DNA of 64,000 nucleotides from a candidate division TA06 bacterium (GTDB taxonomy: Bacteria; Edwardsbacteria; AC1; EtOH8): positions 1-64,000 of the forward strand of contig JACRJI010000016.1 in NCBI GenBank assembly GCA_016235665.1, read 5' to 3'. How positions within the stretch are numbered: the stretch's first letter is position 1; each line of letters opens with the position of its first letter. The position numbers and the translations under genes were made by a program. The notes beneath the pieces were generated by a model. That model did not search any database. It was not told the origin of the DNA and saw only the letters and a list, made by a program, of their open reading frames with translations. This document shows, piece by piece, positions 1 to 64,000 of the stretch.

Positions 1-129
1 CTGGGCCAGACCCTGCTCCGACAGGTACTTCGTGATCGCGCTGGTCAGGGTCGTCTTGCCGTGGTCCACGTGACCGATCGTCCCGATATTCACGTGAGGC
101 TTCTTACGCTCAAATTTTGCTTTGGCCAT
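1..129 (-). CDS. tuf: Elongation factor Tu, N-terminal part (cut by window edge)
   Basis: The 43 visible codons read [19 protein letters not shown] and then the P-loop [10 protein letters not shown], the signature of the EF-Tu GTPase that delivers aminoacyl-tRNA to the ribosome. Only the start of domain I lies in the window; the rest continues past base 1. The ATG is preceded by AGGAG about 8 bases upstream. It lies about 140 bp downstream of tRNA-Thr(GGT) on the same strand, the usual tRNA-tuf arrangement, so both are probably transcribed together from the promoter at 427-454. Confidence 0.97.
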
Positions 130-235
130 GATGGTTTCTCCTATGATGATCTTTGGATTATTTTCTTTTCCCACTAAAACTTGTCCTGAGTTAGCCATGG
201 CGGATCGAAGGAAACGCTAAATGTCAGTTTAGCGC

Positions 236-260
236 TTTTCGTGCGTTTCGTGGGCGGTAA
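236..260. repeat. Dispersed TTTCGTG-type intergenic repeat
   Basis: The stretch contains two TTTCGTG/TTCGTGGG units close together. Similar units occur at 9949-9965, 30304-30323, 36850-36880, 36955-36980 and 39063-39133, always between genes. Confidence 0.5.
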
Positions 261-265
261 TTATC

Positions 266-341
<76 letters not shown>

Positions 342-617
342 TTTTATCCGTAAAAACAATAATAGACCCCTGCCCCCAAGGCTTTAATTTTTTACTTGGG
401 GGCTAATTTTGAGGCAAAGAATATCTATTATATCAAAAAATCTGTAAAAGTCAATACAAAAATTGGATTTACCACCATTTTTTCTACCGGCTAAACCGCC
501 AAAACCGTACCTGAGTCATCTGGAACTTTATGTATCTCCCGTTCCCCGTTCTGAAACAACCATCTGTTCCCTATCATCTAACCCCAATGATCCGTTCCCT
601 GTTATCTATTCCCAAGT
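342..617. other. Intergenic region upstream of tRNA-Thr
   Basis: No gene is seen here. A hairpin has arms GCCCCCAAG at 372-380 and CTTGGGGGC at 395-403, with no clear U-tract in either direction. The promoter for tRNA-Thr lies at 427-454. From 535 to 615 the sequence is a degenerate run of GTTCCC/TTCCC-rich words; short reading frames across it have no ribosome site or recognisable product. Confidence 0.5.
427..454 (-). promoter_or_regulatory. Sigma70-type promoter for tRNA-Thr-tuf
   Basis: On the minus strand a -35 TTGACT (454-449) is followed after 16 bp by a perfect -10 TATAAT (432-427). It lies about 85 bp upstream of the mature tRNA-Thr and is the only good promoter ahead of tRNA-Thr and tuf. 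Confidence 0.75.
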
Positions 618-655
618 CTTGGTGCGCCTGGCCCGAGTCGAACGGGCGACCTGCG
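618..655 (-). repeat. tRNA-Arg 3'-end fragment (att-like direct repeat)
   Basis: These 38 bp are identical to 4607-4644, which covers the 3' half of the intact tRNA-Arg(TCG): T-arm, 3' acceptor strand and CCA. The match stops abruptly at both ends. The fragment lacks the D- and anticodon arms, so it is not a working tRNA. It marks the far boundary of the AT-rich island that ends at the intact tRNA, the classic footprint of integration into a tRNA 3' end. Confidence 0.9.
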
Positions 656-686
656 CCGGATACGCACTATTCAACTATTTACAGCG

Positions 687-3476
687 TTATTTTACAACAA
701 CCAGTTTCTTTATCGCCTGGTAATCTCCAGCATTTAATTTATAGAAATATACGCCACTGGCAGCTTTGGCGGCATCCCAAGCAATTGTATAATGACCCGG
801 CTTCTGATTACCCATTTCGAATTGTTTTACCACCTGACCTGAAATATTATAAATATTTAGTTTCACGTTGGATGATTTTGGCAATTGGTATTTAAATGAT
901 GTGAGCCTATTCGTCGGGTTAGGATAACTTGGCGAAAGGGCATACTGCAAAGGTATGTTATTAATAATATGCTGTTCGACATTTTTGGGTTCTTTCTCGT
1001 TTCCTCCAGTTACACCATTGTTAACATAAGGAAAAGAAAAACTGGGGTAATTATAAATATCCAAATGTTCAACGGCCTCAGCAGTAAACGTGCTACCCAA
1101 CTCTACATTAAAACCGCCGAGTAGATCTATATACCCGCTTGTTTTTTCCGTTGTGAATTTTATGCGACTACTGCCAGTAATATTAGTATTACTTGCCGAA
1201 ACATAATTAACACCATATAATTCATCATATACTGTTTGATAGTTATTTATTGTTGTGTCAATAGCTGATTGATAGTAAGGAACAATCTTATAAAACCTAC
1301 CTTCACCCGGGTTCAGTGTAACTGTCAAGCTATACGATGTATCGCGCGAAGGGAATATTTTACCGTTACCCCACGCATAAGTGCAATTGCAGAAAGTGTC
1401 AGCTTCTGCAGTATCGGCAATTATGTGTTTCAAACGGAATGGATAGGGATAGTTGAATTTTAATGATATGCTGCTTGTATCGATAACTGTTGCACAGTTT
1501 GTTGTTCTTCTGTTAACAAGCATGAAATACTTCTCATTATTGTCTGTAAAAAGACCTACATCCATATACAAAGTACTGCCTGGGGCTTTCACGGCCTTAA
1601 TAAAACCATTTGGATATTGGATCTCAGAGCCATTTCTCAGGCTATCAATACCATAAACAATGTCACTTGTTCCGCGTTTTAGAATACCACCGATTTTCTT
1701 CAATAAGAGATGCGCTGTATCAACTGCATACATCTGTGGAGTACAATACCAGCCACCACTATCAGGATTATATTGTTTTAAACCTTTCACTACAACATTA
1801 GCAGTGCTATCACTGCCCCAGTATTCATAGGTTAAGCCTTTTGCCCCATAGCATAATGCTTCGTAAATCTGTAGTTTTACTTCTTCACTCGTCGGGAAAC
1901 GTGCCCCACCAATGTCACCAGTCTGAACCCAACCATATGTCTGTATACTGTTAATAAAATTTCTCTGTCTACTTTTACATAAAGTTCTCGCAGACTGTAA
2001 TTGAAAAGATATTTGTCTTACAATCCACTGATAGTCCTCTTCGGTGCTTACTCCGGCAGTATTAACTCCAATATTATGCAAAGAGTCTCGTGGATTTATG
2101 CCAAACGGCATTATATGTGTAGCCAAATTTGGTGTATAGGCAGAATCATCGTTTGCATTTAAAAAATATCTGTAGCTGTGTACTTTATAAATATTCGTGT
2201 CCGGTGGGTAACCAATTTTTTCACACATATAGGGATAGTTTCTCCACACCATGTTTGAATAATTAATTCCGCCAAGGCTGTCCACAAAAAATTTATTGAT
2301 ACGATTATATGTACCATACGAATACGCTCGGATTTCATCAGAAATATAAATACCACCATAAGCAGTGATTGACGAACCTGCCATTTGTTTAATTTTTTCT
2401 TTCATCCTATTTAACGTAGCATAAATAGTATTATCATTAAGGCGTAAAGCCCGACCGAAAGTATCTTCAACACAAATTCTATCTACTACAATTTTGGTAT
2501 CGCCAATCCATGACAATGAATAACGAAAGGCATGATGCGTAAATGGTCTTTCATAGTATTGATTTCCCATACTCCAACCATCAATATCATAAACAATCGC
2601 ACTATCTTTTTGGAATCGAACAGTTTTTTCCACAAAAGCATTTAATGGCAAGCTATCCAAAGTTAAAATACTATACCAATGTGTTGTATCTGTATGATTT
2701 ATATGCACGTACGGCACTAACAACGTGTCGGCTTGGTCATCAATAACTTCTACATTTAAAGTACAAACGACAGCCGTCCCATTTTGTGCACCAGACAATC
2801 TCATTAGCCTAAACGTAGCATAGTATGGCATAAAAACACTTTGGGCCCCAAAATTAACTGTATTCCCACATTGAGGTATTTCTTGTTCCTTAATATCATG
2901 GTCGAACCATGTAGTATCACGGCACGGATATTCATATTTATATGCTGGATACCTAGCTTTTACTCCATTAATTACACGGCAAGCTTGTGATTGTCCTGGT
3001 TCGATGTACTGGGCATTAAAATACACACCCGACACACTGTCGGAAGCTCCTTCGACATTTGTATCTCTGACTGCGGTGGGGCATTTTACATAATAGTAGT
3101 TTGGGGCCGTTAAATTATTGTCTGCGTCTTGGGTGTCAACTTCACATTCATATATATTAGAATGACCTGCACCAATTATGGGTAAAATAATACCAGTAAC
3201 TGGATCTTTTAGTGAATTGATCATAACCTTAATACTACATGAAGCTGCTTCCTGAAATACTTGCCCTATTGTTGATTCTTCGTAATTGACCCATATAGAA
3301 TTGAATCCATGATGTTTTGCTGTATCAGGATGCTCATGCCAATCTGGATCATAACCTACACCAGGGCTACCTAAGCCACATGGAAAAAAAAATGTGCCAA
3401 TATAAAATGTCGTATCTTGTGCACTACATAAAGTTGTAATGCACCAGCAAGAAAGAAGAAATATTATTCTTTTCAT
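687..3476 (-). CDS. Large secreted protein with FlgD/T9SS-type C-terminal domain
   Basis: About 929 residues. The start at 3476 (ATG AAA AGA) is preferred over a GTG two codons earlier because AGGTG sits at the right distance. The N-terminus is a typical signal peptide (KRIIFLLSCWCITTLCSA). The last ~85 residues, from SPSYPNPTNRLTSFKYQLP to KLVVVK, form an Ig-like sorting domain of the FlgD/T9SS type A kind, with the characteristic NISGQVVKQ and GVYFYKL strands. The middle is not confidently recognised. Stretches such as GGIYISDEIRAYSYG and a later LTYEYWGSD could belong to a glycoside-hydrolase-like barrel, but this is weak. Composition is AT-rich, unlike the core genes. It follows the gene at 3499-4467 by 22 bp and is probably co-transcribed with it. 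Confidence 0.8.
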   Translation of the reverse strand: MKRIIFLLSCWCITTLCSAQDTTFYIGTFFFPCGLGSPGVGYDPDWHEHPDTAKHHGFNSIWVNYEESTIGQVFQEAASCSIKVMINSLKDPVTGIILPIIGAGHSNIYECEVDTQDADNNLTAPNYYYVKCPTAVRDTNVEGASDSVSGVYFNAQYIEPGQSQACRVINGVKARYPAYKYEYPCRDTTWFDHDIKEQEIPQCGNTVNFGAQSVFMPYYATFRLMRLSGAQNGTAVVCTLNVEVIDDQADTLLVPYVHINHTDTTHWYSILTLDSLPLNAFVEKTVRFQKDSAIVYDIDGWSMGNQYYERPFTHHAFRYSLSWIGDTKIVVDRICVEDTFGRALRLNDNTIYATLNRMKEKIKQMAGSSITAYGGIYISDEIRAYSYGTYNRINKFFVDSLGGINYSNMVWRNYPYMCEKIGYPPDTNIYKVHSYRYFLNANDDSAYTPNLATHIMPFGINPRDSLHNIGVNTAGVSTEEDYQWIVRQISFQLQSARTLCKSRQRNFINSIQTYGWVQTGDIGGARFPTSEEVKLQIYEALCYGAKGLTYEYWGSDSTANVVVKGLKQYNPDSGGWYCTPQMYAVDTAHLLLKKIGGILKRGTSDIVYGIDSLRNGSEIQYPNGFIKAVKAPGSTLYMDVGLFTDNNEKYFMLVNRRTTNCATVIDTSSISLKFNYPYPFRLKHIIADTAEADTFCNCTYAWGNGKIFPSRDTSYSLTVTLNPGEGRFYKIVPYYQSAIDTTINNYQTVYDELYGVNYVSASNTNITGSSRIKFTTEKTSGYIDLLGGFNVELGSTFTAEAVEHLDIYNYPSFSFPYVNNGVTGGNEKEPKNVEQHIINNIPLQYALSPSYPNPTNRLTSFKYQLPKSSNVKLNIYNISGQVVKQFEMGNQKPGHYTIAWDAAKAASGVYFYKLNAGDYQAIKKLVVVK

Positions 3477-3498
3477 TATCACACCTAACTATCTTCTT

Positions 3499-4467
3499 TT
3501 ATGGTGTTTTGGTTGCATTTGTGTCCAAACCCTTCCAATAACCATTGGTGTAACACCATAAATGTTTATCGGCAGAATCATAATATATCCAGCCATTACT
3601 TGGGCTCGTCGGCTTTGTCGATCTAGGTGTTAATTTTAAAATATCAGTAATTGTCGTTACACCGCTGGTATCTACAGAGAATCTTGCTTTACCCCCAGAG
3701 TGCAATCTAAAACTTATGGCATTAACATCAGCATTCCACGTAGGATATGTGCCTGCACCTTTAAAATTGATCTCACCACCTTCAGTTGAAGTATTTTGTG
3801 GGTCAAGAATTAATGTATCAAATTGGGCTGAGCCGTTTACCTCAAGTTTAGAAGATGGTGTTGCTGTCCCTATACCAACCTTACCATCGCTCAGAATATT
3901 AAATCTTTCAAAACCAGGATTGAATATTCTAAATCTATTTTGATAAACATCCAAGCACCATGATTTATAGGAAGTACTTGAACTATCAAACAATATTTGT
4001 CCACCTTCAATTCCAGCATAAGTAGAATCTTCTGCGGTTAGCCTTAAAACACGCGTTCTGACATCGCCTTTCACGTCAAGCTTATAAAGTGGTATTGGTT
4101 CTCCAAGACCAACCCTACCACTTGTTGTAATACTCATACCATGTGTAAATGAAACGCCATTGTTACCGGTATAGCCAATATAAAAATTATTTGGTTCAGA
4201 GCCAAAACCATAGCCTCTTTTTTGGATAAACCAAAAGACACCGGGGTATAATAAATCATTCAGCCGTAATTCAACGGCACTAGTAGTTCCACTACCATTT
4301 AAACGCATCACACAACCATCAGTAGTATTTGAATCAACTACATCTAATTTTACAATTTGCGATTTTGTCCCAATACCAACACGCCCATTAGCATTTACAT
4401 TGAGCTGGGTATATGCAATAGTGCTGAAGAAGTAACTTATTGTTAAGAGCATCATTATTTTTTTCAT
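3499..4467 (-). CDS. Secreted repeat protein with GxVGIGT motifs (adhesin/tail-fibre-like stalk)
   Basis: This 322-residue protein has a signal peptide (MKKIMMLLTISYFFSTIAYT) followed by spaced repeats: NGRVGIGTKS, SGRVGLGEP and DGKVGIGTATPSSKLEVNG. Such VGIGT...LDVxG repeats are common in long secreted or tail-fibre-like proteins of Bacteroidota-type bacteria and are thought to form beta-rich stalks. No S74 chaperone domain is visible at the C-terminus, which instead ends in a short aromatic WIYYDSADKHLWCYTNGYW segment. GAGG lies 8 bases before the ATG. It is the first gene after the promoter at 4507-4535 and is followed by the large secreted protein, suggesting a two-gene surface cassette inside the tRNA-Arg island. 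Confidence 0.75.
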   Translation of the reverse strand: MKKIMMLLTISYFFSTIAYTQLNVNANGRVGIGTKSQIVKLDVVDSNTTDGCVMRLNGSGTTSAVELRLNDLLYPGVFWFIQKRGYGFGSEPNNFYIGYTGNNGVSFTHGMSITTSGRVGLGEPIPLYKLDVKGDVRTRVLRLTAEDSTYAGIEGGQILFDSSSTSYKSWCLDVYQNRFRIFNPGFERFNILSDGKVGIGTATPSSKLEVNGSAQFDTLILDPQNTSTEGGEINFKGAGTYPTWNADVNAISFRLHSGGKARFSVDTSGVTTITDILKLTPRSTKPTSPSNGWIYYDSADKHLWCYTNGYWKGLDTNATKTP

Positions 4468-4506
4468 TTTAACCTCATTATTATAAATTGTTAATTTTCT
4501 TTTTTT

Positions 4507-4535
4507 ATTATACTATATTGTGCGTCAATTGTCAA
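4507..4535 (-). promoter_or_regulatory. Perfect sigma70 promoter of the island genes
   Basis: A -35 TTGACA (4535-4530), a 17-bp spacer and a -10 TATAAT (4512-4507) are all consensus. They lie about 40 bp before the start codon of the gene at 4467. The island therefore brings its own strong promoter. Confidence 0.85.
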
Positions 4536-4563
4536 ATATTATATTTTTGTGAACGACCGGTAT

Positions 4564-4603
4564 AAAAAAGTCTTCTCTTTATTGTAAAAGAGAAGACTTT
4601 TTT
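4564..4603 (-). terminator. Intrinsic terminator after tRNA-Arg
   Basis: A perfect 17-bp inverted repeat, AAAAAAGTCTTCTCTTT (4564-4580) with its complement at 4587-4603, carries A/T tails on both sides, so it can work in either direction. It ends tRNA-Arg transcription and insulates the island promoter. Confidence 0.85.
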
Positions 4604-4608
4604 ATACT

Positions 4609-4685
4609 TGGTGCGCCTGGCCCGAGTCGAACGGGCGACCTGCGGATTCGAAGTCCGACGCTCTATCCAGCTGAGCTACAGGCGC
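4609..4685 (-). tRNA. tRNA-Arg(TCG)
   Basis: A complete cloverleaf on the minus strand: acceptor arms GCGCCTG/CAGGCGC, D-arm AGCTCAGCTGGATAGAGC, anticodon loop CTTCGAA (TCG, decoding CGA), T-arm CCCGTTCGACTCGGG, discriminator A and encoded CCA. Its 3' half is duplicated exactly at 618-655, so it appears to be the insertion target of the neighbouring island. Confidence 0.96.
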
Positions 4686-4712
4686 ACTTGAATTGCTACC
4701 TTGATGCCGGGC

Positions 4713-4781
4713 TTCCTTGCGTCCAGTCCTGAGCGGCTCGACTTAGCTCGCAGAAGTCCTGTCGAAGGAAGCTACAGGCGC
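4713..4781. repeat. CTGAGC/GTCGAAG palindromic repeat with duplicated tRNA 5' end
   Basis: The stretch begins TTCCTTGCG and ends GTCGAAGGAA, with CTGAGCGG and CTGTCGAAGG units inside. It belongs to the same family as 26371-26389 and 62711-62772. Immediately after it, AGCTACAGGCGC (4770-4781) repeats the 12 bases that form the 5' end of tRNA-Arg at 4674-4685. Confidence 0.6.
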
Positions 4782-4823
4782 GGCTCAATTTACAGTTTAC
4801 AATTTGCAATTTAAATTTTGCAA

Positions 4824-6017
4824 TCAGCAATTGGAGAGAGCCTGGTCCAGATCCTCGATCACATCCTGGGGGTCCTCTATGCCCACCGCGATCCGCACAA
4901 AACCCGGGGTCATCCCCAGCGCCGCCAGGTCGGCCTCGGAATAGGACAGGTGGGTGGTGGAGGCCGGGTGGGTGACCAGGGTGTCCACGCTGCCCAGGCT
5001 GACCGCCAGCTTGCAGAGTTTGAGGTTGTTCTGGAACTTCCGGCCAGCCTCGCGCCCGCCCTTGATGTCGATGGCCAGCACCCCGCCGTAACCGCCGCTC
5101 ATCTGCTTCTTGGCCACGGCGTGGGAAGGACAGGACTCCAGGCCGGGATAGCAGGTCTTTTCCACCTTGGGATGCTTCTCCAGGAACCGGGCGATGATCA
5201 TGGCATTCTGGGAATGGCGCTCCACACGCAGGGGCAGGGTTTGCAGGCCCCGGGACATCAGCCAGGCGGTGAAGGGCGCCATGCTGCCGCCCAGGTTCTT
5301 GTAGGCGATGGGCTTCATCTTGTCGATCTCGGCCTTGGAGGCCACCACCACTCCGCCGGTGGTGTCGCCGTGACCGCAGATGTACTTGGTGGCCGAGTGC
5401 ATCACGATGTCGGCTCCCATCTGGATCGGCTTCTGCAGACAGGGGGTGGCGAAGGTGTTGTCCACCGCTACGGTTATCTGGCGGGCCTTGGCCGCCTTGA
5501 TGGTCTCGGCCAGGTCAACTATATCTAAAGTGGGATTGGCCGGAGTCTCCAGGTAGACCAGCTTGGTCCGGTCGTTGATCTTCTTGTCCAGCAGGTTGTG
5601 GATGTCGTTGGCCGGGACGTAGATGATCTCGATATTCATCTTGGGCAGCAGGTCCTTGAACAGCCCGAAGGTGCCGCCGTAGATGGGGGCCGAGGAGATG
5701 ATGTTGTCTCCGGGGCGGCAGTAAGTGAAGACGATGGCCGCGATGGCCGCCATGCCCGAGGCGAAGGAAAGGCCGTCGTCGGTGCCTTCCAGCAGGGCCA
5801 GCCGCTTTTCAAAATCCTGGCAGGTGGGGTTGCCCAGCCGGGAATAAACGAAGCCCGGCTCCTGGCCGGACATCACCGCCGCGCCGTGCTCGGCCGAATT
5901 GAAGACGAACTCCGAGGACTGGTAGATCGGCATGGAGACCGGCTTGATCTTGCTCAGGTCCTGCATCCCGCCCCCGTGCACCGCCAGGGTGTTGAACCGT
6001 ACTTTTCCGTGAGACAT
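4824..6017 (-). CDS. Trans-sulfuration PLP enzyme, methionine gamma-lyase-like
   Basis: This 397-residue Cys/Met-metabolism PLP enzyme probably cleaves or forms C-S bonds of methionine, homocysteine or cystathionine in the cytoplasm. Lys211 in HSATKYICGHGD is the PLP lysine; YSRLGNPT at 58-65, ASGMAAI near 86 and Asp186 in AVDNTF complete the fold signature. The GHGD motif after the lysine is typical of methionine gamma-lyases. However, the loop reads YGGTF at 113-117, where characterised methionine gamma-lyases have a catalytic Cys (YGCTF), so cystathionine gamma-lyase or -synthase activity is equally possible. Length is normal for the family. GAAGGG precedes the ATG. It lies downstream of the oadB cluster on the same strand with a 220-bp gap. 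Confidence 0.85.
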   Translation of the reverse strand: MSHGKVRFNTLAVHGGGMQDLSKIKPVSMPIYQSSEFVFNSAEHGAAVMSGQEPGFVYSRLGNPTCQDFEKRLALLEGTDDGLSFASGMAAIAAIVFTYCRPGDNIISSAPIYGGTFGLFKDLLPKMNIEIIYVPANDIHNLLDKKINDRTKLVYLETPANPTLDIVDLAETIKAAKARQITVAVDNTFATPCLQKPIQMGADIVMHSATKYICGHGDTTGGVVVASKAEIDKMKPIAYKNLGGSMAPFTAWLMSRGLQTLPLRVERHSQNAMIIARFLEKHPKVEKTCYPGLESCPSHAVAKKQMSGGYGGVLAIDIKGGREAGRKFQNNLKLCKLAVSLGSVDTLVTHPASTTHLSYSEADLAALGMTPGFVRIAVGIEDPQDVIEDLDQALSNC

Positions 6018-6239
6018 TTTTTCGCCCTTCTATGAATTTGTTTTAAAAAAAGATTGCATCCGTAAGGAAACCAGCCATTGCGCCGAAGCGAAGCATGGCA
6101 GTAAAATGCAGGAATTATTTTTTGGGCAAATGACACTATTTCATGTTAAACTGAACATTTCCCAAAATAATCTTTCTGATCTGCGTGAATCAGCGTCTGT
6201 AAAAGTTTCGTTTCATCCCGACCAGTGGAGGATATCAGA
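6018..6239. other. Intergenic spacer with inverted repeat
   Basis: No gene is seen. CCCAAAATAATC near 6160 and AATTATTTTTTGGG near 6115 can pair imperfectly on one strand. I see no clear sigma70 promoter, so whether the lyase gene is transcribed independently of oadB is open. Confidence 0.35.
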
Positions 6240-7364
6240 TTACTTTAACAGGGAGATCAGCACCCCGGCCGCCATGGCCGTGCCCAGCACCCCGGCCACG
6301 TTTGGTCCCATGGCATGCATCAAAAGAAAGTTGTGCTTGTTCTCCCGCTGCCCCTCCACCTGTGTCACCCGGGCCGCCATCGGAACCGCCGAGACCCCGG
6401 CCGAGCCGATCAGGGGGTTGATCTTTCCTCCGCTGAGGACGTAGAACAGTTTCCCCAGCAGCATCCCCCCGAAGGTGCTGAACCCGAAGGCGATCAGCCC
6501 CAGGGCCACGATCTTCAGGGTTGATAGGCTGAGGAAATTGGCGGCTTCCATGGTGGACCCCACCGAGGCCCCCAGCAGGATGGTGACTATGTTGCACATT
6601 TCATTCTGCAGGGTCTTGGAAAGCCGCTCGGTCACCCCGCTCTCCCGGATGATGTTCCCCAGCATCATGGTCCCGATCAGGGCTATGGCCTGGGGCAGCA
6701 GCAGGGCGGTGATGATGGAAATGGCGATGGGAAACGCGATCCGCTCCCGGTGGCTGACCTGCCGCAGCTGCTTCATCTCGGTGGTCCGTTCCTTTTTGGT
6801 GGTCATCAGCCGCATGATGGGCGGCTGGATCAGAGGAACCAGCGACATGTAGGTGTAAGCCGCCACCGCGATCGGGCCCAGCAGGTGCGGGGCCAGCTTG
6901 CCGGCGGTGAAGATGGCGGTGGGGCCGTCGGCCCCGCCGATGATGCCGATGGCGGCCGCCTCGGGCAAACTGAAACCCAGCGACACCGCGATCAGCAGGG
7001 CGGCGAACACTCCGAACTGGGCGGCCGCACCCAGCAGGAAAGTGATGGGATTGGCCAGCAGCGGCCCGAAATCCGTCAAAGCGCCTATGACCATGAACAT
7101 CATGGTGGGCAGCACCTCGGTATTGACCCCCACGTTGTAGACCATGGTCAGCAGGCCCTCGGTCCCCACCACGTTGGACAGCGGCAGGTTGGCCAAAAAG
7201 GCCCCGAAACCGATGGGCAGCAGCAGCAGCGGTTCGAAGCCCTTGAAGATCGCCAGGTACACCAGCACCAGCGAGACCAGGATCATGATGCCGCTGCCCA
7301 GGGAGAGATTCGCCATCCCGGACATCTGGACCAGCTTTGACAGATGTTCAAAAATGATGCTCAT
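6240..7364 (-). CDS. oadB: Sodium-pumping decarboxylase beta subunit (OadB/MmdB/GcdB family)
   Basis: This 374-residue integral membrane protein is the carboxybiotin decarboxylase that couples release of CO2 to outward Na+ pumping. Hydrophobic helices run throughout. The Na+-site segment [17 protein letters not shown] is present, as are [11 protein letters not shown] and [14 protein letters not shown], all family hallmarks. The start at 7364 was chosen because ATG overlaps the upstream stop as ATGA and AGAGGAG lies at the right distance; a longer frame upstream would overlap the previous gene. It is the last gene of etfB-etfA-oadG-oadB. No biotin carrier or carboxyltransferase alpha subunit is in the window, so the substrate (oxaloacetate, methylmalonyl-CoA or glutaconyl-CoA) cannot be assigned. 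Confidence 0.93.
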
Positions 7365-7726
7365 TTCAGGTTGCTCCTCTGGGCCGCTTCCTGCAGGGAG
7401 ACTATCCTCCACGAGCTTTCCGGGCCGGAGGCATTCCTGTCCGGCTGGGAGATGGCTACGGATCCGGGTTCAACGCCAAGCTCCGACGTCAATGCTCCCA
7501 TTACTATGGCAGTCAGCTCCTCCTCTTCCCCGTTCTCATTCACGTGGACTGCCGGGATCTCAGGCGAAGGACCACCCAGGAGATGGACCACCGGCTTGTC
7601 GTTCCGGCCAGCTGCGGTGCCCACTACATATATCACCCCGGCCATTATGGCCAGGGCGATGAAGACTATGCTCTGGGAAATCACGCAGACGGTCAGGGCT
7701 CCGCCCATTCCGGTAAAATCTGCCAT
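7361..7726 (-). CDS. OadG-like small membrane subunit of sodium pump decarboxylase
   Basis: The protein has 121 residues, with one N-terminal membrane helix ([20 protein letters not shown]) and a charged cytoplasmic tail ending in [18 protein letters not shown]. The tail carries [14 protein letters not shown], matching the OadG/gamma-delta subunits that anchor the carboxyltransferase to the beta subunit. The stop codon overlaps the oadB start (ATGA), and the gene starts 12 bp after etfA, so all are in one transcript. The SSWR stretch in the tail resembles the end of known OadG-type subunits. Confidence 0.8.
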
Positions 7727-7738
7727 TTTTCCTTTCTT

Positions 7739-8938
7739 TTATTTGCCGCAGGTTTCCTGCAACTTTTTAGTAAGGGCCGGCACCACTTCAAAAACATCGC
7801 CCACGATCCCGAAATTGGCCACCTTGAAGATGGGGGCGTCGGGGTCCTTGTTGATGGCGATGATGCAGTCGGATGACTGCATGCCCACCAGGTGCTGGAT
7901 GGCACCGCTGATGCCGCAGGCCACGTAGAGCTTGGGAGCCACCGTCTTCCCGGTCTGCCCCACCTGGTGGGAATAGGGGATCCATCCGGAATCCACCGCC
8001 GCCCGGGAAGCGCCCACCGCCCCGCCCAGGGATTTGGCCAAGTTCTCTATCAGCTTGAAGTTCTCCGGGCCCTTCATCCCCCGGCCGCCGGAGACGATGA
8101 TGTCGGCCTCGGTCAGCTTGACCATGCTGGTGATCTCCTCCACCACTTTCAGCACCGAGGTGCGGGAAGCCGGCATCTTCTGGTTATAGGGTACATTGAT
8201 CACCTTGCCCTGCCGGGTACTGTCGGGAACAGCCTCCTTCATCACCTTGTGGCGGACGGTGGCCATCTGGGGCCGGTGGTTGGGGCAGATGATGGTGGCC
8301 ATGATGTTCCCGCCGAAGGCCGGCCGGGTCTGGAGCAGTATCCTCTTCTCCTCATCGATGGCCAAAGCTGTGCAGTCGGCGGTCAGCCCGGTGTGGGCCT
8401 TGATGGCCACCCGGGGGATCAGGGCCCGGCCGATGGTGGAAGCCCCGCAGAGCACTATCTCCGGTTTATGCTGGTTTATCAGATCGGCCAGAATGGCGGC
8501 GTAGGGCTCGTCGCAGAAGTTCTCCAGCAAGGGATGGGACACCGCATAGACCTTGTCGGCCCCGCGCCAGACCAGCTCCCGGCAGGCCTGCTCGATGTCT
8601 TTGCCTAAGATCACGGCCGAAAGTTCCGCGCCCAACGTGTCGGCCAGCTTGCGCCCCTCGCCCAGCAGCTCGTAGGCTATGCTCTGGACCGCCCCGGCCT
8701 TCTGCTCGGCAAAGACCCAGACCCCTTGGTAGCCGCTGATGTCGGCCTGCTCCGCCTGGTCCTTGCGAAGCATGATGGCGTCGAACCCGCAGGAGGCCAC
8801 GCAAGCCCCGCACAGGGTGCACTTGTCGTCGTCGATGACGGCCAGGTTGTCCTTCAGGCTGATGGCCCCGTAGGGGCAAGATGACAGGCAGGCTCCGCAG
8901 CCCACGCATTTGTCCTGGATGATCTCTATATCGCTCAC
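7739..8938 (-). CDS. etfA: Electron transfer flavoprotein alpha subunit with N-terminal 2[4Fe-4S] ferredoxin domain
   Basis: The 399-residue EtfA binds FAD and moves electrons between EtfB and a partner dehydrogenase. Residues 1-60 hold two ferredoxin motifs, CVGCGACLSSC and CTLCGACVASC, an extension known from CarE and LctC-type EtfA proteins of anaerobes. The remainder is the normal ETF alpha body, with the FAD domain near the C-terminus (GGRGMKGPENF, SRAAVDSGWIPYSHQVGQTG, CGISGAIQHL). The start is GTG, with AGGAG 6 bases before it. It follows etfB by 101 bp and precedes oadG by 12 bp. The ferredoxin domain and the context suggest an electron-bifurcating or ferredoxin-linked ETF; the acyl-CoA or lactate dehydrogenase partner is not in the window. 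Confidence 0.95.
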   Translation of the reverse strand: MSDIEIIQDKCVGCGACLSSCPYGAISLKDNLAVIDDDKCTLCGACVASCGFDAIMLRKDQAEQADISGYQGVWVFAEQKAGAVQSIAYELLGEGRKLADTLGAELSAVILGKDIEQACRELVWRGADKVYAVSHPLLENFCDEPYAAILADLINQHKPEIVLCGASTIGRALIPRVAIKAHTGLTADCTALAIDEEKRILLQTRPAFGGNIMATIICPNHRPQMATVRHKVMKEAVPDSTRQGKVINVPYNQKMPASRTSVLKVVEEITSMVKLTEADIIVSGGRGMKGPENFKLIENLAKSLGGAVGASRAAVDSGWIPYSHQVGQTGKTVAPKLYVACGISGAIQHLVGMQSSDCIIAINKDPDAPIFKVANFGIVGDVFEVVPALTKKLQETCGK

Positions 8939-9039
8939 TTTTTACTCCTGTATGAATATGGAAGACAGAATATTGAATTCACAATATGGCATTCTGTATC
9001 CCGTCTCCAGTATTCTGTATTCAGTATTTAGAATTCTGG

Positions 9040-9825
9040 TCAGATGATCTGCTGTTCCTTAAGCCCGTTGACCACTACGGCCACCGCTTCGTTGACATCG
9101 CCCTGCAGTAGTACTCCCCCGGTCCGGGCCGGCGGGGTGAAGATCTTGACCACATTGGTGGGCGAGCCGTTAAGCCCGATGTTCTTCTCGTCGGCCCCGA
9201 TGTCGGCCGCCTTCCAGATTGTGGTCTGGTAGGACTTGGCCCGCATCTTGCCTTTAAGCGAGGGCAGCCGGGGCTCGTTGATCTCCTTGACCACGGTGAA
9301 CACCACCGGCAGGCTGGTCTCCACCACGTCGTAACCGTCCTCGGTCATCCGCCAGACTTTGGCTTTCTTATCGTCTATCTCCTCGATTTTTTTGACGTAG
9401 GTCACCTGGGGGATATCCAGGAACTCGGCCACCCCTGGACCGACCTGGGCGGTGTCGCCGTCGATGGCCTGCTTGCCGCAAAGGATCACCCCGTAATCCC
9501 CGATCTTTTTGATTCCCATGGACAGAGCGTAGCTGGTGGCCCAGGTGTCGGCCCCGGCAAAGGCCCGGTCGGAGAGCAGCACCGCTTCGTCCGCCCCCAT
9601 GGACACCGCCTCCTTGAGGGCCTCTATCACCTGGGGCGGCCCCATGGAGATGACGGTGACCCTGCCCCCCAGTTTCTCCCGGATCCTCAAGGCCTCTTCG
9701 ATGGCGTACATGTCGAAGGGGTTGATGATGGACGGCACGCCCTCCCGGATCAGGGTGTTGGTGGCCGGGTCTATCCGGACATCGGTGGTGTCCGGCACCT
9801 GTTTGATGCAGACTATGATGTTCAT
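9040..9825 (-). CDS. etfB: Electron transfer flavoprotein beta subunit
   Basis: The 261-residue ETF beta subunit starts MNIIVCIKQVPDTTDVRIDP and contains GVILCGKQAIDGDTAQVGP, the nucleotide/FAD-binding segment typical of the bifurcating group, as well as the recognition loop region EINEPRLPSLKGKMRAK. It pairs with EtfA, encoded next. AGGTAG precedes the ATG. It is the first gene of etfB-etfA-oadG-oadB; no obvious sigma70 promoter is visible in the upstream spacer. Confidence 0.95.
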   Translation of the reverse strand: MNIIVCIKQVPDTTDVRIDPATNTLIREGVPSIINPFDMYAIEEALRIREKLGGRVTVISMGPPQVIEALKEAVSMGADEAVLLSDRAFAGADTWATSYALSMGIKKIGDYGVILCGKQAIDGDTAQVGPGVAEFLDIPQVTYVKKIEEIDDKKAKVWRMTEDGYDVVETSLPVVFTVVKEINEPRLPSLKGKMRAKSYQTTIWKAADIGADEKNIGLNGSPTNVVKIFTPPARTGGVLLQGDVNEAVAVVVNGLKEQQII

Positions 9826-9948
9826 TTTCTACCTGTAATGTTGATTGCTGATTTACCTGCTCCCGCAAAATACGCAAAAAAAGCAAAAAAAGTTTTTCCT
9901 TTTTCCCCAAGGGAGACAGAGCAGAACCAGTTCCATATTTTCGATTAT

Positions 9949-9965
9949 TTTGCGTGTTTCGCGGG
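9949..9965. repeat. Dispersed TTTCG(T/C)GGG-type repeat
   Basis: TTGCGTGTTTCGCGGG is a diverged copy of the intergenic family seen at 236-260 and elsewhere. Confidence 0.35.
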
Positions 9966-9980
9966 TATCCCTTCGTAACT

Positions 9981-10017
9981 AAAAAAGAAGATTACACAAT
10001 AAACATTGTGTAATCTT
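9981..10017 (-). terminator. Intrinsic terminator downstream of the relBE-like module
   Basis: AAGATTACACAAT (9988-10000) and its perfect complement (10005-10017) form a 13-bp stem with an AAAC loop. Read on the minus strand it is followed by TTCTTTTTT. It lies about 75 bp after the toxin stop. Confidence 0.8.
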
Positions 10018-10093
10018 AAGAACAGAATTTTTATTTTACCATAAAATTTTATGAGTGTCAAATCAAATGAACCCATCCTGACAACCATTTTCT

Positions 10094-10348
10094 TTACCGG
10101 TAAATGTCCTTCCGATGCCTTACCGCCCAAATAATAACTTCTTTTTCTTTTTGGTCAATCGAATAAACAACCCGGTAATTCCCCTGTCGTATCCTGCATA
10201 TACCATCTTTTCCAGACAACTTTTAAAAACCAGGCGGGAAGGGATTGGTTTTCAATGTTTCAATTTGTTTTGCAATCCGCTCTACCTCATTATCCGGCAG
10301 GTTATCAAGGTCTTTAAAAACCTTTTTATGGAACCTTATTTTGAACAA
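10094..10348 (-). pseudogene. RelE/ParE-type toxin with in-frame stop
   Basis: Starting from a TTG at 10348, the minus strand reads MFKIRFHKKVFKDLDNLP, continues to NPFPPGF, then meets TAA at 10225-10223. The same frame resumes as KLSGKDGICRIRQGNYRVVY and ends DIYR with TAA at 10094. Together these make a full ~84-residue RelE-like mRNA interferase, with the expected K-L-x-G, R-x-R-x-G-x-Y-R and final R-H-R-K segments. A single change (AAA to TAA at a KK pair) explains the stop, so the toxin is truncated before its catalytic half. The start overlaps the end of the antitoxin gene by 13 bp, as in intact modules. Confidence 0.85.
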
Positions 10349-10602
10349 CTGCTTTTCGTCCGGCGTTTTTTAAGATACGCATTGAACGACGTTTCCGCCA
10401 CCAAGTGTCCTTCATTTTTCCTTTCGACCGCCAGCCTCAGATCCCCGGCATCATCGGCAATTTCCTCCAGCTTTTCCCTGATGGCCTGGGTTACCAGGTA
10501 GCTTAGCTTTATGCCGCTTTTTTCGCAATACCCGGCCAACTTTCCCTTAAGCTCAGCCGGAATCCGGACCCCCAGCATCACCTGTGTTTCTCCTGTTTTC
10601 AT
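10336..10602 (-). CDS. RelB/RHH-type antitoxin
   Basis: This 88-residue protein starts MKTGETQVMLGVRIPAELK, a ribbon-helix-helix beta strand and helix, with a charged C-terminal tail rich in K, E and R that would wrap the toxin. The start at 10602 is preferred over one 7 codons earlier because GGGGAA precedes it. The gene overlaps the toxin gene. Three GTTAAC palindromes surround its promoter and are probably where it represses itself. With the toxin broken, it may persist as an orphan antitoxin. Confidence 0.8.
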   Translation of the reverse strand: MKTGETQVMLGVRIPAELKGKLAGYCEKSGIKLSYLVTQAIREKLEEIADDAGDLRLAVERKNEGHLVAETSFNAYLKKRRTKSSCSK

Positions 10603-10615
10603 GGTTTTCCCCTTT

Positions 10616-10651
10616 GTTAACATTTGTTAACAAATTATAACATTAGTTAAC
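10616..10651. promoter_or_regulatory. Triple GTTAAC operator
   Basis: GTTAAC occurs at 10616-10621, 10626-10631 and 10646-10651. The centres are spaced by 10 and 20 bp, placing all three on one face of the helix. One lies inside the promoter spacer and two lie just downstream of the -10 box. This suits cooperative binding of ribbon-helix-helix dimers. Confidence 0.65.
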
Positions 10652-10662
10652 GCTTTTGTCAA
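10634..10662 (-). promoter_or_regulatory. Perfect sigma70 promoter of the antitoxin operon
   Basis: A -35 TTGACA (10662-10657), a 17-bp spacer and a -10 TATAAT (10639-10634) are all consensus and sit 32 bp upstream of the antitoxin ATG. Confidence 0.85.
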
Positions 10663-10671
10663 TAGCCGGCC

Positions 10672-12135
10672 TCACTCCACCGCCGGCGATTCCGGGTGAA
10701 TGATCAGCGACGGGGCCAGCGGCTCTATCACCCGCATCCCCTTCCATTTGCCTCCCCGGAACCGGAAATAGAAGGCCAGGCCCAGTATCACCACATAGGC
10801 CGAGGCGATGGTCCAGGCGGTATATATCCCGGCCCCAAAGACGGCCAGGGCCAGGTAGCTGGGGACAACCAGGGCAAAAAGGGACAGGATCAGCAGCATG
10901 TACATCACGAATTTGGTGTCTCCGGCCCCCTTGATGGCCGAGGAAAAGATGATGTTGAAGCCGTCGAACAGCGAATAGACCGCCACGAAGCGCAGCAGGA
11001 CGATGGTGGTCCGGCGGATGGCCTCGAACCGGGCGGGATCGGCATGGGCGGCATAGGGCATCAGGAAGACTTGGGGCCAGAAGAAATACAGCAGGGCCAC
11101 CGCCGTCATGTAGACGAAGGTCATGTGGAACCCGGAATAGACGCTGTACTGGGCGGTCTCCGGGTCGTCCTGGCCCAGGTACTGGCCCACCAGCACCGAG
11201 GCGGTGATGCCGAACCCGATCATCGGCATGAAGGCCAGGGTGTTGACGTTGAAAGCGATGTTGGTGGCCGCCAGGTTGTCGCTGCCCAGCCGTCCCACCA
11301 GCAGGATGAAAAAGGTGAAGCCGCTCATGTCCAAAAAGAACTGGACCCCGTTGGGGAAACCGTATTTGAGCAGGGCGGAGAGCTTGGTCCGGTCCAGCCG
11401 CCAGCCGCTTAAGGTATGGAAGACCCGGTTGTATACCGGCCGGAAGATCAGCACCGAATAAGCGATGACGGAGAACACCGCCGAGAAGACCGTGGCCCAG
11501 GCGGCCCCGGCCATGCCCATCTCGGGGAAACCGCCGTGGCCGAAGATCATCAGATAATCGAAGACCACGTTGACCGCGGTGGCTCCCAGGTTGATCCACA
11601 TCACCGGCATGGTCTTTCCCAGCCCGGAATAGAACCCGGACAGAGCCGAGGACACCAGGGCCGGAAAGGCCCCGGCGCAGAGGATGGCAAAATATGTGGT
11701 CTCGTACCTTTGCACCAGCGGGTCGTGCCCCACCGCTTGGAAGATGGCTCCGGCCCAGGGGATCAGCAGCATCACCGCCACCGACCCGGCCGCCGCCACA
11801 TAGACCGCCTGCCAGATCACCGGGCCGATCTGCTTGTTCTGTTTGGCCCCGTAATACTGGGCCACGAAGGTGCCGGCGTAACCCACCGTTCCCAGGAAGA
11901 TGGTCATCACCGCAAAGTTCAGCATCCCGGCCGGCATGGCCGCCGCCAGGGCCTCCGGCGAATACCAGGCCAGGTACATCCGGTCCACGAAATGCTGGAC
12001 CGCCCAGGAGCCGGTGGACAGGATCAGGGGAAAGGCGATAAGAAGCACCTGGCGGTATCCGCCGGGTGCCTGCCAACGGGTTTTTAGATAACCCTGGGGA
12101 TTTTTAAAAAATGAAACGATCTCCGGTGTCCTCAT
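10672..12135 (-). CDS. MATE family efflux transporter
   Basis: The 487-residue inner-membrane protein has about 12 hydrophobic helices in two similar halves and belongs to the MATE multidrug/Na+ or H+ antiporter family (NorM/DinF-like). The N-terminal region PLILSTGSWAVQHFVDRMYLA and the following GTFVAQYYGAKQ are typical of the first bundle. LVGQYLGQDDPETA in the second half is the matching repeat. The substrate cannot be predicted. It is probably transcribed alone or downstream of the rRNA methyltransferase on the same strand. Confidence 0.93.
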   Translation of the reverse strand: MRTPEIVSFFKNPQGYLKTRWQAPGGYRQVLLIAFPLILSTGSWAVQHFVDRMYLAWYSPEALAAAMPAGMLNFAVMTIFLGTVGYAGTFVAQYYGAKQNKQIGPVIWQAVYVAAAGSVAVMLLIPWAGAIFQAVGHDPLVQRYETTYFAILCAGAFPALVSSALSGFYSGLGKTMPVMWINLGATAVNVVFDYLMIFGHGGFPEMGMAGAAWATVFSAVFSVIAYSVLIFRPVYNRVFHTLSGWRLDRTKLSALLKYGFPNGVQFFLDMSGFTFFILLVGRLGSDNLAATNIAFNVNTLAFMPMIGFGITASVLVGQYLGQDDPETAQYSVYSGFHMTFVYMTAVALLYFFWPQVFLMPYAAHADPARFEAIRRTTIVLLRFVAVYSLFDGFNIIFSSAIKGAGDTKFVMYMLLILSLFALVVPSYLALAVFGAGIYTAWTIASAYVVILGLAFYFRFRGGKWKGMRVIEPLAPSLIIHPESPAVE

Positions 12136-12156
12136 GTAAAAAAGTTCAAAGCGCTG

Positions 12157-12210
12157 GACCTCTCCCTTTCTCCCTCTCCTAAGGCATTAGAAGAGGGACG
12201 GGGTGAGGTC
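12157..12210. repeat. GACCTC...GAGGTC palindromic repeat, copy 1
   Basis: The repeat starts GACCTCTCCC and ends GGGTGAGGTC, with a C/T-rich left arm and a G/A-rich right arm that can pair. Related copies are at 19758-19840 and 38719-38757. It fills the space between the MATE and RlmI-like genes. Confidence 0.65.
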
Positions 12211-13381
12211 ACTCCACCACCATGATGGCGCACTTCAGATACTGGGTCTCCCGGCAGGCTAAAAGCACCGGGTGGTCCTTGGACTGGTGCCGGAACTCCA
12301 GCAGTTTCAGGGTCCGGTTAGCATCCCGGGCCGCGTCCACCAGCATCACCTTGAACTGCTCGTCGTCCACGTGGTAGGAGCAGGAGCAGGAAAGCAGGAT
12401 CCCGCCGGGGGAAAGCAGTTTCATGGCCCTTAAGTTTATCTCCTTGTAGCCCTTTAGGGCCGACTCGATAGATTTCTTGTTCTTGGCGAAGGCCGGCGGA
12501 TCCAGGATTACCACGTCGTATTTTTCCCCGCTCTCCACCCGCTCCTTTAAGGTGTGCAGCACGTCGGCCGACTCGAACTGGCAGAGGCCGGAAAGATTGT
12601 TCAGCCCGGCGCTTTTGATGGCCTGCTCGATCGCCCGGTCCGAGATGTCCAGCCCCAGGACGGATTTGGCCCCGGCGGCCGCGGCGTTAAGGGCAAAGCC
12701 CCCGGTGTGGCAGAAACAGTCCAGCACGCTCTTGCCCTTGACATACTGGCGCAAGGCCAGCCGGTTGTCGCGCTGGTCGTAGAACCACCCTGTCTTCTGG
12801 CCGTGCTTGATGTTGACGGCGAATTTTAGCCCGTTCTCCTCTATCACCACCTCGGGCTTAAGCGCCCCCAGCAGCACGCTCTCGGTCTCCCTTAAGCCTT
12901 CCAGCACCCGGGAGTAGCTGTCGCTCCGCTCGTAGATGCAGGCCGGGTGCAGCACTTCGGTCAGTGCTTCGACAATGAGATCGCGCCGGATGTCCATGCC
13001 CAAGGACATGATCTCCATCACCAGCTGGTCGCCGTAGCGGTCGACCAGCAGGCCGGGCAGGCCGTCGGACTCGCCGTACAACAGGCGGTAGTCCGAGCTT
13101 CCGGGATAAACGGACTGCCTGAGCCGGGCGGCGGCGGAGATCTTGGTGACCATCAACTCCAGGTCCAGCTCCAGGGCGCCCCTGGCATACAGCCGGACGG
13201 CGATCAGCGATTTGGGATTGTAGAACCCGGAGCCAACTATGTAGCCCCGGCTGTCGTAGACCTGGGCGGTCTGCCCCGGCGTCAGGTTGTCCGGCAGTTT
13301 GTCTATCTCGTTGGAGAATACCCATGGATGCCCGGACTTGATCCGACGTTCCTGGTTTTTGCGTAAAGTGATCTTTTGCAT
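12209..13381 (-). CDS. Class I SAM-dependent rRNA methyltransferase, RlmI-like
   Basis: The 390-residue protein is of the RlmI (23S rRNA m5C) type. An N-terminal PUA domain (LRKNQERRIKSGHPWVFSNEI) is followed by an EEHEY-like middle region and a Rossmann methyltransferase core. SAM motif I reads VLDCFCHTGGFALNAA, motif IV is VILDPPAFAKNKK, and SCSCSYHVD carries the cysteine region expected for an m5C enzyme. The start at 13381 (MQKITLRK) is preferred over an upstream ATG because the family begins at this point and AAAGAAGAA precedes it. Confidence 0.92.
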   Translation of the reverse strand: MQKITLRKNQERRIKSGHPWVFSNEIDKLPDNLTPGQTAQVYDSRGYIVGSGFYNPKSLIAVRLYARGALELDLELMVTKISAAARLRQSVYPGSSDYRLLYGESDGLPGLLVDRYGDQLVMEIMSLGMDIRRDLIVEALTEVLHPACIYERSDSYSRVLEGLRETESVLLGALKPEVVIEENGLKFAVNIKHGQKTGWFYDQRDNRLALRQYVKGKSVLDCFCHTGGFALNAAAAGAKSVLGLDISDRAIEQAIKSAGLNNLSGLCQFESADVLHTLKERVESGEKYDVVILDPPAFAKNKKSIESALKGYKEINLRAMKLLSPGGILLSCSCSYHVDDEQFKVMLVDAARDANRTLKLLEFRHQSKDHPVLLACRETQYLKCAIMVVE

Positions 13382-13399
13382 TTCTTCTTTCTTTGCCGG

Positions 13400-13417
13400 G
13401 ACATGGAATGCCATGTC
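13400..13417. repeat. Small perfect hairpin
   Basis: GACATGG, loop AATG and CCATGTC form a 7-bp hairpin just upstream of the RlmI-like start. Confidence 0.4.
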
Positions 13418-13426
13418 CTTGCGTTG

Positions 13427-13485
13427 GGGCAATACACCTGTCCGACGTAGCCGCTAACGGTGGCGTAGTAGGATGAATTGCCCTT
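13427..13485. repeat. GGGGCAAT...ATTGCCC palindromic element, copy 1
   Basis: This is an element of about 59 bp with ends GGGGCAATACA and TGAATTGCCC and a core TCCGACGTAGCCG. It is about 80 percent identical to 39138-39196. A copy reduced to its two ends is at 17254-17275. It looks like a small non-autonomous repeat (REP/MITE-like). Confidence 0.65.
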
Positions 13486-13522
13486 TCTTATAGGGAGCGG
13501 ACAGCTGCCTGCCCTTACTTTA

Positions 13523-14383
13523 TTAGTGCTGGGGCGGCTCCACGTGGATGGTCAGACTGACCTCGGGCAGCTCCTGGCCCAGTTCTTCCTCCAGATGGTC
13601 CGTCAGGTTATGGGCCTCCTCCACCGTTTTTTCGCCCTTCACCGAAAGGTGGAACTCGGCAAAGACCCGGCTGCCGCTGCGCCTGGTCTTGATGTCGTGA
13701 TAATCCACGAACAGCTGGTCGTGCCGCTTCAGCACCTCGATGATCCGGGCCTCCTCCTCCGGGCAGGACTGGTCCATCAATCCGGTGGAGGACTTTTTCA
13801 TCAGTTCGATGGCCATCTTGATCAGCAGACCGGACACGGCCAGGGCCAGGACCGAATCCAGAAAATGCCAGCCGGTAAACTTGGCCAGAAACAGCCCGGC
13901 CGCCACCGCCGCAGAGGAAAGCACATCGGAAAGCAGGTGTTTGGAATCCCCCTCCAGGGCCAGGGACCCGAATTTGCGGGCGGTTCGAAAAAGCAGCCAG
14001 GAAAGCAGGCCGTTCAGGGAGGTGGCGGCCAGGGAGATGATCAGCGCAAAGTTGATGTTGGTAAGCTCCGCCGGGTTGATCAGCCGGCCCACCGCCTTTT
14101 CCGCTATCATCACCGCGGCCACCAGGATCAGTATCCCTTCTATCAGGCTGGAGATGTTCTCCACCTTCTGGTGTCCATAATTGTGGGTGCGGTCGGCCGG
14201 TTCCCCGGAAAGGTAGACGGCGTAGATCATCATCCCCGAAGCCAACAGATTTACGATGGATTCCAAGGCGTCGGAAAGCAGGGCCACCGAGCCCGAGAGA
14301 TAATAGGCCGCCAACTTCAGCACGAAAATTACCAGGCCGCCGGCCAGTGTCATCCAGGCCACGTTCTTTTTGGTGATGCTCAT
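13523..14383 (-). CDS. Cation diffusion facilitator (CDF) transporter
   Basis: This 286-residue inner-membrane divalent-metal/proton antiporter has about six helices. Metal-site segments are ALLSDALESIVNL in helix 2 and SKHLLSDVLSSA in helix 5, with the D-H-rich loop RTHNYGHQKVENI after helix 3. The C-terminal ~90 residues form the cytoplasmic ferredoxin-like domain with RRSGSRVFAEFHL. Zn, Fe or Mn may be the substrate. It lies 34 bp downstream of a radical SAM gene on the same strand. Confidence 0.92.
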   Translation of the reverse strand: MSITKKNVAWMTLAGGLVIFVLKLAAYYLSGSVALLSDALESIVNLLASGMMIYAVYLSGEPADRTHNYGHQKVENISSLIEGILILVAAVMIAEKAVGRLINPAELTNINFALIISLAATSLNGLLSWLLFRTARKFGSLALEGDSKHLLSDVLSSAAVAAGLFLAKFTGWHFLDSVLALAVSGLLIKMAIELMKKSSTGLMDQSCPEEEARIIEVLKRHDQLFVDYHDIKTRRSGSRVFAEFHLSVKGEKTVEEAHNLTDHLEEELGQELPEVSLTIHVEPPQH

Positions 14384-14417
14384 AAAGGCTCGTTATGGAT
14401 GTTTCACGATATTTTGT

Positions 14418-15566
14418 CTACCCTTTGTTGGAAGGGAAAGCATGACAACCTTGCTGCTTCATGGCCGCTATGGCCGTTTCAAAAGAATCCTTAAGGGCAT
14501 TGCCCTTTTTCCCCAGGCAAAACGGACAGGCGTGGAAATCGCCCCGGGAGTCTATATACAGGTAGCGGTCCCCGGCCCCAAAACAGCCGGTCCGGCGCTG
14601 ATAATAGCCGGGATAGGAAACGATGGGATGCAGCAGACGGGCTGAGCCCGAATTGGTGTTTATATAAAATGAATCCAGCAGATCCGTTTCCGGCTTGGTA
14701 AGCTCCACCTCCTGCCCAATAAAGCGGCCGGCCTGTCTGGGTTCCAGGATCCTGATGAAATCAACCTGCCATTCTTTGGACAGAGCCAAATATCTGTCAA
14801 GATTCTCCTGGGTGACGAAGGACCTGGTGGCGCAAAGCGAAAGGCTGACCGCCAGTCCGGCCCTGCGGCAGTTGGCGGCCGCTTCCTTGGCCCAGTAAAA
14901 TGACTGTTGATGGTTCCTGAAAGTATTGTGCTGAACCGGGTCCCAATGGTCCAGGCTGATATTGGCCCCGGTCAATCCGGCTTTTGACAAAGCCTCCGCT
15001 TTTTCGGCGGTCAAACCGAAACCGGAAGTAAGGATCCAAATATCCATGTCCCGGCCGTATCTATTCGTCAGATGAAGCAGGTCATCAAAACGGATCAACG
15101 GCTCTCCCCCGCTCAGCTGGACATGGCGGATGCCCTGTCCCCGGATCTTGTCCATAATGGTTACCAGATCCGCCGGCGACAGGTGCTCCCCGGCGACCAG
15201 GTTGTCCCATTCGTAGCAATGCCGGCACTGCAGGGGACAGCGGCTGGTGATGGCGAATATCACCGTCTGCAGGGGTATCCCCTCCGGCCGATCCGGCAGA
15301 TAGCGTCCCAACTCGTTATCTATATACTTGTCAAAGGCGGCGGAGGGCCAGCCCGGCGCGTCGGACTCCCAAAAATAGCGGCCTTGGGAATGGACATACC
15401 GGCTGCCCTTGGGCGAATCAAGGATCGCCCGCCTTCTTTTCAGCATCCGGGCAAGCAGGGACAAGGCGCGTAACGGGTTCGGTTCGCGGCGGAGAATGCG
15501 CTTCAACATCCCCCACAACAGGCCGCACAGGACATTATTGTTTTTCGAAGTTGAGCTTATCAGCAT
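14418..15566 (-). CDS. Radical SAM protein with C-terminal cysteine cluster (SPASM-like)
   Basis: The 382-residue protein has the radical SAM motif CPLQCRHC near residue 112 after ITSR, followed by QLSGGEPLIRFDD. The C-terminus carries CFGAGDRYLYIDSRGDFHACPFC, which resembles the auxiliary-cluster region of SPASM/twitch enzymes. It could be a peptide- or cofactor-modifying enzyme; the substrate is unknown, and no small precursor peptide is seen next to it. It lies 18 bp after a lipoprotein gene and 34 bp before the CDF gene, so it may be co-transcribed with both. Confidence 0.85.
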   Translation of the reverse strand: MLISSTSKNNNVLCGLLWGMLKRILRREPNPLRALSLLARMLKRRRAILDSPKGSRYVHSQGRYFWESDAPGWPSAAFDKYIDNELGRYLPDRPEGIPLQTVIFAITSRCPLQCRHCYEWDNLVAGEHLSPADLVTIMDKIRGQGIRHVQLSGGEPLIRFDDLLHLTNRYGRDMDIWILTSGFGLTAEKAEALSKAGLTGANISLDHWDPVQHNTFRNHQQSFYWAKEAAANCRRAGLAVSLSLCATRSFVTQENLDRYLALSKEWQVDFIRILEPRQAGRFIGQEVELTKPETDLLDSFYINTNSGSARLLHPIVSYPGYYQRRTGCFGAGDRYLYIDSRGDFHACPFCLGKKGNALKDSFETAIAAMKQQGCHAFPSNKG

Positions 15567-15584
15567 AATGTATTGGTTGCCGGA

Positions 15585-17234
15585 CTAATTCTTGATCCCT
15601 TGCAGCCCTGAGCTCAGCAATTCCAGGGAGAACCGGTTCAATCTGCCCGGCTGAAGAAAAGCCTCCAGATACTTGCGGTCCGGCCTGCCTTTGGGATCCT
15701 GCAGTATCTTGTAATGGCCTTTGCTGTGCAAGAATACCGACCGGCTCATGCCCGCTTCCGCCGGGGCGGCGAAGGTCAGCACCGCCTCATCGCCGATCTG
15801 GGGCTGGGAATAATATTTCCCGTCATCTGCAGCCAATAGCGGGGCGACATCTATTCCCTTGTCCGTGATGGCCTGCGTAATGGGAACCACTGTTGTCTTT
15901 ACATCCGTATTGGAAGAAAAATCGATCCCGGCGTAATCCAGTTCCCAGAACAGGGTCCCGGCTTCCAGTTTTACTTCCAGCGGCCCGGGATCGGCGCCAG
16001 AGATGTCCAGCGCCAGCACATCCTCCCGGTAGGCCATGGGACCCGGCAGGTTGAACTGGTCCACCCGTTCCCAAACCCCGTTCTTTTTAAGAAACACCTG
16101 CAGAAATACTCCCTGGGCGGCCATCCAACTGCTGATCGAATCCCCGGAAACCTTTAACTGCCTGTCCTCCCACTTGTGGTAATAGCTGCCGAACAGTTCG
16201 TGAAAACGCTTGAAGGTGTAGTCTATCCAAAGATTGTTCTTGGCTCTAAGCAGCAGTTTGGCGCTACCAGCCCCGGCCGGGCGGTCAAAAGTAAGAACTA
16301 CACCGTCGGTCTCAGTTTGACTCTCGATGGCCCCTTCTCCGCTGTAGCTAATGGTATCCTGGTTTGACAATTCCAGGCGCACATCCTTGCCCCTGAGATT
16401 CACTGCCTGGACCGGAGCTTGGATTTTGCTCATCGTCTGGCAGGCCCCGTTCTTGTCCATTACGACTTTTGTGTCCCGTGGATGATCGACCACCACCAGC
16501 TCGGCCAGGTTGGTGTGCTGTATCTCCTTTACCTTATTGGCGATCTTGATCCGGTACTGGCCGTCAGTGGGTTGCAGGCCGCCCAGTGCCAGGTAATCGT
16601 GCCGCTCCAGCGAAGGATAGGTGGCTCCGCTGTATATCTCGCCGATGAATTTGTATTGGCCGTTTTCGTAAGCATAGATAAAAGGACAGGATTCACCTTT
16701 AGCAGATAATGCGATCAGCACAAAAATACAGAGTCCTATCCCGGCTCCTGCAACAATACTTGACGCTATATCTATCTCGCTGACCGAATATAAGACCTTC
16801 CTGACATCGCTGAACTTAAAACTGATGTTCCCCAAACTATCCTTATCATATTTTGTAACGTATATATCCACCATGTTGGGATCGGGAATATTAACATGGG
16901 TCGAAGACCCGTCACGGTTCGTCACCAGATAATAACCGACAAAATTATCAGCCGTACCTATCGCCTTTGCCGAGAACACACTATCTTTGGCCGTAACCCA
17001 TGAAAGATGAAGGATGTCATCATTGGTGTGCAGGTAAACGCTTTTTCCCTGATTAATAACCATGCTTTGCACCTCACTGTCCACCTCGTTTCGTCTTACA
17101 TAACTTGGATTGCCTGTGCATCCCAGGGTCAGGTTCAGCAGGGCCGCCACCAATACCAGGGCCAAGGCATTGAAGACCGGCCGGGATATCTTGGACCCGG
17201 CTAAGGAAACGGTTTGTTTCTTCTCGTCGTTCAT
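15585..17234 (-). CDS. Predicted lipoprotein of unknown function
   Basis: The protein has 549 residues. A hydrophobic segment ends in LNLTLGC with the lipid-modifiable Cys at about position 39. A second hydrophobic segment (SSIVAGAGIGLCIFVLIAL, near 160-180) precedes a conserved-looking SCPFIYAYENGQYKFIGEIY followed by beta-rich sequence. Neither half matches a family I can name. AGGAG precedes the ATG. It is followed by the radical SAM gene. The second hydrophobic stretch suggests it may cross or reassociate with the membrane. Confidence 0.7.
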   Translation of the reverse strand: MNDEKKQTVSLAGSKISRPVFNALALVLVAALLNLTLGCTGNPSYVRRNEVDSEVQSMVINQGKSVYLHTNDDILHLSWVTAKDSVFSAKAIGTADNFVGYYLVTNRDGSSTHVNIPDPNMVDIYVTKYDKDSLGNISFKFSDVRKVLYSVSEIDIASSIVAGAGIGLCIFVLIALSAKGESCPFIYAYENGQYKFIGEIYSGATYPSLERHDYLALGGLQPTDGQYRIKIANKVKEIQHTNLAELVVVDHPRDTKVVMDKNGACQTMSKIQAPVQAVNLRGKDVRLELSNQDTISYSGEGAIESQTETDGVVLTFDRPAGAGSAKLLLRAKNNLWIDYTFKRFHELFGSYYHKWEDRQLKVSGDSISSWMAAQGVFLQVFLKKNGVWERVDQFNLPGPMAYREDVLALDISGADPGPLEVKLEAGTLFWELDYAGIDFSSNTDVKTTVVPITQAITDKGIDVAPLLAADDGKYYSQPQIGDEAVLTFAAPAEAGMSRSVFLHSKGHYKILQDPKGRPDRKYLEAFLQPGRLNRFSLELLSSGLQGIKN

Positions 17235-17253
17235 GGCTTCTCCTATATTTGTT

Positions 17254-17275
17254 GGGGCAATTCATGAATTGCCCT
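17254..17275. repeat. Reduced GGGGCAATTCA palindrome
   Basis: A perfect 20-bp palindrome, GGGCAATTCATGAATTGCCC, spans 17255-17274. It equals the two ends of the elements at 13427 and 39138 with no core between them. Confidence 0.65.
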
Positions 17276-17290
17276 TACGGTTATCGCCCG

Positions 17291-19129
17291 TTACTCCATT
17301 TCCTCCGGCTTCACCCTTCTGGCCCTTCTGCGGTCTATGTCGGCCAGGATCTTCTTGCGCAGCCGGATGGACTTGGGGGTCACCTCCACCAGCTCGTCGT
17401 CGGCAATGAACTCCAGCGCCTCCTCCAGGGTCATGATCTTGGGCGGGGTCAGCCGGATGGCCTCCTCCGAGCCGGAGGACCGCTGGTTGCCAAGCTTTTT
17501 TTGCTTGGTCAGGTTGACCACCAGGTCGTTCTCCTTGGGCCGCTCGCCCACTATCATGCCCTCGTAGACCCTGTCGCCCGGCCCCACGAACATCATCCCC
17601 CGCTCCTGGATGCCGTCCAGAGAATAGGAGGCGGCCACCCCGGTCTCCATGGCCACCAGCACCCCGTTCTGGGTGGTGTTGATCTCGCCCTTGTAGGGCT
17701 GGTAGCTTTCGAAATTGTGGTGCATGATCCCGGTGCCCCGGGTGTCGGTCAAAAACTGGCCCCTGAATCCTATCAGTCCCCGGGCCGGTATGATGAATTC
17801 CAGCCGGGTGCGGCCCTTGCCGTCGGCCTTCATGTTCTGCATCTCGGCCTTGCGTCCGCCCAGCCGCTCCATCACCGGGCCCACGTAGGCGTCGTCCACA
17901 TCTATCACCAGGTATTCAAATGGCTCGCACAGCTTGCCCTCGATCTCCCGCATGATCACCTCGGGCCGGGAGACCGCCAGCTCGTAGCCCTCGCGCCGCA
18001 TGGTCTCTATCAGGATGGAGAGGTGCAGCTCGCCCCGCCCCGAGACCTTCATGGAATCGGGCGAGCCGGTGTCGTCGATCTTGAGTCCCACGTTGGATTT
18101 CAGCTCACGGTACAGCCGGTCCCGCAGCTGGCGGGAGGTCACGTACTGGCCCTCCTGCCCGGCAAAGGGGCTGGTGTTGACCGAGAACAGCATGGCGATG
18201 GTGGGCAGGTCTATGTCCACATAGTGCAAAGCCTCGGGCTTCTCGGGGTCGGCTATGGTCTCGCCGATGTCCACGTCCTCGAAGCCCGCCATGGCCACGA
18301 TGTCGCCGGAGCCGGCCTCCTCGATCTCGATCCGTTTCAGGCCTTCAAAACCGTAGAGCTTGGTGATCTTGCCGGTCTCGATGCTGCCGTCGCGCCTGAT
18401 CCTGGAGGCCTTGCCCGCCACCCTGATGGAGCCGTGCAGGATGCGGCCGATGGCCATCCGGCCCACGTAATCATTGTAGTCGATGGAGGTCACCAGCATC
18501 TGGAAAGGCTCTCCGGGATTGCCCTGGGGCTCCGGCACCTTGTCCACTATGGTGTCCAACAGCGGCAGGATGTTCTTCTGGGGATGCTGCAGGTCGTTGG
18601 TGGCGGTGCCGTTCTTGCCCGAGGAATAGACCACCGGAAAATCCAGCTGCTCGTCGCTGGCGTCCAGCGAGACGAACAGATCGAAGATCTGGTCAAGCGC
18701 CCAGTGGGGCCGGGACTCGGTCCGGTCCACCTTGTTGATCACCACGATGGGCTTGAGGTTCAGCTTCAGCGACTTGGAAAGCACGAAGCGGGTCTGGGGC
18801 ATGGGGCCGTCCACCGCGTCCACCAGTAGCAGCACTCCGTCCACCATGGAAAGCACCCGCTCCACCTCGGAGCCGAAGTCGGCATGGCCCGGTGTGTCCA
18901 CGATGTTGATCTTGTATCCCCGGTAATGAATGGAGGCGTTCTTGGAGAAGATGGTGATCCCCCGCTCCCGTTCCAGGGGGTTGGAGTCCATCACCAGTTC
19001 CGGCACTTCTTCGTTGTCGCGGAATGTGCCGCTCTGCCGGAGCAGGGCGTCCACCAGGGTGGTCTTGCCGTGGTCCACGTGGGCAATGATGGCTATGTTC
19101 CGGATCATTTTGTCGTTGTTATTTGACAT
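17291..19129 (-). CDS. typA: Ribosome-associated GTPase TypA/BipA
   Basis: This 612-residue translational GTPase is related to EF-G and LepA and acts on the ribosome and ribosome assembly under stress. G1 is [11 protein letters not shown]2 contains RERGITI, G3 DTPGHADFG, and G4 NKVDR. EF-G-like domains III and V and the TypA-specific C-terminal domain follow, ending [11 protein letters not shown]. The ATG at 19129 (MSNNNDK) is chosen; a TTG three codons upstream has no better ribosome site. Confidence 0.97.
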
Positions 19130-19279
19130 GGGTTCCAATTACATTTATATTGTGGTTTTTTGTTTATAAAGCCCCATGGGCATAGCCCGTGGTACCAAGA
19201 CCTAAGTTACCCCGCCGTGAGCTGGGCTGTTCGCTATATTTTATCGGCGACATCCGCCGAAGCATCTTTTCTATCGCAT
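19130..19279. other. Intergenic spacer upstream of typA
   Basis: No gene is seen. It holds an imperfect hairpin, CCATGGGC-ATA-GCCCGTGG, near 19175-19193 and a run rich in CCGCCG. No consensus promoter is recognised. Confidence 0.3.
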
Positions 19280-19729
19280 TCATCCACCCCGATAAATCGG
19301 GGTGGTGTTCTGCGTAGGCGGATAAAATAATGCCCGTTGCCTGGTTAATATTTCCCTGACATATATTTTCAATTTTTGAATGACCAGATCGATGTTGTTG
19401 ATCACTTCTTGGTTTGAGAACCGGATAATCCTCAATCCGTTTTTCTTTAAAGCATTTTCTCTCATGTTGTCGTAGTCTTTCTGGGTTTCATGGATCCCGC
19501 CGTCTATCTCCACCACCAGCCTCTGGTCGCCGCAATAAAAGTCGGCAATGAATCCATCTATGACCTGCTGACGGTGGAAATGCATACCATCGATTTTGTT
19601 GGCCCTGACTGCATTCCAAAAACAGCATTCGGCCAAGGTCATATTGCGACGCAACGCCTTGGCCAGGGCCAGCTTTTCCGGGTTCACTCTCTGAAAACGG
19701 GTTACGCTTTGTTTAGGTTTAATTGGCAT
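19280..19729 (-). CDS. DUF559 (Vsr-like PD-(D/E)XK) endonuclease-like protein
   Basis: This 149-residue DUF559 protein has RNMTLAECCFWNAVR at the N-terminus and the nuclease-fold core FIADFYCGDQRLVVEIDGG with D and E-x-D positions. Such proteins are usually encoded alone, scattered between unrelated genes, and their role is unknown; a DNA nick or cleavage activity is inferred from the fold. The last residues (NTTPIYRGG) are encoded by a CACCCCGAT/ATCGGGGTG hairpin at 19285-19304 that includes the end of the gene. Its neighbours (typA and a HEAT protein) are unrelated. Confidence 0.85.
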   Translation of the reverse strand: MPIKPKQSVTRFQRVNPEKLALAKALRRNMTLAECCFWNAVRANKIDGMHFHRQQVIDGFIADFYCGDQRLVVEIDGGIHETQKDYDNMRENALKKNGLRIIRFSNQEVINNIDLVIQKLKIYVREILTRQRALFYPPTQNTTPIYRGG

Positions 19730-19757
19730 AGCAAGGGGTAATGTGTGATATTATTTT

Positions 19758-19840
19758 GACCTCTCTCCTGCCTCTCCCCTGGAAGGGGAGAGATCACAGT
19801 ATTCCCTCCCCTCCCAGGGGAGGGATAAAAGGGAGAGGTC
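19758..19840. repeat. GACCTC...GAGGTC palindromic repeat, copy 2
   Basis: The ends are GACCTCTCTCC and GGGAGAGGTC. The interior has paired CCTCTCCCC/GGGGAGAG arms and a second CCCTCCCC/GGGGAGGG pair. It sits between the DUF559 gene and the HEAT protein and could act as a terminator for either side. Confidence 0.65.
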
Positions 19841-20933
19841 ACTTTTGGGGCTCCCCGGTTATCTTGTACCTCCCGCCCTCTTTCTTCTCTATCTTAAAAC
19901 CCTGCTTCAGCAAGGCCTCATAGGCCGCCAGGCGCACGTAATCGTCCTCGTCCTCCAGGGCTTTCTTCAGGGATTTCACCGCCTTCTTGTCGTTCCAGCC
20001 GTCCAGGCCCCGGGCGGCGCAGGCCCTTATCTCGAAATCATCGTCCTTCAGCGATTTCAGCAGGTGCTTGAAAACCTGTTCCTGGCGGATGGGGGCGATG
20101 ACCTTCAGGAGATTGATCTTCACTATCCGGGCCTTGGATCTTTTGTGAACCATCAGGCTGTCCAAGTGCAGGGACAGGGAGTCCGGGGAATAGTTCTGCA
20201 GATTCTGAAAGGCCAGCGAGGAAAGATTGGAGTCTCCCAATATTTTGATCAGGGCCGGCTCGGCCGGATAATAGACGGTTCCCAAAAGTTCCGACAAAGC
20301 GCTTTCCCTTATCCCTGCCGGTTCCTGCCCCAGCAGGGCAGCCCATTTGGCCGGGCGCTGTTTGGGTTTGGCTTTTTTGGCATTACTGTATCCGGTAATG
20401 GCCTTGGCATAAGCAGGCAGTGCGGTATCGGACAGGATCACTGCGCCCTGCTTGCCGCCGAAAAGGCTGTAACAGCTTTTGGGGTTGATCTTGTTCTTGG
20501 ACAGATAGCTGGCGGATGAAGTGCCTTGCGACAAGAAGAACAAAACCTTTTGCCCTTCGGTCAAAATGCGCTTGGCGCTCTTATACTCGTCGGTCTGCAG
20601 GAGGTAAATGATCCTGTCCTTGGCCTTGGGATTTAACGGGCCTTTTAGGGACTGTTCCCATTCCACCTTATAAAGGTAATCGCTGGTGATCACGCTGTCC
20701 CGGGACTTGGCGTTGACCTTGGCTGCTATCGGCCGGATCTCTTTGACTGTGCCGTAAACTATCAGCTTGACCCGGTCGATCTTCTCGCCCAGCAGGTACT
20801 CCTGGTTCAGCGCAGCATTGCACATAGAAGAGAAGTGAAGTATGAAACCGAGCGTTATAAAATATATTTTGGCTCTGTGGTTTTGCATACTAAAGTATTT
20901 TGTTTTTGATTTTTGATTTTTTATTTGTTTCAT
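19839..20933 (-). CDS. Exported HEAT-repeat protein
   Basis: About 364 residues. The start at 20933 overlaps the stop of the permease gene as ATGA; a start 15 codons later (20888) would give a tighter signal peptide (HRAKIYFITLGFILHFSSMCNA), so the exact N-terminus is uncertain. A middle part of unknown function is followed by HEAT/Armadillo-like helical repeats (SLKDDDFEIRACAARGLDG, DEDDYVRLAAYEALLKQG). It is probably periplasmic and may bind a protein partner. Coupling to a lipoprotein-releasing-type permease suggests a cell-envelope role, but this is inference. Confidence 0.7.
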   Translation of the reverse strand: MKQIKNQKSKTKYFSMQNHRAKIYFITLGFILHFSSMCNAALNQEYLLGEKIDRVKLIVYGTVKEIRPIAAKVNAKSRDSVITSDYLYKVEWEQSLKGPLNPKAKDRIIYLLQTDEYKSAKRILTEGQKVLFFLSQGTSSASYLSKNKINPKSCYSLFGGKQGAVILSDTALPAYAKAITGYSNAKKAKPKQRPAKWAALLGQEPAGIRESALSELLGTVYYPAEPALIKILGDSNLSSLAFQNLQNYSPDSLSLHLDSLMVHKRSKARIVKINLLKVIAPIRQEQVFKHLLKSLKDDDFEIRACAARGLDGWNDKKAVKSLKKALEDEDDYVRLAAYEALLKQGFKIEKKEGGRYKITGEPQK

Positions 20934-22159
20934 TCGTACCTGATCGCCTCTATCGGATCCAGCCGCGAAGCCTTGTAGGCCGGATAAAGGGCCGCCAGGA
21001 AAGTTATCAGTATGGTGGAAACCGAGACCAGGACAAAATCCCCGGCCTGCATCTGCACCGGCAGTTTGTTGATGAAATAAACGTCTGCCGGCAGGGTCAC
21101 GAACTGGTATTTGGCCAAAAGCAGGCACAGAGAGTATCCCAGCCCCATGCCCAGGACTGTGCCGATGCCGCCCACCAGCAGCCCCTGGAACATGAATATC
21201 TTCATGATGCTTCTGGAGGTGGCCCCCATGGATTTAAGTATCCCGATCTCCCGGGTCTTCTCGATCACGGTCATGATCAGACTGCTGATGATGTTCAGCG
21301 CCGCCACGATGATGATCAGGGCCAGGATCAGGAACATGGCCGTCTTCTCCAGCTTTAGGGCCGAGAACAGGCTCCAGTTCAGGTGGATCCAGTCATTATA
21401 GCGGTATTGCGGGCCCAGCAGTGTTGTGATCTTCTTGCCAACCTCAGGGGCCTGATAGATGTCCTTGATCCTGACCTCGATCCCGGTGACCGCCGGGCCC
21501 ATCTCCAGAAAACTTTGGGCCTGGTCCAGCCCGATGTATCCCATGGTGGAGTTGTACTCGTACATCCCGGCGTCGAAGATGCCGGTCAAAATGAAGCGCC
21601 TGGTCTTGGGGATCAGCCCGAAGGGAGTGGCTTTCATGGACTGGGACGAGGTTACCGTCAGGGTGTCGCCCAGATAGGCCCCCAGCCGGTCAGCCAGGTC
21701 CAAACCAAGGATGATCCCCGGCAGGCCGGAGGACATGGTATCGAACTTCAGCTCCCCGGCCACCATGTTCCTGGAAATGTCGGTGACACCGTGCTCCAGC
21801 TCCGGGTCCACCCCCCTCAGCACCAGCCCGTCCACTTTGTCCCGTTTGGCCACCATGCACTTGGTGTAGATGAAGGGTGAACTGCTGATCACTTCGGGCA
21901 GTGCGTTGATCTTAGGCACCAGTTCCCGGTATCCGGTGATGGACTGGTTCTGGTATTTCAGGATTATGACGTGGGCGGTGGTGCCCAGGATCTTGTTGCG
22001 CAGCTCGGTCTGGGCCCCGTTCATCACCGAAAGCACCGTCAGCAGGGCGGCCACGCCCACCGTCACCCCGGCAAACGACAGCACGCTCATCACCGAGATG
22101 AACCCGGTCCGCCGTTTGGCCTTGAAATACCTTTTGGCTATGAAAAACTCGTAGGACAT
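20930..22159 (-). CDS. LolC/LolE family lipoprotein-releasing ABC permease
   Basis: The 409-residue protein starts FIAKRYFKAKRRTGFISVMSVLSFAGVTVG, with a first membrane helix, a large periplasmic domain, and three C-terminal helices in the MacB/FtsX arrangement (TREIGILKSMGATSRSIMKIF is the coupling region). It would extract lipoproteins from the inner membrane for transfer to the outer membrane. No LolD ATPase is next to it. It lies 46 bp after lysS and is translationally coupled to the HEAT protein. Confidence 0.92.
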   Translation of the reverse strand: MSYEFFIAKRYFKAKRRTGFISVMSVLSFAGVTVGVAALLTVLSVMNGAQTELRNKILGTTAHVIILKYQNQSITGYRELVPKINALPEVISSSPFIYTKCMVAKRDKVDGLVLRGVDPELEHGVTDISRNMVAGELKFDTMSSGLPGIILGLDLADRLGAYLGDTLTVTSSQSMKATPFGLIPKTRRFILTGIFDAGMYEYNSTMGYIGLDQAQSFLEMGPAVTGIEVRIKDIYQAPEVGKKITTLLGPQYRYNDWIHLNWSLFSALKLEKTAMFLILALIIIVAALNIISSLIMTVIEKTREIGILKSMGATSRSIMKIFMFQGLLVGGIGTVLGMGLGYSLCLLLAKYQFVTLPADVYFINKLPVQMQAGDFVLVSVSTILITFLAALYPAYKASRLDPIEAIRYE

Positions 22160-22204
22160 TTAACCGACTGTAAATTGTAAACTGTGAATTGTTAATTGTC
22201 CGGG

Positions 22205-23677
22205 TCACTCCGGTTTCATGGTCGGGAAGAATACCACCTCGCGCACCGTCTCCGAGTTGCTGACGATGGCAAAGAACCTGTCTATCCCCACCCCAAACCC
22301 GCCGCAGGGGGGCATGCCGTGTTCCAAAGCTTCCACAAAGTCGGCGTCGTACATCTGGGCCTCGGCGTCGCCCTTTTCCCTTAGCCTGGCCTGCTCCTCG
22401 AACCTGATCCGCTGGTCCAGCGGGTCGTTCAGCTCCGAGAAGGCGTTGCCGATCTCGGCCCCGGCGAAGATGGGCTGGAAGCGCTGGGTGTAATTGGGGC
22501 GATCGGCGTGCTTCTTGGCTAGGGGCGAGATGTCCAGGGGATGATCTATCAGGAAACAGGGCTGGATCAGGCTGGGCCGGATCATCTTCTTGTAGAGCTG
22601 GTCTATCAGCCGGCCCCGGCCCAGCTTGGGGTCGGGCTTGATGCCGTGCTTCTCCAGCTCCGGTTTAAGTGACTCGGCGGTGGGGAATTTGTCCAGGTCT
22701 ATCCCGGCCTTGTCTATCAGCAGCTGGCGGTAATCGTAGCGGGGCCAGGGACGGTTGAAGTTCAATACTTGGTCCTGGTATTTTATCTCCAGCGTCCCAA
22801 ATGTCTCTTTTATGATATGGCAGTACATCTCCTCAGTGAAGTCCATCAGCGTCTGGTAATCCACGTAGGCCCAGTAGAACTCCATTAAGGTGAACTCCTG
22901 CAGATGCTGGGTGCTCATCCCCTCGTTGCGGAAAACCCGCCCTATCTCGTAGACCTTGGGGTAACCGCCCACGATCAGGCGCTTAAGGTGCAGTTCCAGC
23001 GAGATCCGCAGGAACAGGTCCAGGTCCAAAGTGTTGTGATGGGTGATGAAGGGCTGGGCGTCGGCCCCGCCGGGAACCAGCTCCATCACCGGGGTCTCCA
23101 CTTCCATGAAGCCCCTGGAGTCCAGAAAATCCCGCAGGGATTTGACGAATTTTGTCCTTTTGATGAACAGCTCCTTAACCTCGGGGTTGGCTATCAGGTC
23201 CAGGTAGCGTTTGCGGAACCGGGTGTCCACGTTCTGCAGGCCGTGGTATTTTTCCGGCAGGGGCAGCAGCGATTTGGAGAGCAGGGTCAGCTTCTGGGCC
23301 TGGACGGTGAACTCGCCGGTGTGGGTCTTGAACACCGGGCCCTGGACGCCCACGAAGTCGCCGATGTCGTACAGCTTGAAGGCCTGGTAGGCTTCGGCCC
23401 CCACTATGTCCAGCTTGGCGTAGCACTGGATCTTGCCGCTGGGATCGGACAGCTGGAAGAACGAGGCCTTGCCGTGCCCCCGCACCGCGGTGATCCGCCC
23501 GGCGATGTCCACCGTTTCCTGGGAAACGATGAACTGATCGGCGTCCTTTAGTATCTGGGCGGCGGTATGAGTGGCCTGGTATTTGGCGGGATAGGGGTTG
23601 ATCCCCAACTTGCGGAGTTCTTCCAGTTTGTGAAGCCGCTCGGCCCGCTCCGGCACCTGTTCAAAATGTTCGGACAT
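22205..23677 (-). CDS. lysS: Lysyl-tRNA synthetase, class II
   Basis: The 490-residue class II LysRS attaches lysine to tRNA-Lys. An N-terminal OB-fold (VDIAGRITAVRGHGKASFFQL) is followed by the catalytic core: motif 1 around DSRGFMEVETPVM, motif 2 FRNEGMSTQHLQEFT, and motif 3 GFGVGIDRFFAI near the C-terminus. AAGGA precedes the ATG. It is followed by the LolC/E-type gene. Confidence 0.97.
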   Translation of the reverse strand: MSEHFEQVPERAERLHKLEELRKLGINPYPAKYQATHTAAQILKDADQFIVSQETVDIAGRITAVRGHGKASFFQLSDPSGKIQCYAKLDIVGAEAYQAFKLYDIGDFVGVQGPVFKTHTGEFTVQAQKLTLLSKSLLPLPEKYHGLQNVDTRFRKRYLDLIANPEVKELFIKRTKFVKSLRDFLDSRGFMEVETPVMELVPGGADAQPFITHHNTLDLDLFLRISLELHLKRLIVGGYPKVYEIGRVFRNEGMSTQHLQEFTLMEFYWAYVDYQTLMDFTEEMYCHIIKETFGTLEIKYQDQVLNFNRPWPRYDYRQLLIDKAGIDLDKFPTAESLKPELEKHGIKPDPKLGRGRLIDQLYKKMIRPSLIQPCFLIDHPLDISPLAKKHADRPNYTQRFQPIFAGAEIGNAFSELNDPLDQRIRFEEQARLREKGDAEAQMYDADFVEALEHGMPPCGGFGVGIDRFFAIVSNSETVREVVFFPTMKPE

Positions 23678-23711
23678 ATATTTATTCCTTTTAAATTGTT
23701 TTCTCGATCAA

Positions 23712-24485
23712 CTAATCAAGCAGCGCCGTTAAAGCCACCTTGTATATCGTCTCCAACCCACGGTCGGTCTTTTTCAAATGGAATTTCGGTTTCCATTGCA
23801 TCTCAGCCAAAGAATCGCTGATGGTGAACAAGGCGCTCAATTCCACCTTGCGGTATTGCGCCACAGCGAACAAGGCGGAGGCCTCCATCTCCACCGTGGC
23901 CACCCCCTCTTTCTGATACTGCCTGGCCTCGGCCACCGTTTCCCGGTAAGGGGCATCAATGGTCCAGCTGGTCCCGGTCGTATATTTGAATTTCAGTCCA
24001 TCCAGCGTCTTTTTTATCTTAGAGGTCAGTTCCCTGGAAGCGCAGGAATATTTTGCCGGCTTCAGGTAATGGTAGGACGTTCCTTCGTCCCTGATGGCCC
24101 TGTCGCAAACGATCAGGTCGCCGATCTTGATATTCTTCTGCAAAGTCCCGGCGGTGCCAATGGAGATGAACTTTTTAACGCCCCAGGCTATTAATTCTTC
24201 CACCCGCGTCACTACCGCCGGAGCGCCAAACCCAAAGCCGCCGATCACGGCCACCCGGCCACCGGTCTCATCCAGCAAAAGCATGCCCCGGCACATTTCA
24301 TCGGTCTTGGTGGTCTTGTGCTTTTCCAGGATGTGTTTCATCAAGCTCGGCTGGTAGCAAAGGATGATCCCGTCCGGTATTTTGAAACTTGGCCCCCTTC
24401 CCCTCTTTTTTTGATAGGCAATGAAGTCACGGGGGGCGAACATCGCTTCCTGGGCGTGCTTATTTTTTAGATTTGGAAACGCCAT
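23712..24485 (-). CDS. Nucleoside phosphorylase (uridine/purine type, PNP_UDP_1)
   Basis: The 257-residue protein would split a nucleoside with phosphate into base and (deoxy)ribose-1-phosphate. Hallmarks are GGFGFGAPAVVTRVEELI, the phosphate-binding SIGTAGTLQ, and the ribose-binding VATVEMEASALFAVA, with SDSL near the C-terminus. Whether uridine, purine or another nucleoside is the substrate cannot be told. It lies 34 bp upstream of lysS. Confidence 0.88.
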   Translation of the reverse strand: MAFPNLKNKHAQEAMFAPRDFIAYQKKRGRGPSFKIPDGIILCYQPSLMKHILEKHKTTKTDEMCRGMLLLDETGGRVAVIGGFGFGAPAVVTRVEELIAWGVKKFISIGTAGTLQKNIKIGDLIVCDRAIRDEGTSYHYLKPAKYSCASRELTSKIKKTLDGLKFKYTTGTSWTIDAPYRETVAEARQYQKEGVATVEMEASALFAVAQYRKVELSALFTISDSLAEMQWKPKFHLKKTDRGLETIYKVALTALLD

Positions 24486-24544
24486 GTTGTATTCTCATGT
24501 TATTCGGATATTTTCAAGGATCCTCACTGCCTTTACTTTCAATT

Positions 24545-25639
24545 CTATCCGGCATGCACCATTGAATTGTTTTCCTCGATGAAAGGCACCGGTTCTCCAC
24601 AAATGTCCTTCAGATTATTGAACCGGCAAGGCAACCCCCGGCCAGTCAATATGCTTGGTCCATTCATTAACTGAAAGTGAAGATGCGGGGCATCGGAATT
24701 GCCTGAGTTACCCAATCGTCCGATAATTTGCCCTTGTTTTACAGCCTGGCCATTTTTTACTGTTAAGCTTCCGGGGATCAAATGGGCATAGCAAGAATAT
24801 TCATTCCCTTTATGCTTAAGTACTATATAATTGCCGGCCAACGCAGCGACAAAGCCACATTTTTCGCGGAGTCTGTCCCATTCATGTTTCGGCAGACGGG
24901 AACCAAATCCCCGGGGGTTTTCAGGAATATCGTTAAAGCAATCTACCACCTTGCCGCCAGCAACGGCATGGATGTTCTTTCCGTAACCTGGATAATCTTT
25001 GTTGGCTGTTTTCTTTTTTGAACAGAACTTGAAGTCTTTGGTGATCTGAATAAAGTCCATGGCAAATTCCTGGCCATAGCACTGGCGATGTATATAAATA
25101 TTGTCGTAATTGTTGATAGCCAACCATGCCCCCTTCAGCGGGAATATATATCTGTTTTTATTCTCATACTTAACGATCGGGATCCTGGAAACCGCCTTTT
25201 TCTCTTTACCTGCTTGAAGATAATGTACCGACACAACGCATTCATCAACAGGTGATTGATTGAGAATTCTAAAATGTTCTTGTAGAATGCCGGTTTCCTG
25301 ACCTGGCTTTAAAATTGTTTCATTGGACATGTTATCATTGTCCCATAATTTTTCAGTCCCTAAGATTAGTTGAGATATTTGAGCCGGGGAACTGCTAATG
25401 CGAGCCACTCTTTCCACAAGCTTTTTTGTCAAAGATTTCAGACATCCTGAGGTATAGACCATCTGTTTTACAATTTTGCCCTTTATCTTAATATCAAATA
25501 CTATTTTGTTTGTCACAATAGTATCTGGTGTCGTATTCTTGATCCTTATCGCTCGCACTAAAAAGTCAGACTCAATATTCGTGTTGACCTTCCGGCAGAT
25601 ATTGATCATGAAATCCTTGGGAAGAAAAGTTATCTTCAT
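24545..25639 (-). CDS. M23-family metallopeptidase-like protein
   Basis: The 364-residue protein has an N-terminal half of unknown beta-rich type and a C-terminal M23 (LytM) domain. NIHAVAGGKVV, YIVLKHKGNEYSCYAHL and the zinc motif APHLHFQLM mark the domain; the first metal region reads YIHRQCYGQEFAMDF. M23 enzymes usually cut peptidoglycan cross-links, but no signal peptide is visible, so its location is uncertain. Base composition is more AT-rich than its neighbours, suggesting transfer. AAGGGA precedes the ATG. Confidence 0.82.
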   Translation of the reverse strand: MKITFLPKDFMINICRKVNTNIESDFLVRAIRIKNTTPDTIVTNKIVFDIKIKGKIVKQMVYTSGCLKSLTKKLVERVARISSSPAQISQLILGTEKLWDNDNMSNETILKPGQETGILQEHFRILNQSPVDECVVSVHYLQAGKEKKAVSRIPIVKYENKNRYIFPLKGAWLAINNYDNIYIHRQCYGQEFAMDFIQITKDFKFCSKKKTANKDYPGYGKNIHAVAGGKVVDCFNDIPENPRGFGSRLPKHEWDRLREKCGFVAALAGNYIVLKHKGNEYSCYAHLIPGSLTVKNGQAVKQGQIIGRLGNSGNSDAPHLHFQLMNGPSILTGRGLPCRFNNLKDICGEPVPFIEENNSMVHAG

Positions 25640-25716
25640 TACATATCCCTTTTCTCATGTTTTTTATTTAATTATCCACGGCGAGAATACGACTGCCAGC
25701 GACAGAGGTGAGGTCA

Positions 25717-25751
25717 ACAAAAAACACCGGACTTAAACTTATGTTCGGTGT
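25717..25751 (-). terminator. Intrinsic terminator
   Basis: ACACCGGAC (25724-25732) pairs with GTTCGGTGT (25743-25751) over 9 bp with one wobble. On the minus strand it is followed by six Ts. It ends transcription of the small gene at 25777-26232. Confidence 0.85.
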
Positions 25752-25776
25752 CTTTCAGCCTACCTTTCACTATACC

Positions 25777-26232
25777 TCAGTATCCAGGCAAACCTTCGAC
25801 CCCGGTTATCCTCCACTTGTCCCGGTGCTTGAACTTGACCGCCAATACCTGGGGATTGCCGAACGAACCCAGCAAAAACCCCTGTTCCCCGCCCCGGGCC
25901 ACCACTACTATCACCTTGATGGCGTCCACCGCGGTGTCTTCCTGAACCAGTACCTTTTGGTCATCCATCACCACTTTTACTTTTTCAAACTCCATAAAGA
26001 ACATTGTCAGCGCGGTGTCGGCCTTGGCCTTGGTCATGGCGCCCTGGCTGAACTCCTCATCGATGTTGGACATGATGAAGGTCCGGTCCTTTTTAAGGAA
26101 CGCCTTGACCGTCTTTTCCATGGCGGACTTGATCCTGGCCTGCGGGCTGAAAAAATTATTGTAGATCGTCAATCCCATCACAACCAACAGGACAACCGCC
26201 AGCGTCAGGATTATTTTGTGTTTCATGGTCAT
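25777..26232 (-). CDS. Small single-span membrane or exported protein, unknown function
   Basis: About 151 residues. An N-terminal helix (KIILTLAVVLLVVMGLTIY) is followed by a soluble domain of about 120 residues with an alpha-beta pattern reminiscent of NTF2/SnoaL-like folds (helices with IKSAMEKTVKAFLKKDR, then strands ending DKWRITGVEGLPGY). No family is recognised with confidence. The start near 26232 is chosen because upstream sequence is a palindromic repeat and reads poorly as protein. Confidence 0.6.
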   Translation of the reverse strand: MTMKHKIILTLAVVLLVVMGLTIYNNFFSPQARIKSAMEKTVKAFLKKDRTFIMSNIDEEFSQGAMTKAKADTALTMFFMEFEKVKVVMDDQKVLVQEDTAVDAIKVIVVVARGGEQGFLLGSFGNPQVLAVKFKHRDKWRITGVEGLPGY

Positions 26233-26303
26233 TTTGGGGAAATGGATTATTGCGTTTGGATCACCAGAGAACCTATCAGGTGTTATACGTCGTAACATTA
26301 CCC

Positions 26304-26323
26304 GGGCGAGGCACGCCTCGCCC
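26304..26323. repeat. GGGCGAGGC palindrome
   Basis: GGGCGAGGC-AC-GCCTCGCCC is a 9-bp-arm hairpin followed by CTAC. It resembles the GTAGGGGC...GCCC class of intergenic palindromes, of which the GGGGCAATTCA elements are a likely relative. Confidence 0.5.
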
Positions 26324-26370
26324 CTACAGTATACCACGACTAAATTCCATCAAATCCGTGTAAATCGTTC

Positions 26371-26389
26371 GGCTGAGCCTGCCGAAGCC
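26371..26389. repeat. CTGAGC/CGAAG dispersed repeat
   Basis: GGCTGAGCCTGCCGAAGCC is an imperfect palindrome of the same family as 4713-4770 and the two copies inside korA at 62711-62772. Confidence 0.55.
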
Positions 26390-26410
26390 CGTGTCCCAAT
26401 TAAAGCCCCG

Positions 26411-28915
26411 TCAGCCCAGTCTGGCCGTTATCTTGCTCAAATACTCCTCAGCCATCTTCTCCGCCTGCTCCCGGCTGTCCGCTTCGGCGTTGACGTGGAA
26501 CAGCTCCCGGTAGGGATCCGGTATCACCTGCACCCAGTCGCGACCAAAGAAGAGCTTCAGCCCGTCTATCATCTCCCGTTCCTGGTGCGCTTTGGTGTCC
26601 TCTATCAGCGCCCTCAGCACCTCGCCTTTCTTGCTCCAGGGGCAGGCGATGTTCTTCCTGGCCAAAAAGCTTTGGGGGATCTCGGAAGAAAGGTCCTCTA
26701 TCTTTGCCTGGGAAAGGGCCATCATCTCCAGGATCTTGCAGACCGTCAGCATGGCGTCAAAGGCCGGCTGGAACTCGGGGAAGATGAAGCCCGCCCGGCG
26801 GCTGGCGATGAATCCGACCTCTTCCCCGGAAGCCATCTCCATCAGCGACCGGTTGTCTATCCGGCTGCGCAGCACCTTGACTCCGTATTTTTGGGCCAGC
26901 TCATCCACCACCCGGGAGGCGGTCACCGGCACCGCTATGGATCTGATGGCCCGGCCCTTCATCACCAAAAGCGAGACGGCCAGCAGGGCTTCGTCCCCGC
27001 TCAGTATCCGGCCCCGGCCGTCCACCAGGAACACCCGCTCGGCCCCGCTGTCCAGCAGAAAGCCGATGTCGGCCTTGAGAGATTTCACCGCCTCGGCCAG
27101 CCCGGCCTGGGACTGCTCGAAATCCTCCTTGGTCTTGGTGATCTTGGCCGGGTTGAGCTGGGCGTTAAGGGCCACGACCTCCAGGCCCAGTTCGCCCAGG
27201 ATGGAGGGAAAGATGGTGGATGCCGCCCCGCAGGCATAGTCTATCACTATCTTGAAGCCGGCCGTTTTGATGGCCTGGGTGTTGATGTAGGAAAGCAATC
27301 CTTCGCGGTAGCTTTCGATGGTCCTCTCGGGAAACTCCAGCAGTCCGGTGTCGTTGGGCTCGGCCCGCTTGAAATCCTCGCGCAGGAACAGCCTCTCCAG
27401 GCTTTTCACCTTGGCGGGCGGCAGGTCCTTGCCATCCCCGTCAAAGAATATGATATCCACGAATTTTGAATCGAAGGGCGATTTGCGGGCGTGAATGCCG
27501 CCCATCTCCTTGCCTGATTTCAGCTGGTAGCGCAGCAGGGGAATGGGCATGGACCTCAGGTCCTCGGCGTTGACCCCGGAGGAAAGCAGTCCGGCCAGCA
27601 GGGCCCGGTTTATCATCCGGCTGGCGGGGTGCCCGTCCCGGCTGGTAGCCGCCAGGGCCCCCTGGCCCAAAAGGGCCCCGTAGGCCGCCCCCAGCTTGGC
27701 CGCGAACTCCGGCGTCATCTCGGTGTTGGCCAGCCCGGTCACCCGCGGCCCGGCAAAGAATTCCTTCAGCCAGCGGTCGCCCCAGATCAGGCTGGAGGTC
27801 AGGATGGAGTCCTCGTCCACCACCTTGCCCGGCCAGATCTTGATGTTCTCCAGCACCTGGGCCCGGGCCCCGATCTGCACCTGGCTGCTGATGATGGCAT
27901 TCTGTTCTATTCCCGCGCCCTCGGAGATCCTTGCCCCGTCGCAGATGATGGCCCCGTCCACCCTGGCACTGTCCCCGATGGTGCTGTCCGCCCAGACGAT
28001 GGAGTGTTCGATGAAGGCGTTCCGCCCTATCTGACAGTTGTCGCCGATCACCACATCGTGGAGATGGGTGCCTTCGCCTACTTTGACGTTCCTGCCCAGG
28101 ATCACGGCCCCGGAAAGATTGGTGTTCCTGGCCTGGATGCTGGAGCCCTTGCCCACCCAGATGTCCTTGCCGATCAGGTTCAGCCGGTCGCCGTCCACAT
28201 CCACCTTGACATTGCCCTTAAGCGCATCCCAGTGGGCCTGGCGGTATTCCGCGATGTTGCCCACATCCCGCCAGTAGCCCGAGGCCACGTGGCCGTACAG
28301 CGGCAGGTTATTTTGAAGCAGCACCGGGAAAAGGTTCTGGGAGAAGTCAAATTCCTTAGCCTTTGGTATCAGGTCAAAGATCTCCGGCTGGAACATGTAG
28401 ATCCCGGTGTTGATGGTGTCCGAGAAGACCTGGCCCCAGGTGGGCTTTTCCAGGAAACGCACGATCCGCCCGTCCGGCTCGGTGATCACGATCCCGTATT
28501 CCAGCGGGTTCTGGACCCGGGTCAGGGTGATGGTGGCCAGGGCCTTCCTGTCGGTATGGGTCTTGATTATCTCGCTTAGGTCAAAATCGGTCAGCAGGTC
28601 GCCGGAGATCACTATGAACGGCTCCTGCAGCAGGTCCCGGGCCATGCCCACCGCCCCGGCCGTTCCGTAGTCGGCGTCGGGCCTCAGGTATTCTATCTTC
28701 ACCCCGTGACCGGACCCGTCCCCGAAATAGCCGGAGATGGCCTGGGCCTGGTGGAACAGCACGGCCACTATCTCGGTGATGCCGTGTCCGGCCAAAAGCC
28801 GGATGATGTGCTCCATCATCGGGCGGTTTACCATCGGCACCATGGGCTTGGGCAGGGTGCAGGTCAGGGGGCGCAGCCGCGTCCCGAAACCTCCGGCCAT
28901 TATCACCGCTTTCAT
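26411..28915 (-). CDS. Sugar nucleotidyltransferase / phosphomannomutase-like fusion
   Basis: This 834-residue protein has three parts. Residues 1-235 are a nucleotidyltransferase (MAGGFGTRLRPLTCTLPKPM, with ISGDLL and EKPTWGQV), residues ~245-375 a left-handed beta-helix, and ~385-834 a phosphohexomutase-like region. It resembles mannose-1-phosphate guanylyltransferase fusions and would make an NDP-sugar for surface polysaccharide. In the mutase part the usual catalytic TASHNP loop is replaced by GGIHARKSPFDS (472-483), and the metal loop DGDADR by LDSGAER (621-627), so that domain is probably not a working mutase. It overlaps the upstream gene by ATGA. Confidence 0.88.
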   Translation of the reverse strand: MKAVIMAGGFGTRLRPLTCTLPKPMVPMVNRPMMEHIIRLLAGHGITEIVAVLFHQAQAISGYFGDGSGHGVKIEYLRPDADYGTAGAVGMARDLLQEPFIVISGDLLTDFDLSEIIKTHTDRKALATITLTRVQNPLEYGIVITEPDGRIVRFLEKPTWGQVFSDTINTGIYMFQPEIFDLIPKAKEFDFSQNLFPVLLQNNLPLYGHVASGYWRDVGNIAEYRQAHWDALKGNVKVDVDGDRLNLIGKDIWVGKGSSIQARNTNLSGAVILGRNVKVGEGTHLHDVVIGDNCQIGRNAFIEHSIVWADSTIGDSARVDGAIICDGARISEGAGIEQNAIISSQVQIGARAQVLENIKIWPGKVVDEDSILTSSLIWGDRWLKEFFAGPRVTGLANTEMTPEFAAKLGAAYGALLGQGALAATSRDGHPASRMINRALLAGLLSSGVNAEDLRSMPIPLLRYQLKSGKEMGGIHARKSPFDSKFVDIIFFDGDGKDLPPAKVKSLERLFLREDFKRAEPNDTGLLEFPERTIESYREGLLSYINTQAIKTAGFKIVIDYACGAASTIFPSILGELGLEVVALNAQLNPAKITKTKEDFEQSQAGLAEAVKSLKADIGFLLDSGAERVFLVDGRGRILSGDEALLAVSLLVMKGRAIRSIAVPVTASRVVDELAQKYGVKVLRSRIDNRSLMEMASGEEVGFIASRRAGFIFPEFQPAFDAMLTVCKILEMMALSQAKIEDLSSEIPQSFLARKNIACPWSKKGEVLRALIEDTKAHQEREMIDGLKLFFGRDWVQVIPDPYRELFHVNAEADSREQAEKMAEEYLSKITARLG

Positions 28916-30165
28916 CTGCTTTGCTCCCCTGATGATTTGTTCCGGTCGGACTGTGATTCGGTGAATATTTTCCCCAGCAATTTTTCCTGCAAAAGGTCAA
29001 GCTGCTGCCCCCGGCGGTTCATCACCGTCCGGGCGGTGGCCAGGGCCTTGTCCAGCTGGTGTTCCCAATGCTTTTCGCTGCACCCCCAGCTGAAGGGCGG
29101 CAGATATTTTTTTACCTGGCCGCCGAAGACGTTGCAGGCCGTCCCGATCACCGCCCCGGTGTTGATCAGGGTGCCTATGGCGGTCTTGCTGTGGTCCCCG
29201 ATGTAACAGCCGGCCTTGATCTGCTTGGAATCCACGTACTTCCCGTTGGCCCAGACCGTGATGCTGCCGTAATTGTTCTTGAGGTCGGAGTTGCAGGTCT
29301 GGGCCCCCAGGTTGACCCAGGACCCCAGATAGGCGTGGCCCAGAAAGCCGTCGTGGTGCTTGTTGCTGTAGTGCATGATCACGGATCCCTCCAGCTCGCC
29401 CGCGATCTTGCAATGGTGTCCGATGGACACCCCGGGCCGGATCCGGGCCCCGTCGATCACCGACTCCGGGCCGATGTAGCATGGCCCCTGGATGTAGCTG
29501 GGCGGGTTGATCCTGGCTTTGGGGTCGATGATTATCGGCCCCATGGTTGCGTCCAGCACCACCCCCGGCAGGACCTGGGCCCCCTTGCCGATCTTGACAT
29601 CCTTGCGCTTGCCGACCAGGTGGACCCCCTTGTCCAGCTTGACGCCGCCGTCCTTGAAAAGATCAAAGTCCTCCGTTATGGCCCGGCTGTTGTAATTTAC
29701 CAGTTCCCACAGATGGTTGAATATCTCGTCCTTGGTCTCAAAGCTCCGCATCTTTTTGGCCAGGGAACCTATGAAGGCCGCCGTGGGCTGGTTCTTCTTG
29801 ACCAGTTCCAAAAGATTCTTATCGAATATCTTAAAGGCTTCCACTGTTTGCCCGGATAGAAATACGGTGTCGGTTTCGGCCTTGTTCAGCCAGTTCACGG
29901 TCCGGGCGGTAAGCCTGGCCCGGCCGTTTATCAGAAGCAAGGGAAGACCGGCCTGGGCTATCTCCTGGCCTTCCAGCCCGGCGGCCGTTAAGACCTCCTG
30001 TCTCTCGGGCAACACCCAATAAAACGCCTTCTTGGCGCCCAGCCTCAGGAGGGATGAGTGCCTCAGGCAATAGCCCCCCACAAGCAGACCCCAGGCGGGC
30101 CGCAGACAGGTCAGGGGATAGAGGCCTTTATAGCCCTCGTCCTCGAAAAAAGCTATTTGTTTCAT
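28912..30165 (-). CDS. GlmU-like sugar nucleotidyltransferase with beta-helix domain
   Basis: The 417-residue protein has an N-terminal degenerate nucleotidyltransferase domain (AFFEDEGYKGLYPLTCLRPAW) of the putative sugar nucleotidyl transferase type, and a long C-terminal left-handed beta-helix with hexapeptide repeats (IGKGAQVLPGVVLDATMG, IRPGVSIGHHCKIAG, IGDHSKTAIGTLINTGA). It may be a UDP-sugar pyrophosphorylase or an acyltransferase in envelope sugar synthesis. Its stop overlaps the start of the next gene (ATGA), so the two sugar-nucleotide proteins are made together. Confidence 0.85.
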   Translation of the reverse strand: MKQIAFFEDEGYKGLYPLTCLRPAWGLLVGGYCLRHSSLLRLGAKKAFYWVLPERQEVLTAAGLEGQEIAQAGLPLLLINGRARLTARTVNWLNKAETDTVFLSGQTVEAFKIFDKNLLELVKKNQPTAAFIGSLAKKMRSFETKDEIFNHLWELVNYNSRAITEDFDLFKDGGVKLDKGVHLVGKRKDVKIGKGAQVLPGVVLDATMGPIIIDPKARINPPSYIQGPCYIGPESVIDGARIRPGVSIGHHCKIAGELEGSVIMHYSNKHHDGFLGHAYLGSWVNLGAQTCNSDLKNNYGSITVWANGKYVDSKQIKAGCYIGDHSKTAIGTLINTGAVIGTACNVFGGQVKKYLPPFSWGCSEKHWEHQLDKALATARTVMNRRGQQLDLLQEKLLGKIFTESQSDRNKSSGEQSR

Positions 30166-30240
30166 CGGCGGAAACCCTGTAAATAGTTGGAATTACCCTT
30201 TATAACCTTTAATCATACCGCAAATACCGTGTGATTGTCA

Positions 30241-30278
30241 AACAAAAAAGCGGCGCTTACACTTGTAAGCGCCGCTTT
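30241..30278 (-). terminator. Strong intrinsic terminator after the OmpA-family gene
   Basis: AAGCGGCGCTTAC (30248-30260), loop ACTT, and a perfect 13-bp complement (30265-30277). On the minus strand TTTTTT follows. It lies about 55 bp past the OmpA-like stop and insulates the sugar-nucleotide pair. Confidence 0.93.
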
Positions 30279-30303
30279 GTAACCACAGATTCTATAGAAA
30301 TCT

Positions 30304-30323
30304 CTTTCGTGTCCTTTCGTGGG
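30304..30323. repeat. Dispersed TTTCGTG-type repeat
   Basis: CTTTCGTGTCCTTTCGTGGG has the two-unit form of the family seen at 236-260. Confidence 0.45.
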
Positions 30324-30331
30324 ATAGTGCC

Positions 30332-32314
30332 CTATTGCTGGCTCATCACCACGAACTCTATCCTCCGGTTCTCGGCCCGGCCCTTGACCGTCTTGTTGCT
30401 GGCCAGCGGCAGGGATTCCCCGTAGCCCTTGGCGGTCAGCCGGTCCCCGGCGATGCCCTGGTTGTTGATCAGGTAATTGCGCACCGACACCGCCCTGGCC
30501 TCCGAGAGCCTCTGGTTCTTGGCGTCGCTGCCCCGGCTGTCGGTATGCCCGCCGATCTCCACCTTGATGGTGGGGTTGTCCTTGAGCATCTTGGCGGCTT
30601 CGTCAAGGATGCTGTAGGAAGACGGAATGATGTCGGCCCGGTTGGTCTTGAATTTGATGCCGTTCAGCACCACCTTTTCGCCCTTCTTGGGAATCAGCCT
30701 CAGGGAGAAATTCTGGATGAATGTCTGCTTGTCATTTACTGGCACCGGCGCGGTCTCGGCATTGTAGCCGTCGGCCTGGACCTGAACCATGTAGATGTTG
30801 GGCGGCAGGTTGATGGAGTATATTCCGGTCAACAGATCGCTGACCACCGGGGTTCCCACCATTACCTTGTCCGGCCCGAAGATGCTGACGGTGGCCCCCA
30901 TGGCGTTGCCGGTCTTGCTGTCGGTGATCTTGCCGGTGATGTTGCCCTTGGGATATTCCTTGCGGCGCAGGCCGAAATCCACCACCATGGTCTGGCCCTG
31001 GATGATGGTCACCGCCTTCTCCTGCCACAGGAAGGAGTCTCCGGCCGTGGCCCGGATCCGGTAAGTGCCGGCCGGTACGTTGATGGAATAACTGCCGTCC
31101 GGTTTCAGCAGGATGGGCGCGCCGCCGTTGATGGCGGGCGAGGTCAGGGTGGCCTCCAGCATGGAATCGGTTCCGGCGATCATCACCTTGCCGGCGAGGA
31201 CGGTGGCCGTCGGCGGGGCCTGCTTCTTGGCAGATCCCGAGGTCACCGAGAACCCGAACACGGCGTTCCAGTTGGGAGAAGTGGAGCCGTTGAACATCTT
31301 GAACTCGCAGCCGCCGTCCATGGTAAAACCGCCGGGTGTGTTGAAGCGGATGCCGGGAGTGATGCGTGCGGGGCTGCCCCAGGTAAAGGTCTGGCTTTTA
31401 GCCTTTTCCCCCGAAGCCTCAATTAAAAATGTGACATAGGGTCCGGCGGCCACTTCCAGGCCGGCCCCCCACAATACCTGATTTTCCCTGGTCACAGTGC
31501 CGGGAACTGCCGGATGGACCTTACTATTTGGGTCTGCTAAATAAGCAGAATCGGTGGTGTTCCAAACATACACCAGTAAAGTGTCGTTGATGACATATCC
31601 TGGCTTGGCCTTGCCCGCCTTCAGGAAACCCAGATTCCCATGAAGCGAGGCCGGGCCAAGGGTCAGTGTGCCCAGGAACTTGGCACCGAAATCGGGGTTG
31701 TGGGCATTGAGTTCGGCAAAGCCGTGGGCCACCAGATTAGAATCGGGATGTTCGGGCTGTTCAGTATTGTCTGTATAAATATATGAGGTAGTAGTGGGAA
31801 AGCCAATTGAAACAAAAGGTTCTGCGCCTACCGCATATGAGAACGGCGCTCCGCCATACTCCTTGGACTGATATGAAAATTTGGTTTTTATCAGGAGGTC
31901 TTTCACCCAAAACATTGCCAGATCGTAATTAAGGCTGTCGTAACGCAAGGTGGTCCCGGCCACGTTGGAATGCTTGTCATATACCGCATAGACTCTCGGC
32001 CCGATGGAGAATTCAAAAAGATCCAACGGAGAATATGTGATCATCAGCCTCAGGGTTCCCCGGTAATGTTTGTCCAATTCTCCGTTAACGCTGGCACTGT
32101 CTCCCTGGAAATAAAGATCTCCCTTCTTTAAATCCCGCCCATTAAAATCTGACTGCAAAAAGCCCACCGACAACATCCCTTTGCCCATGGTGCGGGCCGA
32201 GGAGACCTTGAACAGTCCGCAGCCGCCGTCAAAGGACGGGGGACGGTAAGCCTGGGCCAGACCGGCCCCGGTCAGCATTGCCAGCAATAAAACCAACCAC
32301 TTGTTGCTTTTCAT
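30332..32314 (-). CDS. OmpA-family outer-membrane protein with carboxypeptidase-like Ig domains
   Basis: This 660-residue protein has a signal peptide (KWLVLLLAMLTGAGLAQA), a ~350-residue part that reads like a membrane beta-barrel, two regulatory/carboxypeptidase-like beta-sandwich domains (NITGKITDSKTGNAMGATV is the clearest), and a C-terminal OmpA domain. In the latter, IKVEIGGHTDSRGSDAKNQ and LSEARAVSVRNYL contain the Asp and Arg that bind diaminopimelate in peptidoglycan. It likely tethers the outer membrane to the wall. GGAGG lies 8 bases before the ATG, the promoter is at 32362-32391, and a strong terminator follows. Confidence 0.9.
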   Translation of the reverse strand: MKSNKWLVLLLAMLTGAGLAQAYRPPSFDGGCGLFKVSSARTMGKGMLSVGFLQSDFNGRDLKKGDLYFQGDSASVNGELDKHYRGTLRLMITYSPLDLFEFSIGPRVYAVYDKHSNVAGTTLRYDSLNYDLAMFWVKDLLIKTKFSYQSKEYGGAPFSYAVGAEPFVSIGFPTTTSYIYTDNTEQPEHPDSNLVAHGFAELNAHNPDFGAKFLGTLTLGPASLHGNLGFLKAGKAKPGYVINDTLLVYVWNTTDSAYLADPNSKVHPAVPGTVTRENQVLWGAGLEVAAGPYVTFLIEASGEKAKSQTFTWGSPARITPGIRFNTPGGFTMDGGCEFKMFNGSTSPNWNAVFGFSVTSGSAKKQAPPTATVLAGKVMIAGTDSMLEATLTSPAINGGAPILLKPDGSYSINVPAGTYRIRATAGDSFLWQEKAVTIIQGQTMVVDFGLRRKEYPKGNITGKITDSKTGNAMGATVSIFGPDKVMVGTPVVSDLLTGIYSINLPPNIYMVQVQADGYNAETAPVPVNDKQTFIQNFSLRLIPKKGEKVVLNGIKFKTNRADIIPSSYSILDEAAKMLKDNPTIKVEIGGHTDSRGSDAKNQRLSEARAVSVRNYLINNQGIAGDRLTAKGYGESLPLASNKTVKGRAENRRIEFVVMSQQ

Positions 32315-32361
32315 TTTTAAGCCTCCAGAAATTTTGGATTTTCAAAATTCCGTAAATATTA

Positions 32362-32391
32362 AATATATCAGGAATATTGTGGTTTTGTCAA
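32362..32391 (-). promoter_or_regulatory. Sigma70-type promoter of the OmpA-family gene
   Basis: A consensus -35 TTGACA (32391-32386), an 18-bp spacer and a -10 TATATT (32367-32362) lie about 50 bp before the start codon. Confidence 0.78.
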
Positions 32392-32413
32392 GCAATAAAA
32401 GTTTTTTTGACCA

Positions 32414-33394
32414 TCATTGTTCCAGTAATCTTAAAACTTTTTCCATATCTCCGGGTAACGGGGCTTTGAATTCCAGGTATTTGCCGGTGTTGGGATGAAT
32501 AAACCCCAGCACCGCAGCGTGCAGGGACTGACGGTCAATAACGTCGAGAAGTTTCTGGGCCAGGCCGTAATCATTCAACGCGAACCGTGAGAACAGGGAA
32601 CGCACCCGGCCGCCATAATCGGGGTCCCCCAATACCGGGTGCTCCAAATGCTGCAGGTGGACCCTTATCTGGTGGGTGCGGCCTGTCTCTAATTTCAATT
32701 CCACCAGCGAGGCGATCCGGTATTCCTTAATAACCTTATAATGGGTCACTGCCGGCCGGCCCCTGAGCTTGGTGACATCCATTTTCTTCCGGTCAAAAGC
32801 TGATCTTCCTATTGGAGCCGAAATCGTACCCTGGGGTTCCCTGAAAACTCCCCAAACCACAGCCCGGTAGCGGCGCACTATCTGGCGGGCCTCCAGCTGG
32901 CGGGCCAGATGGGTATGGGCCTGATCGGTCTTGGCTACCAATAAAAGACCGGAGGTCTCCTTGTCCAGCCGGTGCACTATGCCGGGCCGCTCCCGCCCCC
33001 CCACCTGGGAAAGGTTTTGGGCATGGAACAGCAGGGCGTTGACCATGGTGCCATGGCGGTTGCCGGCAGCCGGGTGGACCACCATTCCGGCCGGCTTGTT
33101 GATCACCATCAGGTCCTGGTCCTCGTATACCACCTCCAAAGGGATGTCTTCAGCCAACAGCTCCCGCCGGGGGGCGGCCAACTGGTCCTTTTTGATCTCG
33201 ATCTCGTCGCCGGGTTTCACCAGGTAACCGGGAGGTTTTTGTTTTCCGTCCACCAGCACCCGGCCGGATTCGATGAACTTCTGCAGCTGGTTGCGGGAAT
33301 AGTTCATTCCCTGGCAGCTTAGATAACGGTCCAGCCGCACCCGGCTTTGGGCGGAGGAAACGGTTACGGTTATTATCTGAAGCTCATCCGGCAT
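32414..33394 (-). CDS. RluA/RluD-family 23S rRNA pseudouridine synthase
   Basis: This 326-residue protein starts with an S4 RNA-binding domain (RLDRYLSCQGMNYSRNQLQKFI), followed by the RluA catalytic domain with GIVHRLDKETSGLL, whose Asp is the nucleophile, and LKLETGRTHQIRVHL. Length and the S4 domain fit RluD, which modifies helix 69 of 23S rRNA, but RluC-like specificity cannot be excluded. It lies 66 bp downstream of the large MCP-like fusion. Confidence 0.92.
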   Translation of the reverse strand: MPDELQIITVTVSSAQSRVRLDRYLSCQGMNYSRNQLQKFIESGRVLVDGKQKPPGYLVKPGDEIEIKKDQLAAPRRELLAEDIPLEVVYEDQDLMVINKPAGMVVHPAAGNRHGTMVNALLFHAQNLSQVGGRERPGIVHRLDKETSGLLLVAKTDQAHTHLARQLEARQIVRRYRAVVWGVFREPQGTISAPIGRSAFDRKKMDVTKLRGRPAVTHYKVIKEYRIASLVELKLETGRTHQIRVHLQHLEHPVLGDPDYGGRVRSLFSRFALNDYGLAQKLLDVIDRQSLHAAVLGFIHPNTGKYLEFKAPLPGDMEKVLRLLEQ

Positions 33395-33460
33395 GGAAAC
33401 AATTCAATTTACAATTCACTATTCAATATTTACGATTCACGGCATAGCAGCCATTATCCC

Positions 33461-36400
33461 TCATTGTTCCACCCAGCAATGCTTGTACAACTCGGAACCA
33501 AAGGGCCGGGGCCGGAACCCGTGGACGGTGTTCCTGACTGCGGTGGATTTTACGGTGTGATACAGGAATACCCAGGGAGCCTCCTGCACTATCATCTCCT
33601 CTATCTTGCGGTAGCGCAGCAGCCTTTGGCCGGGATCGCGGATGGTAACGGCTTCGTCCAGCATTTCGTCTATGATCGGCGACTTGAAGAAGGCCACGTT
33701 GCCGGCCCGGCCTGTGTTCTTGGAATGGAACAGGGGATAAAGAAAATTGTCGGGGTCGCCGTTGTCCGAGTTCCAGCCGTTGAAGGACAATTGGGACTGG
33801 CAGCTGTAGGTCTTCTCCAGCAGGGCCTTCCAGCTTAAGGGGTTGATCTTGATGTTTATTCCCGCCTCCCGGCAGTTCTGGCGGACGATCTCGGCCCGCT
33901 GCATCTGGGCCTTGCTGTCCCGGATATCCAGCAGGTATTCCCCGGGCAGACCCCCGGCGTATCCGGCTTCGGCCAGCAGTTTTTTGGCCAATACTGGATC
34001 GTAACCGTAGCCCGCTAAATTTTGGTTGAAGGCCCACAGCTCCGGAGGAAAGACCCCCTTGGCCGCCACCGCGTCCCCGGCCAGTTCAGTGGTCTCTATC
34101 AGCGCTTTCTGGTCAACCGCATAGTTCAGGGCCTGGCGAACCCGTTTGTCGGCGAAGGGCGAGACCCGGGAAACATTGATGCACAGGTACTGGACGTTGA
34201 GCTGGGGCAGGCTGACCACCTTCAGGTTGCGGTCCTGGGAAAGAGCCCGGCGCTGCAGGCTGTTGACATTGGTGATATTCAGCCGGCCCGCTGCCAGGGC
34301 CTCGGTCTTCTGTTCATCTTTGAGGTCTATGGAATATTTTATCCCCGACAGCGATATCCGGCGCTCGTGGTAATGGGGATTGGGCTCCAGCTCCAGCGAC
34401 TTTCCGGTGTCCCATGATTTTAAGATGAACGGCCCCGAGCCCACCGGATGGCGGGAGAAATCCTGCGACCCGTCCTCCACCAATTCCCTGGGAACTATGG
34501 CGGCCATGGTGCAGGCCAGATTGGAAAGGAACGGCATGAAGGGATACTGGAGCACGATCTTGATGGCATAGTGGTCTATGACCTGAAGCCCGGAAACTTC
34601 CCGTGCCTTGCCCTGGCTGTATTCCGAAGCGCCCTTGATCATATCCACAAAAGGCTGGTTGGGGGATTTTATCTTCGGGCTTAACAGCCGCTCCAGGGAG
34701 TACTTCACGTCCGGAGCTATCAGTTCCCGCCCGTGGCTGAATTTTATGCCCCGACGGAGGTAAAAGGTCCAGCTTAAACCGTCAGGGGAGATCTTCCAGC
34801 GCCAGGCAATAGCAGGGACCACTTCGGACCCTCCCCCGAACTGGACCAGTCCCTCGAATATCTGGGCCGCCACTTCGTTGGAAGTAGCGTCGGTCATCAT
34901 GGCCGGATCCAGGGTGATGGGATCGGAACTGATGTCGGCCTTTAACCGGCCCCCAATATAATTTTTAAGCCCGGCCGATTCTATTTCCGCCCGGCCCAAT
35001 GAACCCATCCGTTCGAACCAGGCCAGGGAATCCCGGCCCTTAATCAGGAACCCCGAAAAACCCTGGAGCTTGGCTGACACCTCCCGATAGCTTTGGCTGT
35101 AATGGCTATAGCGGTCGAAGATTTCCTGGTGGCGCGACTGCTGACGGTCAATGCCCAAGCCGGCCTCGGCCACTATCTGCTCCATCCGCGCGCCGGAATC
35201 CCGGGCCAGGTCCAGTGATATTCTGGCCTGGGAAACCGATTCCAGGCTGGTGGCCATGATCTTCTGGGTCTGCCGGATGGTATCGCTGGTCTGGGAGAAC
35301 TGATCGGTGACCTGCTTCAGCAGGGGGCCTATCCTGGCCGAGTCGGCGGCCGCCTGCTGTGACAGGGCCTGGGCCTGGGCCACTATGCCCACAAAAGCTC
35401 CGCCCTCCTGGCCCATCTCGGCCACTTCCACAGCGGCGTAGAACGAAAGCAGTTTTATCTGCTCGGTAAAATCCTTGATGGCGGCGCCGGTCTGGGATAT
35501 CTCTCCCAGTTTGCCGGACATGCCTTCCCGGTCGGCCTCAAACTCGTCCAGCCAGGTCTTGACCCGGGCCAGATCGTCAAATGATCCGGTGAGCCCCTGG
35601 TTCATCTCTTCAAAATCCTGGCGGTTGCTGCCAATGGTCTGACTCATCCCGTCCAGGCCTGACTTGATGAGATTGATGTTCTCGAACAAAGCCTCCAGAT
35701 TGTGCCACAGGGTTCCGGCCAGTTCTTCCTCGGCCCCCAGAGCCGTTTTCTGCTCGTCCATGGTGGACTGCAGGTCCCGCCACCGTTCGGAGGCCGCCTG
35801 CAGTTTGGCTTTGAGCATCATCCAGTTGTTCCGGGCCTCGTGCAGGGCGGCCGGATTGCCGGCGGTTTCCCACAAACCCAGGGCTTCGTCCATCTGATTC
35901 TTGGCAAATTCCACCTGTCCCATTTCGCCGGTCTCGGTGGCCAGCGCCAGGGCCGCCACTTCCTGGGAGACCGACAGCCCTTCGGCACTCTGGGTGATGT
36001 TCTTCAGGCCGCCCACCAATTTATTCTCCAGCTCCCGCTGTTCCTTGGCCATCAGACCTATCCGGTCAAAAGCCTCCACCATTCCCTGGTTGGACTGATA
36101 AAGGGAACTCAGTTTGTCCTTCACCTTTTCTGCCCCCGATTTCAGCCCGTCCACCAGATGCCGGGATTCCAGCACCCCGGAGGACATCTGCTGGATCTTG
36201 TCCTTGACCCCCGTCGTCAGGGTGGGAACCAGGGAGGCCGTCTTCTCCATCTCTCCGGCCAGACGGCTCATATTCTCGGCTATCACCCCGAATCCTTTTC
36301 CCTTGCCGCCGGCGTGGAAGGCCCGGATCTCGGCGTTGCGCACCAATTGTTTTATCTTTACCGATAGACCGGCCATCAGACCGGCCAGTTTTTCCAGTTC

Positions 36401-36811
36401 GGCCGTGGTGGTAAAAAGGTCCTTCAGTTCCACCGCCGAGCGCTGGTAGCTTTGGTCCACCAATTCAAAGGAATCCAAAGCTCCTTTCAGCTGCTGCCCG
36501 GCCCTGGCTATCACCTGCTTGTACTCCTGGCTGTTCCCGGTAACCAGGGCCGAGGAATTGGCGATGGCATCCATCCCCTCAAAGGCCTCGGCCATGGCCG
36601 CCCCAAAATCATGGATATTGGCCAGGTGCCCCCGCTCCTCTGCGGCCAGGGCGCTGATGTTCATCGACAGATCCGGCAGTATCTTCAGGAACTCTTCTAT
36701 CTTTTTAAGCACATCAATCAGGTCGTCAGACGGCCTCCACCGGGCTTCGACCGGCTCCGGAATGTCCTGGATTGTCGAGGATGTTTTTGAGTTGGAATTG
36801 AATAGTTTCAT
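33461..36811 (-). CDS. MCP-like coiled-coil protein fused to a peptide/oligosaccharide-type solute-binding domain
   Basis: This 1116-residue protein has two unlike halves. Residues 1-~615 are long helices with two degenerate chemoreceptor hairpin tips: RNAEIRAFHAGGKGKGFGVI at about 158-177 and IKLLSFYAAVEVAEMGQEGG at about 452-471. Residues ~622-1116 are a full SBP_bac_5 (DppA/OppA-like) domain, from DISSDPITLDPAMMTDAT to the end, including FYLRRGIKFSHGREL and HPVGSGPFIL. There is no signal peptide, lipobox or membrane helix, so the protein appears cytoplasmic. MCP tip residues needed for CheA/CheW contact are poorly kept. Cytoplasmic SBP_bac_5 domains have a precedent in the regulator SgrR. 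The start at 36811 (MKLFNSNSK) has AGG 8 bases upstream. No chemotaxis or ABC transporter gene is adjacent. I infer an intracellular ligand sensor or scaffold. Confidence 0.85.
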   Translation of the reverse strand: MKLFNSNSKTSSTIQDIPEPVEARWRPSDDLIDVLKKIEEFLKILPDLSMNISALAAEERGHLANIHDFGAAMAEAFEGMDAIANSSALVTGNSQEYKQVIARAGQQLKGALDSFELVDQSYQRSAVELKDLFTTTAELEKLAGLMAGLSVKIKQLVRNAEIRAFHAGGKGKGFGVIAENMSRLAGEMEKTASLVPTLTTGVKDKIQQMSSGVLESRHLVDGLKSGAEKVKDKLSSLYQSNQGMVEAFDRIGLMAKEQRELENKLVGGLKNITQSAEGLSVSQEVAALALATETGEMGQVEFAKNQMDEALGLWETAGNPAALHEARNNWMMLKAKLQAASERWRDLQSTMDEQKTALGAEEELAGTLWHNLEALFENINLIKSGLDGMSQTIGSNRQDFEEMNQGLTGSFDDLARVKTWLDEFEADREGMSGKLGEISQTGAAIKDFTEQIKLLSFYAAVEVAEMGQEGGAFVGIVAQAQALSQQAAADSARIGPLLKQVTDQFSQTSDTIRQTQKIMATSLESVSQARISLDLARDSGARMEQIVAEAGLGIDRQQSRHQEIFDRYSHYSQSYREVSAKLQGFSGFLIKGRDSLAWFERMGSLGRAEIESAGLKNYIGGRLKADISSDPITLDPAMMTDATSNEVAAQIFEGLVQFGGGSEVVPAIAWRWKISPDGLSWTFYLRRGIKFSHGRELIAPDVKYSLERLLSPKIKSPNQPFVDMIKGASEYSQGKAREVSGLQVIDHYAIKIVLQYPFMPFLSNLACTMAAIVPRELVEDGSQDFSRHPVGSGPFILKSWDTGKSLELEPNPHYHERRISLSGIKYSIDLKDEQKTEALAAGRLNITNVNSLQRRALSQDRNLKVVSLPQLNVQYLCINVSRVSPFADKRVRQALNYAVDQKALIETTELAGDAVAAKGVFPPELWAFNQNLAGYGYDPVLAKKLLAEAGYAGGLPGEYLLDIRDSKAQMQRAEIVRQNCREAGINIKINPLSWKALLEKTYSCQSQLSFNGWNSDNGDPDNFLYPLFHSKNTGRAGNVAFFKSPIIDEMLDEAVTIRDPGQRLLRYRKIEEMIVQEAPWVFLYHTVKSTAVRNTVHGFRPRPFGSELYKHCWVEQ

Positions 36812-36849
36812 ATCAGCCTGATGATAAAAGTTTTTAGAGATGCCTTCCC

Positions 36850-36980
36850 ACCCACTAAAACCCACGAAAAACCACGAAATAAATCTACTGGCTGGTTGTT
36901 TTGGAGGATGAGAAATATATTCCAGTACAATCTGAAAGGGATCATCCCTGAAAATATTTCGTGGATTTCGTGGGCAGGAA
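36850..36980. repeat. Inverted pair of TTTCGTGG repeats upstream of the fusion gene
   Basis: CCCACGAAAA/CCACGAAAT at 36861-36880 faces ATTTCGTGGATTTCGTGGG at 36956-36974, so the spacer between murI and the fusion gene could fold as a stem with an ~80-base loop. It is the only inverted pair of this family in the window. Confidence 0.5.
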
Positions 36981-36993
36981 ATAACCAGTGAGA

Positions 36994-37818
36994 TCAAAGA
37001 TCAACTTTCTCCGAAGCTATCTTCTGCCCCATGAATATCTCGCCCAGGTGGTCAAAATGTTCGCAGACATCGGTGGTCAGGTAGCGGCAGTTCCCGTTCC
37101 TGGAGACCTTGGATTCATGTTCCGGGTGCCGGACCAGATAGTCCTTGAGGCTCGGCGCTACCAGCTCATCCTGGGAAAGTATCCTGACTTCAGAGGGCAG
37201 CAGGGCCTTGAGCTGGGGAAGGATCAGGGGATAATGGGTGCAGGCCAGCAAAAGGGTGTCTATGTTTGGGCTTTGGGATCTGGTCTGCTCCCAGTATTTT
37301 TGGATGTAGTATTTCAGTCCGTCTCCCTCCAGCTCCCCGGCCTCCACCAGCGGCACCAGCATGGGGCAGGCCTGCTGGATCAGGTTGACCCCCGGGGCGT
37401 GCTTGGCGATCTCGATGGCAAAACTGTCGGAGCGGACCGTGCCCTGGGTGGCCCACAGCGCCACCTGATTGGTCTTGGTATAGTTGTGGATGACCTCCAC
37501 CGTGGGGCGGATCACACCCAGCACCCGGCGTTCGGGATAGTGTTTGGGCAGATACTGCTGCTGGATGCTGCGCAGGGCCTTGGCGCTGGCGGTATTGCAG
37601 GCGATCAGCACCAGAGGGCAGCCCTGCCGGAACAGGTAATCCACCCCTTCAGTGGCGAATTTTAAGACCGCCTCAAAGGAGCGGTTGCCGTAAGGGGTGC
37701 GGGCGTTGTCGCCCAGATAGACGTAGTCGTACAGCGGCAGCAGTTGGCGGATCTGCTTGAAGATGGTCAGCCCGCCGAAGCCGGAGTCGAAGATGCCTAT
37801 GGGGAAAGATTGGGGCAT
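36994..37818 (-). CDS. murI: Glutamate racemase
   Basis: The 274-residue MurI converts L- to D-glutamate for peptidoglycan. IGIFDSGFGGLT opens the protein. The two catalytic cysteines lie in LIACNTASAK and LLLACTHYPL, and LGDNARTPYG is the substrate loop. Length is normal. A 78-bp copy of its first 18 codons and upstream region occurs at 38753-38830. Confidence 0.96.
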   Translation of the reverse strand: MPQSFPIGIFDSGFGGLTIFKQIRQLLPLYDYVYLGDNARTPYGNRSFEAVLKFATEGVDYLFRQGCPLVLIACNTASAKALRSIQQQYLPKHYPERRVLGVIRPTVEVIHNYTKTNQVALWATQGTVRSDSFAIEIAKHAPGVNLIQQACPMLVPLVEAGELEGDGLKYYIQKYWEQTRSQSPNIDTLLLACTHYPLILPQLKALLPSEVRILSQDELVAPSLKDYLVRHPEHESKVSRNGNCRYLTTDVCEHFDHLGEIFMGQKIASEKVDL

Positions 37819-37869
37819 GGGATTTGATTTGTGTGTTTATTTTGATAACGTGTTTATGATCTTATTCTT

Positions 37870-38670
37870 TTATCCCAGGTTGCCCGCGATCCGGCCGAAC
37901 ATTTTTTCCGGCTGCCAGCCAAACCTTTGGCCCCGGACCATCCGCTTGGCCCGCTTGGTTTCCTTAAAACCATTCTCCAGCATGAAGGTCATACCCCGGC
38001 CATTGCCGGCCGGCAGCACGTTCTTGTTGGAACGCGACAATTTCAGCTTAATAAGATCCAGGCCTGCCTGTTCGTTGTCCGCCATCACCAGTCCCTCGCC
38101 CAGGTCGGGAATATAGTAGCCGTCTATCTTCCCGTTGCGTTGGTGGACATAGGCGCTGTCCAGATTGGGTTCCAGCAGGCGCTCCCGCGTTTCCCCGGAC
38201 AGGGTCCGGTCCAGCTCCAGTATGCCGGCCCGGTGTTCCACCCGGCAAACCATAATATCATCGGAAGAATTCCCGCTTTTCAGCGGGGCCTCTCTTTCGT
38301 AAAAGACATAATCCTCCTGGTCGGCAAAACCGGCCTTTTGATAGACCGGGCGGCCCAGGTCGGTGGCGATCAGTGAAACCGTTTTACATCCCTGTTCCCG
38401 GGTGATGTCCAGCAAATGACCGGTGATGGCGCCGCCGATGCCCTGTTTCCTGTTTTCGGAGTTCACAATGATGTGGGCCAGCCAGGCCGTGTTTTTAAGA
38501 ATAATGGCCGCGCCAATGCCGGCGATCTTATCGTTGACCGTTGTTTTTACCGGAAAGCAGAACGGGGAATCCAGGTAGAACTTGAAGGCCGGAACGATGT
38601 CGCCCCATCCCTCGGGTTGCAAGGGGCTGAGAAAGACCAGATCTTGATTTGTAATTTTTTCGAATTGCAT
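37870..38670 (-). CDS. GNAT-family N-acetyltransferase
   Basis: The 266-residue protein has a GNAT core with AWLAHIIVNSENRKQGIGGA, the acetyl-CoA pyrophosphate loop (Q/RxxGxG/A), and the following PVYQKAGFADQEDYVFYER. A C-terminal ~120-residue part resembles the second domain of two-domain acetyltransferases. The substrate is unknown. It lies about 50 bp upstream of murI on the same strand. Confidence 0.85.
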   Translation of the reverse strand: MQFEKITNQDLVFLSPLQPEGWGDIVPAFKFYLDSPFCFPVKTTVNDKIAGIGAAIILKNTAWLAHIIVNSENRKQGIGGAITGHLLDITREQGCKTVSLIATDLGRPVYQKAGFADQEDYVFYEREAPLKSGNSSDDIMVCRVEHRAGILELDRTLSGETRERLLEPNLDSAYVHQRNGKIDGYYIPDLGEGLVMADNEQAGLDLIKLKLSRSNKNVLPAGNGRGMTFMLENGFKETKRAKRMVRGQRFGWQPEKMFGRIAGNLG

Positions 38671-38718
38671 AATTTACACTCGGCAAGCAAACCTGCATTC
38701 ATTTAATGCTTATAACAG

Positions 38719-38757
38719 AACCTCTCTCCGAGGCGGGGAGAGGAAGGAGAGGGGTCA
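38719..38757. repeat. GACCTC...GAGGTC palindromic repeat, copy 3
   Basis: AACCTCTCTCC...GGAGAGGGGTCA is a shorter relative of the copies at 12157 and 19758. It abuts the murI duplication. Confidence 0.5.
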
Positions 38758-38806
38758 GCCCGCCGAAGCCGGAGTCGAAGATGCCTATGAAAGAAGATTG
38801 GGACAT
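38753..38806 (-). pseudogene. murI 5'-end fragment
   Basis: An ATG at 38806 opens MSQSSFIGIFDSGFGGLT, nearly the first 18 residues of MurI (MPQSFPIGIFDSGFGGLT), and then the match ends. The similarity continues upstream to 38830 and equals 37765-37842 with about five mismatches. It is a duplicated remnant, not a gene. Confidence 0.9.
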
Positions 38807-38854
38807 GGGATTTGATTTGTGTGTTTATTTATTTTGCATACTCTGATCACATCC

Positions 38855-39043
38855 GATTTGACCCAAAACAAGCCCGATCACCGGTAAATCAGACCCAGTA
38901 TCTGCCATATCAGACCCGATATTTGGTTTATCGAGTCCGTTTTGCCCAACATCAGACCCGTTCAGAGCCATATCGGACCCGTTTACCCTCTTATCAGACC
39001 CGATATTTGTCCTATCGGGTCCGTTCAAACCTTTATTGGGCCA
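38855..39043. repeat. 21-bp degenerate tandem repeat, about nine units
   Basis: Words such as AGACCC, GGACCC, GAGTCC and GGGTCC occur exactly 21 bp apart at 38891, 38912, 38933, 38954, 38975, 38996, 39017 and 39038, mostly preceded by TATC. The core alternates between GGACCC and its reverse complement GGGTCC. Spacer bases vary, so units are old or under selection only at the core. Confidence 0.85.
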
Positions 39044-39137
39044 GATAATAATATATTGATTTTCGTGCGCTTTCGTTTTCCTTCGGCTCGGCTCACTCCT
39101 ACGGCGTACAGGCAGGACAAGATTTCGTGGGCAGATA

Positions 39138-39196
39138 AGGGCAATTCACGTGTCCGACGTAGCCGACAAAGATGGCGCAGTATGATGAATTGCCCC
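39138..39196. repeat. GGGGCAAT...ATTGCCC palindromic element, copy 2
   Basis: The ends are AGGGCAATTCA and TGAATTGCCCC with the core TCCGACGTAGCCG. It is the partner of 13427-13485 and overlaps the last codon of the amidase gene. Confidence 0.65.
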
Positions 39197-40389
39197 TACT
39201 GCCCCAATTCCTTCTTGTACTTTTGGGCAAAGGCTTCCAGGCCGTCGGCGATCCCCCGGGCGATCTTCTTCAGGTTGTCCGGCTTTTTTAAAAGCTTTTC
39301 CTCGTCCCGGTGGGAGATGAACGAGGTCTCCACCAGGATGGCCGGCATGTAGGCGCCGTTTAGCACGTAAAACCCGGCCTGGTTGATCCCCCGGTTGGGC
39401 ACGGCGGGCATTTTTTTGGTCAGCGATTCCTGCACCAGTTCGGCCAGGTCGCTGGACTCGGTCAGGAACTCGTTCTGCACCATGTCCCATAATATAAACT
39501 GGACGTCGTCCTGGTTGGCCACGTTCTTCTGGGGCTGCTCGAAGTCGATGGCCGAGTTTTCCATGGCCGCAGTGGCCCGGGCATCGTCGGTCTTGGCCAG
39601 GGATAGGAAGTAGGTTTCCGAGCCCCGCATGGTCTTGAGCTTCACTTTTTTTCGCGGGGCCGCGTTGCAGTGGATGCTGATGAAGACGTCGGCCGCCTCC
39701 TGGTTGGCCAGCTTGGTGCGGTCGCCCAGCGGAATGAAGGTATCGTCGCTGCGGGTCATCACCACTATCAGGTTGTGTTCCTGCTCCAGGATGGCCTTCA
39801 GCATCAGGCCCACCTCCAGGTTGACGTCCTTTTCACACAAACCGGTGGGACCAACCGCACCGGGGTCCTTGCCGCCGTGTCCGGGATCCACCACCACCTT
39901 CTGGATGCCCTGCTTTTCCGGGATCTGATTGCGGCGCCGGGCTTCGGGGATCTTGATCTGCTCCGGGCTGATCCCGCCCAGGCTCAACTTGCGGCCTCCC
40001 TGATCCCAGATGATGCTCCGGCCCCACAAGGGGATCAGAAACCGGGTGAAAAGTTCCATCGGTACGTAGAGCTCACCCTGATAAAGCCGGACCGGATTGA
40101 ACAGATTGTAGGATTTTCCGTCGGCCAGAAAAAAGGTGTTGTCGGCCGAAAAACGCAGGGTGTGCCCCGGCAGTTTCAGGTCGGCGTTGCCGGTCAGCTC
40201 GGACCAGCTGGCTTGGGCGTTCCAGTTGGCCGACAGGTCGGCCAAGCTAATATATTCTTCCTTGTCGAAGGTCACCGTCTCGGTGATCCTGGCGCTGCCC
40301 CGCCCGTCGATTATGGTCAGCTGATTGGGAGCCAGGGAGGCCCAGCCCAGCAGGGGACATAAAAGGATTATTATTATCCGCTTCTTCAA
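39196..40389 (-). CDS. N-acetylmuramoyl-L-alanine amidase (Amidase_3)
   Basis: This 397-residue exported enzyme cuts the bond between MurNAc and the stem peptide in peptidoglycan. A signal peptide (IIIILLCPLLGWASLA) is followed by a ~140-residue N-terminal domain of copper-amine-oxidase/AMIN-like character. The zinc amidase then shows VVDPGHGGKDPGA, CEKDVNLEVG, VFISIHCNAAP and LVETSFISH with the expected His and Glu ligands. The start is TTG at 40389, with AGGATC at the right distance. Confidence 0.92.
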   Translation of the reverse strand: MKKRIIIILLCPLLGWASLAPNQLTIIDGRGSARITETVTFDKEEYISLADLSANWNAQASWSELTGNADLKLPGHTLRFSADNTFFLADGKSYNLFNPVRLYQGELYVPMELFTRFLIPLWGRSIIWDQGGRKLSLGGISPEQIKIPEARRRNQIPEKQGIQKVVVDPGHGGKDPGAVGPTGLCEKDVNLEVGLMLKAILEQEHNLIVVMTRSDDTFIPLGDRTKLANQEAADVFISIHCNAAPRKKVKLKTMRGSETYFLSLAKTDDARATAAMENSAIDFEQPQKNVANQDDVQFILWDMVQNEFLTESSDLAELVQESLTKKMPAVPNRGINQAGFYVLNGAYMPAILVETSFISHRDEEKLLKKPDNLKKIARGIADGLEAFAQKYKKELGQ

Positions 40390-40411
40390 ATACTGATCCT
40401 ATTGCTGTTGA

Positions 40412-41479
40412 TTATTTATCGCCTGTGATCCCGGCAAATCTTTCTTCTATCACCGCCATATTGTTTTTCCAAAGGGCTTTCTGCCTTATGACCAACGCAT
40501 TCCTCCGGCTGATGGCTTCGGCGTCCGGCGGACGGCTGATCAGCCCCTTCAATAAGCGGGCCAGGAAAGCGTGATCCCCGGCCGGAAAGAGATATCCGTT
40601 TTCCCGGTCTGTTATCCACTCCCGGTTGCCGGGAATGTCGGTTACCACTGGAAGGCAGCCGCAGGCCATGGCCTCCAGCAGGGAGACCGATGTGCTGTCG
40701 GATATTGAGTTGGAGACATAGATATCGGTATTTTGCAAAAGGCCTGTCACCTCCTTGTGCCCCAGGGAGCCAAGGAAATCCACGGATCCCGCAACATTGG
40801 CCTGCCTGGCTAAACCGGCCAGTACTGCGGCCTGGCTTCCTGTTCCGGCCACCGTTAAACTGATGCGGCTGATTTCTGGCCCCAGCAGTGGCAGGGCCCT
40901 GATCAGGGTGGCCACATCGTATACCGGCTCCAACTGCCTGATGCTGGTTATCCGTATTTTTTTATCCGGGGTCCAGCCGTTTTTGCGGGAAGCGATGATT
41001 TCTTCCTCAATGCCCATCGGGACATTCAGAATGCGCCCTGGTTCCACTCCCAATTCCTGTAAGGCTCCGAAAAGGTTGTTCCCGTCGCAGGTCACCGCCC
41101 GGCACCGGGAAAGGACATACCGCGCCCGCCAAAGGTGCAACGGAGATTTTTGAGCTGAGATCAGGATGTCCGAGCCCCAGATGGAGACGGCCAGCGGCGA
41201 CAATCCGGCCAAAGCCGAGACCCAGCCGTAGTTCGGCAGAAAATGGGCGTTGACCAGGTCCGGGCGCAACGCGCCGGCCAGGCGCCTGACCTGGGGCATG
41301 ACGCTGAGATATCTCAAGGGACGCGGCAGGGGCGGGGCTTTCAGCTGATGCACCTCGGCCCGGGTCGGCCCGGCTTTCTCCAGCGACAACAGGTGCACCT
41401 GGTGCCCCCGCTCCACAAAATAGTCGGCCCAGCGCAGAAAGTGACGATTGCCTGCATCGCCCAGCAACAGTATCTTCAT
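40412..41479 (-). CDS. Glycosyltransferase, GT4 family
   Basis: The 355-residue GT-B glycosyltransferase starts MKILLLGDAGNRHFLRWADYF. The C-terminal donor-site half contains ITSIRQLEPVYDVATLIRAL and SDSTSVSLLEAMACGCLPVV, the E-x7-E-like region. It probably extends a surface or capsular glycan; donor and acceptor are unknown. Its start overlaps the stop of the FemAB-like gene (ATGA), so the two are coupled. Confidence 0.9.
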   Translation of the reverse strand: MKILLLGDAGNRHFLRWADYFVERGHQVHLLSLEKAGPTRAEVHQLKAPPLPRPLRYLSVMPQVRRLAGALRPDLVNAHFLPNYGWVSALAGLSPLAVSIWGSDILISAQKSPLHLWRARYVLSRCRAVTCDGNNLFGALQELGVEPGRILNVPMGIEEEIIASRKNGWTPDKKIRITSIRQLEPVYDVATLIRALPLLGPEISRISLTVAGTGSQAAVLAGLARQANVAGSVDFLGSLGHKEVTGLLQNTDIYVSNSISDSTSVSLLEAMACGCLPVVTDIPGNREWITDRENGYLFPAGDHAFLARLLKGLISRPPDAEAISRRNALVIRQKALWKNNMAVIEERFAGITGDK

Positions 41480-42453
41480 CCCGTTACTCCGCGCTTTATT
41501 TTTTGCAGCAGGTTTATCCAGCCTGCTTGACGCAGATAAGAATGGTATTCTTTGGGACGGCCTCCCCAGGCTTGTTTGAAACCTACAAGACCTTCAGCTC
41601 CCGGCGGCGAGGCTCCCAGGTTGACCTGCCTGATCCCGCGACCGGCGGCCATGGTGAAGATGTCCCCATATAATGCATCTCCGGGCCGGTACCTGGCCTG
41701 AGCGCCGTATGAAGCACCATCCCAATAATGAACAGTTTTAGAATCAATAAAGCTCAGGGCAAATCCAAGTATCTGGTTCTCCCTGACAGCCAGCCTCCAC
41801 CACAGCCTGCCGCCCGGGCTTATGGAATGGAAAATGCTGCGGTAAAGTTCCAGTGGATATCGGGTCGCCTGTCCCAGACGCCGGTCCCTGTCCTTGATGA
41901 TCTGATGGCAGATGCTTATCTCACCCTCGTTACGCAGAGGTCTGATCTCCACCCCATGCTTCCTGGCTTGAACCGCTCCCCGCTTGCGCAAGTGAAACGG
42001 GTCTTGGGCATATTCTCCCATCTCTACGATGTGGGTCTGAAGCACTGTATCTTCAAATCCGTACAGTCCCCAATCAATCAATCCGTTGAAATCCACAATG
42101 TTCTGCCTGGCCACCAAAGGTCCTGACATTGCCAGAACTGCCGTCCTGGCAAAAGCATCAAGCTGTCCTGCGCCAATATCTGCCAGAGCCAATATGCCGC
42201 CGTAAGTCCCGAACGGAAGCGATAAATTCTGCCGGATCCCCGATCGGACCGAGGTCACGAAGGGCAGGCCGGCCTGAAACTCGCCTTGTCCGTTGACGCT
42301 CACAGCAAAAAAAGGCTTGTAGCCCCTCATTCCCCGGCAGCAGGCGTCTATCCAATCCAAACCGTGATAGAATGAAGAATGCGGAGATCCCTGCAACAGG
42401 AGATTCCAAGCTTTCTCGCTCAAATGAGAACGGTCAATTATCTCCGTCGCCAT
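41476..42453 (-). CDS. FemAB/GNAT-like acyltransferase
   Basis: The 325-residue protein of the FemAB-related (BioF2/GNAT_acetyltran_6) group has SSFYHGLDWIDACCRG near the start, FHLRKRGAVQARKHGVEIRP in the centre, and ALYGDIFTMAAGRGIRQVNLGASPPGAEGLVGFKQAWG at the C-terminus (two overlapping motifs). Such enzymes attach amino acids or acyl groups to envelope sugars or exopolysaccharide. Coupling to a GT4 glycosyltransferase supports a glycan role. Confidence 0.85.
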   Translation of the reverse strand: MATEIIDRSHLSEKAWNLLLQGSPHSSFYHGLDWIDACCRGMRGYKPFFAVSVNGQGEFQAGLPFVTSVRSGIRQNLSLPFGTYGGILALADIGAGQLDAFARTAVLAMSGPLVARQNIVDFNGLIDWGLYGFEDTVLQTHIVEMGEYAQDPFHLRKRGAVQARKHGVEIRPLRNEGEISICHQIIKDRDRRLGQATRYPLELYRSIFHSISPGGRLWWRLAVRENQILGFALSFIDSKTVHYWDGASYGAQARYRPGDALYGDIFTMAAGRGIRQVNLGASPPGAEGLVGFKQAWGGRPKEYHSYLRQAGWINLLQKIKRGVTG

Positions 42454-42598
42454 AATTCTTTGCGGTATGCTTCAGCTAAGTTTCTGTTGATGCTTATGGG
42501 GGAGGATTTGCTGATGGATATCCCTTCTTTGAGCTTCATTGCTGTTTTCAATTGACTGCGGTCATTGTGGATCGGTAAAATCCGTAATTTAACTTTTA

Positions 42599-42626
42599 AT
42601 TATATCCTAACCTGTTGTAATGTCAA
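42599..42626 (-). promoter_or_regulatory. Sigma70 promoter of the FemAB-GT4 pair
   Basis: A -35 TTGACA (42626-42621), a 16-bp spacer and a -10 TATAAT (42604-42599) are consensus. The leader to the ATG is about 140 nt; no clear structure was recognised in it. Confidence 0.8.
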
Positions 42627-42680
42627 TAGAAAAATGCCCTGGGCACACCGAAAAATAAGTTCGGAGCATCCAGGGACAAA

Positions 42681-42715
42681 GTAAGAACCCCTCCGGTTGG
42701 GACGGAGGGGTTCTT
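42681..42715 (-). terminator. Terminator after the zinc-ribbon gene
   Basis: AAGAACCCCTCCG and CGGAGGGGTTCTT form a 13-bp perfect stem with a 7-nt loop. The U-tract on the minus strand is imperfect. A weaker hairpin, CCCTGG...CCGAA/TTCGG...CCAGGG, follows at 42636-42674. Confidence 0.75.
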
Positions 42716-42747
42716 GATTACCGTATATTAATGTACAGTAATTACGA

Positions 42748-43020
42748 TTAGCGCTTCTTGTTGAAGCAGTCCGAGCAAAGCACCGGACGGTCGCCGGTGG
42801 GCTTGAAGGGGACTTCGGCTTCGTTGCCGCACTCGGCGCAGGTCACCTTGAACAACTGGCGCGGTCCGCGCTTGGAGTTCTTGTTAGCCTGACGGCAATC
42901 CGGGCAACGCTGGGGCTCGTTCTGGAAGCCCTTCTGTTGGTAGAATTCCTGCTCGCCGGCAGTAAAGGTGAATGGCTTGCTGCAGTCTTTGCAGGATAGG
43001 GTCTTGTCCGTGAAACTCAT
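42748..43020 (-). CDS. Small zinc-ribbon protein (CxxC-x17-CxxC type)
   Basis: This 90-residue protein has two zinc-ribbon units: CKDCSKPF...CPDCRQANK and CAECGNEAEVPF...CSDCF. The second matches the CxxC-x17-CxxC family, often found in Chloroflexi and candidate phyla and of unknown role, perhaps nucleic-acid binding. AAGGAG lies 6 bases before the ATG at 43020. The transcript starts near 43124 and has an intrinsic terminator in its leader. Confidence 0.88.
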   Translation of the reverse strand: MSFTDKTLSCKDCSKPFTFTAGEQEFYQQKGFQNEPQRCPDCRQANKNSKRGPRQLFKVTCAECGNEAEVPFKPTGDRPVLCSDCFNKKR

Positions 43021-43058
43021 GTTTCTCCTTGGAATTTTGGTTTTTTGTCTGGAGGGAT

Positions 43059-43092
43059 AAAAAAAACCGTTTTGGTTTAACAACCGAAACGG
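43059..43092 (-). terminator. Intrinsic terminator inside the leader (attenuator)
   Basis: CCGTTTTGGTT (43067-43077) pairs with AACCGAAACGG (43082-43092) over 11 bp with one wobble. On the minus strand eight Ts follow (43066-43059). It lies between the promoter at 43131-43159 and the start codon at 43020, where nothing else needs terminating. Confidence 0.8.
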
Positions 43093-43130
43093 GATTCTAC
43101 TTCTCCAAACGTTCTATTGTTACTGTTGCA

Positions 43131-43159
43131 ATAATAACACAATAACCGCAACTTGTCAA
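43131..43159 (-). promoter_or_regulatory. Sigma70 promoter of the zinc-ribbon gene
   Basis: A -35 TTGACA (43159-43154), a 17-bp spacer and a -10 TATTAT (43136-43131). Confidence 0.8.
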
Positions 43160-43385
43160 GGGGTAAGTGAAAATATTTTAATATTTCTTGCCTAGGGGCC
43201 TTTTGCCCGAATTCTCCTAAATTGACAGGATTAACATAATTGGCTGGATTTTTTCCTAATGCCCGAATATGTTATTCTGATTTTTTTATCGTGTAAATCC
43301 GCTTACGCTATCTATTAGACTTCCTCGAGTGCCATAGCTTTAGCGGAGGCACTCCTGTCTGACCCCGGGTCAAAAAAATCAATTG

Positions 43386-43415
43386 TTGACAGCGGCATGG
43401 GTTTTGGAATATAAT
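43386..43415 (+). promoter_or_regulatory. Sigma70 promoter of the cobalamin uptake operon
   Basis: A -35 TTGACA (43386-43391), an 18-bp spacer and a -10 TATAAT (43410-43415) place the transcript start just before the riboswitch. Confidence 0.82.
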
Positions 43416-43421
43416 CCCATC

Positions 43422-43632
43422 TTCAAGGTGCCCCATCTTTTTTGGGGATAATCGGGAATCCCGTGAAAACCGGGAGCTGCCCCGCAACTGTGAACCTTTT
43501 TTGCCACAAAGACACAAAGGCACAAAGACAATTTACTTTATGCTGTGTGTCACTTGGGCAAAGTGCCAAAGTTTATGCCACTGTTTTACGACGGGAAGGC
43601 GCTTTGGTAAAGGCAAGCCAGGAGACCGGCCT
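43422..43632 (+). ncRNA. Cobalamin riboswitch
   Basis: The leader contains the conserved cobalamin aptamer pieces in order: AAGGTGCC, GATAATCGGGAATCCCGTGA, GAGCTGCCCCGCAACTGT and, after a variable segment, the B12 box AGCCAGGAGACCGGCC ending near 43631. The variable peripheral arm is enlarged by CCACAAAGACACAAAGGCAC, a simple dispersed repeat. It controls the following btuF-btuC-btuD-receptor operon, presumably shutting it off when cobalamin is plentiful. Confidence 0.93.
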
Positions 43633-43763
43633 TGAAAAGGGAACTGGGACTGGATTACTGAGATTTATTCACTAATCCCAAAAATCTATCCCCTGTTCCC
43701 AGCTAGTACTCCGGCTTCGCGGGAAGGCCGGGCTGAATGTAGCATTTGTTAAAAGATTGCCAG

Positions 43764-43808
43764 CCCGTTCTTCCGGCCAAAAAGCCGGGGGAACGGGTTT
43801 TTGTTTTT
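43764..43808 (+). terminator. Riboswitch expression-platform terminator
   Basis: CCCGTTCTTCCGGC and GCCGGGGGAACGGG pair over about 14 bp with wobbles, followed by TTTTTGTTTTT. It ends 35 bp before btuF. GGGCTG at 43730-43735 could pair with CAGCCC at 43761-43766 as an antiterminator. Confidence 0.85.
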
Positions 43809-43841
43809 AAGAACAGATCAATAATCAAGGACACCGACTGC

Positions 43842-44732
43842 ATGAAGCGATCACTTTATTACATATTCCTGTTGCTCCTCCTGGGCTGCAGCACCCAGCC
43901 CCGGCCGCACAATGAGGGGGCGCTGGTAGTTACCGACGACCTGGGCCGGACCGTCAGCCTGAGCAAGGCCCCTTTAAGAATCATCTCCTTTGCCCCCAGC
44001 CTGACGGAGATGGTCTACGCCCTGGGCGGAGGGGACCGGCTGACGGGGATCACCGCCTGGTGCAACTGGCCGCCCCAAGCCAAAGAGAAGACCGTGGTGG
44101 GCGACATGATGAGCCCCAACTTTGAGCGGATGGTCTCGCTTAAACCGGACCTGGCCCTGATGATCGGCAGCCGGCCCAGCCCGCTGCTTAAGAAGTTTGA
44201 AGCCCTGAACATTCCGGTGCTCTGCTTTAAGGACGAGACCGTGGCCGACATCCAAAGGGCGGTAAAAATGCTGGGCATGATATTGGATTGTCCGAGCCGG
44301 GCGGATTCCTTGAACCGGGAAATGGATCTTCAGCTGGCTGTAATCAAAGCCGCGGTGGATCAGGTGCCTATGAATCAAAGGCCGAAGGTCTTCGCCGAGC
44401 TGGGTTCCTCCCCCCTGTTCGCCGCCGGAGACTCCAGTTTCATCGGCCAGATGATAGCCCTGGCCGGGGGCATCAATGTCAACGGAAGCATCCCCTCATC
44501 ATACGCCGCAGTCAATCCCGAGCTGGTGGTCAAAGGCGACCCCGACATCATAATCGTGCTCCACCCCCAGACCGGCAAAGAACAGATCAGGCAACGGGTG
44601 GGCTGGCAGAACATCTCCGCCGTCAAAAGCGGAAAGATCTACCCCGGACTGGACCAGGACGTGATCCTGCGCCCCGGCCCCCGTTTCACGGAAGGATTGA
44701 AGATACTTCATGGGATATTCTATGCGCCGTAA
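43842..44732 (+). CDS. btuF: Cobalamin-binding lipoprotein of ABC transporter (BtuF)
   Basis: This 296-residue periplasmic binding protein captures cobalamin and delivers it to BtuCD. A lipoprotein signal ends LLLLLGCST, so it is membrane-anchored. The class III fold shows RIISFAPSLTEMVYALGGGDRLTGITAWCNWP, with the paired Rossmann lobes and long linking helix following (two motifs quoted together). The start at 43842 (MKRSLYY) has AAGGA upstream and is behind the riboswitch terminator. It overlaps btuC. Confidence 0.92.
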   Translation: MKRSLYYIFLLLLLGCSTQPRPHNEGALVVTDDLGRTVSLSKAPLRIISFAPSLTEMVYALGGGDRLTGITAWCNWPPQAKEKTVVGDMMSPNFERMVSLKPDLALMIGSRPSPLLKKFEALNIPVLCFKDETVADIQRAVKMLGMILDCPSRADSLNREMDLQLAVIKAAVDQVPMNQRPKVFAELGSSPLFAAGDSSFIGQMIALAGGINVNGSIPSSYAAVNPELVVKGDPDIIIVLHPQTGKEQIRQRVGWQNISAVKSGKIYPGLDQDVILRPGPRFTEGLKILHGIFYAP

Positions 44733-45690
44733 CATCAAAGCCTGGTATTACCTGGCGCCCTTAAGCCTTATGACCGGCCTGCTGGGACTTGCTTCCGGGC
44801 CGGCCGGTTTTGGGCTGTTAAGCGACCCGCAGGTGATGGCCATCCGCCTACCCCGGGTGCTGCTGGGGATGCTGGCCGGAGCCGGGCTGGCCTCATCCGG
44901 TGCGGCCCTGCAGGCCGCCCTGGGCAACCCGCTGGCCGAACCTTATCTGTTGGGCGTCTCCGGAGGCGCGGCTTTTGGGGCGGCTTTGGCCCTGCTGATG
45001 GGACTTTCGGCCGGGTTGGGCGGAGCTCTGGGACTGCCCTTGTTCTCGCTGGCCTTCGGCCTTTTAGCCCTCTATGTAGTCTACAGTTTGAGCAAGGTTG
45101 GGTCCAGGCTGCCGGCGGAGACGGTGATCCTCTCCGGAATAATAGTCAACGCCTTCTTCTCGGCCCTGATCATGCTGCTTTTGGCTCTGGCCGGGCGCCA
45201 GCTGCAGGAGATGATCTATCTTTTGATGGGCAACCTTGGGATGATCTTCGGCACCCAAAGCCTCTATCTGTTGTGGGTCTGTGCCGCCATTATTGTATTT
45301 TGTACCGGCTACCTCTGGAACCAGGGGCGCAACCTGGACCTTCTTTCTTTGGGGGAACAGCCTGCCCAAAGCCTGGGGCTTAAGGTGGAGAAGTTGAAAG
45401 TGCGGATACTTTTGGCCTCGGCCCTGATGGTGGCGGCGGTGGTCTCGCTGGCCGGAGTGATCGGCTTCGTGGGGCTGGTGGTCCCCCACCTGGCCCGGAT
45501 GATCGCCGGTCCCAAGAATTCCAGGCTGCTTCCCCTGTCGGTGGTGCTGGGAGCAGATCTCTTAGTGCTGGCAGACGCCCTGGCCCGGACCATCGCCCCC
45601 CAGGAGATCCCGGTGGGAGTGATCACCTCGCTTTTGGGCGTGCCGTTCTTCATTTACCTGCTGCGGCGCAAAAAGAGGAACGGGTTATGA
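44710..45690 (+). CDS. btuC: Cobalamin ABC transporter permease (BtuC/FecCD family)
   Basis: This protein of about 326 residues has roughly ten helices. RLPRVLLGMLAGAGLASSG and LGNPLAEPYLLGVSGGAA are FecCD signatures, as is FVGLVVPHLARMIAGP in the second half. The start could be 44710 (overlapping btuF by 23 bp) or 44722; GGGAT precedes the second. It forms the membrane channel with BtuD. It overlaps btuD by ATGA. Confidence 0.93.
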   Translation: MGYSMRRNIKAWYYLAPLSLMTGLLGLASGPAGFGLLSDPQVMAIRLPRVLLGMLAGAGLASSGAALQAALGNPLAEPYLLGVSGGAAFGAALALLMGLSAGLGGALGLPLFSLAFGLLALYVVYSLSKVGSRLPAETVILSGIIVNAFFSALIMLLLALAGRQLQEMIYLLMGNLGMIFGTQSLYLLWVCAAIIVFCTGYLWNQGRNLDLLSLGEQPAQSLGLKVEKLKVRILLASALMVAAVVSLAGVIGFVGLVVPHLARMIAGPKNSRLLPLSVVLGADLLVLADALARTIAPQEIPVGVITSLLGVPFFIYLLRRKKRNGL

Positions 45691-46457
45691 TACAAGTAAA
45701 AGGCCTTTCATATAGCTATGGCCCGTTAAAGGCATTGAATGATGTCAGTTTTTCCCTGCCAAAGGGAAAGGTGGTGGGCCTGCTGGGCCCCAACGGGTCC
45801 GGCAAAAGCACCCTCTGCCTGAGCTTAGGCGGAATGCTGGATAAAAAAGGATCTTCAGGAGAAATAAATATATCCGGCCAAGACCTGGAAAGTTTTGCCC
45901 CGGAAGAGCTGGCCCTGAAGATGGCCGTGGTCTTCCAGGACAATTTGTTCTCCTTTGACTTCACCGCTTACGAGATCGTGCTGATGGGCCGCAGCCCCTA
46001 CTTAAGGCCACTCCAGCCCGAAGGACCGGAAGACCACCGGATCGCCGAACAAGCCATGCGAGAATGCGACTGTTTTGAGTTTAAAGACCGGCCCATCAGG
46101 AGCCTTTCCGGCGGCGAGCGCCAGCGGGTGGTGCTGGCCCGGGCTTTGGCTCAGACTACATCGGTCCTGTTGCTGGACGAGCCCACCAACCACCTGGACC
46201 TGAAGCACCAGAAACAGATCCTGTCTCTGGTTAGGGAACTGGCCGAGTCCAAAGGAGTGTTGTCGGTGGTGGTTCTGCACGACCTGAACCTGGCCGGACA
46301 GTTCTGCGACCACCTGTTGCTGCTGGACCAAGGCCGATTGGTAACGCAGGGAACTCCGGAGGAAGTGCTGACGCCGGAGAACTTGAACCCGGTCTACCAG
46401 ATCAATGTCCATAAGATATCCCATCCTGTGACCGGACGCCCCCAGATAATAATTTAA
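45687..46457 (+). CDS. btuD: Cobalamin ABC transporter ATPase (BtuD)
   Basis: The 256-residue ATP-binding subunit has Walker A GPNGSGKST, signature LSGGERQRVVLARAL, Walker B VLLLDEPTNHLDL and switch His in VVLHDLNLA. It powers BtuC. It is translationally coupled to btuC and followed after 16 bp by the small YezD-like gene. Confidence 0.95.
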   Translation: MIQVKGLSYSYGPLKALNDVSFSLPKGKVVGLLGPNGSGKSTLCLSLGGMLDKKGSSGEINISGQDLESFAPEELALKMAVVFQDNLFSFDFTAYEIVLMGRSPYLRPLQPEGPEDHRIAEQAMRECDCFEFKDRPIRSLSGGERQRVVLARALAQTTSVLLLDEPTNHLDLKHQKQILSLVRELAESKGVLSVVVLHDLNLAGQFCDHLLLLDQGRLVTQGTPEEVLTPENLNPVYQINVHKISHPVTGRPQIII

Positions 46458-46473
46458 CTGTTGAAAAAATAAT

Positions 46474-46641
46474 ATGCCGGAAAAAAATAAAAATTTCTCT
46501 GATACAAAAATACTGGATGAAATACTCGCCGCTATACATAACATCAACTATGGCGAGATACTGATAACCATTCATGACTCCAAAATCGTTCAGATAGAAA
46601 AGAGGGAGAAAAGAAGATTTATTCCGAAAGGAGGGACTTGA
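46474..46641 (+). CDS. YezD-like (DUF2292) small protein
   Basis: This 55-residue protein begins [20 protein letters not shown]. The stretch [20 protein letters not shown] matches the YezD/DUF2292 pattern (xGxIxIxIxDxKxVQIExxE), and it ends RRFIPKGGT. Function is unknown; the fold is a small beta hairpin with a helix. Relatives often sit beside genes for sulfur, metal or cofactor uptake. Here it sits between btuD and the receptor and is probably co-expressed with them under the cobalamin riboswitch. Confidence 0.82.
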
Positions 46642-46783
46642 GTATGTGAGATATTTTACCTCATCCGGAAACAAAAGCGACCGCAACAAACGGAGCTCGA
46701 ATTACATCCGTTCGCTATTTCAAATACAAATCACGGCCTACTGGACTACCAGTGGTAAAAACCCAATAAGGAGCGTTCTTTCC

Positions 46784-48682
46784 ATGTTGTTCTCACTGAT
46801 TACAATTATATTAATATCCTCAGCTAGCCCCGACAGCGCTGCCATTGCCCCGGCCATTGCTGACAGCACGGCCGATTCGATAGCCGTTTTGGACAGCACA
46901 GCCGCCGTTAAGACCAAAGAGATGAAGGATTCCCTGGCGGTCTATATGCTTAAGGGAATGGTGGTCACCGCCACCCGGACCCCGCTGGCCGAGCGTTCGG
47001 CCCCGGCCTCGGTGTCGGTGATCGAGCCCGAACCCCTGACCCCGAATGTGGACGCAGCCAACCGACTATCCCAGACCGCCGGAGCGTCCCTGGGCGGCAA
47101 CGGCGGCCTGGGCAGCGCCCTGGCGCTTTCCATCCGGGGGGCGGCCACCAACCAGGTGCTTTACCTGCTGGACGGTTTGCCGGTCAATTCGGCCCAGAAC
47201 GGGTCTTACGACCTCAACCGGATATTGAGCCAGGCCGAAAGGATCGAGATCGTGCGGGGGCCAGCCTCCAGCCTTTACGGGGCCAATGCCGCGGCCGGGG
47301 TGGTCAACATCATCACCCGGGATTCCAAACAACTAAAGCCGTATTCCAAGATAAATTTTGAAAAAGGCGGCTACGGTTCCCAGGTTTGGGAGGCCATGGT
47401 CTCAAGACCTTTGACCCAATGGGCCTCCATCTCCATGGGCGCCACCTGGAAGAAGACCGGCGGACAACGGGTCAATTCCGACTACGATGGAACAAATTAC
47501 TTCCTGGACCTGTTCGCCCAACCATACTCCAAGATCGAGACAAAGCTGCGTTATCAGGAGTATAAGTCCCAGAACGGTGTGCCGGGCTCGCTGCTTGATC
47601 CTTCCTATACCGACCGGCAGAAGGATTGGGGAAAGGATCTAAGTATAAAGGTCAGCTACGACCAGAACAGCTTTGTGGCCGTCTCCCGCAATTCCATCGA
47701 GAACATGAGTTATTCCTCTGTTGACAGCCGCAACTACACCCTCCAGACCAATGTGGACGGCCAATATCAGCATTCATGGATGCCCCAGATGACCACCACG
47801 GCGGGGGCCGGTTACCAGATGGTGGAAAGCGACATCTCCAATGTGGGAACGCCGGAAGTTCATCATCAAGCCGCCTTCCTGATCCAACAGATGGAGCCGT
47901 TAAAAGGCTTTTTGCTGGTGGGCAGTGTCAGGTACGACAAGGATTTTGCCTACCCGGCCCAGACCTCGCCCTCTGTTTCGCTTAACTACGGCTTTTTTGA
48001 AGGCTTGAATTTTTACGCCAGCTACGGCCGGGCATTTCGGGCCCCGACCCTGAACGAGCTTTACTGGAAGGACGACACCTGGATGATGTACGGCAATCCG
48101 GATCTCAAGCCCGAGAGATCCAGCCAGCTCGAAGCCGGGATAAAGACGGAGATTATGGAGATTTCGGCTTCCCTGTCCGTCTTCCAAAGGAACACGCTTG
48201 ACCTTATCATCTGGGATTATGATCCTTTGACCTGGGTGTCCAAAACCACCAATCTGGGCAAGACCATATCCCAGGGAGTTGAACTGCAGGCCGGCCGCAC
48301 TCTTTTTAACCTGGTCACTTTGGGCCTGAACTATACCTATTGTTTGACGGTTCAGGACACCGTGGGCCGGCCCGGTCTTCCCTTTAAGCCACAGCATATC
48401 GCCAACGGTTCCATCACCATCAACGATATTCAGATCGTGCCCGACCTGAAGCTGGGCTGGAAGTTCTGGTCCCAGTATTCCGACATCCAATGGGACAATA
48501 TGTACAACCAGATCCTTCCCCGTTACATAGTCAGCAACCAGGTACTTTCACTAAAGATCGCCGACGCCCGGGTCTATTACAAGGTGGAAAATCTGTTCAA
48601 CGCCAATTACCAGACCCGCTACGGCTATCCCATGCCCCGCCGCACCCAGTCGTTCGGGGTAACCCTGGAGCTGTGGGATTAA
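46784..48682 (+). CDS. btuB: TonB-dependent outer-membrane receptor, probably for cobalamin
   Basis: The 632-residue receptor has a signal peptide (LFSLITIILISSASPDSA), a TonB-box-like MVVTATRTP, a plug domain with IRGAATNQVLYLLDGLPVN and RIEIVRGPASSLYGANAAAG, and a 22-strand barrel including FRAPTLNELYWKD. It ends SFGVTLELWD. The start at 46784 has AAGGAG at the right distance; an in-frame extension upstream reads poorly. Its place in a cobalamin-riboswitch operon with btuFCD supports a BtuB role. A hairpin terminator follows. Confidence 0.9.
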   Translation: MLFSLITIILISSASPDSAAIAPAIADSTADSIAVLDSTAAVKTKEMKDSLAVYMLKGMVVTATRTPLAERSAPASVSVIEPEPLTPNVDAANRLSQTAGASLGGNGGLGSALALSIRGAATNQVLYLLDGLPVNSAQNGSYDLNRILSQAERIEIVRGPASSLYGANAAAGVVNIITRDSKQLKPYSKINFEKGGYGSQVWEAMVSRPLTQWASISMGATWKKTGGQRVNSDYDGTNYFLDLFAQPYSKIETKLRYQEYKSQNGVPGSLLDPSYTDRQKDWGKDLSIKVSYDQNSFVAVSRNSIENMSYSSVDSRNYTLQTNVDGQYQHSWMPQMTTTAGAGYQMVESDISNVGTPEVHHQAAFLIQQMEPLKGFLLVGSVRYDKDFAYPAQTSPSVSLNYGFFEGLNFYASYGRAFRAPTLNELYWKDDTWMMYGNPDLKPERSSQLEAGIKTEIMEISASLSVFQRNTLDLIIWDYDPLTWVSKTTNLGKTISQGVELQAGRTLFNLVTLGLNYTYCLTVQDTVGRPGLPFKPQHIANGSITINDIQIVPDLKLGWKFWSQYSDIQWDNMYNQILPRYIVSNQVLSLKIADARVYYKVENLFNANYQTRYGYPMPRRTQSFGVTLELWD

Positions 48683-48707
48683 AAGCTTTTTAAATTTTGA
48701 TCTTTGG

Positions 48708-48733
48708 AGCCCGGCTTATATTTAAGCCGGGCT
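48708..48733 (+). terminator. Hairpin terminator after the receptor gene
   Basis: AGCCCGGCTTA (48708-48718) pairs perfectly with TAAGCCGGGCT (48723-48733). Only a weak U-tract follows. Confidence 0.65.
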
Positions 48734-48745
48734 TCAATATTTAGT

Positions 48746-48774
48746 TTGACTTATCCCCCTGCTTTGTATAAAAT
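48746..48774 (+). promoter_or_regulatory. Promoter of purN-lnt
   Basis: A -35 TTGACT (48746-48751), a 17-bp spacer and a -10 TAAAAT (48769-48774). The start codon of purN begins 8 bp after the -10, so the transcript may begin at or next to the ATG. Confidence 0.65.
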
Positions 48775-48781
48775 TAAACCC

Positions 48782-49411
48782 ATGGAACAGAAATTAAAGA
48801 TAGCCTGCCTGGTCTCGGGCGGGGGCACCAACCTTCAGGCCATCATCGACAACATCGAAGCCGGAAAACTGAAGGCGGAAATTGCCGCCGTGATCTCCAA
48901 CATCCCCGGGGCCGGAGCCTTGGAACGGGCTAAAAAACACGGCCTGCCGGCTTTTGTGATCAATCACAAGGACTTTGCATCCCGCGAGCTGTTCGACCGG
49001 GAACTGGCCGCCATCATCGACCGGCAGGGGGCGACCCTGGTCTGTCTCTGCGGGTTCATGAGGATCTTCAGCCCCTTCTTCGTGGAGCATTATCCCGGCC
49101 GGGTCATCAACATCCACCCCGCCCTGCTGCCCGACTTCGGCGGCAAGGGTTTTTACGGCCACAGGGTCCACGAGGCGGTGCTGGCTGCGGGCAGGACTGT
49201 ATCCGGCTGTACCGTCCACTTCGTGGACAGAGAAGTGGACCACGGCCCCATCATCCTCCAGCGCACCGTGCCGGTCCTTGTTGACGATACCCCGGAGACC
49301 CTGGCCGAAAGGGTTTTGAATGAAGAACACAAAGCCTATTCCCAGGCTATCGAGCTCTTTGCCCAGAACCGGCTGGAGATAAAGGACAGAAAGGTCCTGA
49401 TAAAACCATGA
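48782..49411 (+). CDS. purN: Phosphoribosylglycinamide formyltransferase
   Basis: The 209-residue PurN transfers a formyl group from 10-formyl-THF to GAR in purine synthesis. CLVSGGGTNLQAII binds the phosphate. The catalytic region shows CLCGFMRIFSPFFVEHYPGRVINIHPALLPDF, with Asn, His and the later VHFVDREVDHGPII Asp (motifs quoted in pieces). No ribosome site precedes the ATG at 48782, consistent with a leaderless message. It overlaps lnt by ATGA. Confidence 0.95.
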   Translation: MEQKLKIACLVSGGGTNLQAIIDNIEAGKLKAEIAAVISNIPGAGALERAKKHGLPAFVINHKDFASRELFDRELAAIIDRQGATLVCLCGFMRIFSPFFVEHYPGRVINIHPALLPDFGGKGFYGHRVHEAVLAAGRTVSGCTVHFVDREVDHGPIILQRTVPVLVDDTPETLAERVLNEEHKAYSQAIELFAQNRLEIKDRKVLIKP

Positions 49412-50970
49412 TCCAAAAACGATCCCTGCAATTCATGTTAGCAGGTCTCACCAGCCTGCTTTTATTTTCGACCTTCCCCCTGTTGACGATCTGGCCCCTG
49501 GCCTTCGTCTGCCTGATCCCCCTGATGTCCGCGGTCAAAGGGCTTTCGGCCAGAAAGACCTTCCTGCTCTCCTGGCTTTCGGGAACGCTCTTTTACATCG
49601 GCCTGCTGCACTGGATAGTCTTCAACCCGGCGGTGGAGGGCTGGGTAAAACCCCTGCTCTATCTGGGGGTAGTGCTGATCGGCTTCTACCTCTCGCTCTA
49701 TTTTGCCCTAAGCTTTGCCCTGGCCAAATGGCTGGCCGCCAGGACCAGGATGCCCTTCTGGGCCTGGCTGGCAATATGCATCCCTACGCTTGATCTTCTG
49801 CGCAGCCAGGGGCTTTTGGGATTTCCCTGGGGCAGCCTGGGATACGCGCTTGTCCCCTGGACAAACGGGATCCAGATGGCCTCGCTGACCGGAGTTTACG
49901 GCCTGACCTGCTGGACGGTGCTTATAAACGGCCTGCTCTTTGGTCTGGGATCAAGAATATGGGGCCAGCGGGCCGGTTTGCCAGAAACATTAAGAAAGCC
50001 CAAAACGATTGCAATGGCCCTGGGTTTGGTTTTGCTGCTGGTGCTGCCCCCCTGGCTGGGAAGCATAGCCGTCCGCTCGGTGGAAAAACTGTCTTTAACC
50101 TCTCCCCGGTTGAATACCGTTTTGATCCAGGGCAACATCCAGCAGGGTATGCGCTGGGACCGGGAATTCCAGCGTTTCAACTTTGAGGAATACAAAAGAC
50201 TGACACTGGACGCCTCTGCCCAAAAGGTTGGCCTGGTGGTCTGGCCGGAAACGGCCCTGCCGTTCTACCTGCGATTTCAACCCCATTACGGCAACCAGAT
50301 GCGGCAGCTGGCGGATCAGACAAATTCCCTGATCCTGACCGGGACCCCGGATATGGCCGTGGATGAAAGCCAAAAGGAACTGTATTACAACGCCGCCTTC
50401 CTCTTTGCCCCTGGCCGGGGGTTGTTGGGCAGTTACGCCAAGAGCCGGCTGGTGCCCTTCGGCGAAAGGTTTCCATTAAAGGACAGGATCCCGTTTTTAA
50501 AGAACGTCAATTTCGGCGAGGGGGAGTGGACCGCGGGCTCCGACACCATTGTGTTTGAAACGCCGGAGGCCGCCCTGTCCTGCCTGATCTGCTTCGAGTC
50601 CATCTTCCCGGAAATATCCCGGCATCAGGTGAACAAAGGCTCAATACTTCTGGTCAATATTACCAACGACGGCTGGTTCGGGCGCTCCGGGGCCGCCATG
50701 CAGCACGCCCAGATGGCCGTCCTGCGGGCGGTGGAGAACCGCCGGGCCGTGGCCCGCTGCGCCAACTCAGGAATATCCATGTTCATCCTGCCTACGGGAA
50801 AAGTGATCCAGCCCACCCCGCTTTATCAACAGACGGTGACGGTGGAGTCCCTTCCGTTATTGGGCATCAGGACCTTTTACAGCCGTTTCGGGGATTTGTT
50901 CCAGTATGGTCTGATCCTGCTGATCGCCATTGGAGTTTTGATCCCATTGGTCAAAAAAACGCGGTCTTAA
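49408..50970 (+). CDS. lnt: Apolipoprotein N-acyltransferase
   Basis: The 520-residue Lnt adds the third acyl chain to lipoproteins in the inner membrane. N-terminal helices precede a nitrilase-like domain with catalytic Glu in LVVWPETALPF, Lys in YAKSRLVPFGE and Cys in LICFESIFPE. The final helix lies near the C-terminus (YGLILLIAIGVLIPLV). It fits the lipoprotein load and Lol-type permease seen elsewhere in the window. A strong terminator follows. Confidence 0.95.
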   Translation: MIQKRSLQFMLAGLTSLLLFSTFPLLTIWPLAFVCLIPLMSAVKGLSARKTFLLSWLSGTLFYIGLLHWIVFNPAVEGWVKPLLYLGVVLIGFYLSLYFALSFALAKWLAARTRMPFWAWLAICIPTLDLLRSQGLLGFPWGSLGYALVPWTNGIQMASLTGVYGLTCWTVLINGLLFGLGSRIWGQRAGLPETLRKPKTIAMALGLVLLLVLPPWLGSIAVRSVEKLSLTSPRLNTVLIQGNIQQGMRWDREFQRFNFEEYKRLTLDASAQKVGLVVWPETALPFYLRFQPHYGNQMRQLADQTNSLILTGTPDMAVDESQKELYYNAAFLFAPGRGLLGSYAKSRLVPFGERFPLKDRIPFLKNVNFGEGEWTAGSDTIVFETPEAALSCLICFESIFPEISRHQVNKGSILLVNITNDGWFGRSGAAMQHAQMAVLRAVENRRAVARCANSGISMFILPTGKVIQPTPLYQQTVTVESLPLLGIRTFYSRFGDLFQYGLILLIAIGVLIPLVKKTRS

Positions 50971-50993
50971 TATTTCCCGACACAAGACATCAG

Positions 50994-51030
50994 GACGCCG
51001 GCAAGTTTGCCGGCGTCTTTTTTTGTTTTT
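50994..51030 (+). terminator. Strong intrinsic terminator after lnt
   Basis: GACGCCGGCAA and TTGCCGGCGTC form the stem (50994-51017), followed by TTTTTTTGTTTTT. Confidence 0.92.
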
Positions 51031-51092
51031 AGGGGAATAAAACCCCGCTTTCTCCTGTATATTTTACAGAACTAAAAAGAGGAGCAAGCACC

Positions 51093-51928
51093 ATGAAGAA
51101 CATATTCTGGCTGTTACCGCTGGCTGGAGCCCTGCTGGGGTTCGCCGCAAGTTACCTGGCCCTTTACCTGAAGCTCAAACTGGCCCCCGTTCCCGGCTAC
51201 ACCAGGGCCACCTACCGGGCCATCGAAACCTTTGACCTGAAGTCGGCCCTTTTCAGCACCGCGCTTCTGATGGTCCTGGCCATGGGAGCGGCCGGCGGTT
51301 ATCCGGTCATCCGGAACCTGCTGCAGCCGGAGCCGGCGGAGCCGGAAGGCGGGACGAAGGTTATCATCCCGATGCTCAGGGACTCCCTGATCCGGATGAT
51401 CCCCCAGCCCAAGTCGGTTGACCCCAATAAGAATGCGGAACCCCAGGATCTGGGCCTGATCAAGCGCCCGGCCCTTGCCAGCCGGATAGTTTTGGTGGAT
51501 GACAACGCTTCCGACACCACCGAGTTTGACGACCGGACCAACAATGACATAGTGAACTCCTTTTCCAACCGGAACAGTCCGGCCACCGACAGCCTGATCA
51601 AGAACGCAGTCATCGACAGCAACTCCGATCTGCCCAAGCCCGGAGATTATGTGGCCTATAGCATATCGCCCGCCCCCCTGAATGTACTCCGGCCGGTCTA
51701 CCCCTCCATCTGCCGGACCATGGGGGCCGAGGGCAAGGTCACGCTCCATGTGCTGGTGGACAAAGGCGGCCAGGTGGCCAAGGTCAGGGTGCTTAAAAGC
51801 TCGGGCAACGAGGCCCTGGACGAGGCGGCCATGGAGGCATTAAAAGCCTCCACCTTTTCCCGGCCCTGCAGGGAGATAAGCCGGTGGCGGTCTGGCTGAG
51901 CTACCCGGTGGTTTTCAGTCTGGAGTGA
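51093..51928 (+). pseudogene. TonB-family energy transducer with a 3'-end frameshift
   Basis: Two N-terminal membrane segments are followed by a periplasmic linker and a TonB C-terminal domain (RPVYPSICRTMGAEGKVTLH, RVLKSSGNEALDEAAMEA). As written, the frame ends early at 51899 with FSRPCREISRWRSG. Restoring one base in TTTTCCCGG near 51855-51861 gives PALQGDKPVAVWLSYPVVFSLE in two consecutive pieces, the normal TonB ending, with a stop at 51926-51928. It is either a real one-base loss or a sequence error in the T/C run. The intact protein would have about 278 residues and energise outer-membrane receptors. GAGGAG precedes the ATG. Confidence 0.85.
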
Positions 51929-51953
51929 ACGGCTTTGATCTTTGAGAAAAATA

Positions 51954-51984
51954 AAAAACGGGACGCTTATAGCGTCCCGTTTTT
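51954..51984 (+). terminator. Bidirectional intrinsic terminator after tonB
   Basis: ACGGGACGCT (51958-51967), loop TAT and AGCGTCCCGT (51971-51980), flanked by AAAA and TTTT, give a 14-bp stem with a U-tract. Confidence 0.9.
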
Positions 51985-51997
51985 ATATTTAGCAGTT

Positions 51998-52061
51998 TGG
52001 CCCCTCAGACGAAGTCTCTCACTTATGTTGCTTCTATATGGCGTAGTCTGGCGGAGGGGCA
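51998..52061. repeat. 64-bp direct repeat carrying a tRNA-Ser 3' tip, copy A
   Basis: It matches 52404-52467 at about 51 of 64 positions with no gaps. The last 13 bases equal the CCA end of tRNA-Ser(GCT) and the rest equals the spacer downstream of that tRNA. The two copies flank the broken GIY-YIG gene. Confidence 0.8.
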
Positions 52062-52120
52062 TCCGACTACGCGCCATTTGTTCATAATTTTTAACCTGCT
52101 TCGTCGGATAAAGGGATTTA

Positions 52121-52365
52121 TTATGGAAGTATCTGTTTCCGGATAAACGCCCGGCCCGAGCCTCCTTTAAGATATCTTTCAAACAAGAAAGCCCGCTTTG
52201 CATCGTCAAAACAACAATACCAGACAATGCGGAACGGGCCTTTATCTTTAGTATATATTGACTCACCTTGATTATGCTGGGTCAATCTCTTGTCAAGATT
52301 ATGGTACATCCAATGTAAATCCTATCCTTGGATAGATTCTGCAAAACATAAACATATTGCGACAT
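52121..52365 (-). pseudogene. GIY-YIG endonuclease-like gene with a frameshift
   Basis: From an ATG at 52365 the minus strand reads MSQYVYVLQNLSKDRIYIGC, the GIY-YIG core (here YVY...IYIG), then shifts frame near 52300. It continues as NLDKRLTQHNQGESIYTKDK and ends LKGGSGRAFIRKQILP at 52121. One base added in ACCATAATC restores a single ~81-residue protein of the standalone UPF0213-like GIY-YIG family. Such small nucleases occur scattered in genomes; their biological role is unclear. The gene sits between two direct repeats next to tRNA-Ser. Confidence 0.85.
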
Positions 52366-52403
52366 AACTCACAAAATCCCATAACTTCAATAAACCGTTC
52401 ATC

Positions 52404-52467
52404 TGGCCTGCCAGACGAAGTCTCTTACTTGCCCGGCCATTATATGACGTAGTCTGGCGGAGGGGCA
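52404..52467. repeat. 64-bp direct repeat, copy B
   Basis: This copy includes the real 3' end of tRNA-Ser(GCT) (52455-52467) and 51 bp of downstream spacer. It pairs with copy A at 51998-52061. Confidence 0.8.
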
Positions 52468-52550
52468 GGGATTTGAACCCTGGATACAGCTTTAAGGCCG
52501 TATAACGGTTTAGCAAACCGTCGCCTTCGGCCACTCGGCCACCCCTCCGC
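52455..52550 (-). tRNA. tRNA-Ser(GCT)
   Basis: Long class II tRNA on the minus strand: acceptor GCGGAGG with its partner, anticodon loop TTGCTAA (GCT, decoding AGC/AGU), a long variable arm, T-arm GGGTTCAAATCC-like and encoded CCA. The promoter is at 52560-52588. Confidence 0.96.
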
Positions 52551-52559
52551 AACCATGTA

Positions 52560-52588
52560 ATTTTAACATCTGGCCACTTCATTGTCAA
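52560..52588 (-). promoter_or_regulatory. Promoter of tRNA-Ser(GCT)
   Basis: A -35 TTGACA (52588-52583), a 17-bp spacer and a -10 TAAAAT (52565-52560), 10 bp before the mature tRNA. Confidence 0.83.
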
Positions 52589-52652
52589 CCTGAAAATGGC
52601 AGCCGGCCTCCGGGCCGATAGCAGAATCCTTTGTCCAATGCTCAACGAGATC

Positions 52653-52740
52653 TGGCGGAAGCGAGAGGATTCGAACCCCTGGTGCCTTTCAGCACAACGG
52701 TTTTCAAGACCGCCGCCATCGACCACTCGGCCACGCTTCC
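52653..52740 (-). tRNA. tRNA-Ser(TGA)
   Basis: Class II tRNA with acceptor GGAAGCG/CGCTTCC, anticodon loop CTTGAAA (TGA, decoding UCA), a long variable arm and encoded CCA. Confidence 0.96.
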
Positions 52741-52752
52741 GGTTAAGGAATA

Positions 52753-52781
52753 ATTTTAGCACCTAAATTTTATGGTGTCAA
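52753..52781 (-). promoter_or_regulatory. Promoter of tRNA-Ser(TGA)
   Basis: A -35 TTGACA (52781-52776), a 17-bp spacer and a -10 TAAAAT (52758-52753). It has the same boxes and spacing as the promoter of the neighbouring tRNA-Ser. Confidence 0.83.
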
Positions 52782-52814
52782 CCTAAATCTTGGAAGCAGG
52801 TATATCTAAAATTT

Positions 52815-55628
52815 TCATCTTTGCCCCTCCCTTATCCACTGCCTTCCGCACAACACCTTGTACGGACACCAGACGCACTCCTGCCGGGGCTTCCAGGTAT
52901 CCCCGAACGGCAGGACCGGGTCCCGGATCTCCCTGATCAAGGCAGTGATCGCCTCCCGGTAGGCCGAGAACGTGGCCAACCGGTCATCCCGTTCCTTAAA
53001 AAGCGGCTGGGATTTGAAACCGGGTTCGGCCAGCAGCAAAAGCTCGGTGTTAAGGCCGGAGACCTCAATTCCAGGGTTCTTGGCCAGATACAACATCAGG
53101 TAGAAAGGCAGCTGCACCGAACGCAACCGGCGGGCCCATTCCCGTCGGTCGTCCAATTCAAATCCTGAGGACGGGAATTTCCCCTGCCCGGTCTTGTAGT
53201 CCACGATCACAGTCTGGCCGCCCCTCAGGTCTATCCGGTCCAGCTTGCCGGTCAGCGGCACCGGGCCCAGACCCGGAAGGTCCACTGGGAGATTCACTTC
53301 CTCTTCGCAGGCCAGCACCTTAAAAGGCTGGAGCTTGTCCCGGTGATGGCCCAGCAGCTGCCGCATCCTGGCTTTGACCTGGGATTTGATCAGGAAGATG
53401 TTCCCGTCCTGGGCCGGGCCGTACTGGTCCAAGAATACTGATTCCACCGTGCCGTCCATCTCTCCGAAATGCTGGTCGGAATGCCGGTATTCGTGGCCCA
53501 TCTTCCCCTTAAAGAACCTGTCCAGGACCAGATGCACCAGGGTCCCCACCTCGCTGGCCTCAACGTCCTGGGCCGCCTGTTCCTTTTCCTTGATCCGCAT
53601 CAGGTACCGGTAGCAGAACCGCAGGCCGCAGTTAAGGTAGCAGTCCAGCATGGTGGCGCTGTATACCAGCCGGGAGGCGATCTCCGTCATCTCGGCCGTC
53701 TTGATGATTGGCTGCGGCGGTTGCTGGAAAAAGCTGGATCTGAAATGAACCAGCTGATCTCCTACCAGCCCAGGTTTCCTCTCCTTTTGCTCCTGCTCCC
53801 AGACCAGTTGTTCTATGAACCGGCTGCGCTGGGCGCCCTCCCCCTGGCCGTAGCACAATACGGCCTCCTTGGCCCCGCGGATCAGGTTTATGAAATGATA
53901 CTGTTCTATCAGCTCCCGGTCCTTGCGGGTGGGCAGCTTCAGTTCCAGCCTTAAGGCCTGGGGCAAAATGGTGTCCACGCCGTCCCCCGCCGGGATCACC
54001 CCCTCGTTGGCGTCCAGCACTATCACCCGGGAAAAATTCAGGTTGCGGGTCTCCAGAAAACCCAGCACCTGAAGTCCCTGGTAAGAGTCCCCGGAGAATG
54101 GCACCTTCACCTGGGCCGCGAAGTGCTCCAGCAGTCCGAAGTAGGTCCGGATGTTCCCGAATGACTCCCCTGATAGAAGCGAAGCCTTCATGGCCTGCAG
54201 CACCCCGGTCATCTGATAAAAGAAACGGTCGGCATAGGGATGCTGGTTGACCGGACTGCGCCCGGCCACGCCGGTGACCAGGGCCTCCATCTTGGCGGCG
54301 AGATCGGCCACCGAGGTTATCTTCTCAAACGGCTTCAGCACCAGACCGTGGATCCAGGACAAATGGGCGTAAAGCTTGTCAAGCTCGTATCCCTGCTCCA
54401 GCAGGCCGGCCAGCCGCCGGCTCAGCTTTTTCTTCAGCCCGGGGTCACTTTCAATCCAGGCCGGGGAGACCAGCCTCCGCGAACTCCGGTTGAGCTCCTC
54501 CTCCAAGCCGTGCAGCAGGATCCGGGTGGGATATGAGGCTTCGCCAAAACTTAAGTTCTTGACGTAAGGATGCAGCATCAGGCTCAGGTAATGGGGCAGG
54601 AAGTAGTTCTCCCCGTCCCGGCCCTCGTGGGCCTGGGCCAAAACCTGCACCAGCCCGTAGAGCGGCGTACGCTTAAGAGGATAGCCCATGGAGATGTTCC
54701 AATCTCCGTCCAGCCGGGGCAGCAGGTGCTGGATGACCGGAAAGACAGTGTCCTCGCGGGGCAGGGCTAAAACGGTCCGGGAGAGATCGTCTCCGGGGTT
54801 GATCACCTGGTTGGCCGCCATCACCTGGCCGTGGCTGTCTCCGGCCGCCAGGTAACTTATGACCGGGTGGCCGGGACTGCCGGGGATGATCTCGGGCTTT
54901 ACCCCCAATTGTCCCAGTGTCCGCTCCATCCCCGGCCCTTCCCGCAGCACTAGAACCGTGTTTTCCCGTTTAAGCAGTTCCTTGAATATCCTCTGCTCTG
55001 TCTTGGACAGGGCGTAGAACCCGGCCAGCACCACTATGGAATGGCCGGACAGGTCGGTCCCCTGGATATTCCGGGCCAGCCAGTTATAGGTGCTGGCCCG
55101 GGTGGCCAGCCCCTGTTCTGAAAGCTCCCGGTAAAAATCCCCGTACCACTGCCCCAGGTGGTTGAGCTGGCGGCCGAAGGATTCCGGCATAGGTTCCAAG
55201 GCCAGAGCCTGGACCGATTCCAGGTCCTTGGGCTCGATCTCCTCGATCTTAAGCTCCTCAAAATCGGCGAACAAGGTAAAACCCCAGGTCAGAAAATCCT
55301 CTATCGAAAGCCTGTCCTTTCCGCCCGGCAGCCGGCACTCGGGATGCATCCTGTAAATCAGGGCGGCCCCGTCGGCTGCCTCTATCCGGCGGCCGGCAAA
55401 ACCCAGCCTCAATGCCTCATCGTTGATCCAGTCGTCGATGGAAGAACCCCGCGGAGCCATGATGGTCTGCCCCCGCTGGGTTGCCAGCTGCCGGGCCAGG
55501 GCCATTACCGGACGGCGGTTGGGGAATACCACCAGGGCCTGCTCCGACCCCCGGCCGGTGGCATTGATCAGGCTGCTGACGAAATCCACCACTCCGGCCC
55601 CCTGGGGAAGCAAAAATGATCTGCTCAT
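52815..55628 (-). CDS. addB: AddB-like helicase/nuclease subunit with Fe-S cysteines
   Basis: This 937-residue AddB-type partner of AddA processes double-strand DNA ends for recombination. The N-terminal inactive-helicase part starts LLPQGAGVVDFVSSLI and FPNRRPVMALARQLA. The C-terminal PD-(D/E)XK nuclease contains GKLDRIDLRGGQTVIVDYKTG. Cysteines in LNCGLRFCYRYL before it and in ECVWCPYKVLCG near the end fit the 4Fe-4S cluster of AddB. Its start overlaps the stop of addA (ATGA). Confidence 0.9.
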   Translation of the reverse strand: MSRSFLLPQGAGVVDFVSSLINATGRGSEQALVVFPNRRPVMALARQLATQRGQTIMAPRGSSIDDWINDEALRLGFAGRRIEAADGAALIYRMHPECRLPGGKDRLSIEDFLTWGFTLFADFEELKIEEIEPKDLESVQALALEPMPESFGRQLNHLGQWYGDFYRELSEQGLATRASTYNWLARNIQGTDLSGHSIVVLAGFYALSKTEQRIFKELLKRENTVLVLREGPGMERTLGQLGVKPEIIPGSPGHPVISYLAAGDSHGQVMAANQVINPGDDLSRTVLALPREDTVFPVIQHLLPRLDGDWNISMGYPLKRTPLYGLVQVLAQAHEGRDGENYFLPHYLSLMLHPYVKNLSFGEASYPTRILLHGLEEELNRSSRRLVSPAWIESDPGLKKKLSRRLAGLLEQGYELDKLYAHLSWIHGLVLKPFEKITSVADLAAKMEALVTGVAGRSPVNQHPYADRFFYQMTGVLQAMKASLLSGESFGNIRTYFGLLEHFAAQVKVPFSGDSYQGLQVLGFLETRNLNFSRVIVLDANEGVIPAGDGVDTILPQALRLELKLPTRKDRELIEQYHFINLIRGAKEAVLCYGQGEGAQRSRFIEQLVWEQEQKERKPGLVGDQLVHFRSSFFQQPPQPIIKTAEMTEIASRLVYSATMLDCYLNCGLRFCYRYLMRIKEKEQAAQDVEASEVGTLVHLVLDRFFKGKMGHEYRHSDQHFGEMDGTVESVFLDQYGPAQDGNIFLIKSQVKARMRQLLGHHRDKLQPFKVLACEEEVNLPVDLPGLGPVPLTGKLDRIDLRGGQTVIVDYKTGQGKFPSSGFELDDRREWARRLRSVQLPFYLMLYLAKNPGIEVSGLNTELLLLAEPGFKSQPLFKERDDRLATFSAYREAITALIREIRDPVLPFGDTWKPRQECVWCPYKVLCGRQWIREGQR

Positions 55629-58600
55629 AGCCGCACCTCCAGCACTGTGCCGTCCCGGTAGACTATCAGCCCGCCGAGGGCTTTGCCGGGAAAGGCCTGT
55701 CCCAGGGTCCGCAGGTAACCGGACATCTGTACCTGGTGGGCCTGGCTGCCGGCCAAAATCTCCCGGCCGGTCTTGAAATCCAGCACTGTCACCGTTTCCG
55801 GGTCGCAGACCACCCGGTCCATCCGCACCAGCCGCCCGGCGGAGTCAACGAACTCGGCCTCGCGGTGAACGGTGCGCCCGGGCTTAAGGGTGAACCAGGG
55901 AAGTATCTCCGGCTGGCTCAATAAGAACAGCAGATCCTCTGCCAGATTCGTTAGGCCGGTCCCGGCAGGCATAGGCCCATGTCGCAGGAGCAGTTCTTTG
56001 ACCAGCTGCCGGGGATCCGGGGGCAGGAACTCGATGTCCTCCAGTACCCGGTGCAGGTACTCGCCCAGCCTGGCCTCCTGATACCGGGAGGCCGTCCAGG
56101 CCGGCTTTGATCCTTTCTCCAAAGGCAGGGGGGCGCAGCCGGTCCTTGGTGTAAGCGGTTCCTTGGACTTGGCAACCGCAGGACCATTGGCCTTGCTGCC
56201 TTTTTTTCCGGCCGGAAACAGCCCGGCGTAAGCAGCGGTCTGACCGTCATCTTTCGGCTGGGGAAAGCTGACCAGGTTGTACAGTTCGGACACGGCCCTG
56301 GTGCAGGCCACATAAAGACAGTTCAGTTCCTGGGCTTCGTACTTCAGGTCGAATTCGGCCTTGAGCGGCCCCAGGTCCTGGGGATATCCGGCGGTGCATG
56401 CGGCGATGGGTTCGGTAAGGCCGTACATCACTATCCGGCCTTCATTCTTCCGGAAATACATGTCCGCCCGCTTCTTTCCGGTCTGGCGGAAGAGATTGAC
56501 CACCAGCGGAAAGCCCAGCCCCTTGGCCTTGTAATAGGTCATGATCCTTACCGCCGGCAATTCTCCCGGCAATTCCATCTGGAATTGGCTGTCATCGCCG
56601 TTCCGGATTGCTTCCAGAAAATCGCTTAAGGATGACGAGCCTTCCGCCTCCTGCCGGTTGACGGCCTCTAAAAGCCGCATCAGCGAGCCGGCCTCATCCG
56701 GAAAGTTGTCAAAGGCCTTCAGACGTTCCATGGCCAGACAGACCAGGTCATAGGCCGGCAGGAACCCGGCCAGCTGGAAAGGTTCCCGGAAATATCTTTC
56801 CCACAGCGGCAGAAAGTCCCGGTCCTCCTGGCACGAAGTGTAAAGATTGCCGGCGCCGGCCGAACGCTGTCCGGCCGCCACCAGCAGGGCATCGGCCCGG
56901 GCCCTGTCCCAGGCCAGCCCGTCGGCTGAAGCCGCCCGCAAAAGAAGCTCTCCCCGGACCACCCCGGCCCAGGCCAGATTGTCTATCGGCGAATCCAGCC
57001 AGCCCAGCAATTCCAGCAGTTCGGCCACCACCCGCCGCCGCCGGATGTCCTGGCCCGAGGAGCTGGTGGCCTGGATCCCGGCCTGGGTCAGCCAGTCCAG
57101 CGCCTGCTCCAGCTCGTCATTGCTGCCGGCCAGCACCGCGATGTCCTGGGGCCTGTGGCCCCGCTTAAGGGCGTCCCCGACTATCTCCAGCAGGGCCACC
57201 CGCAGCGGCTCTTCCAGCTGTCCCCCTTCCTCTTCCGGGCCGGGCTGGGAAGGGACCGGAAAATGCCGGACCTCCACATAGCCCTGGTCCAGTTTTTCGG
57301 CGATGGGTTCCTGTTCATAGCTGGTGAGGCCGGTCTGATCGGCCGAATAGTCACCTCTCTTTATCAGCCTGGCCAGATTGGTCTTGAAGGTTTCGGCCGT
57401 ATAATTCACGATCACCTGGCCGCTCCGGAAGTTATTGGGCAGGCTTTCCAGTTTGGCGCTTTCAGCCACGCTGGCCGGCAGCATCCAGCGGGGCAGTTCC
57501 CCCAGGATCTCCTGCTTGATCTGCTTCATGGTCCGGTAGTCGGCTTGGCGGAACATATAGATGGCCTGCTTAAGGTCGCCCACCAGGAAGGCCGAGCCGT
57601 CGGAGGCCATGGCCTCCTCCAGCAGCGGTTGAAGGCTTCTCCACTGGGCCGGATCGGTGTCCTGAAACTCGTCAACTAAATAATGATGGATCCTGGCCCC
57701 CAGTTTCAGGTATATCTCGGGAATGTTCTGCCGGCTGATGAAAGAAGAAAGCTGCTGGCAGATGTCGTCGAGATGATAGGTTCCCTGGCGAAGCTTGGCT
57801 TCCATCAGGAATTTTTTGAAATGCCCGTAGGGCAGGCCATAGGGGGAGTATTTGTCCACGGCCCTGGCCTCCGCCAGCCGGGCGACTATTTCTCCGGTCC
57901 GTCCCCAGATCGCCATGGACCTTTGGTAAACATCCGCCTGTTCGCCCCTGGCCTTGCCTTTGAGCAGGGGCGTGTGTTTGGAATGAAAGCTTTCCCTCTT
58001 CAGTATGTCATCGATCCGTCTCTCCAGGATCAGCTCCGGCAGTTTGGCATCCGGAGGCCGGACGCTTAGCCCGTGGCTGATCCCGGTCTGCTCGACCTCA
58101 TCATATATCTCCTGCAGTTCTTTAAGACAGCTTTCGATGTCCTCGGTCCGGCCGGGAAATTCGAATCGGCCGGTCTCCTTGGCCTCCACTTTCAGGAAGG
58201 CCTGGAACTTTTCCCTCATCCGCGGCTGGGGATCCCAGGCAAAGGCCCCCCCTCCCTCGTTCAGCTGTTTCAGAAATTCGCCCATGGCTCCGGTCAATTC
58301 CCGGTCCCGGCCCGGGCCTGTCCTGGCCGACAGCAGGGCCAGGGCAAAGTCCAACAGCTGGCCATAGCTCATGGCCACCTTAAAATCCGGCCTGAAGCCC
58401 AGTTCCCGGGCCGAGGCCCTGGCCAGCCGGTTGGTGAAGCTGTCTATGGTCTGGACCTGGAAATCGGAATAGCCGGTGATGATCTGCCCCACCATATCCC
58501 CGGCCAGGACCTTGATCTCCTGATCTTCGATCCCCAGCAGGGGCCGGATCTGGGCCAGCTTTTCGGAATCGGCCGACAGGGCCAGTTCCTTAAGCCAGGC

Positions 58601-58840
58601 CAGTATCCGCTCCTTCATCTCCCGGGCTGCATTCTTGGTGAAGGTGATGGCCAGCAGGTTGGCTGGACGGCGGTGGGCTATGTCTGCCGATAGCAGATAC
58701 TCAACGTAGCGACGGGCCAAAGCGTGGGTCTTGCCCGAGCCGGCAGAAGCTTCGATCAGAAGCCATTGCGGGAATTCATGGCGAGGTGTAATTTCGTTCT
58801 TTCGGGGCATTGTTGTTTCAGCGGTTCTGGTTGAAGGCAT
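55625..58840 (-). CDS. addA: AddA-like UvrD/Rep helicase-nuclease
   Basis: The 1071-residue SF1A helicase has Walker A IEASAGSGKTHALARRYVEY and motif Ia ITFTKNAAREMKERI. The DEFQDTDPAQW motif II region (VDEFQDTD) follows, with NFRSGQVIVNYT as motif IV. The C-terminus carries a RecB/AddA-like nuclease with VRMDRVVCDPETVTVLDFKT. With AddB it would form the end-processing machine that loads RecA. Either the ATG at 58840 or one ten codons later could be used; neither has a strong ribosome site. Confidence 0.92.
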   Translation of the reverse strand: MPSTRTAETTMPRKNEITPRHEFPQWLLIEASAGSGKTHALARRYVEYLLSADIAHRRPANLLAITFTKNAAREMKERILAWLKELALSADSEKLAQIRPLLGIEDQEIKVLAGDMVGQIITGYSDFQVQTIDSFTNRLARASARELGFRPDFKVAMSYGQLLDFALALLSARTGPGRDRELTGAMGEFLKQLNEGGGAFAWDPQPRMREKFQAFLKVEAKETGRFEFPGRTEDIESCLKELQEIYDEVEQTGISHGLSVRPPDAKLPELILERRIDDILKRESFHSKHTPLLKGKARGEQADVYQRSMAIWGRTGEIVARLAEARAVDKYSPYGLPYGHFKKFLMEAKLRQGTYHLDDICQQLSSFISRQNIPEIYLKLGARIHHYLVDEFQDTDPAQWRSLQPLLEEAMASDGSAFLVGDLKQAIYMFRQADYRTMKQIKQEILGELPRWMLPASVAESAKLESLPNNFRSGQVIVNYTAETFKTNLARLIKRGDYSADQTGLTSYEQEPIAEKLDQGYVEVRHFPVPSQPGPEEEGGQLEEPLRVALLEIVGDALKRGHRPQDIAVLAGSNDELEQALDWLTQAGIQATSSSGQDIRRRRVVAELLELLGWLDSPIDNLAWAGVVRGELLLRAASADGLAWDRARADALLVAAGQRSAGAGNLYTSCQEDRDFLPLWERYFREPFQLAGFLPAYDLVCLAMERLKAFDNFPDEAGSLMRLLEAVNRQEAEGSSSLSDFLEAIRNGDDSQFQMELPGELPAVRIMTYYKAKGLGFPLVVNLFRQTGKKRADMYFRKNEGRIVMYGLTEPIAACTAGYPQDLGPLKAEFDLKYEAQELNCLYVACTRAVSELYNLVSFPQPKDDGQTAAYAGLFPAGKKGSKANGPAVAKSKEPLTPRTGCAPLPLEKGSKPAWTASRYQEARLGEYLHRVLEDIEFLPPDPRQLVKELLLRHGPMPAGTGLTNLAEDLLFLLSQPEILPWFTLKPGRTVHREAEFVDSAGRLVRMDRVVCDPETVTVLDFKTGREILAGSQAHQVQMSGYLRTLGQAFPGKALGGLIVYRDGTVLEVRL

Positions 58841-58968
58841 TTGCCGGTATTGTCACATGTGCGAATCCCTTTAAGGATACACGGAAGGCCCGATAAAATC
58901 AAGCCAAATTTAAGAACATCTGACCATATTGTCTTAAGTTCAAAAACCGGCCAGTCGCAAGGCTTATG

Positions 58969-59002
58969 AAAAAAAAAACGGGGTTGATTCCCAACCCCGT
59001 TT
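58969..59002 (-). terminator. Intrinsic terminator after the flavin reductase gene
   Basis: AAACGGGGTTG (58976-58986) pairs perfectly with CAACCCCGTTT (58992-59002); a run of Ts follows on the minus strand. Confidence 0.88.
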
Positions 59003-59058
59003 AAAATCCATGATCATAGAATGTAAATGATCCAGCCCTTGCATCCATTCCGGCCCTC

Positions 59059-59559
59059 CTAACCCTTCCAAATGCTCCCGATCTCACCCACGTACATCCT
59101 ATGGTAATCCTTTTTGGGATAGTTCTTTTCGATCCCCGGAACCAAAAACTTCTTGGGATCAAGGTCGTCAAAGTATATTTTTTTGCATTCCAGCACCAGC
59201 CGGGCTTCCTTGAAATAAACATTGCCCTTGGGGGTGAAAACCGGTGTCAGCCCGGCCTCTTTGACCTTGTCGCCGTCCCGGCCGGATCTGGTGCCGCAAA
59301 TTTTGAGAGCCGTGCGGCATTTTTTCCCGAAGAACGACAGTGTGAAGTCTTCGTGTTTGTTGGCAAACTTGTAGGTGTGGCGGGTGGGACGAACAAAAAC
59401 GAAGGCCACCGGCTTGCTCCATAGCGTCCCTAGTGCCCCCCAGCCGCAGGTCATGGTATTGTAGTCCCCCTTTTTTCCAGCGGTGAGCAGGAACCATTCG
59501 TCCTCCATCAGAGTGAAGGGATTGACCTTGAGTTTTTTGGGATCAAGTTTTTTTAGCAT
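59059..59559 (-). CDS. Flavin reductase family protein
   Basis: The 166-residue split-barrel FMN-binding protein has NPFTLMEDEWFLLTAGKKGD, a core strand pattern with GTLWSKPVAFVFVRPTRHTY, and FTLSFFGKKCRTAL; homologues in anaerobes often act as FMN-dependent oxidoreductases. Substrate unknown. A terminator follows. Confidence 0.85.
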   Translation of the reverse strand: MLKKLDPKKLKVNPFTLMEDEWFLLTAGKKGDYNTMTCGWGALGTLWSKPVAFVFVRPTRHTYKFANKHEDFTLSFFGKKCRTALKICGTRSGRDGDKVKEAGLTPVFTPKGNVYFKEARLVLECKKIYFDDLDPKKFLVPGIEKNYPKKDYHRMYVGEIGSIWKG

Positions 59560-59608
59560 ATTCTCTGTTCAATTTAGCGTTTGGTGTTTTATGTTTGCTA
59601 TTGATTGT

Positions 59609-59974
59609 TTATAGTTGTCCCGCCAGCCAATCCAGGGCCTTTTCCCGATCGCCGAATATTTCTATGTGCCGCCCGGTTAATTTGATCAGGGAGTGGACTA
59701 TCACCCGCTTGATGCCTGTGACCCCCACAGTGGCGCTGGCCTTGATGTACGGAGTGGAAGCCTTGGAAAATTCCTTCATGGCATCCACCGCCTGGGTGGT
59801 GTAATGGGCCTGGGTTACATCGGTCAAAAGCCTTACTGATTTGGAAGGCTCCCGGGATATGATCCTTTGGGCCTCCTGAAAGGCTGCAATATTTTCGTCA
59901 ACGCTTTTGGAATGGCTGACGTCCAATACCAATATCCGCACCCCCCGGTACAGCATAAAATCCACTTTGTCCAT
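59609..59974 (-). CDS. Small STAS/SpoIIAA-like protein
   Basis: This 121-residue alpha/beta protein has strands RGVRILVLDVSHS and KSVRLLTDVT and helices that fit the STAS (SpoIIAA-like) or SEC14-related small-domain pattern. No phosphorylatable Ser is obvious. GAGGAG precedes the ATG, 10 bp after korB, so it is part of the same operon. Function unknown; it may regulate or bind a small molecule. Confidence 0.6.
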   Translation of the reverse strand: MDKVDFMLYRGVRILVLDVSHSKSVDENIAAFQEAQRIISREPSKSVRLLTDVTQAHYTTQAVDAMKEFSKASTPYIKASATVGVTGIKRVIVHSLIKLTGRHIEIFGDREKALDWLAGQL

Positions 59975-59984
59975 AAACTCCTCT

Positions 59985-60839
59985 TTATTTGAACTGTTCG
60001 GCCAGGGCTTTCCTTTGATTCAGATCGGCCGTCTGCTTGACCAGCGGGCCGGGTTTCAGTTGGGGCAGCAGGTTTTCCAGGGGAAGCCTGTCATTCTTAT
60101 AGATGACTCCCAAAGGTATCCTGTCCCCCCACTCCAGTGCCCTGGCAAAGGCTTTTTGCCGGTCGGCCGGATCGTATTCCGGCTCCAGTTGGTAGACCCG
60201 TTCTTTATACCATTGAAAGGTGTTAAGCTTGTTGAAGGTGACGCAGGGCTGGAGGATGTCCACCAGGGCAAAGCCGGGGTGCTTGATGGCCTGGGCGATC
60301 AGTTCCGCCAGCCTGTCGGAATCCCCGGCAAAGCCCCGGGCTACGAAACTGCAGTCGGCGGCAATGGCCAAAGCCAGCGGATGCTCCGGAGCGTTGTAAT
60401 TACCGAAGGGGGTGGTGCCGGTGACAAGACCCGGCTCCGAGGTGGGCGAGGTCTGGCCCTTGGTCAGCCCGTAGATCTGGTTGTCGTGGACCAGGTAGGT
60501 GATGTTAGGATTGCGCCGCATGGCATGGACGAAGTGGTTGCCGCCCTCGGCGTAGCCGTCCCCGTCCCCGCCCTCGGCGATGACGTGGAACCCGTGGTTG
60601 GCCAGCCTGATGCCGGTGGCCACGGGGAGGGTCCGCCCGTGCAGGCCGTTGAACAGGTTGCATTTCAGGTAGTGTGGCAGCTTGGGGGCCTGGCCGATGC
60701 CCGAGGAGAACATCACCTGGTGGGGCGCGATGTCCAAGGAAGCCAAGGCTTGCTTGACCGCCTTGTGGATCGAGAAATTGTAGCAGCCCGGGCACCAGGC
60801 GACATCGTCCTCGCTTTTATAAATGTTTATATCCAGCAT
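59985..60839 (-). CDS. korB: 2-oxoacid:ferredoxin oxidoreductase, beta subunit
   Basis: The 284-residue TPP-binding beta subunit carries CPGCYNFSIHKAVKQAL at the start, the TPP/Mg motif GGDGDGYAEGGNHFVHAMRR and the following NQIYGLTKGQTSPTS. With the KorA-like alpha/gamma protein it converts a 2-oxoacid and CoA to an acyl-CoA with reduction of ferredoxin. 2-oxoglutarate is likely but not certain. The operon is interrupted upstream by a nuclease-like gene. Confidence 0.92.
   Translation of the reverse strand: MLDINIYKSEDDVAWCPGCYNFSIHKAVKQALASLDIAPHQVMFSSGIGQAPKLPHYLKCNLFNGLHGRTLPVATGIRLANHGFHVIAEGGDGDGYAEGGNHFVHAMRRNPNITYLVHDNQIYGLTKGQTSPTSEPGLVTGTTPFGNYNAPEHPLALAIAADCSFVARGFAGDSDRLAELIAQAIKHPGFALVDILQPCVTFNKLNTFQWYKERVYQLEPEYDPADRQKAFARALEWGDRIPLGVIYKNDRLPLENLLPQLKPGPLVKQTADLNQRKALAEQFK
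60817..60830. repeat. 14-bp direct repeat flanking the GxxExxY gene, left
   Basis: TTATAAATGTTTAT lies in the first codons of korB and recurs exactly at 61279-61292. Confidence 0.7.
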
Positions 60840-60874
60840 ATTTTACTTTCTAATGAAACCAGGAAAAAAGGAAT

Positions 60875-61246
60875 TCATTTATTAATAACACGCTTAACCT
60901 CGATGGTTGGTTTGTTAAAATTTATTAACAGACCATGTTGTAGCTTAGCTGCTTTCAAATATGATCTAACCACTGCAAAATGCACATCTTCAAGATTTTT
61001 AATGGCTTTTAATTCTACAATTATTGTTTTTTCAACCAACAAATCCAGCCGGTGCAACCCGATCTCAGTGCCTTCAAAAACAACCGGTATCTCTTTTTGT
61101 TGTTCTACAAAAATGCCCTTCTTTTTTAGCAATATGATCAGGCCGTTCTCATAAATGGATTCCAGAAAACCCGGTCCCAAAGTTTTATGAACTTCAATGG
61201 CAGAACCAATAATTTGATCAGTCAAATTCTCATGTTCTAGTGCCAT
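60875..61246 (-). CDS. GxxExxY protein (PD-(D/E)XK-like)
   Basis: The 123-residue protein has the family motif GPGFLESIYENGL, followed by strands HRLDLLVEKTIIVELKAI with the D, E and K positions of a PD-(D/E)XK nuclease fold. Family members are found alone and scattered; their role is unknown. It is AT-rich compared with korA and korB, which it separates, and 14-bp direct repeats flank it, so it looks inserted. Confidence 0.88.
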   Translation of the reverse strand: MALEHENLTDQIIGSAIEVHKTLGPGFLESIYENGLIILLKKKGIFVEQQKEIPVVFEGTEIGLHRLDLLVEKTIIVELKAIKNLEDVHFAVVRSYLKAAKLQHGLLINFNKPTIEVKRVINK

Positions 61247-61278
61247 AAACCAATCCCATTCATTTCTTCCTGACTTCC

Positions 61279-61292
61279 TTATAAATGTTTAT
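61279..61292. repeat. 14-bp direct repeat flanking the GxxExxY gene, right
   Basis: TTATAAATGTTTAT overlaps the korA stop codon; the partner is at 60817-60830. Confidence 0.7.
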
Positions 61293-63070
61293 CCTATGGT
61301 GTTGTAGGTGTCCACTATATACTGCGCCGTCAGCGGGCGGCCGTCGAATTTCCTTATCGCCCCGTCGGCCTTGATCCCGGCCTCGCCCAGCAGCAGTTTC
61401 TCAAACTGCCCGGTGGCGTTCTGCTCAACTGCGATGATCTTTTTGAAACCCGACAGTAGTGCCACCGTTTCCTTGGGCAACGGGTAGACCTGCGGGAAAT
61501 GCACTGCCGCCACCTTCTCCCCCTTTTCCTGCAACTTTTCGACCGCCTCCCTCACCGCGTGCTTAGAAGAGCCAAAGCCCACCAGGGCTGTTTCCCTGGA
61601 CTCCCCGAACACTTCGGGACGGAGCGAATCTTCCTTAAGCCCTTTGAGCTTGGCCAGGCGCTTGGCTGTCATCTGCAGGCGAACCGAAGCGCTTTCGGCA
61701 ATGTGCCCTTCCTCGGTATGCTCGTCGCTGTCCCAGTACTGCACCTCTTGGGTATCACCGGGTATAAGACGGTCGGAGACCCCGTCCGGGGAAAGGTGGT
61801 ACCGCTTGTAGGAACCGGAAGCCTGATCCCAGGAAGCCAGGAGTTTGCCCCGGTCAATGGATATTTTATCAAGGTCCAGGCCGTCCACTGTCCAGAAGGA
61901 GTCGTTCAGGTTCTGATCGCCCAGGACTATTACCGGGGTCTGGTATCTGTCGGCCAGGTTGAAAGCCTGCTGCATGGCGTAGACGGTCTCTTCGGCGTCG
62001 CCGGGGGCCAGAATGGCCCGGGCAAACTCGCCGTGGCCACCGTAGAGGGCGAACAAAAGGTCCCCCTGCTCGGTGCGGGTGGGAAAGCCGGTGGCCGGGC
62101 CGGGCCGCTGGGCAATGAAGACCACCATCGGTACCTCGGTCATCCCAGCCAGCGAGAGACCTTCGGTCATCAGGGCAAAGCCGCCGCCCGAGGTGCAGGT
62201 CATGGCCCGCACTCCGGCCACTGAGGCCCCGATGGCCATGTTGACGGCCGAGATCTCGTCCTCGGCCTGTTCCACCAGCAGCCCCGTAACTTCCTTTTGC
62301 TTGGCGGCGCAGTATTCCATGATCCCGGTGGAAGGCGACATGGGATAGGCCGACAGGAACTGCAGGCCCGAGACCAAACTGCCGAACCCGGCCGCTTCGC
62401 TGCCGGTCATCAGCATCTTGCCGGGGCTTGTGGAAGCTTTCCGGTGCAAAGTACAGTAGGGGCAGACGCCCTTGAACTCCCGCTCGGCATGATCGTACCC
62501 GGCCCGGGCCGCCCGGATGTTGGCCTCTACTATAAGATCTCCCTTGCGGTCAAACAGGTCGCCCAAAGTGTCGGCCAGCACGTCAAAATCGTACTCCATC
62601 AGGCTGAAGCACACCCCGCAGGCCGCGGCGTTGACCATGATCTTGCTCTGGGCCGCTTCCAGGGCCAGTTTCTCCAGTGGCACCGGGAACAGGTTCAGCT
62701 TTTTATCATCGCGGACGCTGAGCTCAGTCGAAGTGCCGCCCTCGTGGGCGCTGAGCCCTGTCGAAGCGCCCGCATCTGATATTTTTTCATCGTAGACCAC
62801 CACCCCGCCCTCCACCATTCCGGGCGAATGGATGTCAATCGATTCCCGGTTGAGGGCGATCAGGATGTTGGCCCTTTCCGACAGACTGCCCACCGGCTGG
62901 TCGGAGATCCGCAAGACAGCGAAGTTGTGCCCGCCCCGGATCCGGGACATCAGGTCCTGGTAGCAATAGACAAAGTAGCCCTGGCGGGTCAGCGCCTTGG
63001 CCAAAGTGTAGGAGATGGTCTGCATCCCCTGTCCGGCCGCGCCGGCTATGGTGATGGTGAGATCGATCAT
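61289..63070 (-). CDS. korA: 2-oxoacid:ferredoxin oxidoreductase, fused gamma-alpha subunit
   Basis: This 593-residue protein joins a gamma domain (1-~190, ITIAGAAGQGMQTISYTLA and LMSRIRGGHN) to an alpha domain with CTSGGGFALMTEGLSLAGM and QRPGPATGFPTRTEQGDLLF, the arrangement of KorA-type subunits. Residues ~99-122 (DAGASTGLSAHEGGTSTELS and on) are encoded by two copies of the CTGAGC...GTCGAAG palindromic repeat read in frame, an unusual insertion in the gamma domain. It heads korA-(GxxExxY)-korB-STAS. Confidence 0.92.
   Translation of the reverse strand: MIDLTITIAGAAGQGMQTISYTLAKALTRQGYFVYCYQDLMSRIRGGHNFAVLRISDQPVGSLSERANILIALNRESIDIHSPGMVEGGVVVYDEKISDAGASTGLSAHEGGTSTELSVRDDKKLNLFPVPLEKLALEAAQSKIMVNAAACGVCFSLMEYDFDVLADTLGDLFDRKGDLIVEANIRAARAGYDHAEREFKGVCPYCTLHRKASTSPGKMLMTGSEAAGFGSLVSGLQFLSAYPMSPSTGIMEYCAAKQKEVTGLLVEQAEDEISAVNMAIGASVAGVRAMTCTSGGGFALMTEGLSLAGMTEVPMVVFIAQRPGPATGFPTRTEQGDLLFALYGGHGEFARAILAPGDAEETVYAMQQAFNLADRYQTPVIVLGDQNLNDSFWTVDGLDLDKISIDRGKLLASWDQASGSYKRYHLSPDGVSDRLIPGDTQEVQYWDSDEHTEEGHIAESASVRLQMTAKRLAKLKGLKEDSLRPEVFGESRETALVGFGSSKHAVREAVEKLQEKGEKVAAVHFPQVYPLPKETVALLSGFKKIIAVEQNATGQFEKLLLGEAGIKADGAIRKFDGRPLTAQYIVDTYNTIG
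62711..62772. repeat. Two CTGAGC...GTCGAAG palindromes inside korA
   Basis: GCTGAGCTCAGTCGAAGTGC (62717-62736) and GCTGAGCCCTGTCGAAGCGC (62750-62769) lie in tandem. The outer parts of each pair, for example GCGGAC.../...CCGC. The same units occur between genes at 4713-4770 and 26371-26389. Confidence 0.82.
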
Positions 63071-63134
63071 ATTATAAGATCAGCCACGTGAATCTAACCC
63101 GGCTTGCCTGACGGCCAGAGTAAAACACTTTTGC

Positions 63135-64000
63135 TCACTTTAAGACCGTAATTTTACCGCAATATTTTTTCTCGTCAATTAAGACACTGTAAAAATACAC
63201 ACCGTTGGGCACTTTTCTGCCACGATTGCCGCAACCATCCCAGGAGATGGTATGACTGCCGGTATTCTGGGGTTTATAAGATATCGTTTTGATCCTTTTC
63301 CCCGAAACGTCATAGATTTGTATATTTATTGCTTCTGTTCTTGCTGTTTGCACCCTCCAGGTGGTTTTGCTTTTAAATGGATTGGGGCCGATATTATATA
63401 TGCGTGGAGATTTTTCCCGGCTGCAGTTGCCGTTGTACTCTTCCGTTATCCCGCTGCTTCCATAATATTCAAATATTTTTATGCCAGGCGCAGCTCCTGC
63501 ATTATTCATATATATATACTCATCATCTATCGTTAAAGTCATCCACCCTTCTGTGCTTTTATAATGGCCAATATTAACTGGCAGGGCAGGATTGCTGACA
63601 TCCAATACTATCAATCCATAAACACAATCTGCAAGATACACTGTGTTACCCAGGCTTTTCACGCCATAATTTTCGTCAATTGAAACTGCATAAGTACCCA
63701 CCAGATACATTGAATCCGGCCGCGCTATATTAACAATTTTTAAACCCTTAGGCCCGTCAGCCACAAAGGCAAAGCTATCATCAACACATACATAATACGC
63801 TTCGCCGTTGGTGTTATAATATCCAGCCATTACTGGCAGAGCGGGATTGGTTACATCCACTGCGATCAGCCCGCCGGATCCGTTAGCCAAATAGGCATAA
63901 TTATCTTTTACAACCACCCACCAAGTATAACCGGAACATGATATTGATCCGGCCAGACAAGGATTGGTTGAATCGCTGATATCTATTATCTGAAGACTGC
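63135..64000 (-). CDS. LVIVD-repeat secreted protein with T9SS/FlgD-type C-terminus (5' end beyond window)
   Basis: The open frame runs from the window edge to a stop at 63135, about 288 codons. Repeats such as GGLIAVDVTNPALPVMAGYY, KGLKIVNIARPDSMYLVGTY and YGLIVLDVSNPALPVNIGHY are LVIVD beta-propeller-like units. The last ~85 residues (IGPNPFKSKTTWRVQ to GKITVLK) form the FlgD/T9SS-type sorting domain. An internal GTG at 63917 is not a likely start, because the repeat pattern (IIDISDSTNPCLAGS) continues upstream of it to the edge. It is probably a surface protein. Confidence 0.85.
   Translation of the reverse strand, partial: SLQIIDISDSTNPCLAGSISCSGYTWWVVVKDNYAYLANGSGGLIAVDVTNPALPVMAGYYNTNGEAYYVCVDDSFAFVADGPKGLKIVNIARPDSMYLVGTYAVSIDENYGVKSLGNTVYLADCVYGLIVLDVSNPALPVNIGHYKSTEGWMTLTIDDEYIYMNNAGAAPGIKIFEYYGSSGITEEYNGNCSREKSPRIYNIGPNPFKSKTTWRVQTARTEAINIQIYDVSGKRIKTISYKPQNTGSHTISWDGCGNRGRKVPNGVYFYSVLIDEKKYCGKITVLK

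Follow-up and report, generated by a model that had tools for sequence, protein, structure and literature searches.

The reverse strand of the window, by which we mean the whole 64,000-nucleotide stretch that was analysed (positions 1 to 64,000 of contig JACRJI010000016.1, from a candidate division TA06 bacterium placed in the Edwardsbacteria), carries a gene for a protein of unusual design. A soluble helical part with two tandem hairpins of the methyl-accepting chemotaxis protein (MCP) type is followed, in the same polypeptide, by a complete peptide-type binding domain (SBP_bac_5). The features are as follows.

33461..36811, minus strand: coding sequence of the putative 1116-aa double-hairpin MCP/SBP_bac_5 receptor (open reading frame; Pfam MCPsignal and SBP_bac_5; orthologues in 10/10 genomes of the phylum)
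34976..36727, minus strand: helical signalling part, aa 29–612, two tandem MCP hairpins with arms of about 140 residues (AlphaFold N-terminal model; Foldseek match 2ch7_A)
36290..36340, minus strand: tip 1, aa 158–174 (RNAEIRAFHAGGKGKGF), with 10 of 13 invariant columns; equivalent of Tsr N381 kept, equivalents of E385 and R388 replaced
35411..35452, minus strand: tip 2, aa 454–467 (LLSFYAAVEVAEMG), with Y458 and E462 invariant in 24/24; equivalent of N381 is Tyr, equivalent of E385 kept
33464..34954, minus strand: SBP_bac_5 domain of the dipeptide/oligopeptide type, aa 620–1116, without export signal (Pfam aa 663–1033; PDB relatives including DppA 1dpp, E 5.3e-60)
33920..33922, minus strand: R964, which probably corresponds to R355 of DppA (precursor R383); the HbpA alignment places it against an Arg, the DppA alignment misses by one residue, and the register is uncertain to that extent
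33764..33766, minus strand: D1016, equivalent of DppA D408 (D436 in precursor numbering) by HMMER alignment to 1dpp; invariant in 24/24

Both domains are read in one frame. MCPsignal of Pfam matches in two stretches, the best being aa 431–567, with a score of 61.9 bits where the cut-off is 34.6; a member of the family from WOR-3 reaches 93.1 bits. SBP_bac_5 is matched at aa 663–1033 with 279.7 bits (E 4.9e-83), and the PF00496 profile is complete, positions 1–366 of 368 being covered. AlphaFold models aa 29–612 as a single helical run (model of aa 1–613: pLDDT 86.8, pTM 0.67), and one of the hairpins matches the T. maritima MCP 2ch7_A in Foldseek (TMt 0.83, rmsd 2.6, 287 columns). The full-length model, built with 10 sequences, left the SBP domain unfolded, and its Foldseek matches are hints to the family only. 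The highest mean hydropathy over 19 residues is 1.19, compared with 2.65–3.05 in membrane MCPs and 2.11 in a lipoprotein-like SBP of the same genome; the protein therefore has no membrane helix or signal peptide. The first-pass annotation of this DNA had described a helical coil with two degenerate MCP tips preceding a complete SBP_bac_5 domain, with neither signal peptide nor membrane helix. Pfam, hydropathy and the structure prediction that it recommended all agree with that description.

The C-terminal domain can be aligned over its whole length with DppA, HbpA and their relatives. In DppA, D436 (precursor numbering; D408 in the mature protein) pairs with the amino group of the bound dipeptide, and R383 (precursor numbering) pairs with the carboxylate of the ligand (PMC12136057). 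The first of these residues corresponds to the invariant D1016. An Arg equivalent to R964, the register being uncertain by one residue, is present in 10/10 Edwardsbacteria and in 6/14 WOR-3-type sequences. Since this Arg is lost in 8 of the 14, the identity of the ligand may vary or the ligand may be non-peptide. No ATPase of the oligo_HPY peptide-importer type was found in the ten Edwardsbacteria genomes, and thus the domain is unlikely to feed an importer. A peptide-like ligand in the cytoplasm is our best guess and has about an even chance of being the true one. The initial suggestion, an intracellular ligand sensed by the SBP domain with the coiled coil relaying the signal, is retained here as probable for a cytoplasmic receptor.

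A full-length fusion without internal stops is encoded in nine other genomes of the family, at 42–92% identity. The frame can be extended upstream as far as 36997; this extension is missing from two congeners, in which the frames open near the same MKLF start. Between congeners, dN/dS is 0.13–0.18 in the coil, 0.08–0.13 in the SBP domain, and 0.03–0.04 around tip 1. Both halves of the protein are under purifying selection, and the values indicate that the degenerate tips are maintained and are not decaying.

The fusion occurs in all ten genomes of Candidatus Edwardsbacteria (UBP2), where the same ten genomes serve as the sample for the family and for the phylum. A contig scan with a single protein as the query yielded no matches. 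When the ten-row alignment was used as the query, the same architecture (1046–1125 aa, 26–33% identity) was recovered from MAGs of candidate division WOR-3/Stahlbacteria, and also from a few MAGs that are unplaced or doubtfully labelled. The search for homologues proposed in the earlier annotation thus finds the fusion in 10/10 Edwardsbacteria and in WOR-3/Stahlbacteria MAGs, which brings the number of poorly known bacterial groups that conserve it to at least two. In quick trees made without bootstrap, 29 fused SBP domains fall on one side of a branch with 50 unfused domains on the other (SH-aLRT 100), and the hairpins 1 group together (97), as do the hairpins 2 (93). The separate grouping of the two hairpins implies that the tandem and its asymmetry predate the split between the Edwardsbacteria and WOR-3-type lines. 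By these trees the fusion has a single origin. Two other seeming SBP fusions were set aside: one of 915 aa (G033) is an SBP-permease open reading frame, and one of 1280 aa (L106) overlaps two long open reading frames of the opposite strand.

The alignment of 24 coil sequences contains 13 invariant columns, namely ten in tip 1, Y458 and E462 in tip 2, and L483. The tips were mapped in E. coli Tsr numbering, which agrees with the residues named in the literature. Tip 1 keeps N381 (24/24), F396 and V398, and has L380 replaced by Arg, E385 by Lys, Arg, Thr or Met, and R388 by His. In tip 2, N381 is replaced by Tyr and E385 is kept, each in 24/24 sequences; R388 is kept in the 14 WOR-3-type sequences and is Asp or Glu in the ten from Edwardsbacteria. 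Neither tip has the full set of contact residues, and the set is split between the two. As aligned, the loss of tip residues is complementary between the tips and fixed across both groups. The E385–R388′ locks and N381 are trimer-contact features of chemoreceptors. In a receptor trimer, each dimer turns one subunit toward the centre and the other toward the outside, and in the outward subunit the same residues probably touch CheA/CheW. We hypothesize that a pair of hairpins in one chain could divide the inner and outer contact roles. A more specific assignment, with tip 1 for CheW docking and tip 2 for the trimer core, was dropped because N381 is itself a listed trimer-contact residue.

In most Edwardsbacteria genomes the fusion gene lies between murI and rluD, a neighbourhood that says little about its function. 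In the WOR-3-type genomes it opens an operon with the order fusion-cheW-cheY-cheA-cheC-TPR-DUF4388-TPR-roadblock, in which the genes from the fusion to TPR are mostly spaced by 0–13 bp or overlap; the DUF4388 call was made by similarity of sequence and position, and the roadblock domains of one locus by Pfam. The operon CheA has Hpt, dimerisation, ATPase and CheW domains, and the linked CheW is a single domain of about 140–150 aa. On another contig of the host genome there are genes for CheW, CheY, CheA, CheC, TPR, DUF4388, TPR, two roadblock proteins and an MglA GTPase, with no receptor heading the operon. Identity between the Edwardsbacteria and WOR-3 operons is 70% for CheY, 55% for CheC, 34–36% for CheA, and 35% for TPR. 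The MglA at the end of the operon, found in the Edwardsbacteria version only, matches solved MglA structures with E 9e-80. Most likely, the receptor gene left the che operon in the Edwardsbacteria line, the reverse direction being the alternative.

Counting CheA dimerisation domains, 18 of the 21 genomes have a single CheA (8/10 Edwardsbacteria and 10/11 WOR-3-type). In 10 of the 11 WOR-3-type genomes the sole cheA is located a few kb from the fusion, and the single cheA of 8/10 Edwardsbacteria genomes resides in the orthologous operon. A genetic link between the fusion and CheA/CheW is present in the WOR-3-type operons and absent in Edwardsbacteria. The same genomes also encode other membrane MCPs, and these might be the chief receptors acting on that CheA. 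The fusion is very probably a chemoreceptor working through CheA/CheW. The inspection of neighbouring genes suggested by the first-pass annotation revealed the operon headed by the WOR-3 relatives. Its proposal that the loss of conserved tip residues suggests a partner other than CheA is not supported, given the presence of the only cheA in that operon (10/11) and the single cheA in 8/10 Edwardsbacteria.

The output of the pathway is suggested by what these genomes contain. A search for FliM gave no match in the ten Edwardsbacteria genomes and none above threshold in the eleven others, and every Edwardsbacteria genome has 9–15 matches to ATPases of the T2SSE/PilB/PilT type. Since the operon encodes MglA and roadblock proteins, the pathway would most likely control surface motility or polarity, and we give an output of the MglA/pilus type somewhat better than an even chance. 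As for adaptation, no site with the methylation consensus was detected in 18/24 fusions, that of the window included, and one isolated site was present in 6/24; control receptors, ordinary or DosM-like, had 1–8 motifs in the same scan. Neither cheR nor cheB was seen in the linked operon, where CheC is present. With the motifs mostly missing and no cheR or cheB in the operon, adaptation by methylation is doubtful for the fusion.

We regard it as fairly probable that the protein is a soluble, methylation-poor chemoreceptor that connects a peptide-like ligand of the cytoplasm, via CheW/CheA/CheY, to motility of the MglA/type IV pilus type. The ligand of the C-terminal SBP_bac_5 domain would be a small molecule of the cytoplasm, most likely of peptide or peptide-like nature. 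Opening and closing of the domain would be passed to the base of the coiled coil and then to both hairpin tips, which would gather CheW and CheA, usually the only one of its genome, into a cytoplasmic array and control the activity of CheA. CheA would phosphorylate CheY, and CheC would remove the phosphate. The pathway would then act via the co-encoded TPR, DUF4388 and roadblock proteins, plus MglA in Edwardsbacteria, on surface motility (type IV pilus-type) or polarity, and not on flagella. A more elaborate version is possible, and we advance it tentatively: an asymmetric one-chain receptor with side-by-side hairpins forming a pseudo-dimer with divided contacts, a cytoplasmic peptide sensor, and largely no methylation, steering MglA/type IV pilus motility in non-flagellate phyla.

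Other readings of the same protein deserve consideration. It could be a scaffold resembling DosM of V. cholerae, with the hairpins pointing in opposite directions, so that the protein would be an extended rod linking two CheA/CheW baseplates within a cytoplasmic sandwich array; the centrally placed SBP domain would then be a spacer or a protein-interaction module, and sensing would be left to other receptors. DosM, the closest described architecture, is indeed an extended rod with one signalling domain per end and a scaffold role, 98% of its homologues are without a sensor domain, and other MCPs are at hand in the same genomes. Nevertheless, we consider the scaffold unlikely. The operon CheW is single-domain and not the CheW3 of F9 systems, the complementary losses fit better with both tips in one bundle, the fusion hairpins and those of the DosM-like proteins identified do not cluster together in the tree, and the SBP domain, which evolves at a lower rate than the coil, has a ligand-contact Asp that is invariant.

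Alternatively, the protein could be a regulator derived from a receptor, with its degenerate tips binding a protein other than CheA. In its favour, strong substitutions are fixed in the tips, the Edwardsbacteria gene stands apart from the che operon, and a Stahlbacteria paralogue precedes not che genes but a gene for a coiled-coil protein of about 720 aa. Yet the tips of the WOR-3 proteins are altered nearly alike, although their gene heads the cheW-cheY-cheA-cheC operon, which contains the sole cheA, so that such a regulator is distinctly improbable. The chance that we are dealing with an artefact or an ordinary peptide-uptake protein, that is, two genes that the assembly has joined or a periplasmic SBP whose start was mis-called, is negligible, although SBP_bac_5 proteins are usually exported. 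The same fusion is found in 29 sequences of two groups forming one clade, the protein is devoid of signal peptide and membrane helix, the upstream start is not conserved, and the peptide-importer ATPase was not found. The two objections raised with the original proposal both fail on the orthologues, which rule out an assembly fusion and a mis-called start: nine further genomes encode the full-length fusion, and the extension to 36997, from which a signal peptide might have come, is not common to the congeners.

Each half of the protein has counterparts among known systems. Like the binding proteins of the DppA/HbpA type, the fusion has a full-length domain with an Asp for pairing with the amino group of the ligand; unlike them, it is not exported, has no lipobox, and has no dedicated importer found in the phylum. 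SgrR, a cytoplasmic regulator with an SBP_bac_5 domain, provides a precedent for a cytoplasmic sensor of this kind and gives a weak NCBIfam match to the fusion. SgrR carries a DNA-binding HTH, which is replaced in the fusion by the chemoreceptor coil, and no HTH domain was matched in the fusion by Pfam and NCBIfam scans. An MCP with a C-terminal SBP_bac_5 domain is encoded at locus L031 of an unrelated 9-Mb genome (G037). Here too an MCP domain precedes SBP_bac_5, so that the sensor would be cytoplasmic, but the protein is membrane-anchored with two hydrophobic N-terminal segments, has a single hairpin with a near-canonical tip, and has no che genes nearby. Its SBP domain falls outside the fusion clade; it is probably independent, and the domain order probably arose more than once. 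The statement in the first-pass annotation that no receptor with this order has been described holds for the open-access literature, in which no published report of an SBP_bac_5/MCP fusion was found. Soluble receptors with two signalling domains, such as DosM and single-chain MCPs, are known, however, and the L031 protein has the same order of MCP and SBP_bac_5.

DosM, which has two signalling domains and CheW3 as its partner, forms a rod that places one of these domains on either side of a cytoplasmic sandwich array; its homologues mostly lack a sensor domain (PMC7534058, PMC9321776). It shares with the fusion a soluble chain with two tandem MCP signalling domains and a cytoplasmic chemosensory system. 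In contrast to the DosM proteins, which are mostly sensorless and pair with CheW3, the fusion has a C-terminal SBP_bac_5 domain, a single-domain CheW, and an operon with CheC, TPR, DUF4388 and roadblock genes; it also differs in that its genomes have no FliM over threshold, its methylation motifs are few or none, and its tips are asymmetrically altered. Among 386 genomes, relatives spanning the full coil outside Edwardsbacteria are DosM-like proteins of 642–657 aa in two genomes (G036 and G343), and G036 also has a tandem protein of 675 aa. CheW3-like proteins adjoin two of the three, the DosM-like proteins of G036 and G343. Descent of the fusion from DosM-like proteins was considered, and the hairpin tree, in which support is limited, does not favour it.

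Single-chain chemoreceptors are known as the engineered Tsr~Tsr and as natural soluble examples (PMC4692393). Two hairpins in one chain can make a working equivalent of a dimer in these receptors, which supports the one-chain pseudo-dimer model for the fusion. In the engineered receptors the subunits are equivalent, whereas the tips of the fusion have diverged oppositely and share one cytoplasmic sensor. If the idea of divided tips is true, the fusion would be a natural counterpart of the single-chain receptors built to probe the inner and outer subunits of the trimer. The fusion would represent a receptor class that employs a peptide-binding domain of the periplasmic type in the cytoplasm, where it serves a chemosensory array as sensor; in two uncultured groups this design is fixed. 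In non-flagellate organisms the receptor is also a candidate for the input to surface motility linked with MglA, and it probably lets such cells adjust their surface movement to an internal peptide-like signal. The fusion is real, conserved and unusual, and is a variant of soluble chemoreceptors, not a new kind of system. Beyond the known double receptors of the DosM type, it adds a sensor, another operon, and divided tips.

A second paralogue of the MCP/SBP_bac_5 fusion is found in Stahlbacteria, at the following loci (local coordinates):

L162:2475-5738
L164:281-3142
L165:3603-6770
L166:3099-6284
L167:3013-6252
L094:2039-5254

Its SBP domains nest within the fusion clade in the SBP-domain tree, and in several loci the che genes are replaced downstream by a gene for a coiled-coil protein roughly 720 aa long. 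The RNAxI..HAG motif was absent from all five copies checked. The tips are weaker still than those of the main fusion.

SBP domains were also found in the following proteins:

L031:3821-7393 (G037), membrane-anchored MCP with a C-terminal SBP_bac_5 domain
L030:1424-3544 (G000, contig C11), lipoprotein-like protein that combines SBP_bac_5 with TonB_C at its C-terminus
L106:3610-7452, Gemmatimonadetes ORF encoding 1280 aa, whose SBP domain starts around residue 800

The L031 protein has a near-canonical tip, is carried by an unrelated genome of 9 Mb, and is probably an independent fusion. The L106 ORF overlaps long ORFs on the opposite strand, so its N-terminal part may be spurious. The L030 gene adjoins one for an M19 membrane dipeptidase, with no peptide importer seen nearby, and similar frames of 690-750 aa occur in the remaining Edwardsbacteria genomes. 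SBP and TonB_C in one protein is an unusual combination and may hint at peptide uptake across the outer membrane.

Edwardsbacteria also have a conserved MCP cluster:

L157, G000 contig C8:293000-303000
L160, G005 contig C6:240000-250000

It comprises two membrane MCPs, CheB-like and CheW-like proteins and one serine/threonine kinase-like gene, with no CheA in the cluster; the single CheA may be common to it and the fusion receptor.

Tandem receptors resembling DosM occur in genomes G343 and G036:

L202:5495-7423
L201:758-2731
L203:655-2682

In these the N381 region (Tsr numbering) of tip 2 is replaced by Gly or Thr-Gly, an asymmetry that parallels the Tyr in tip 2 of the fusion.
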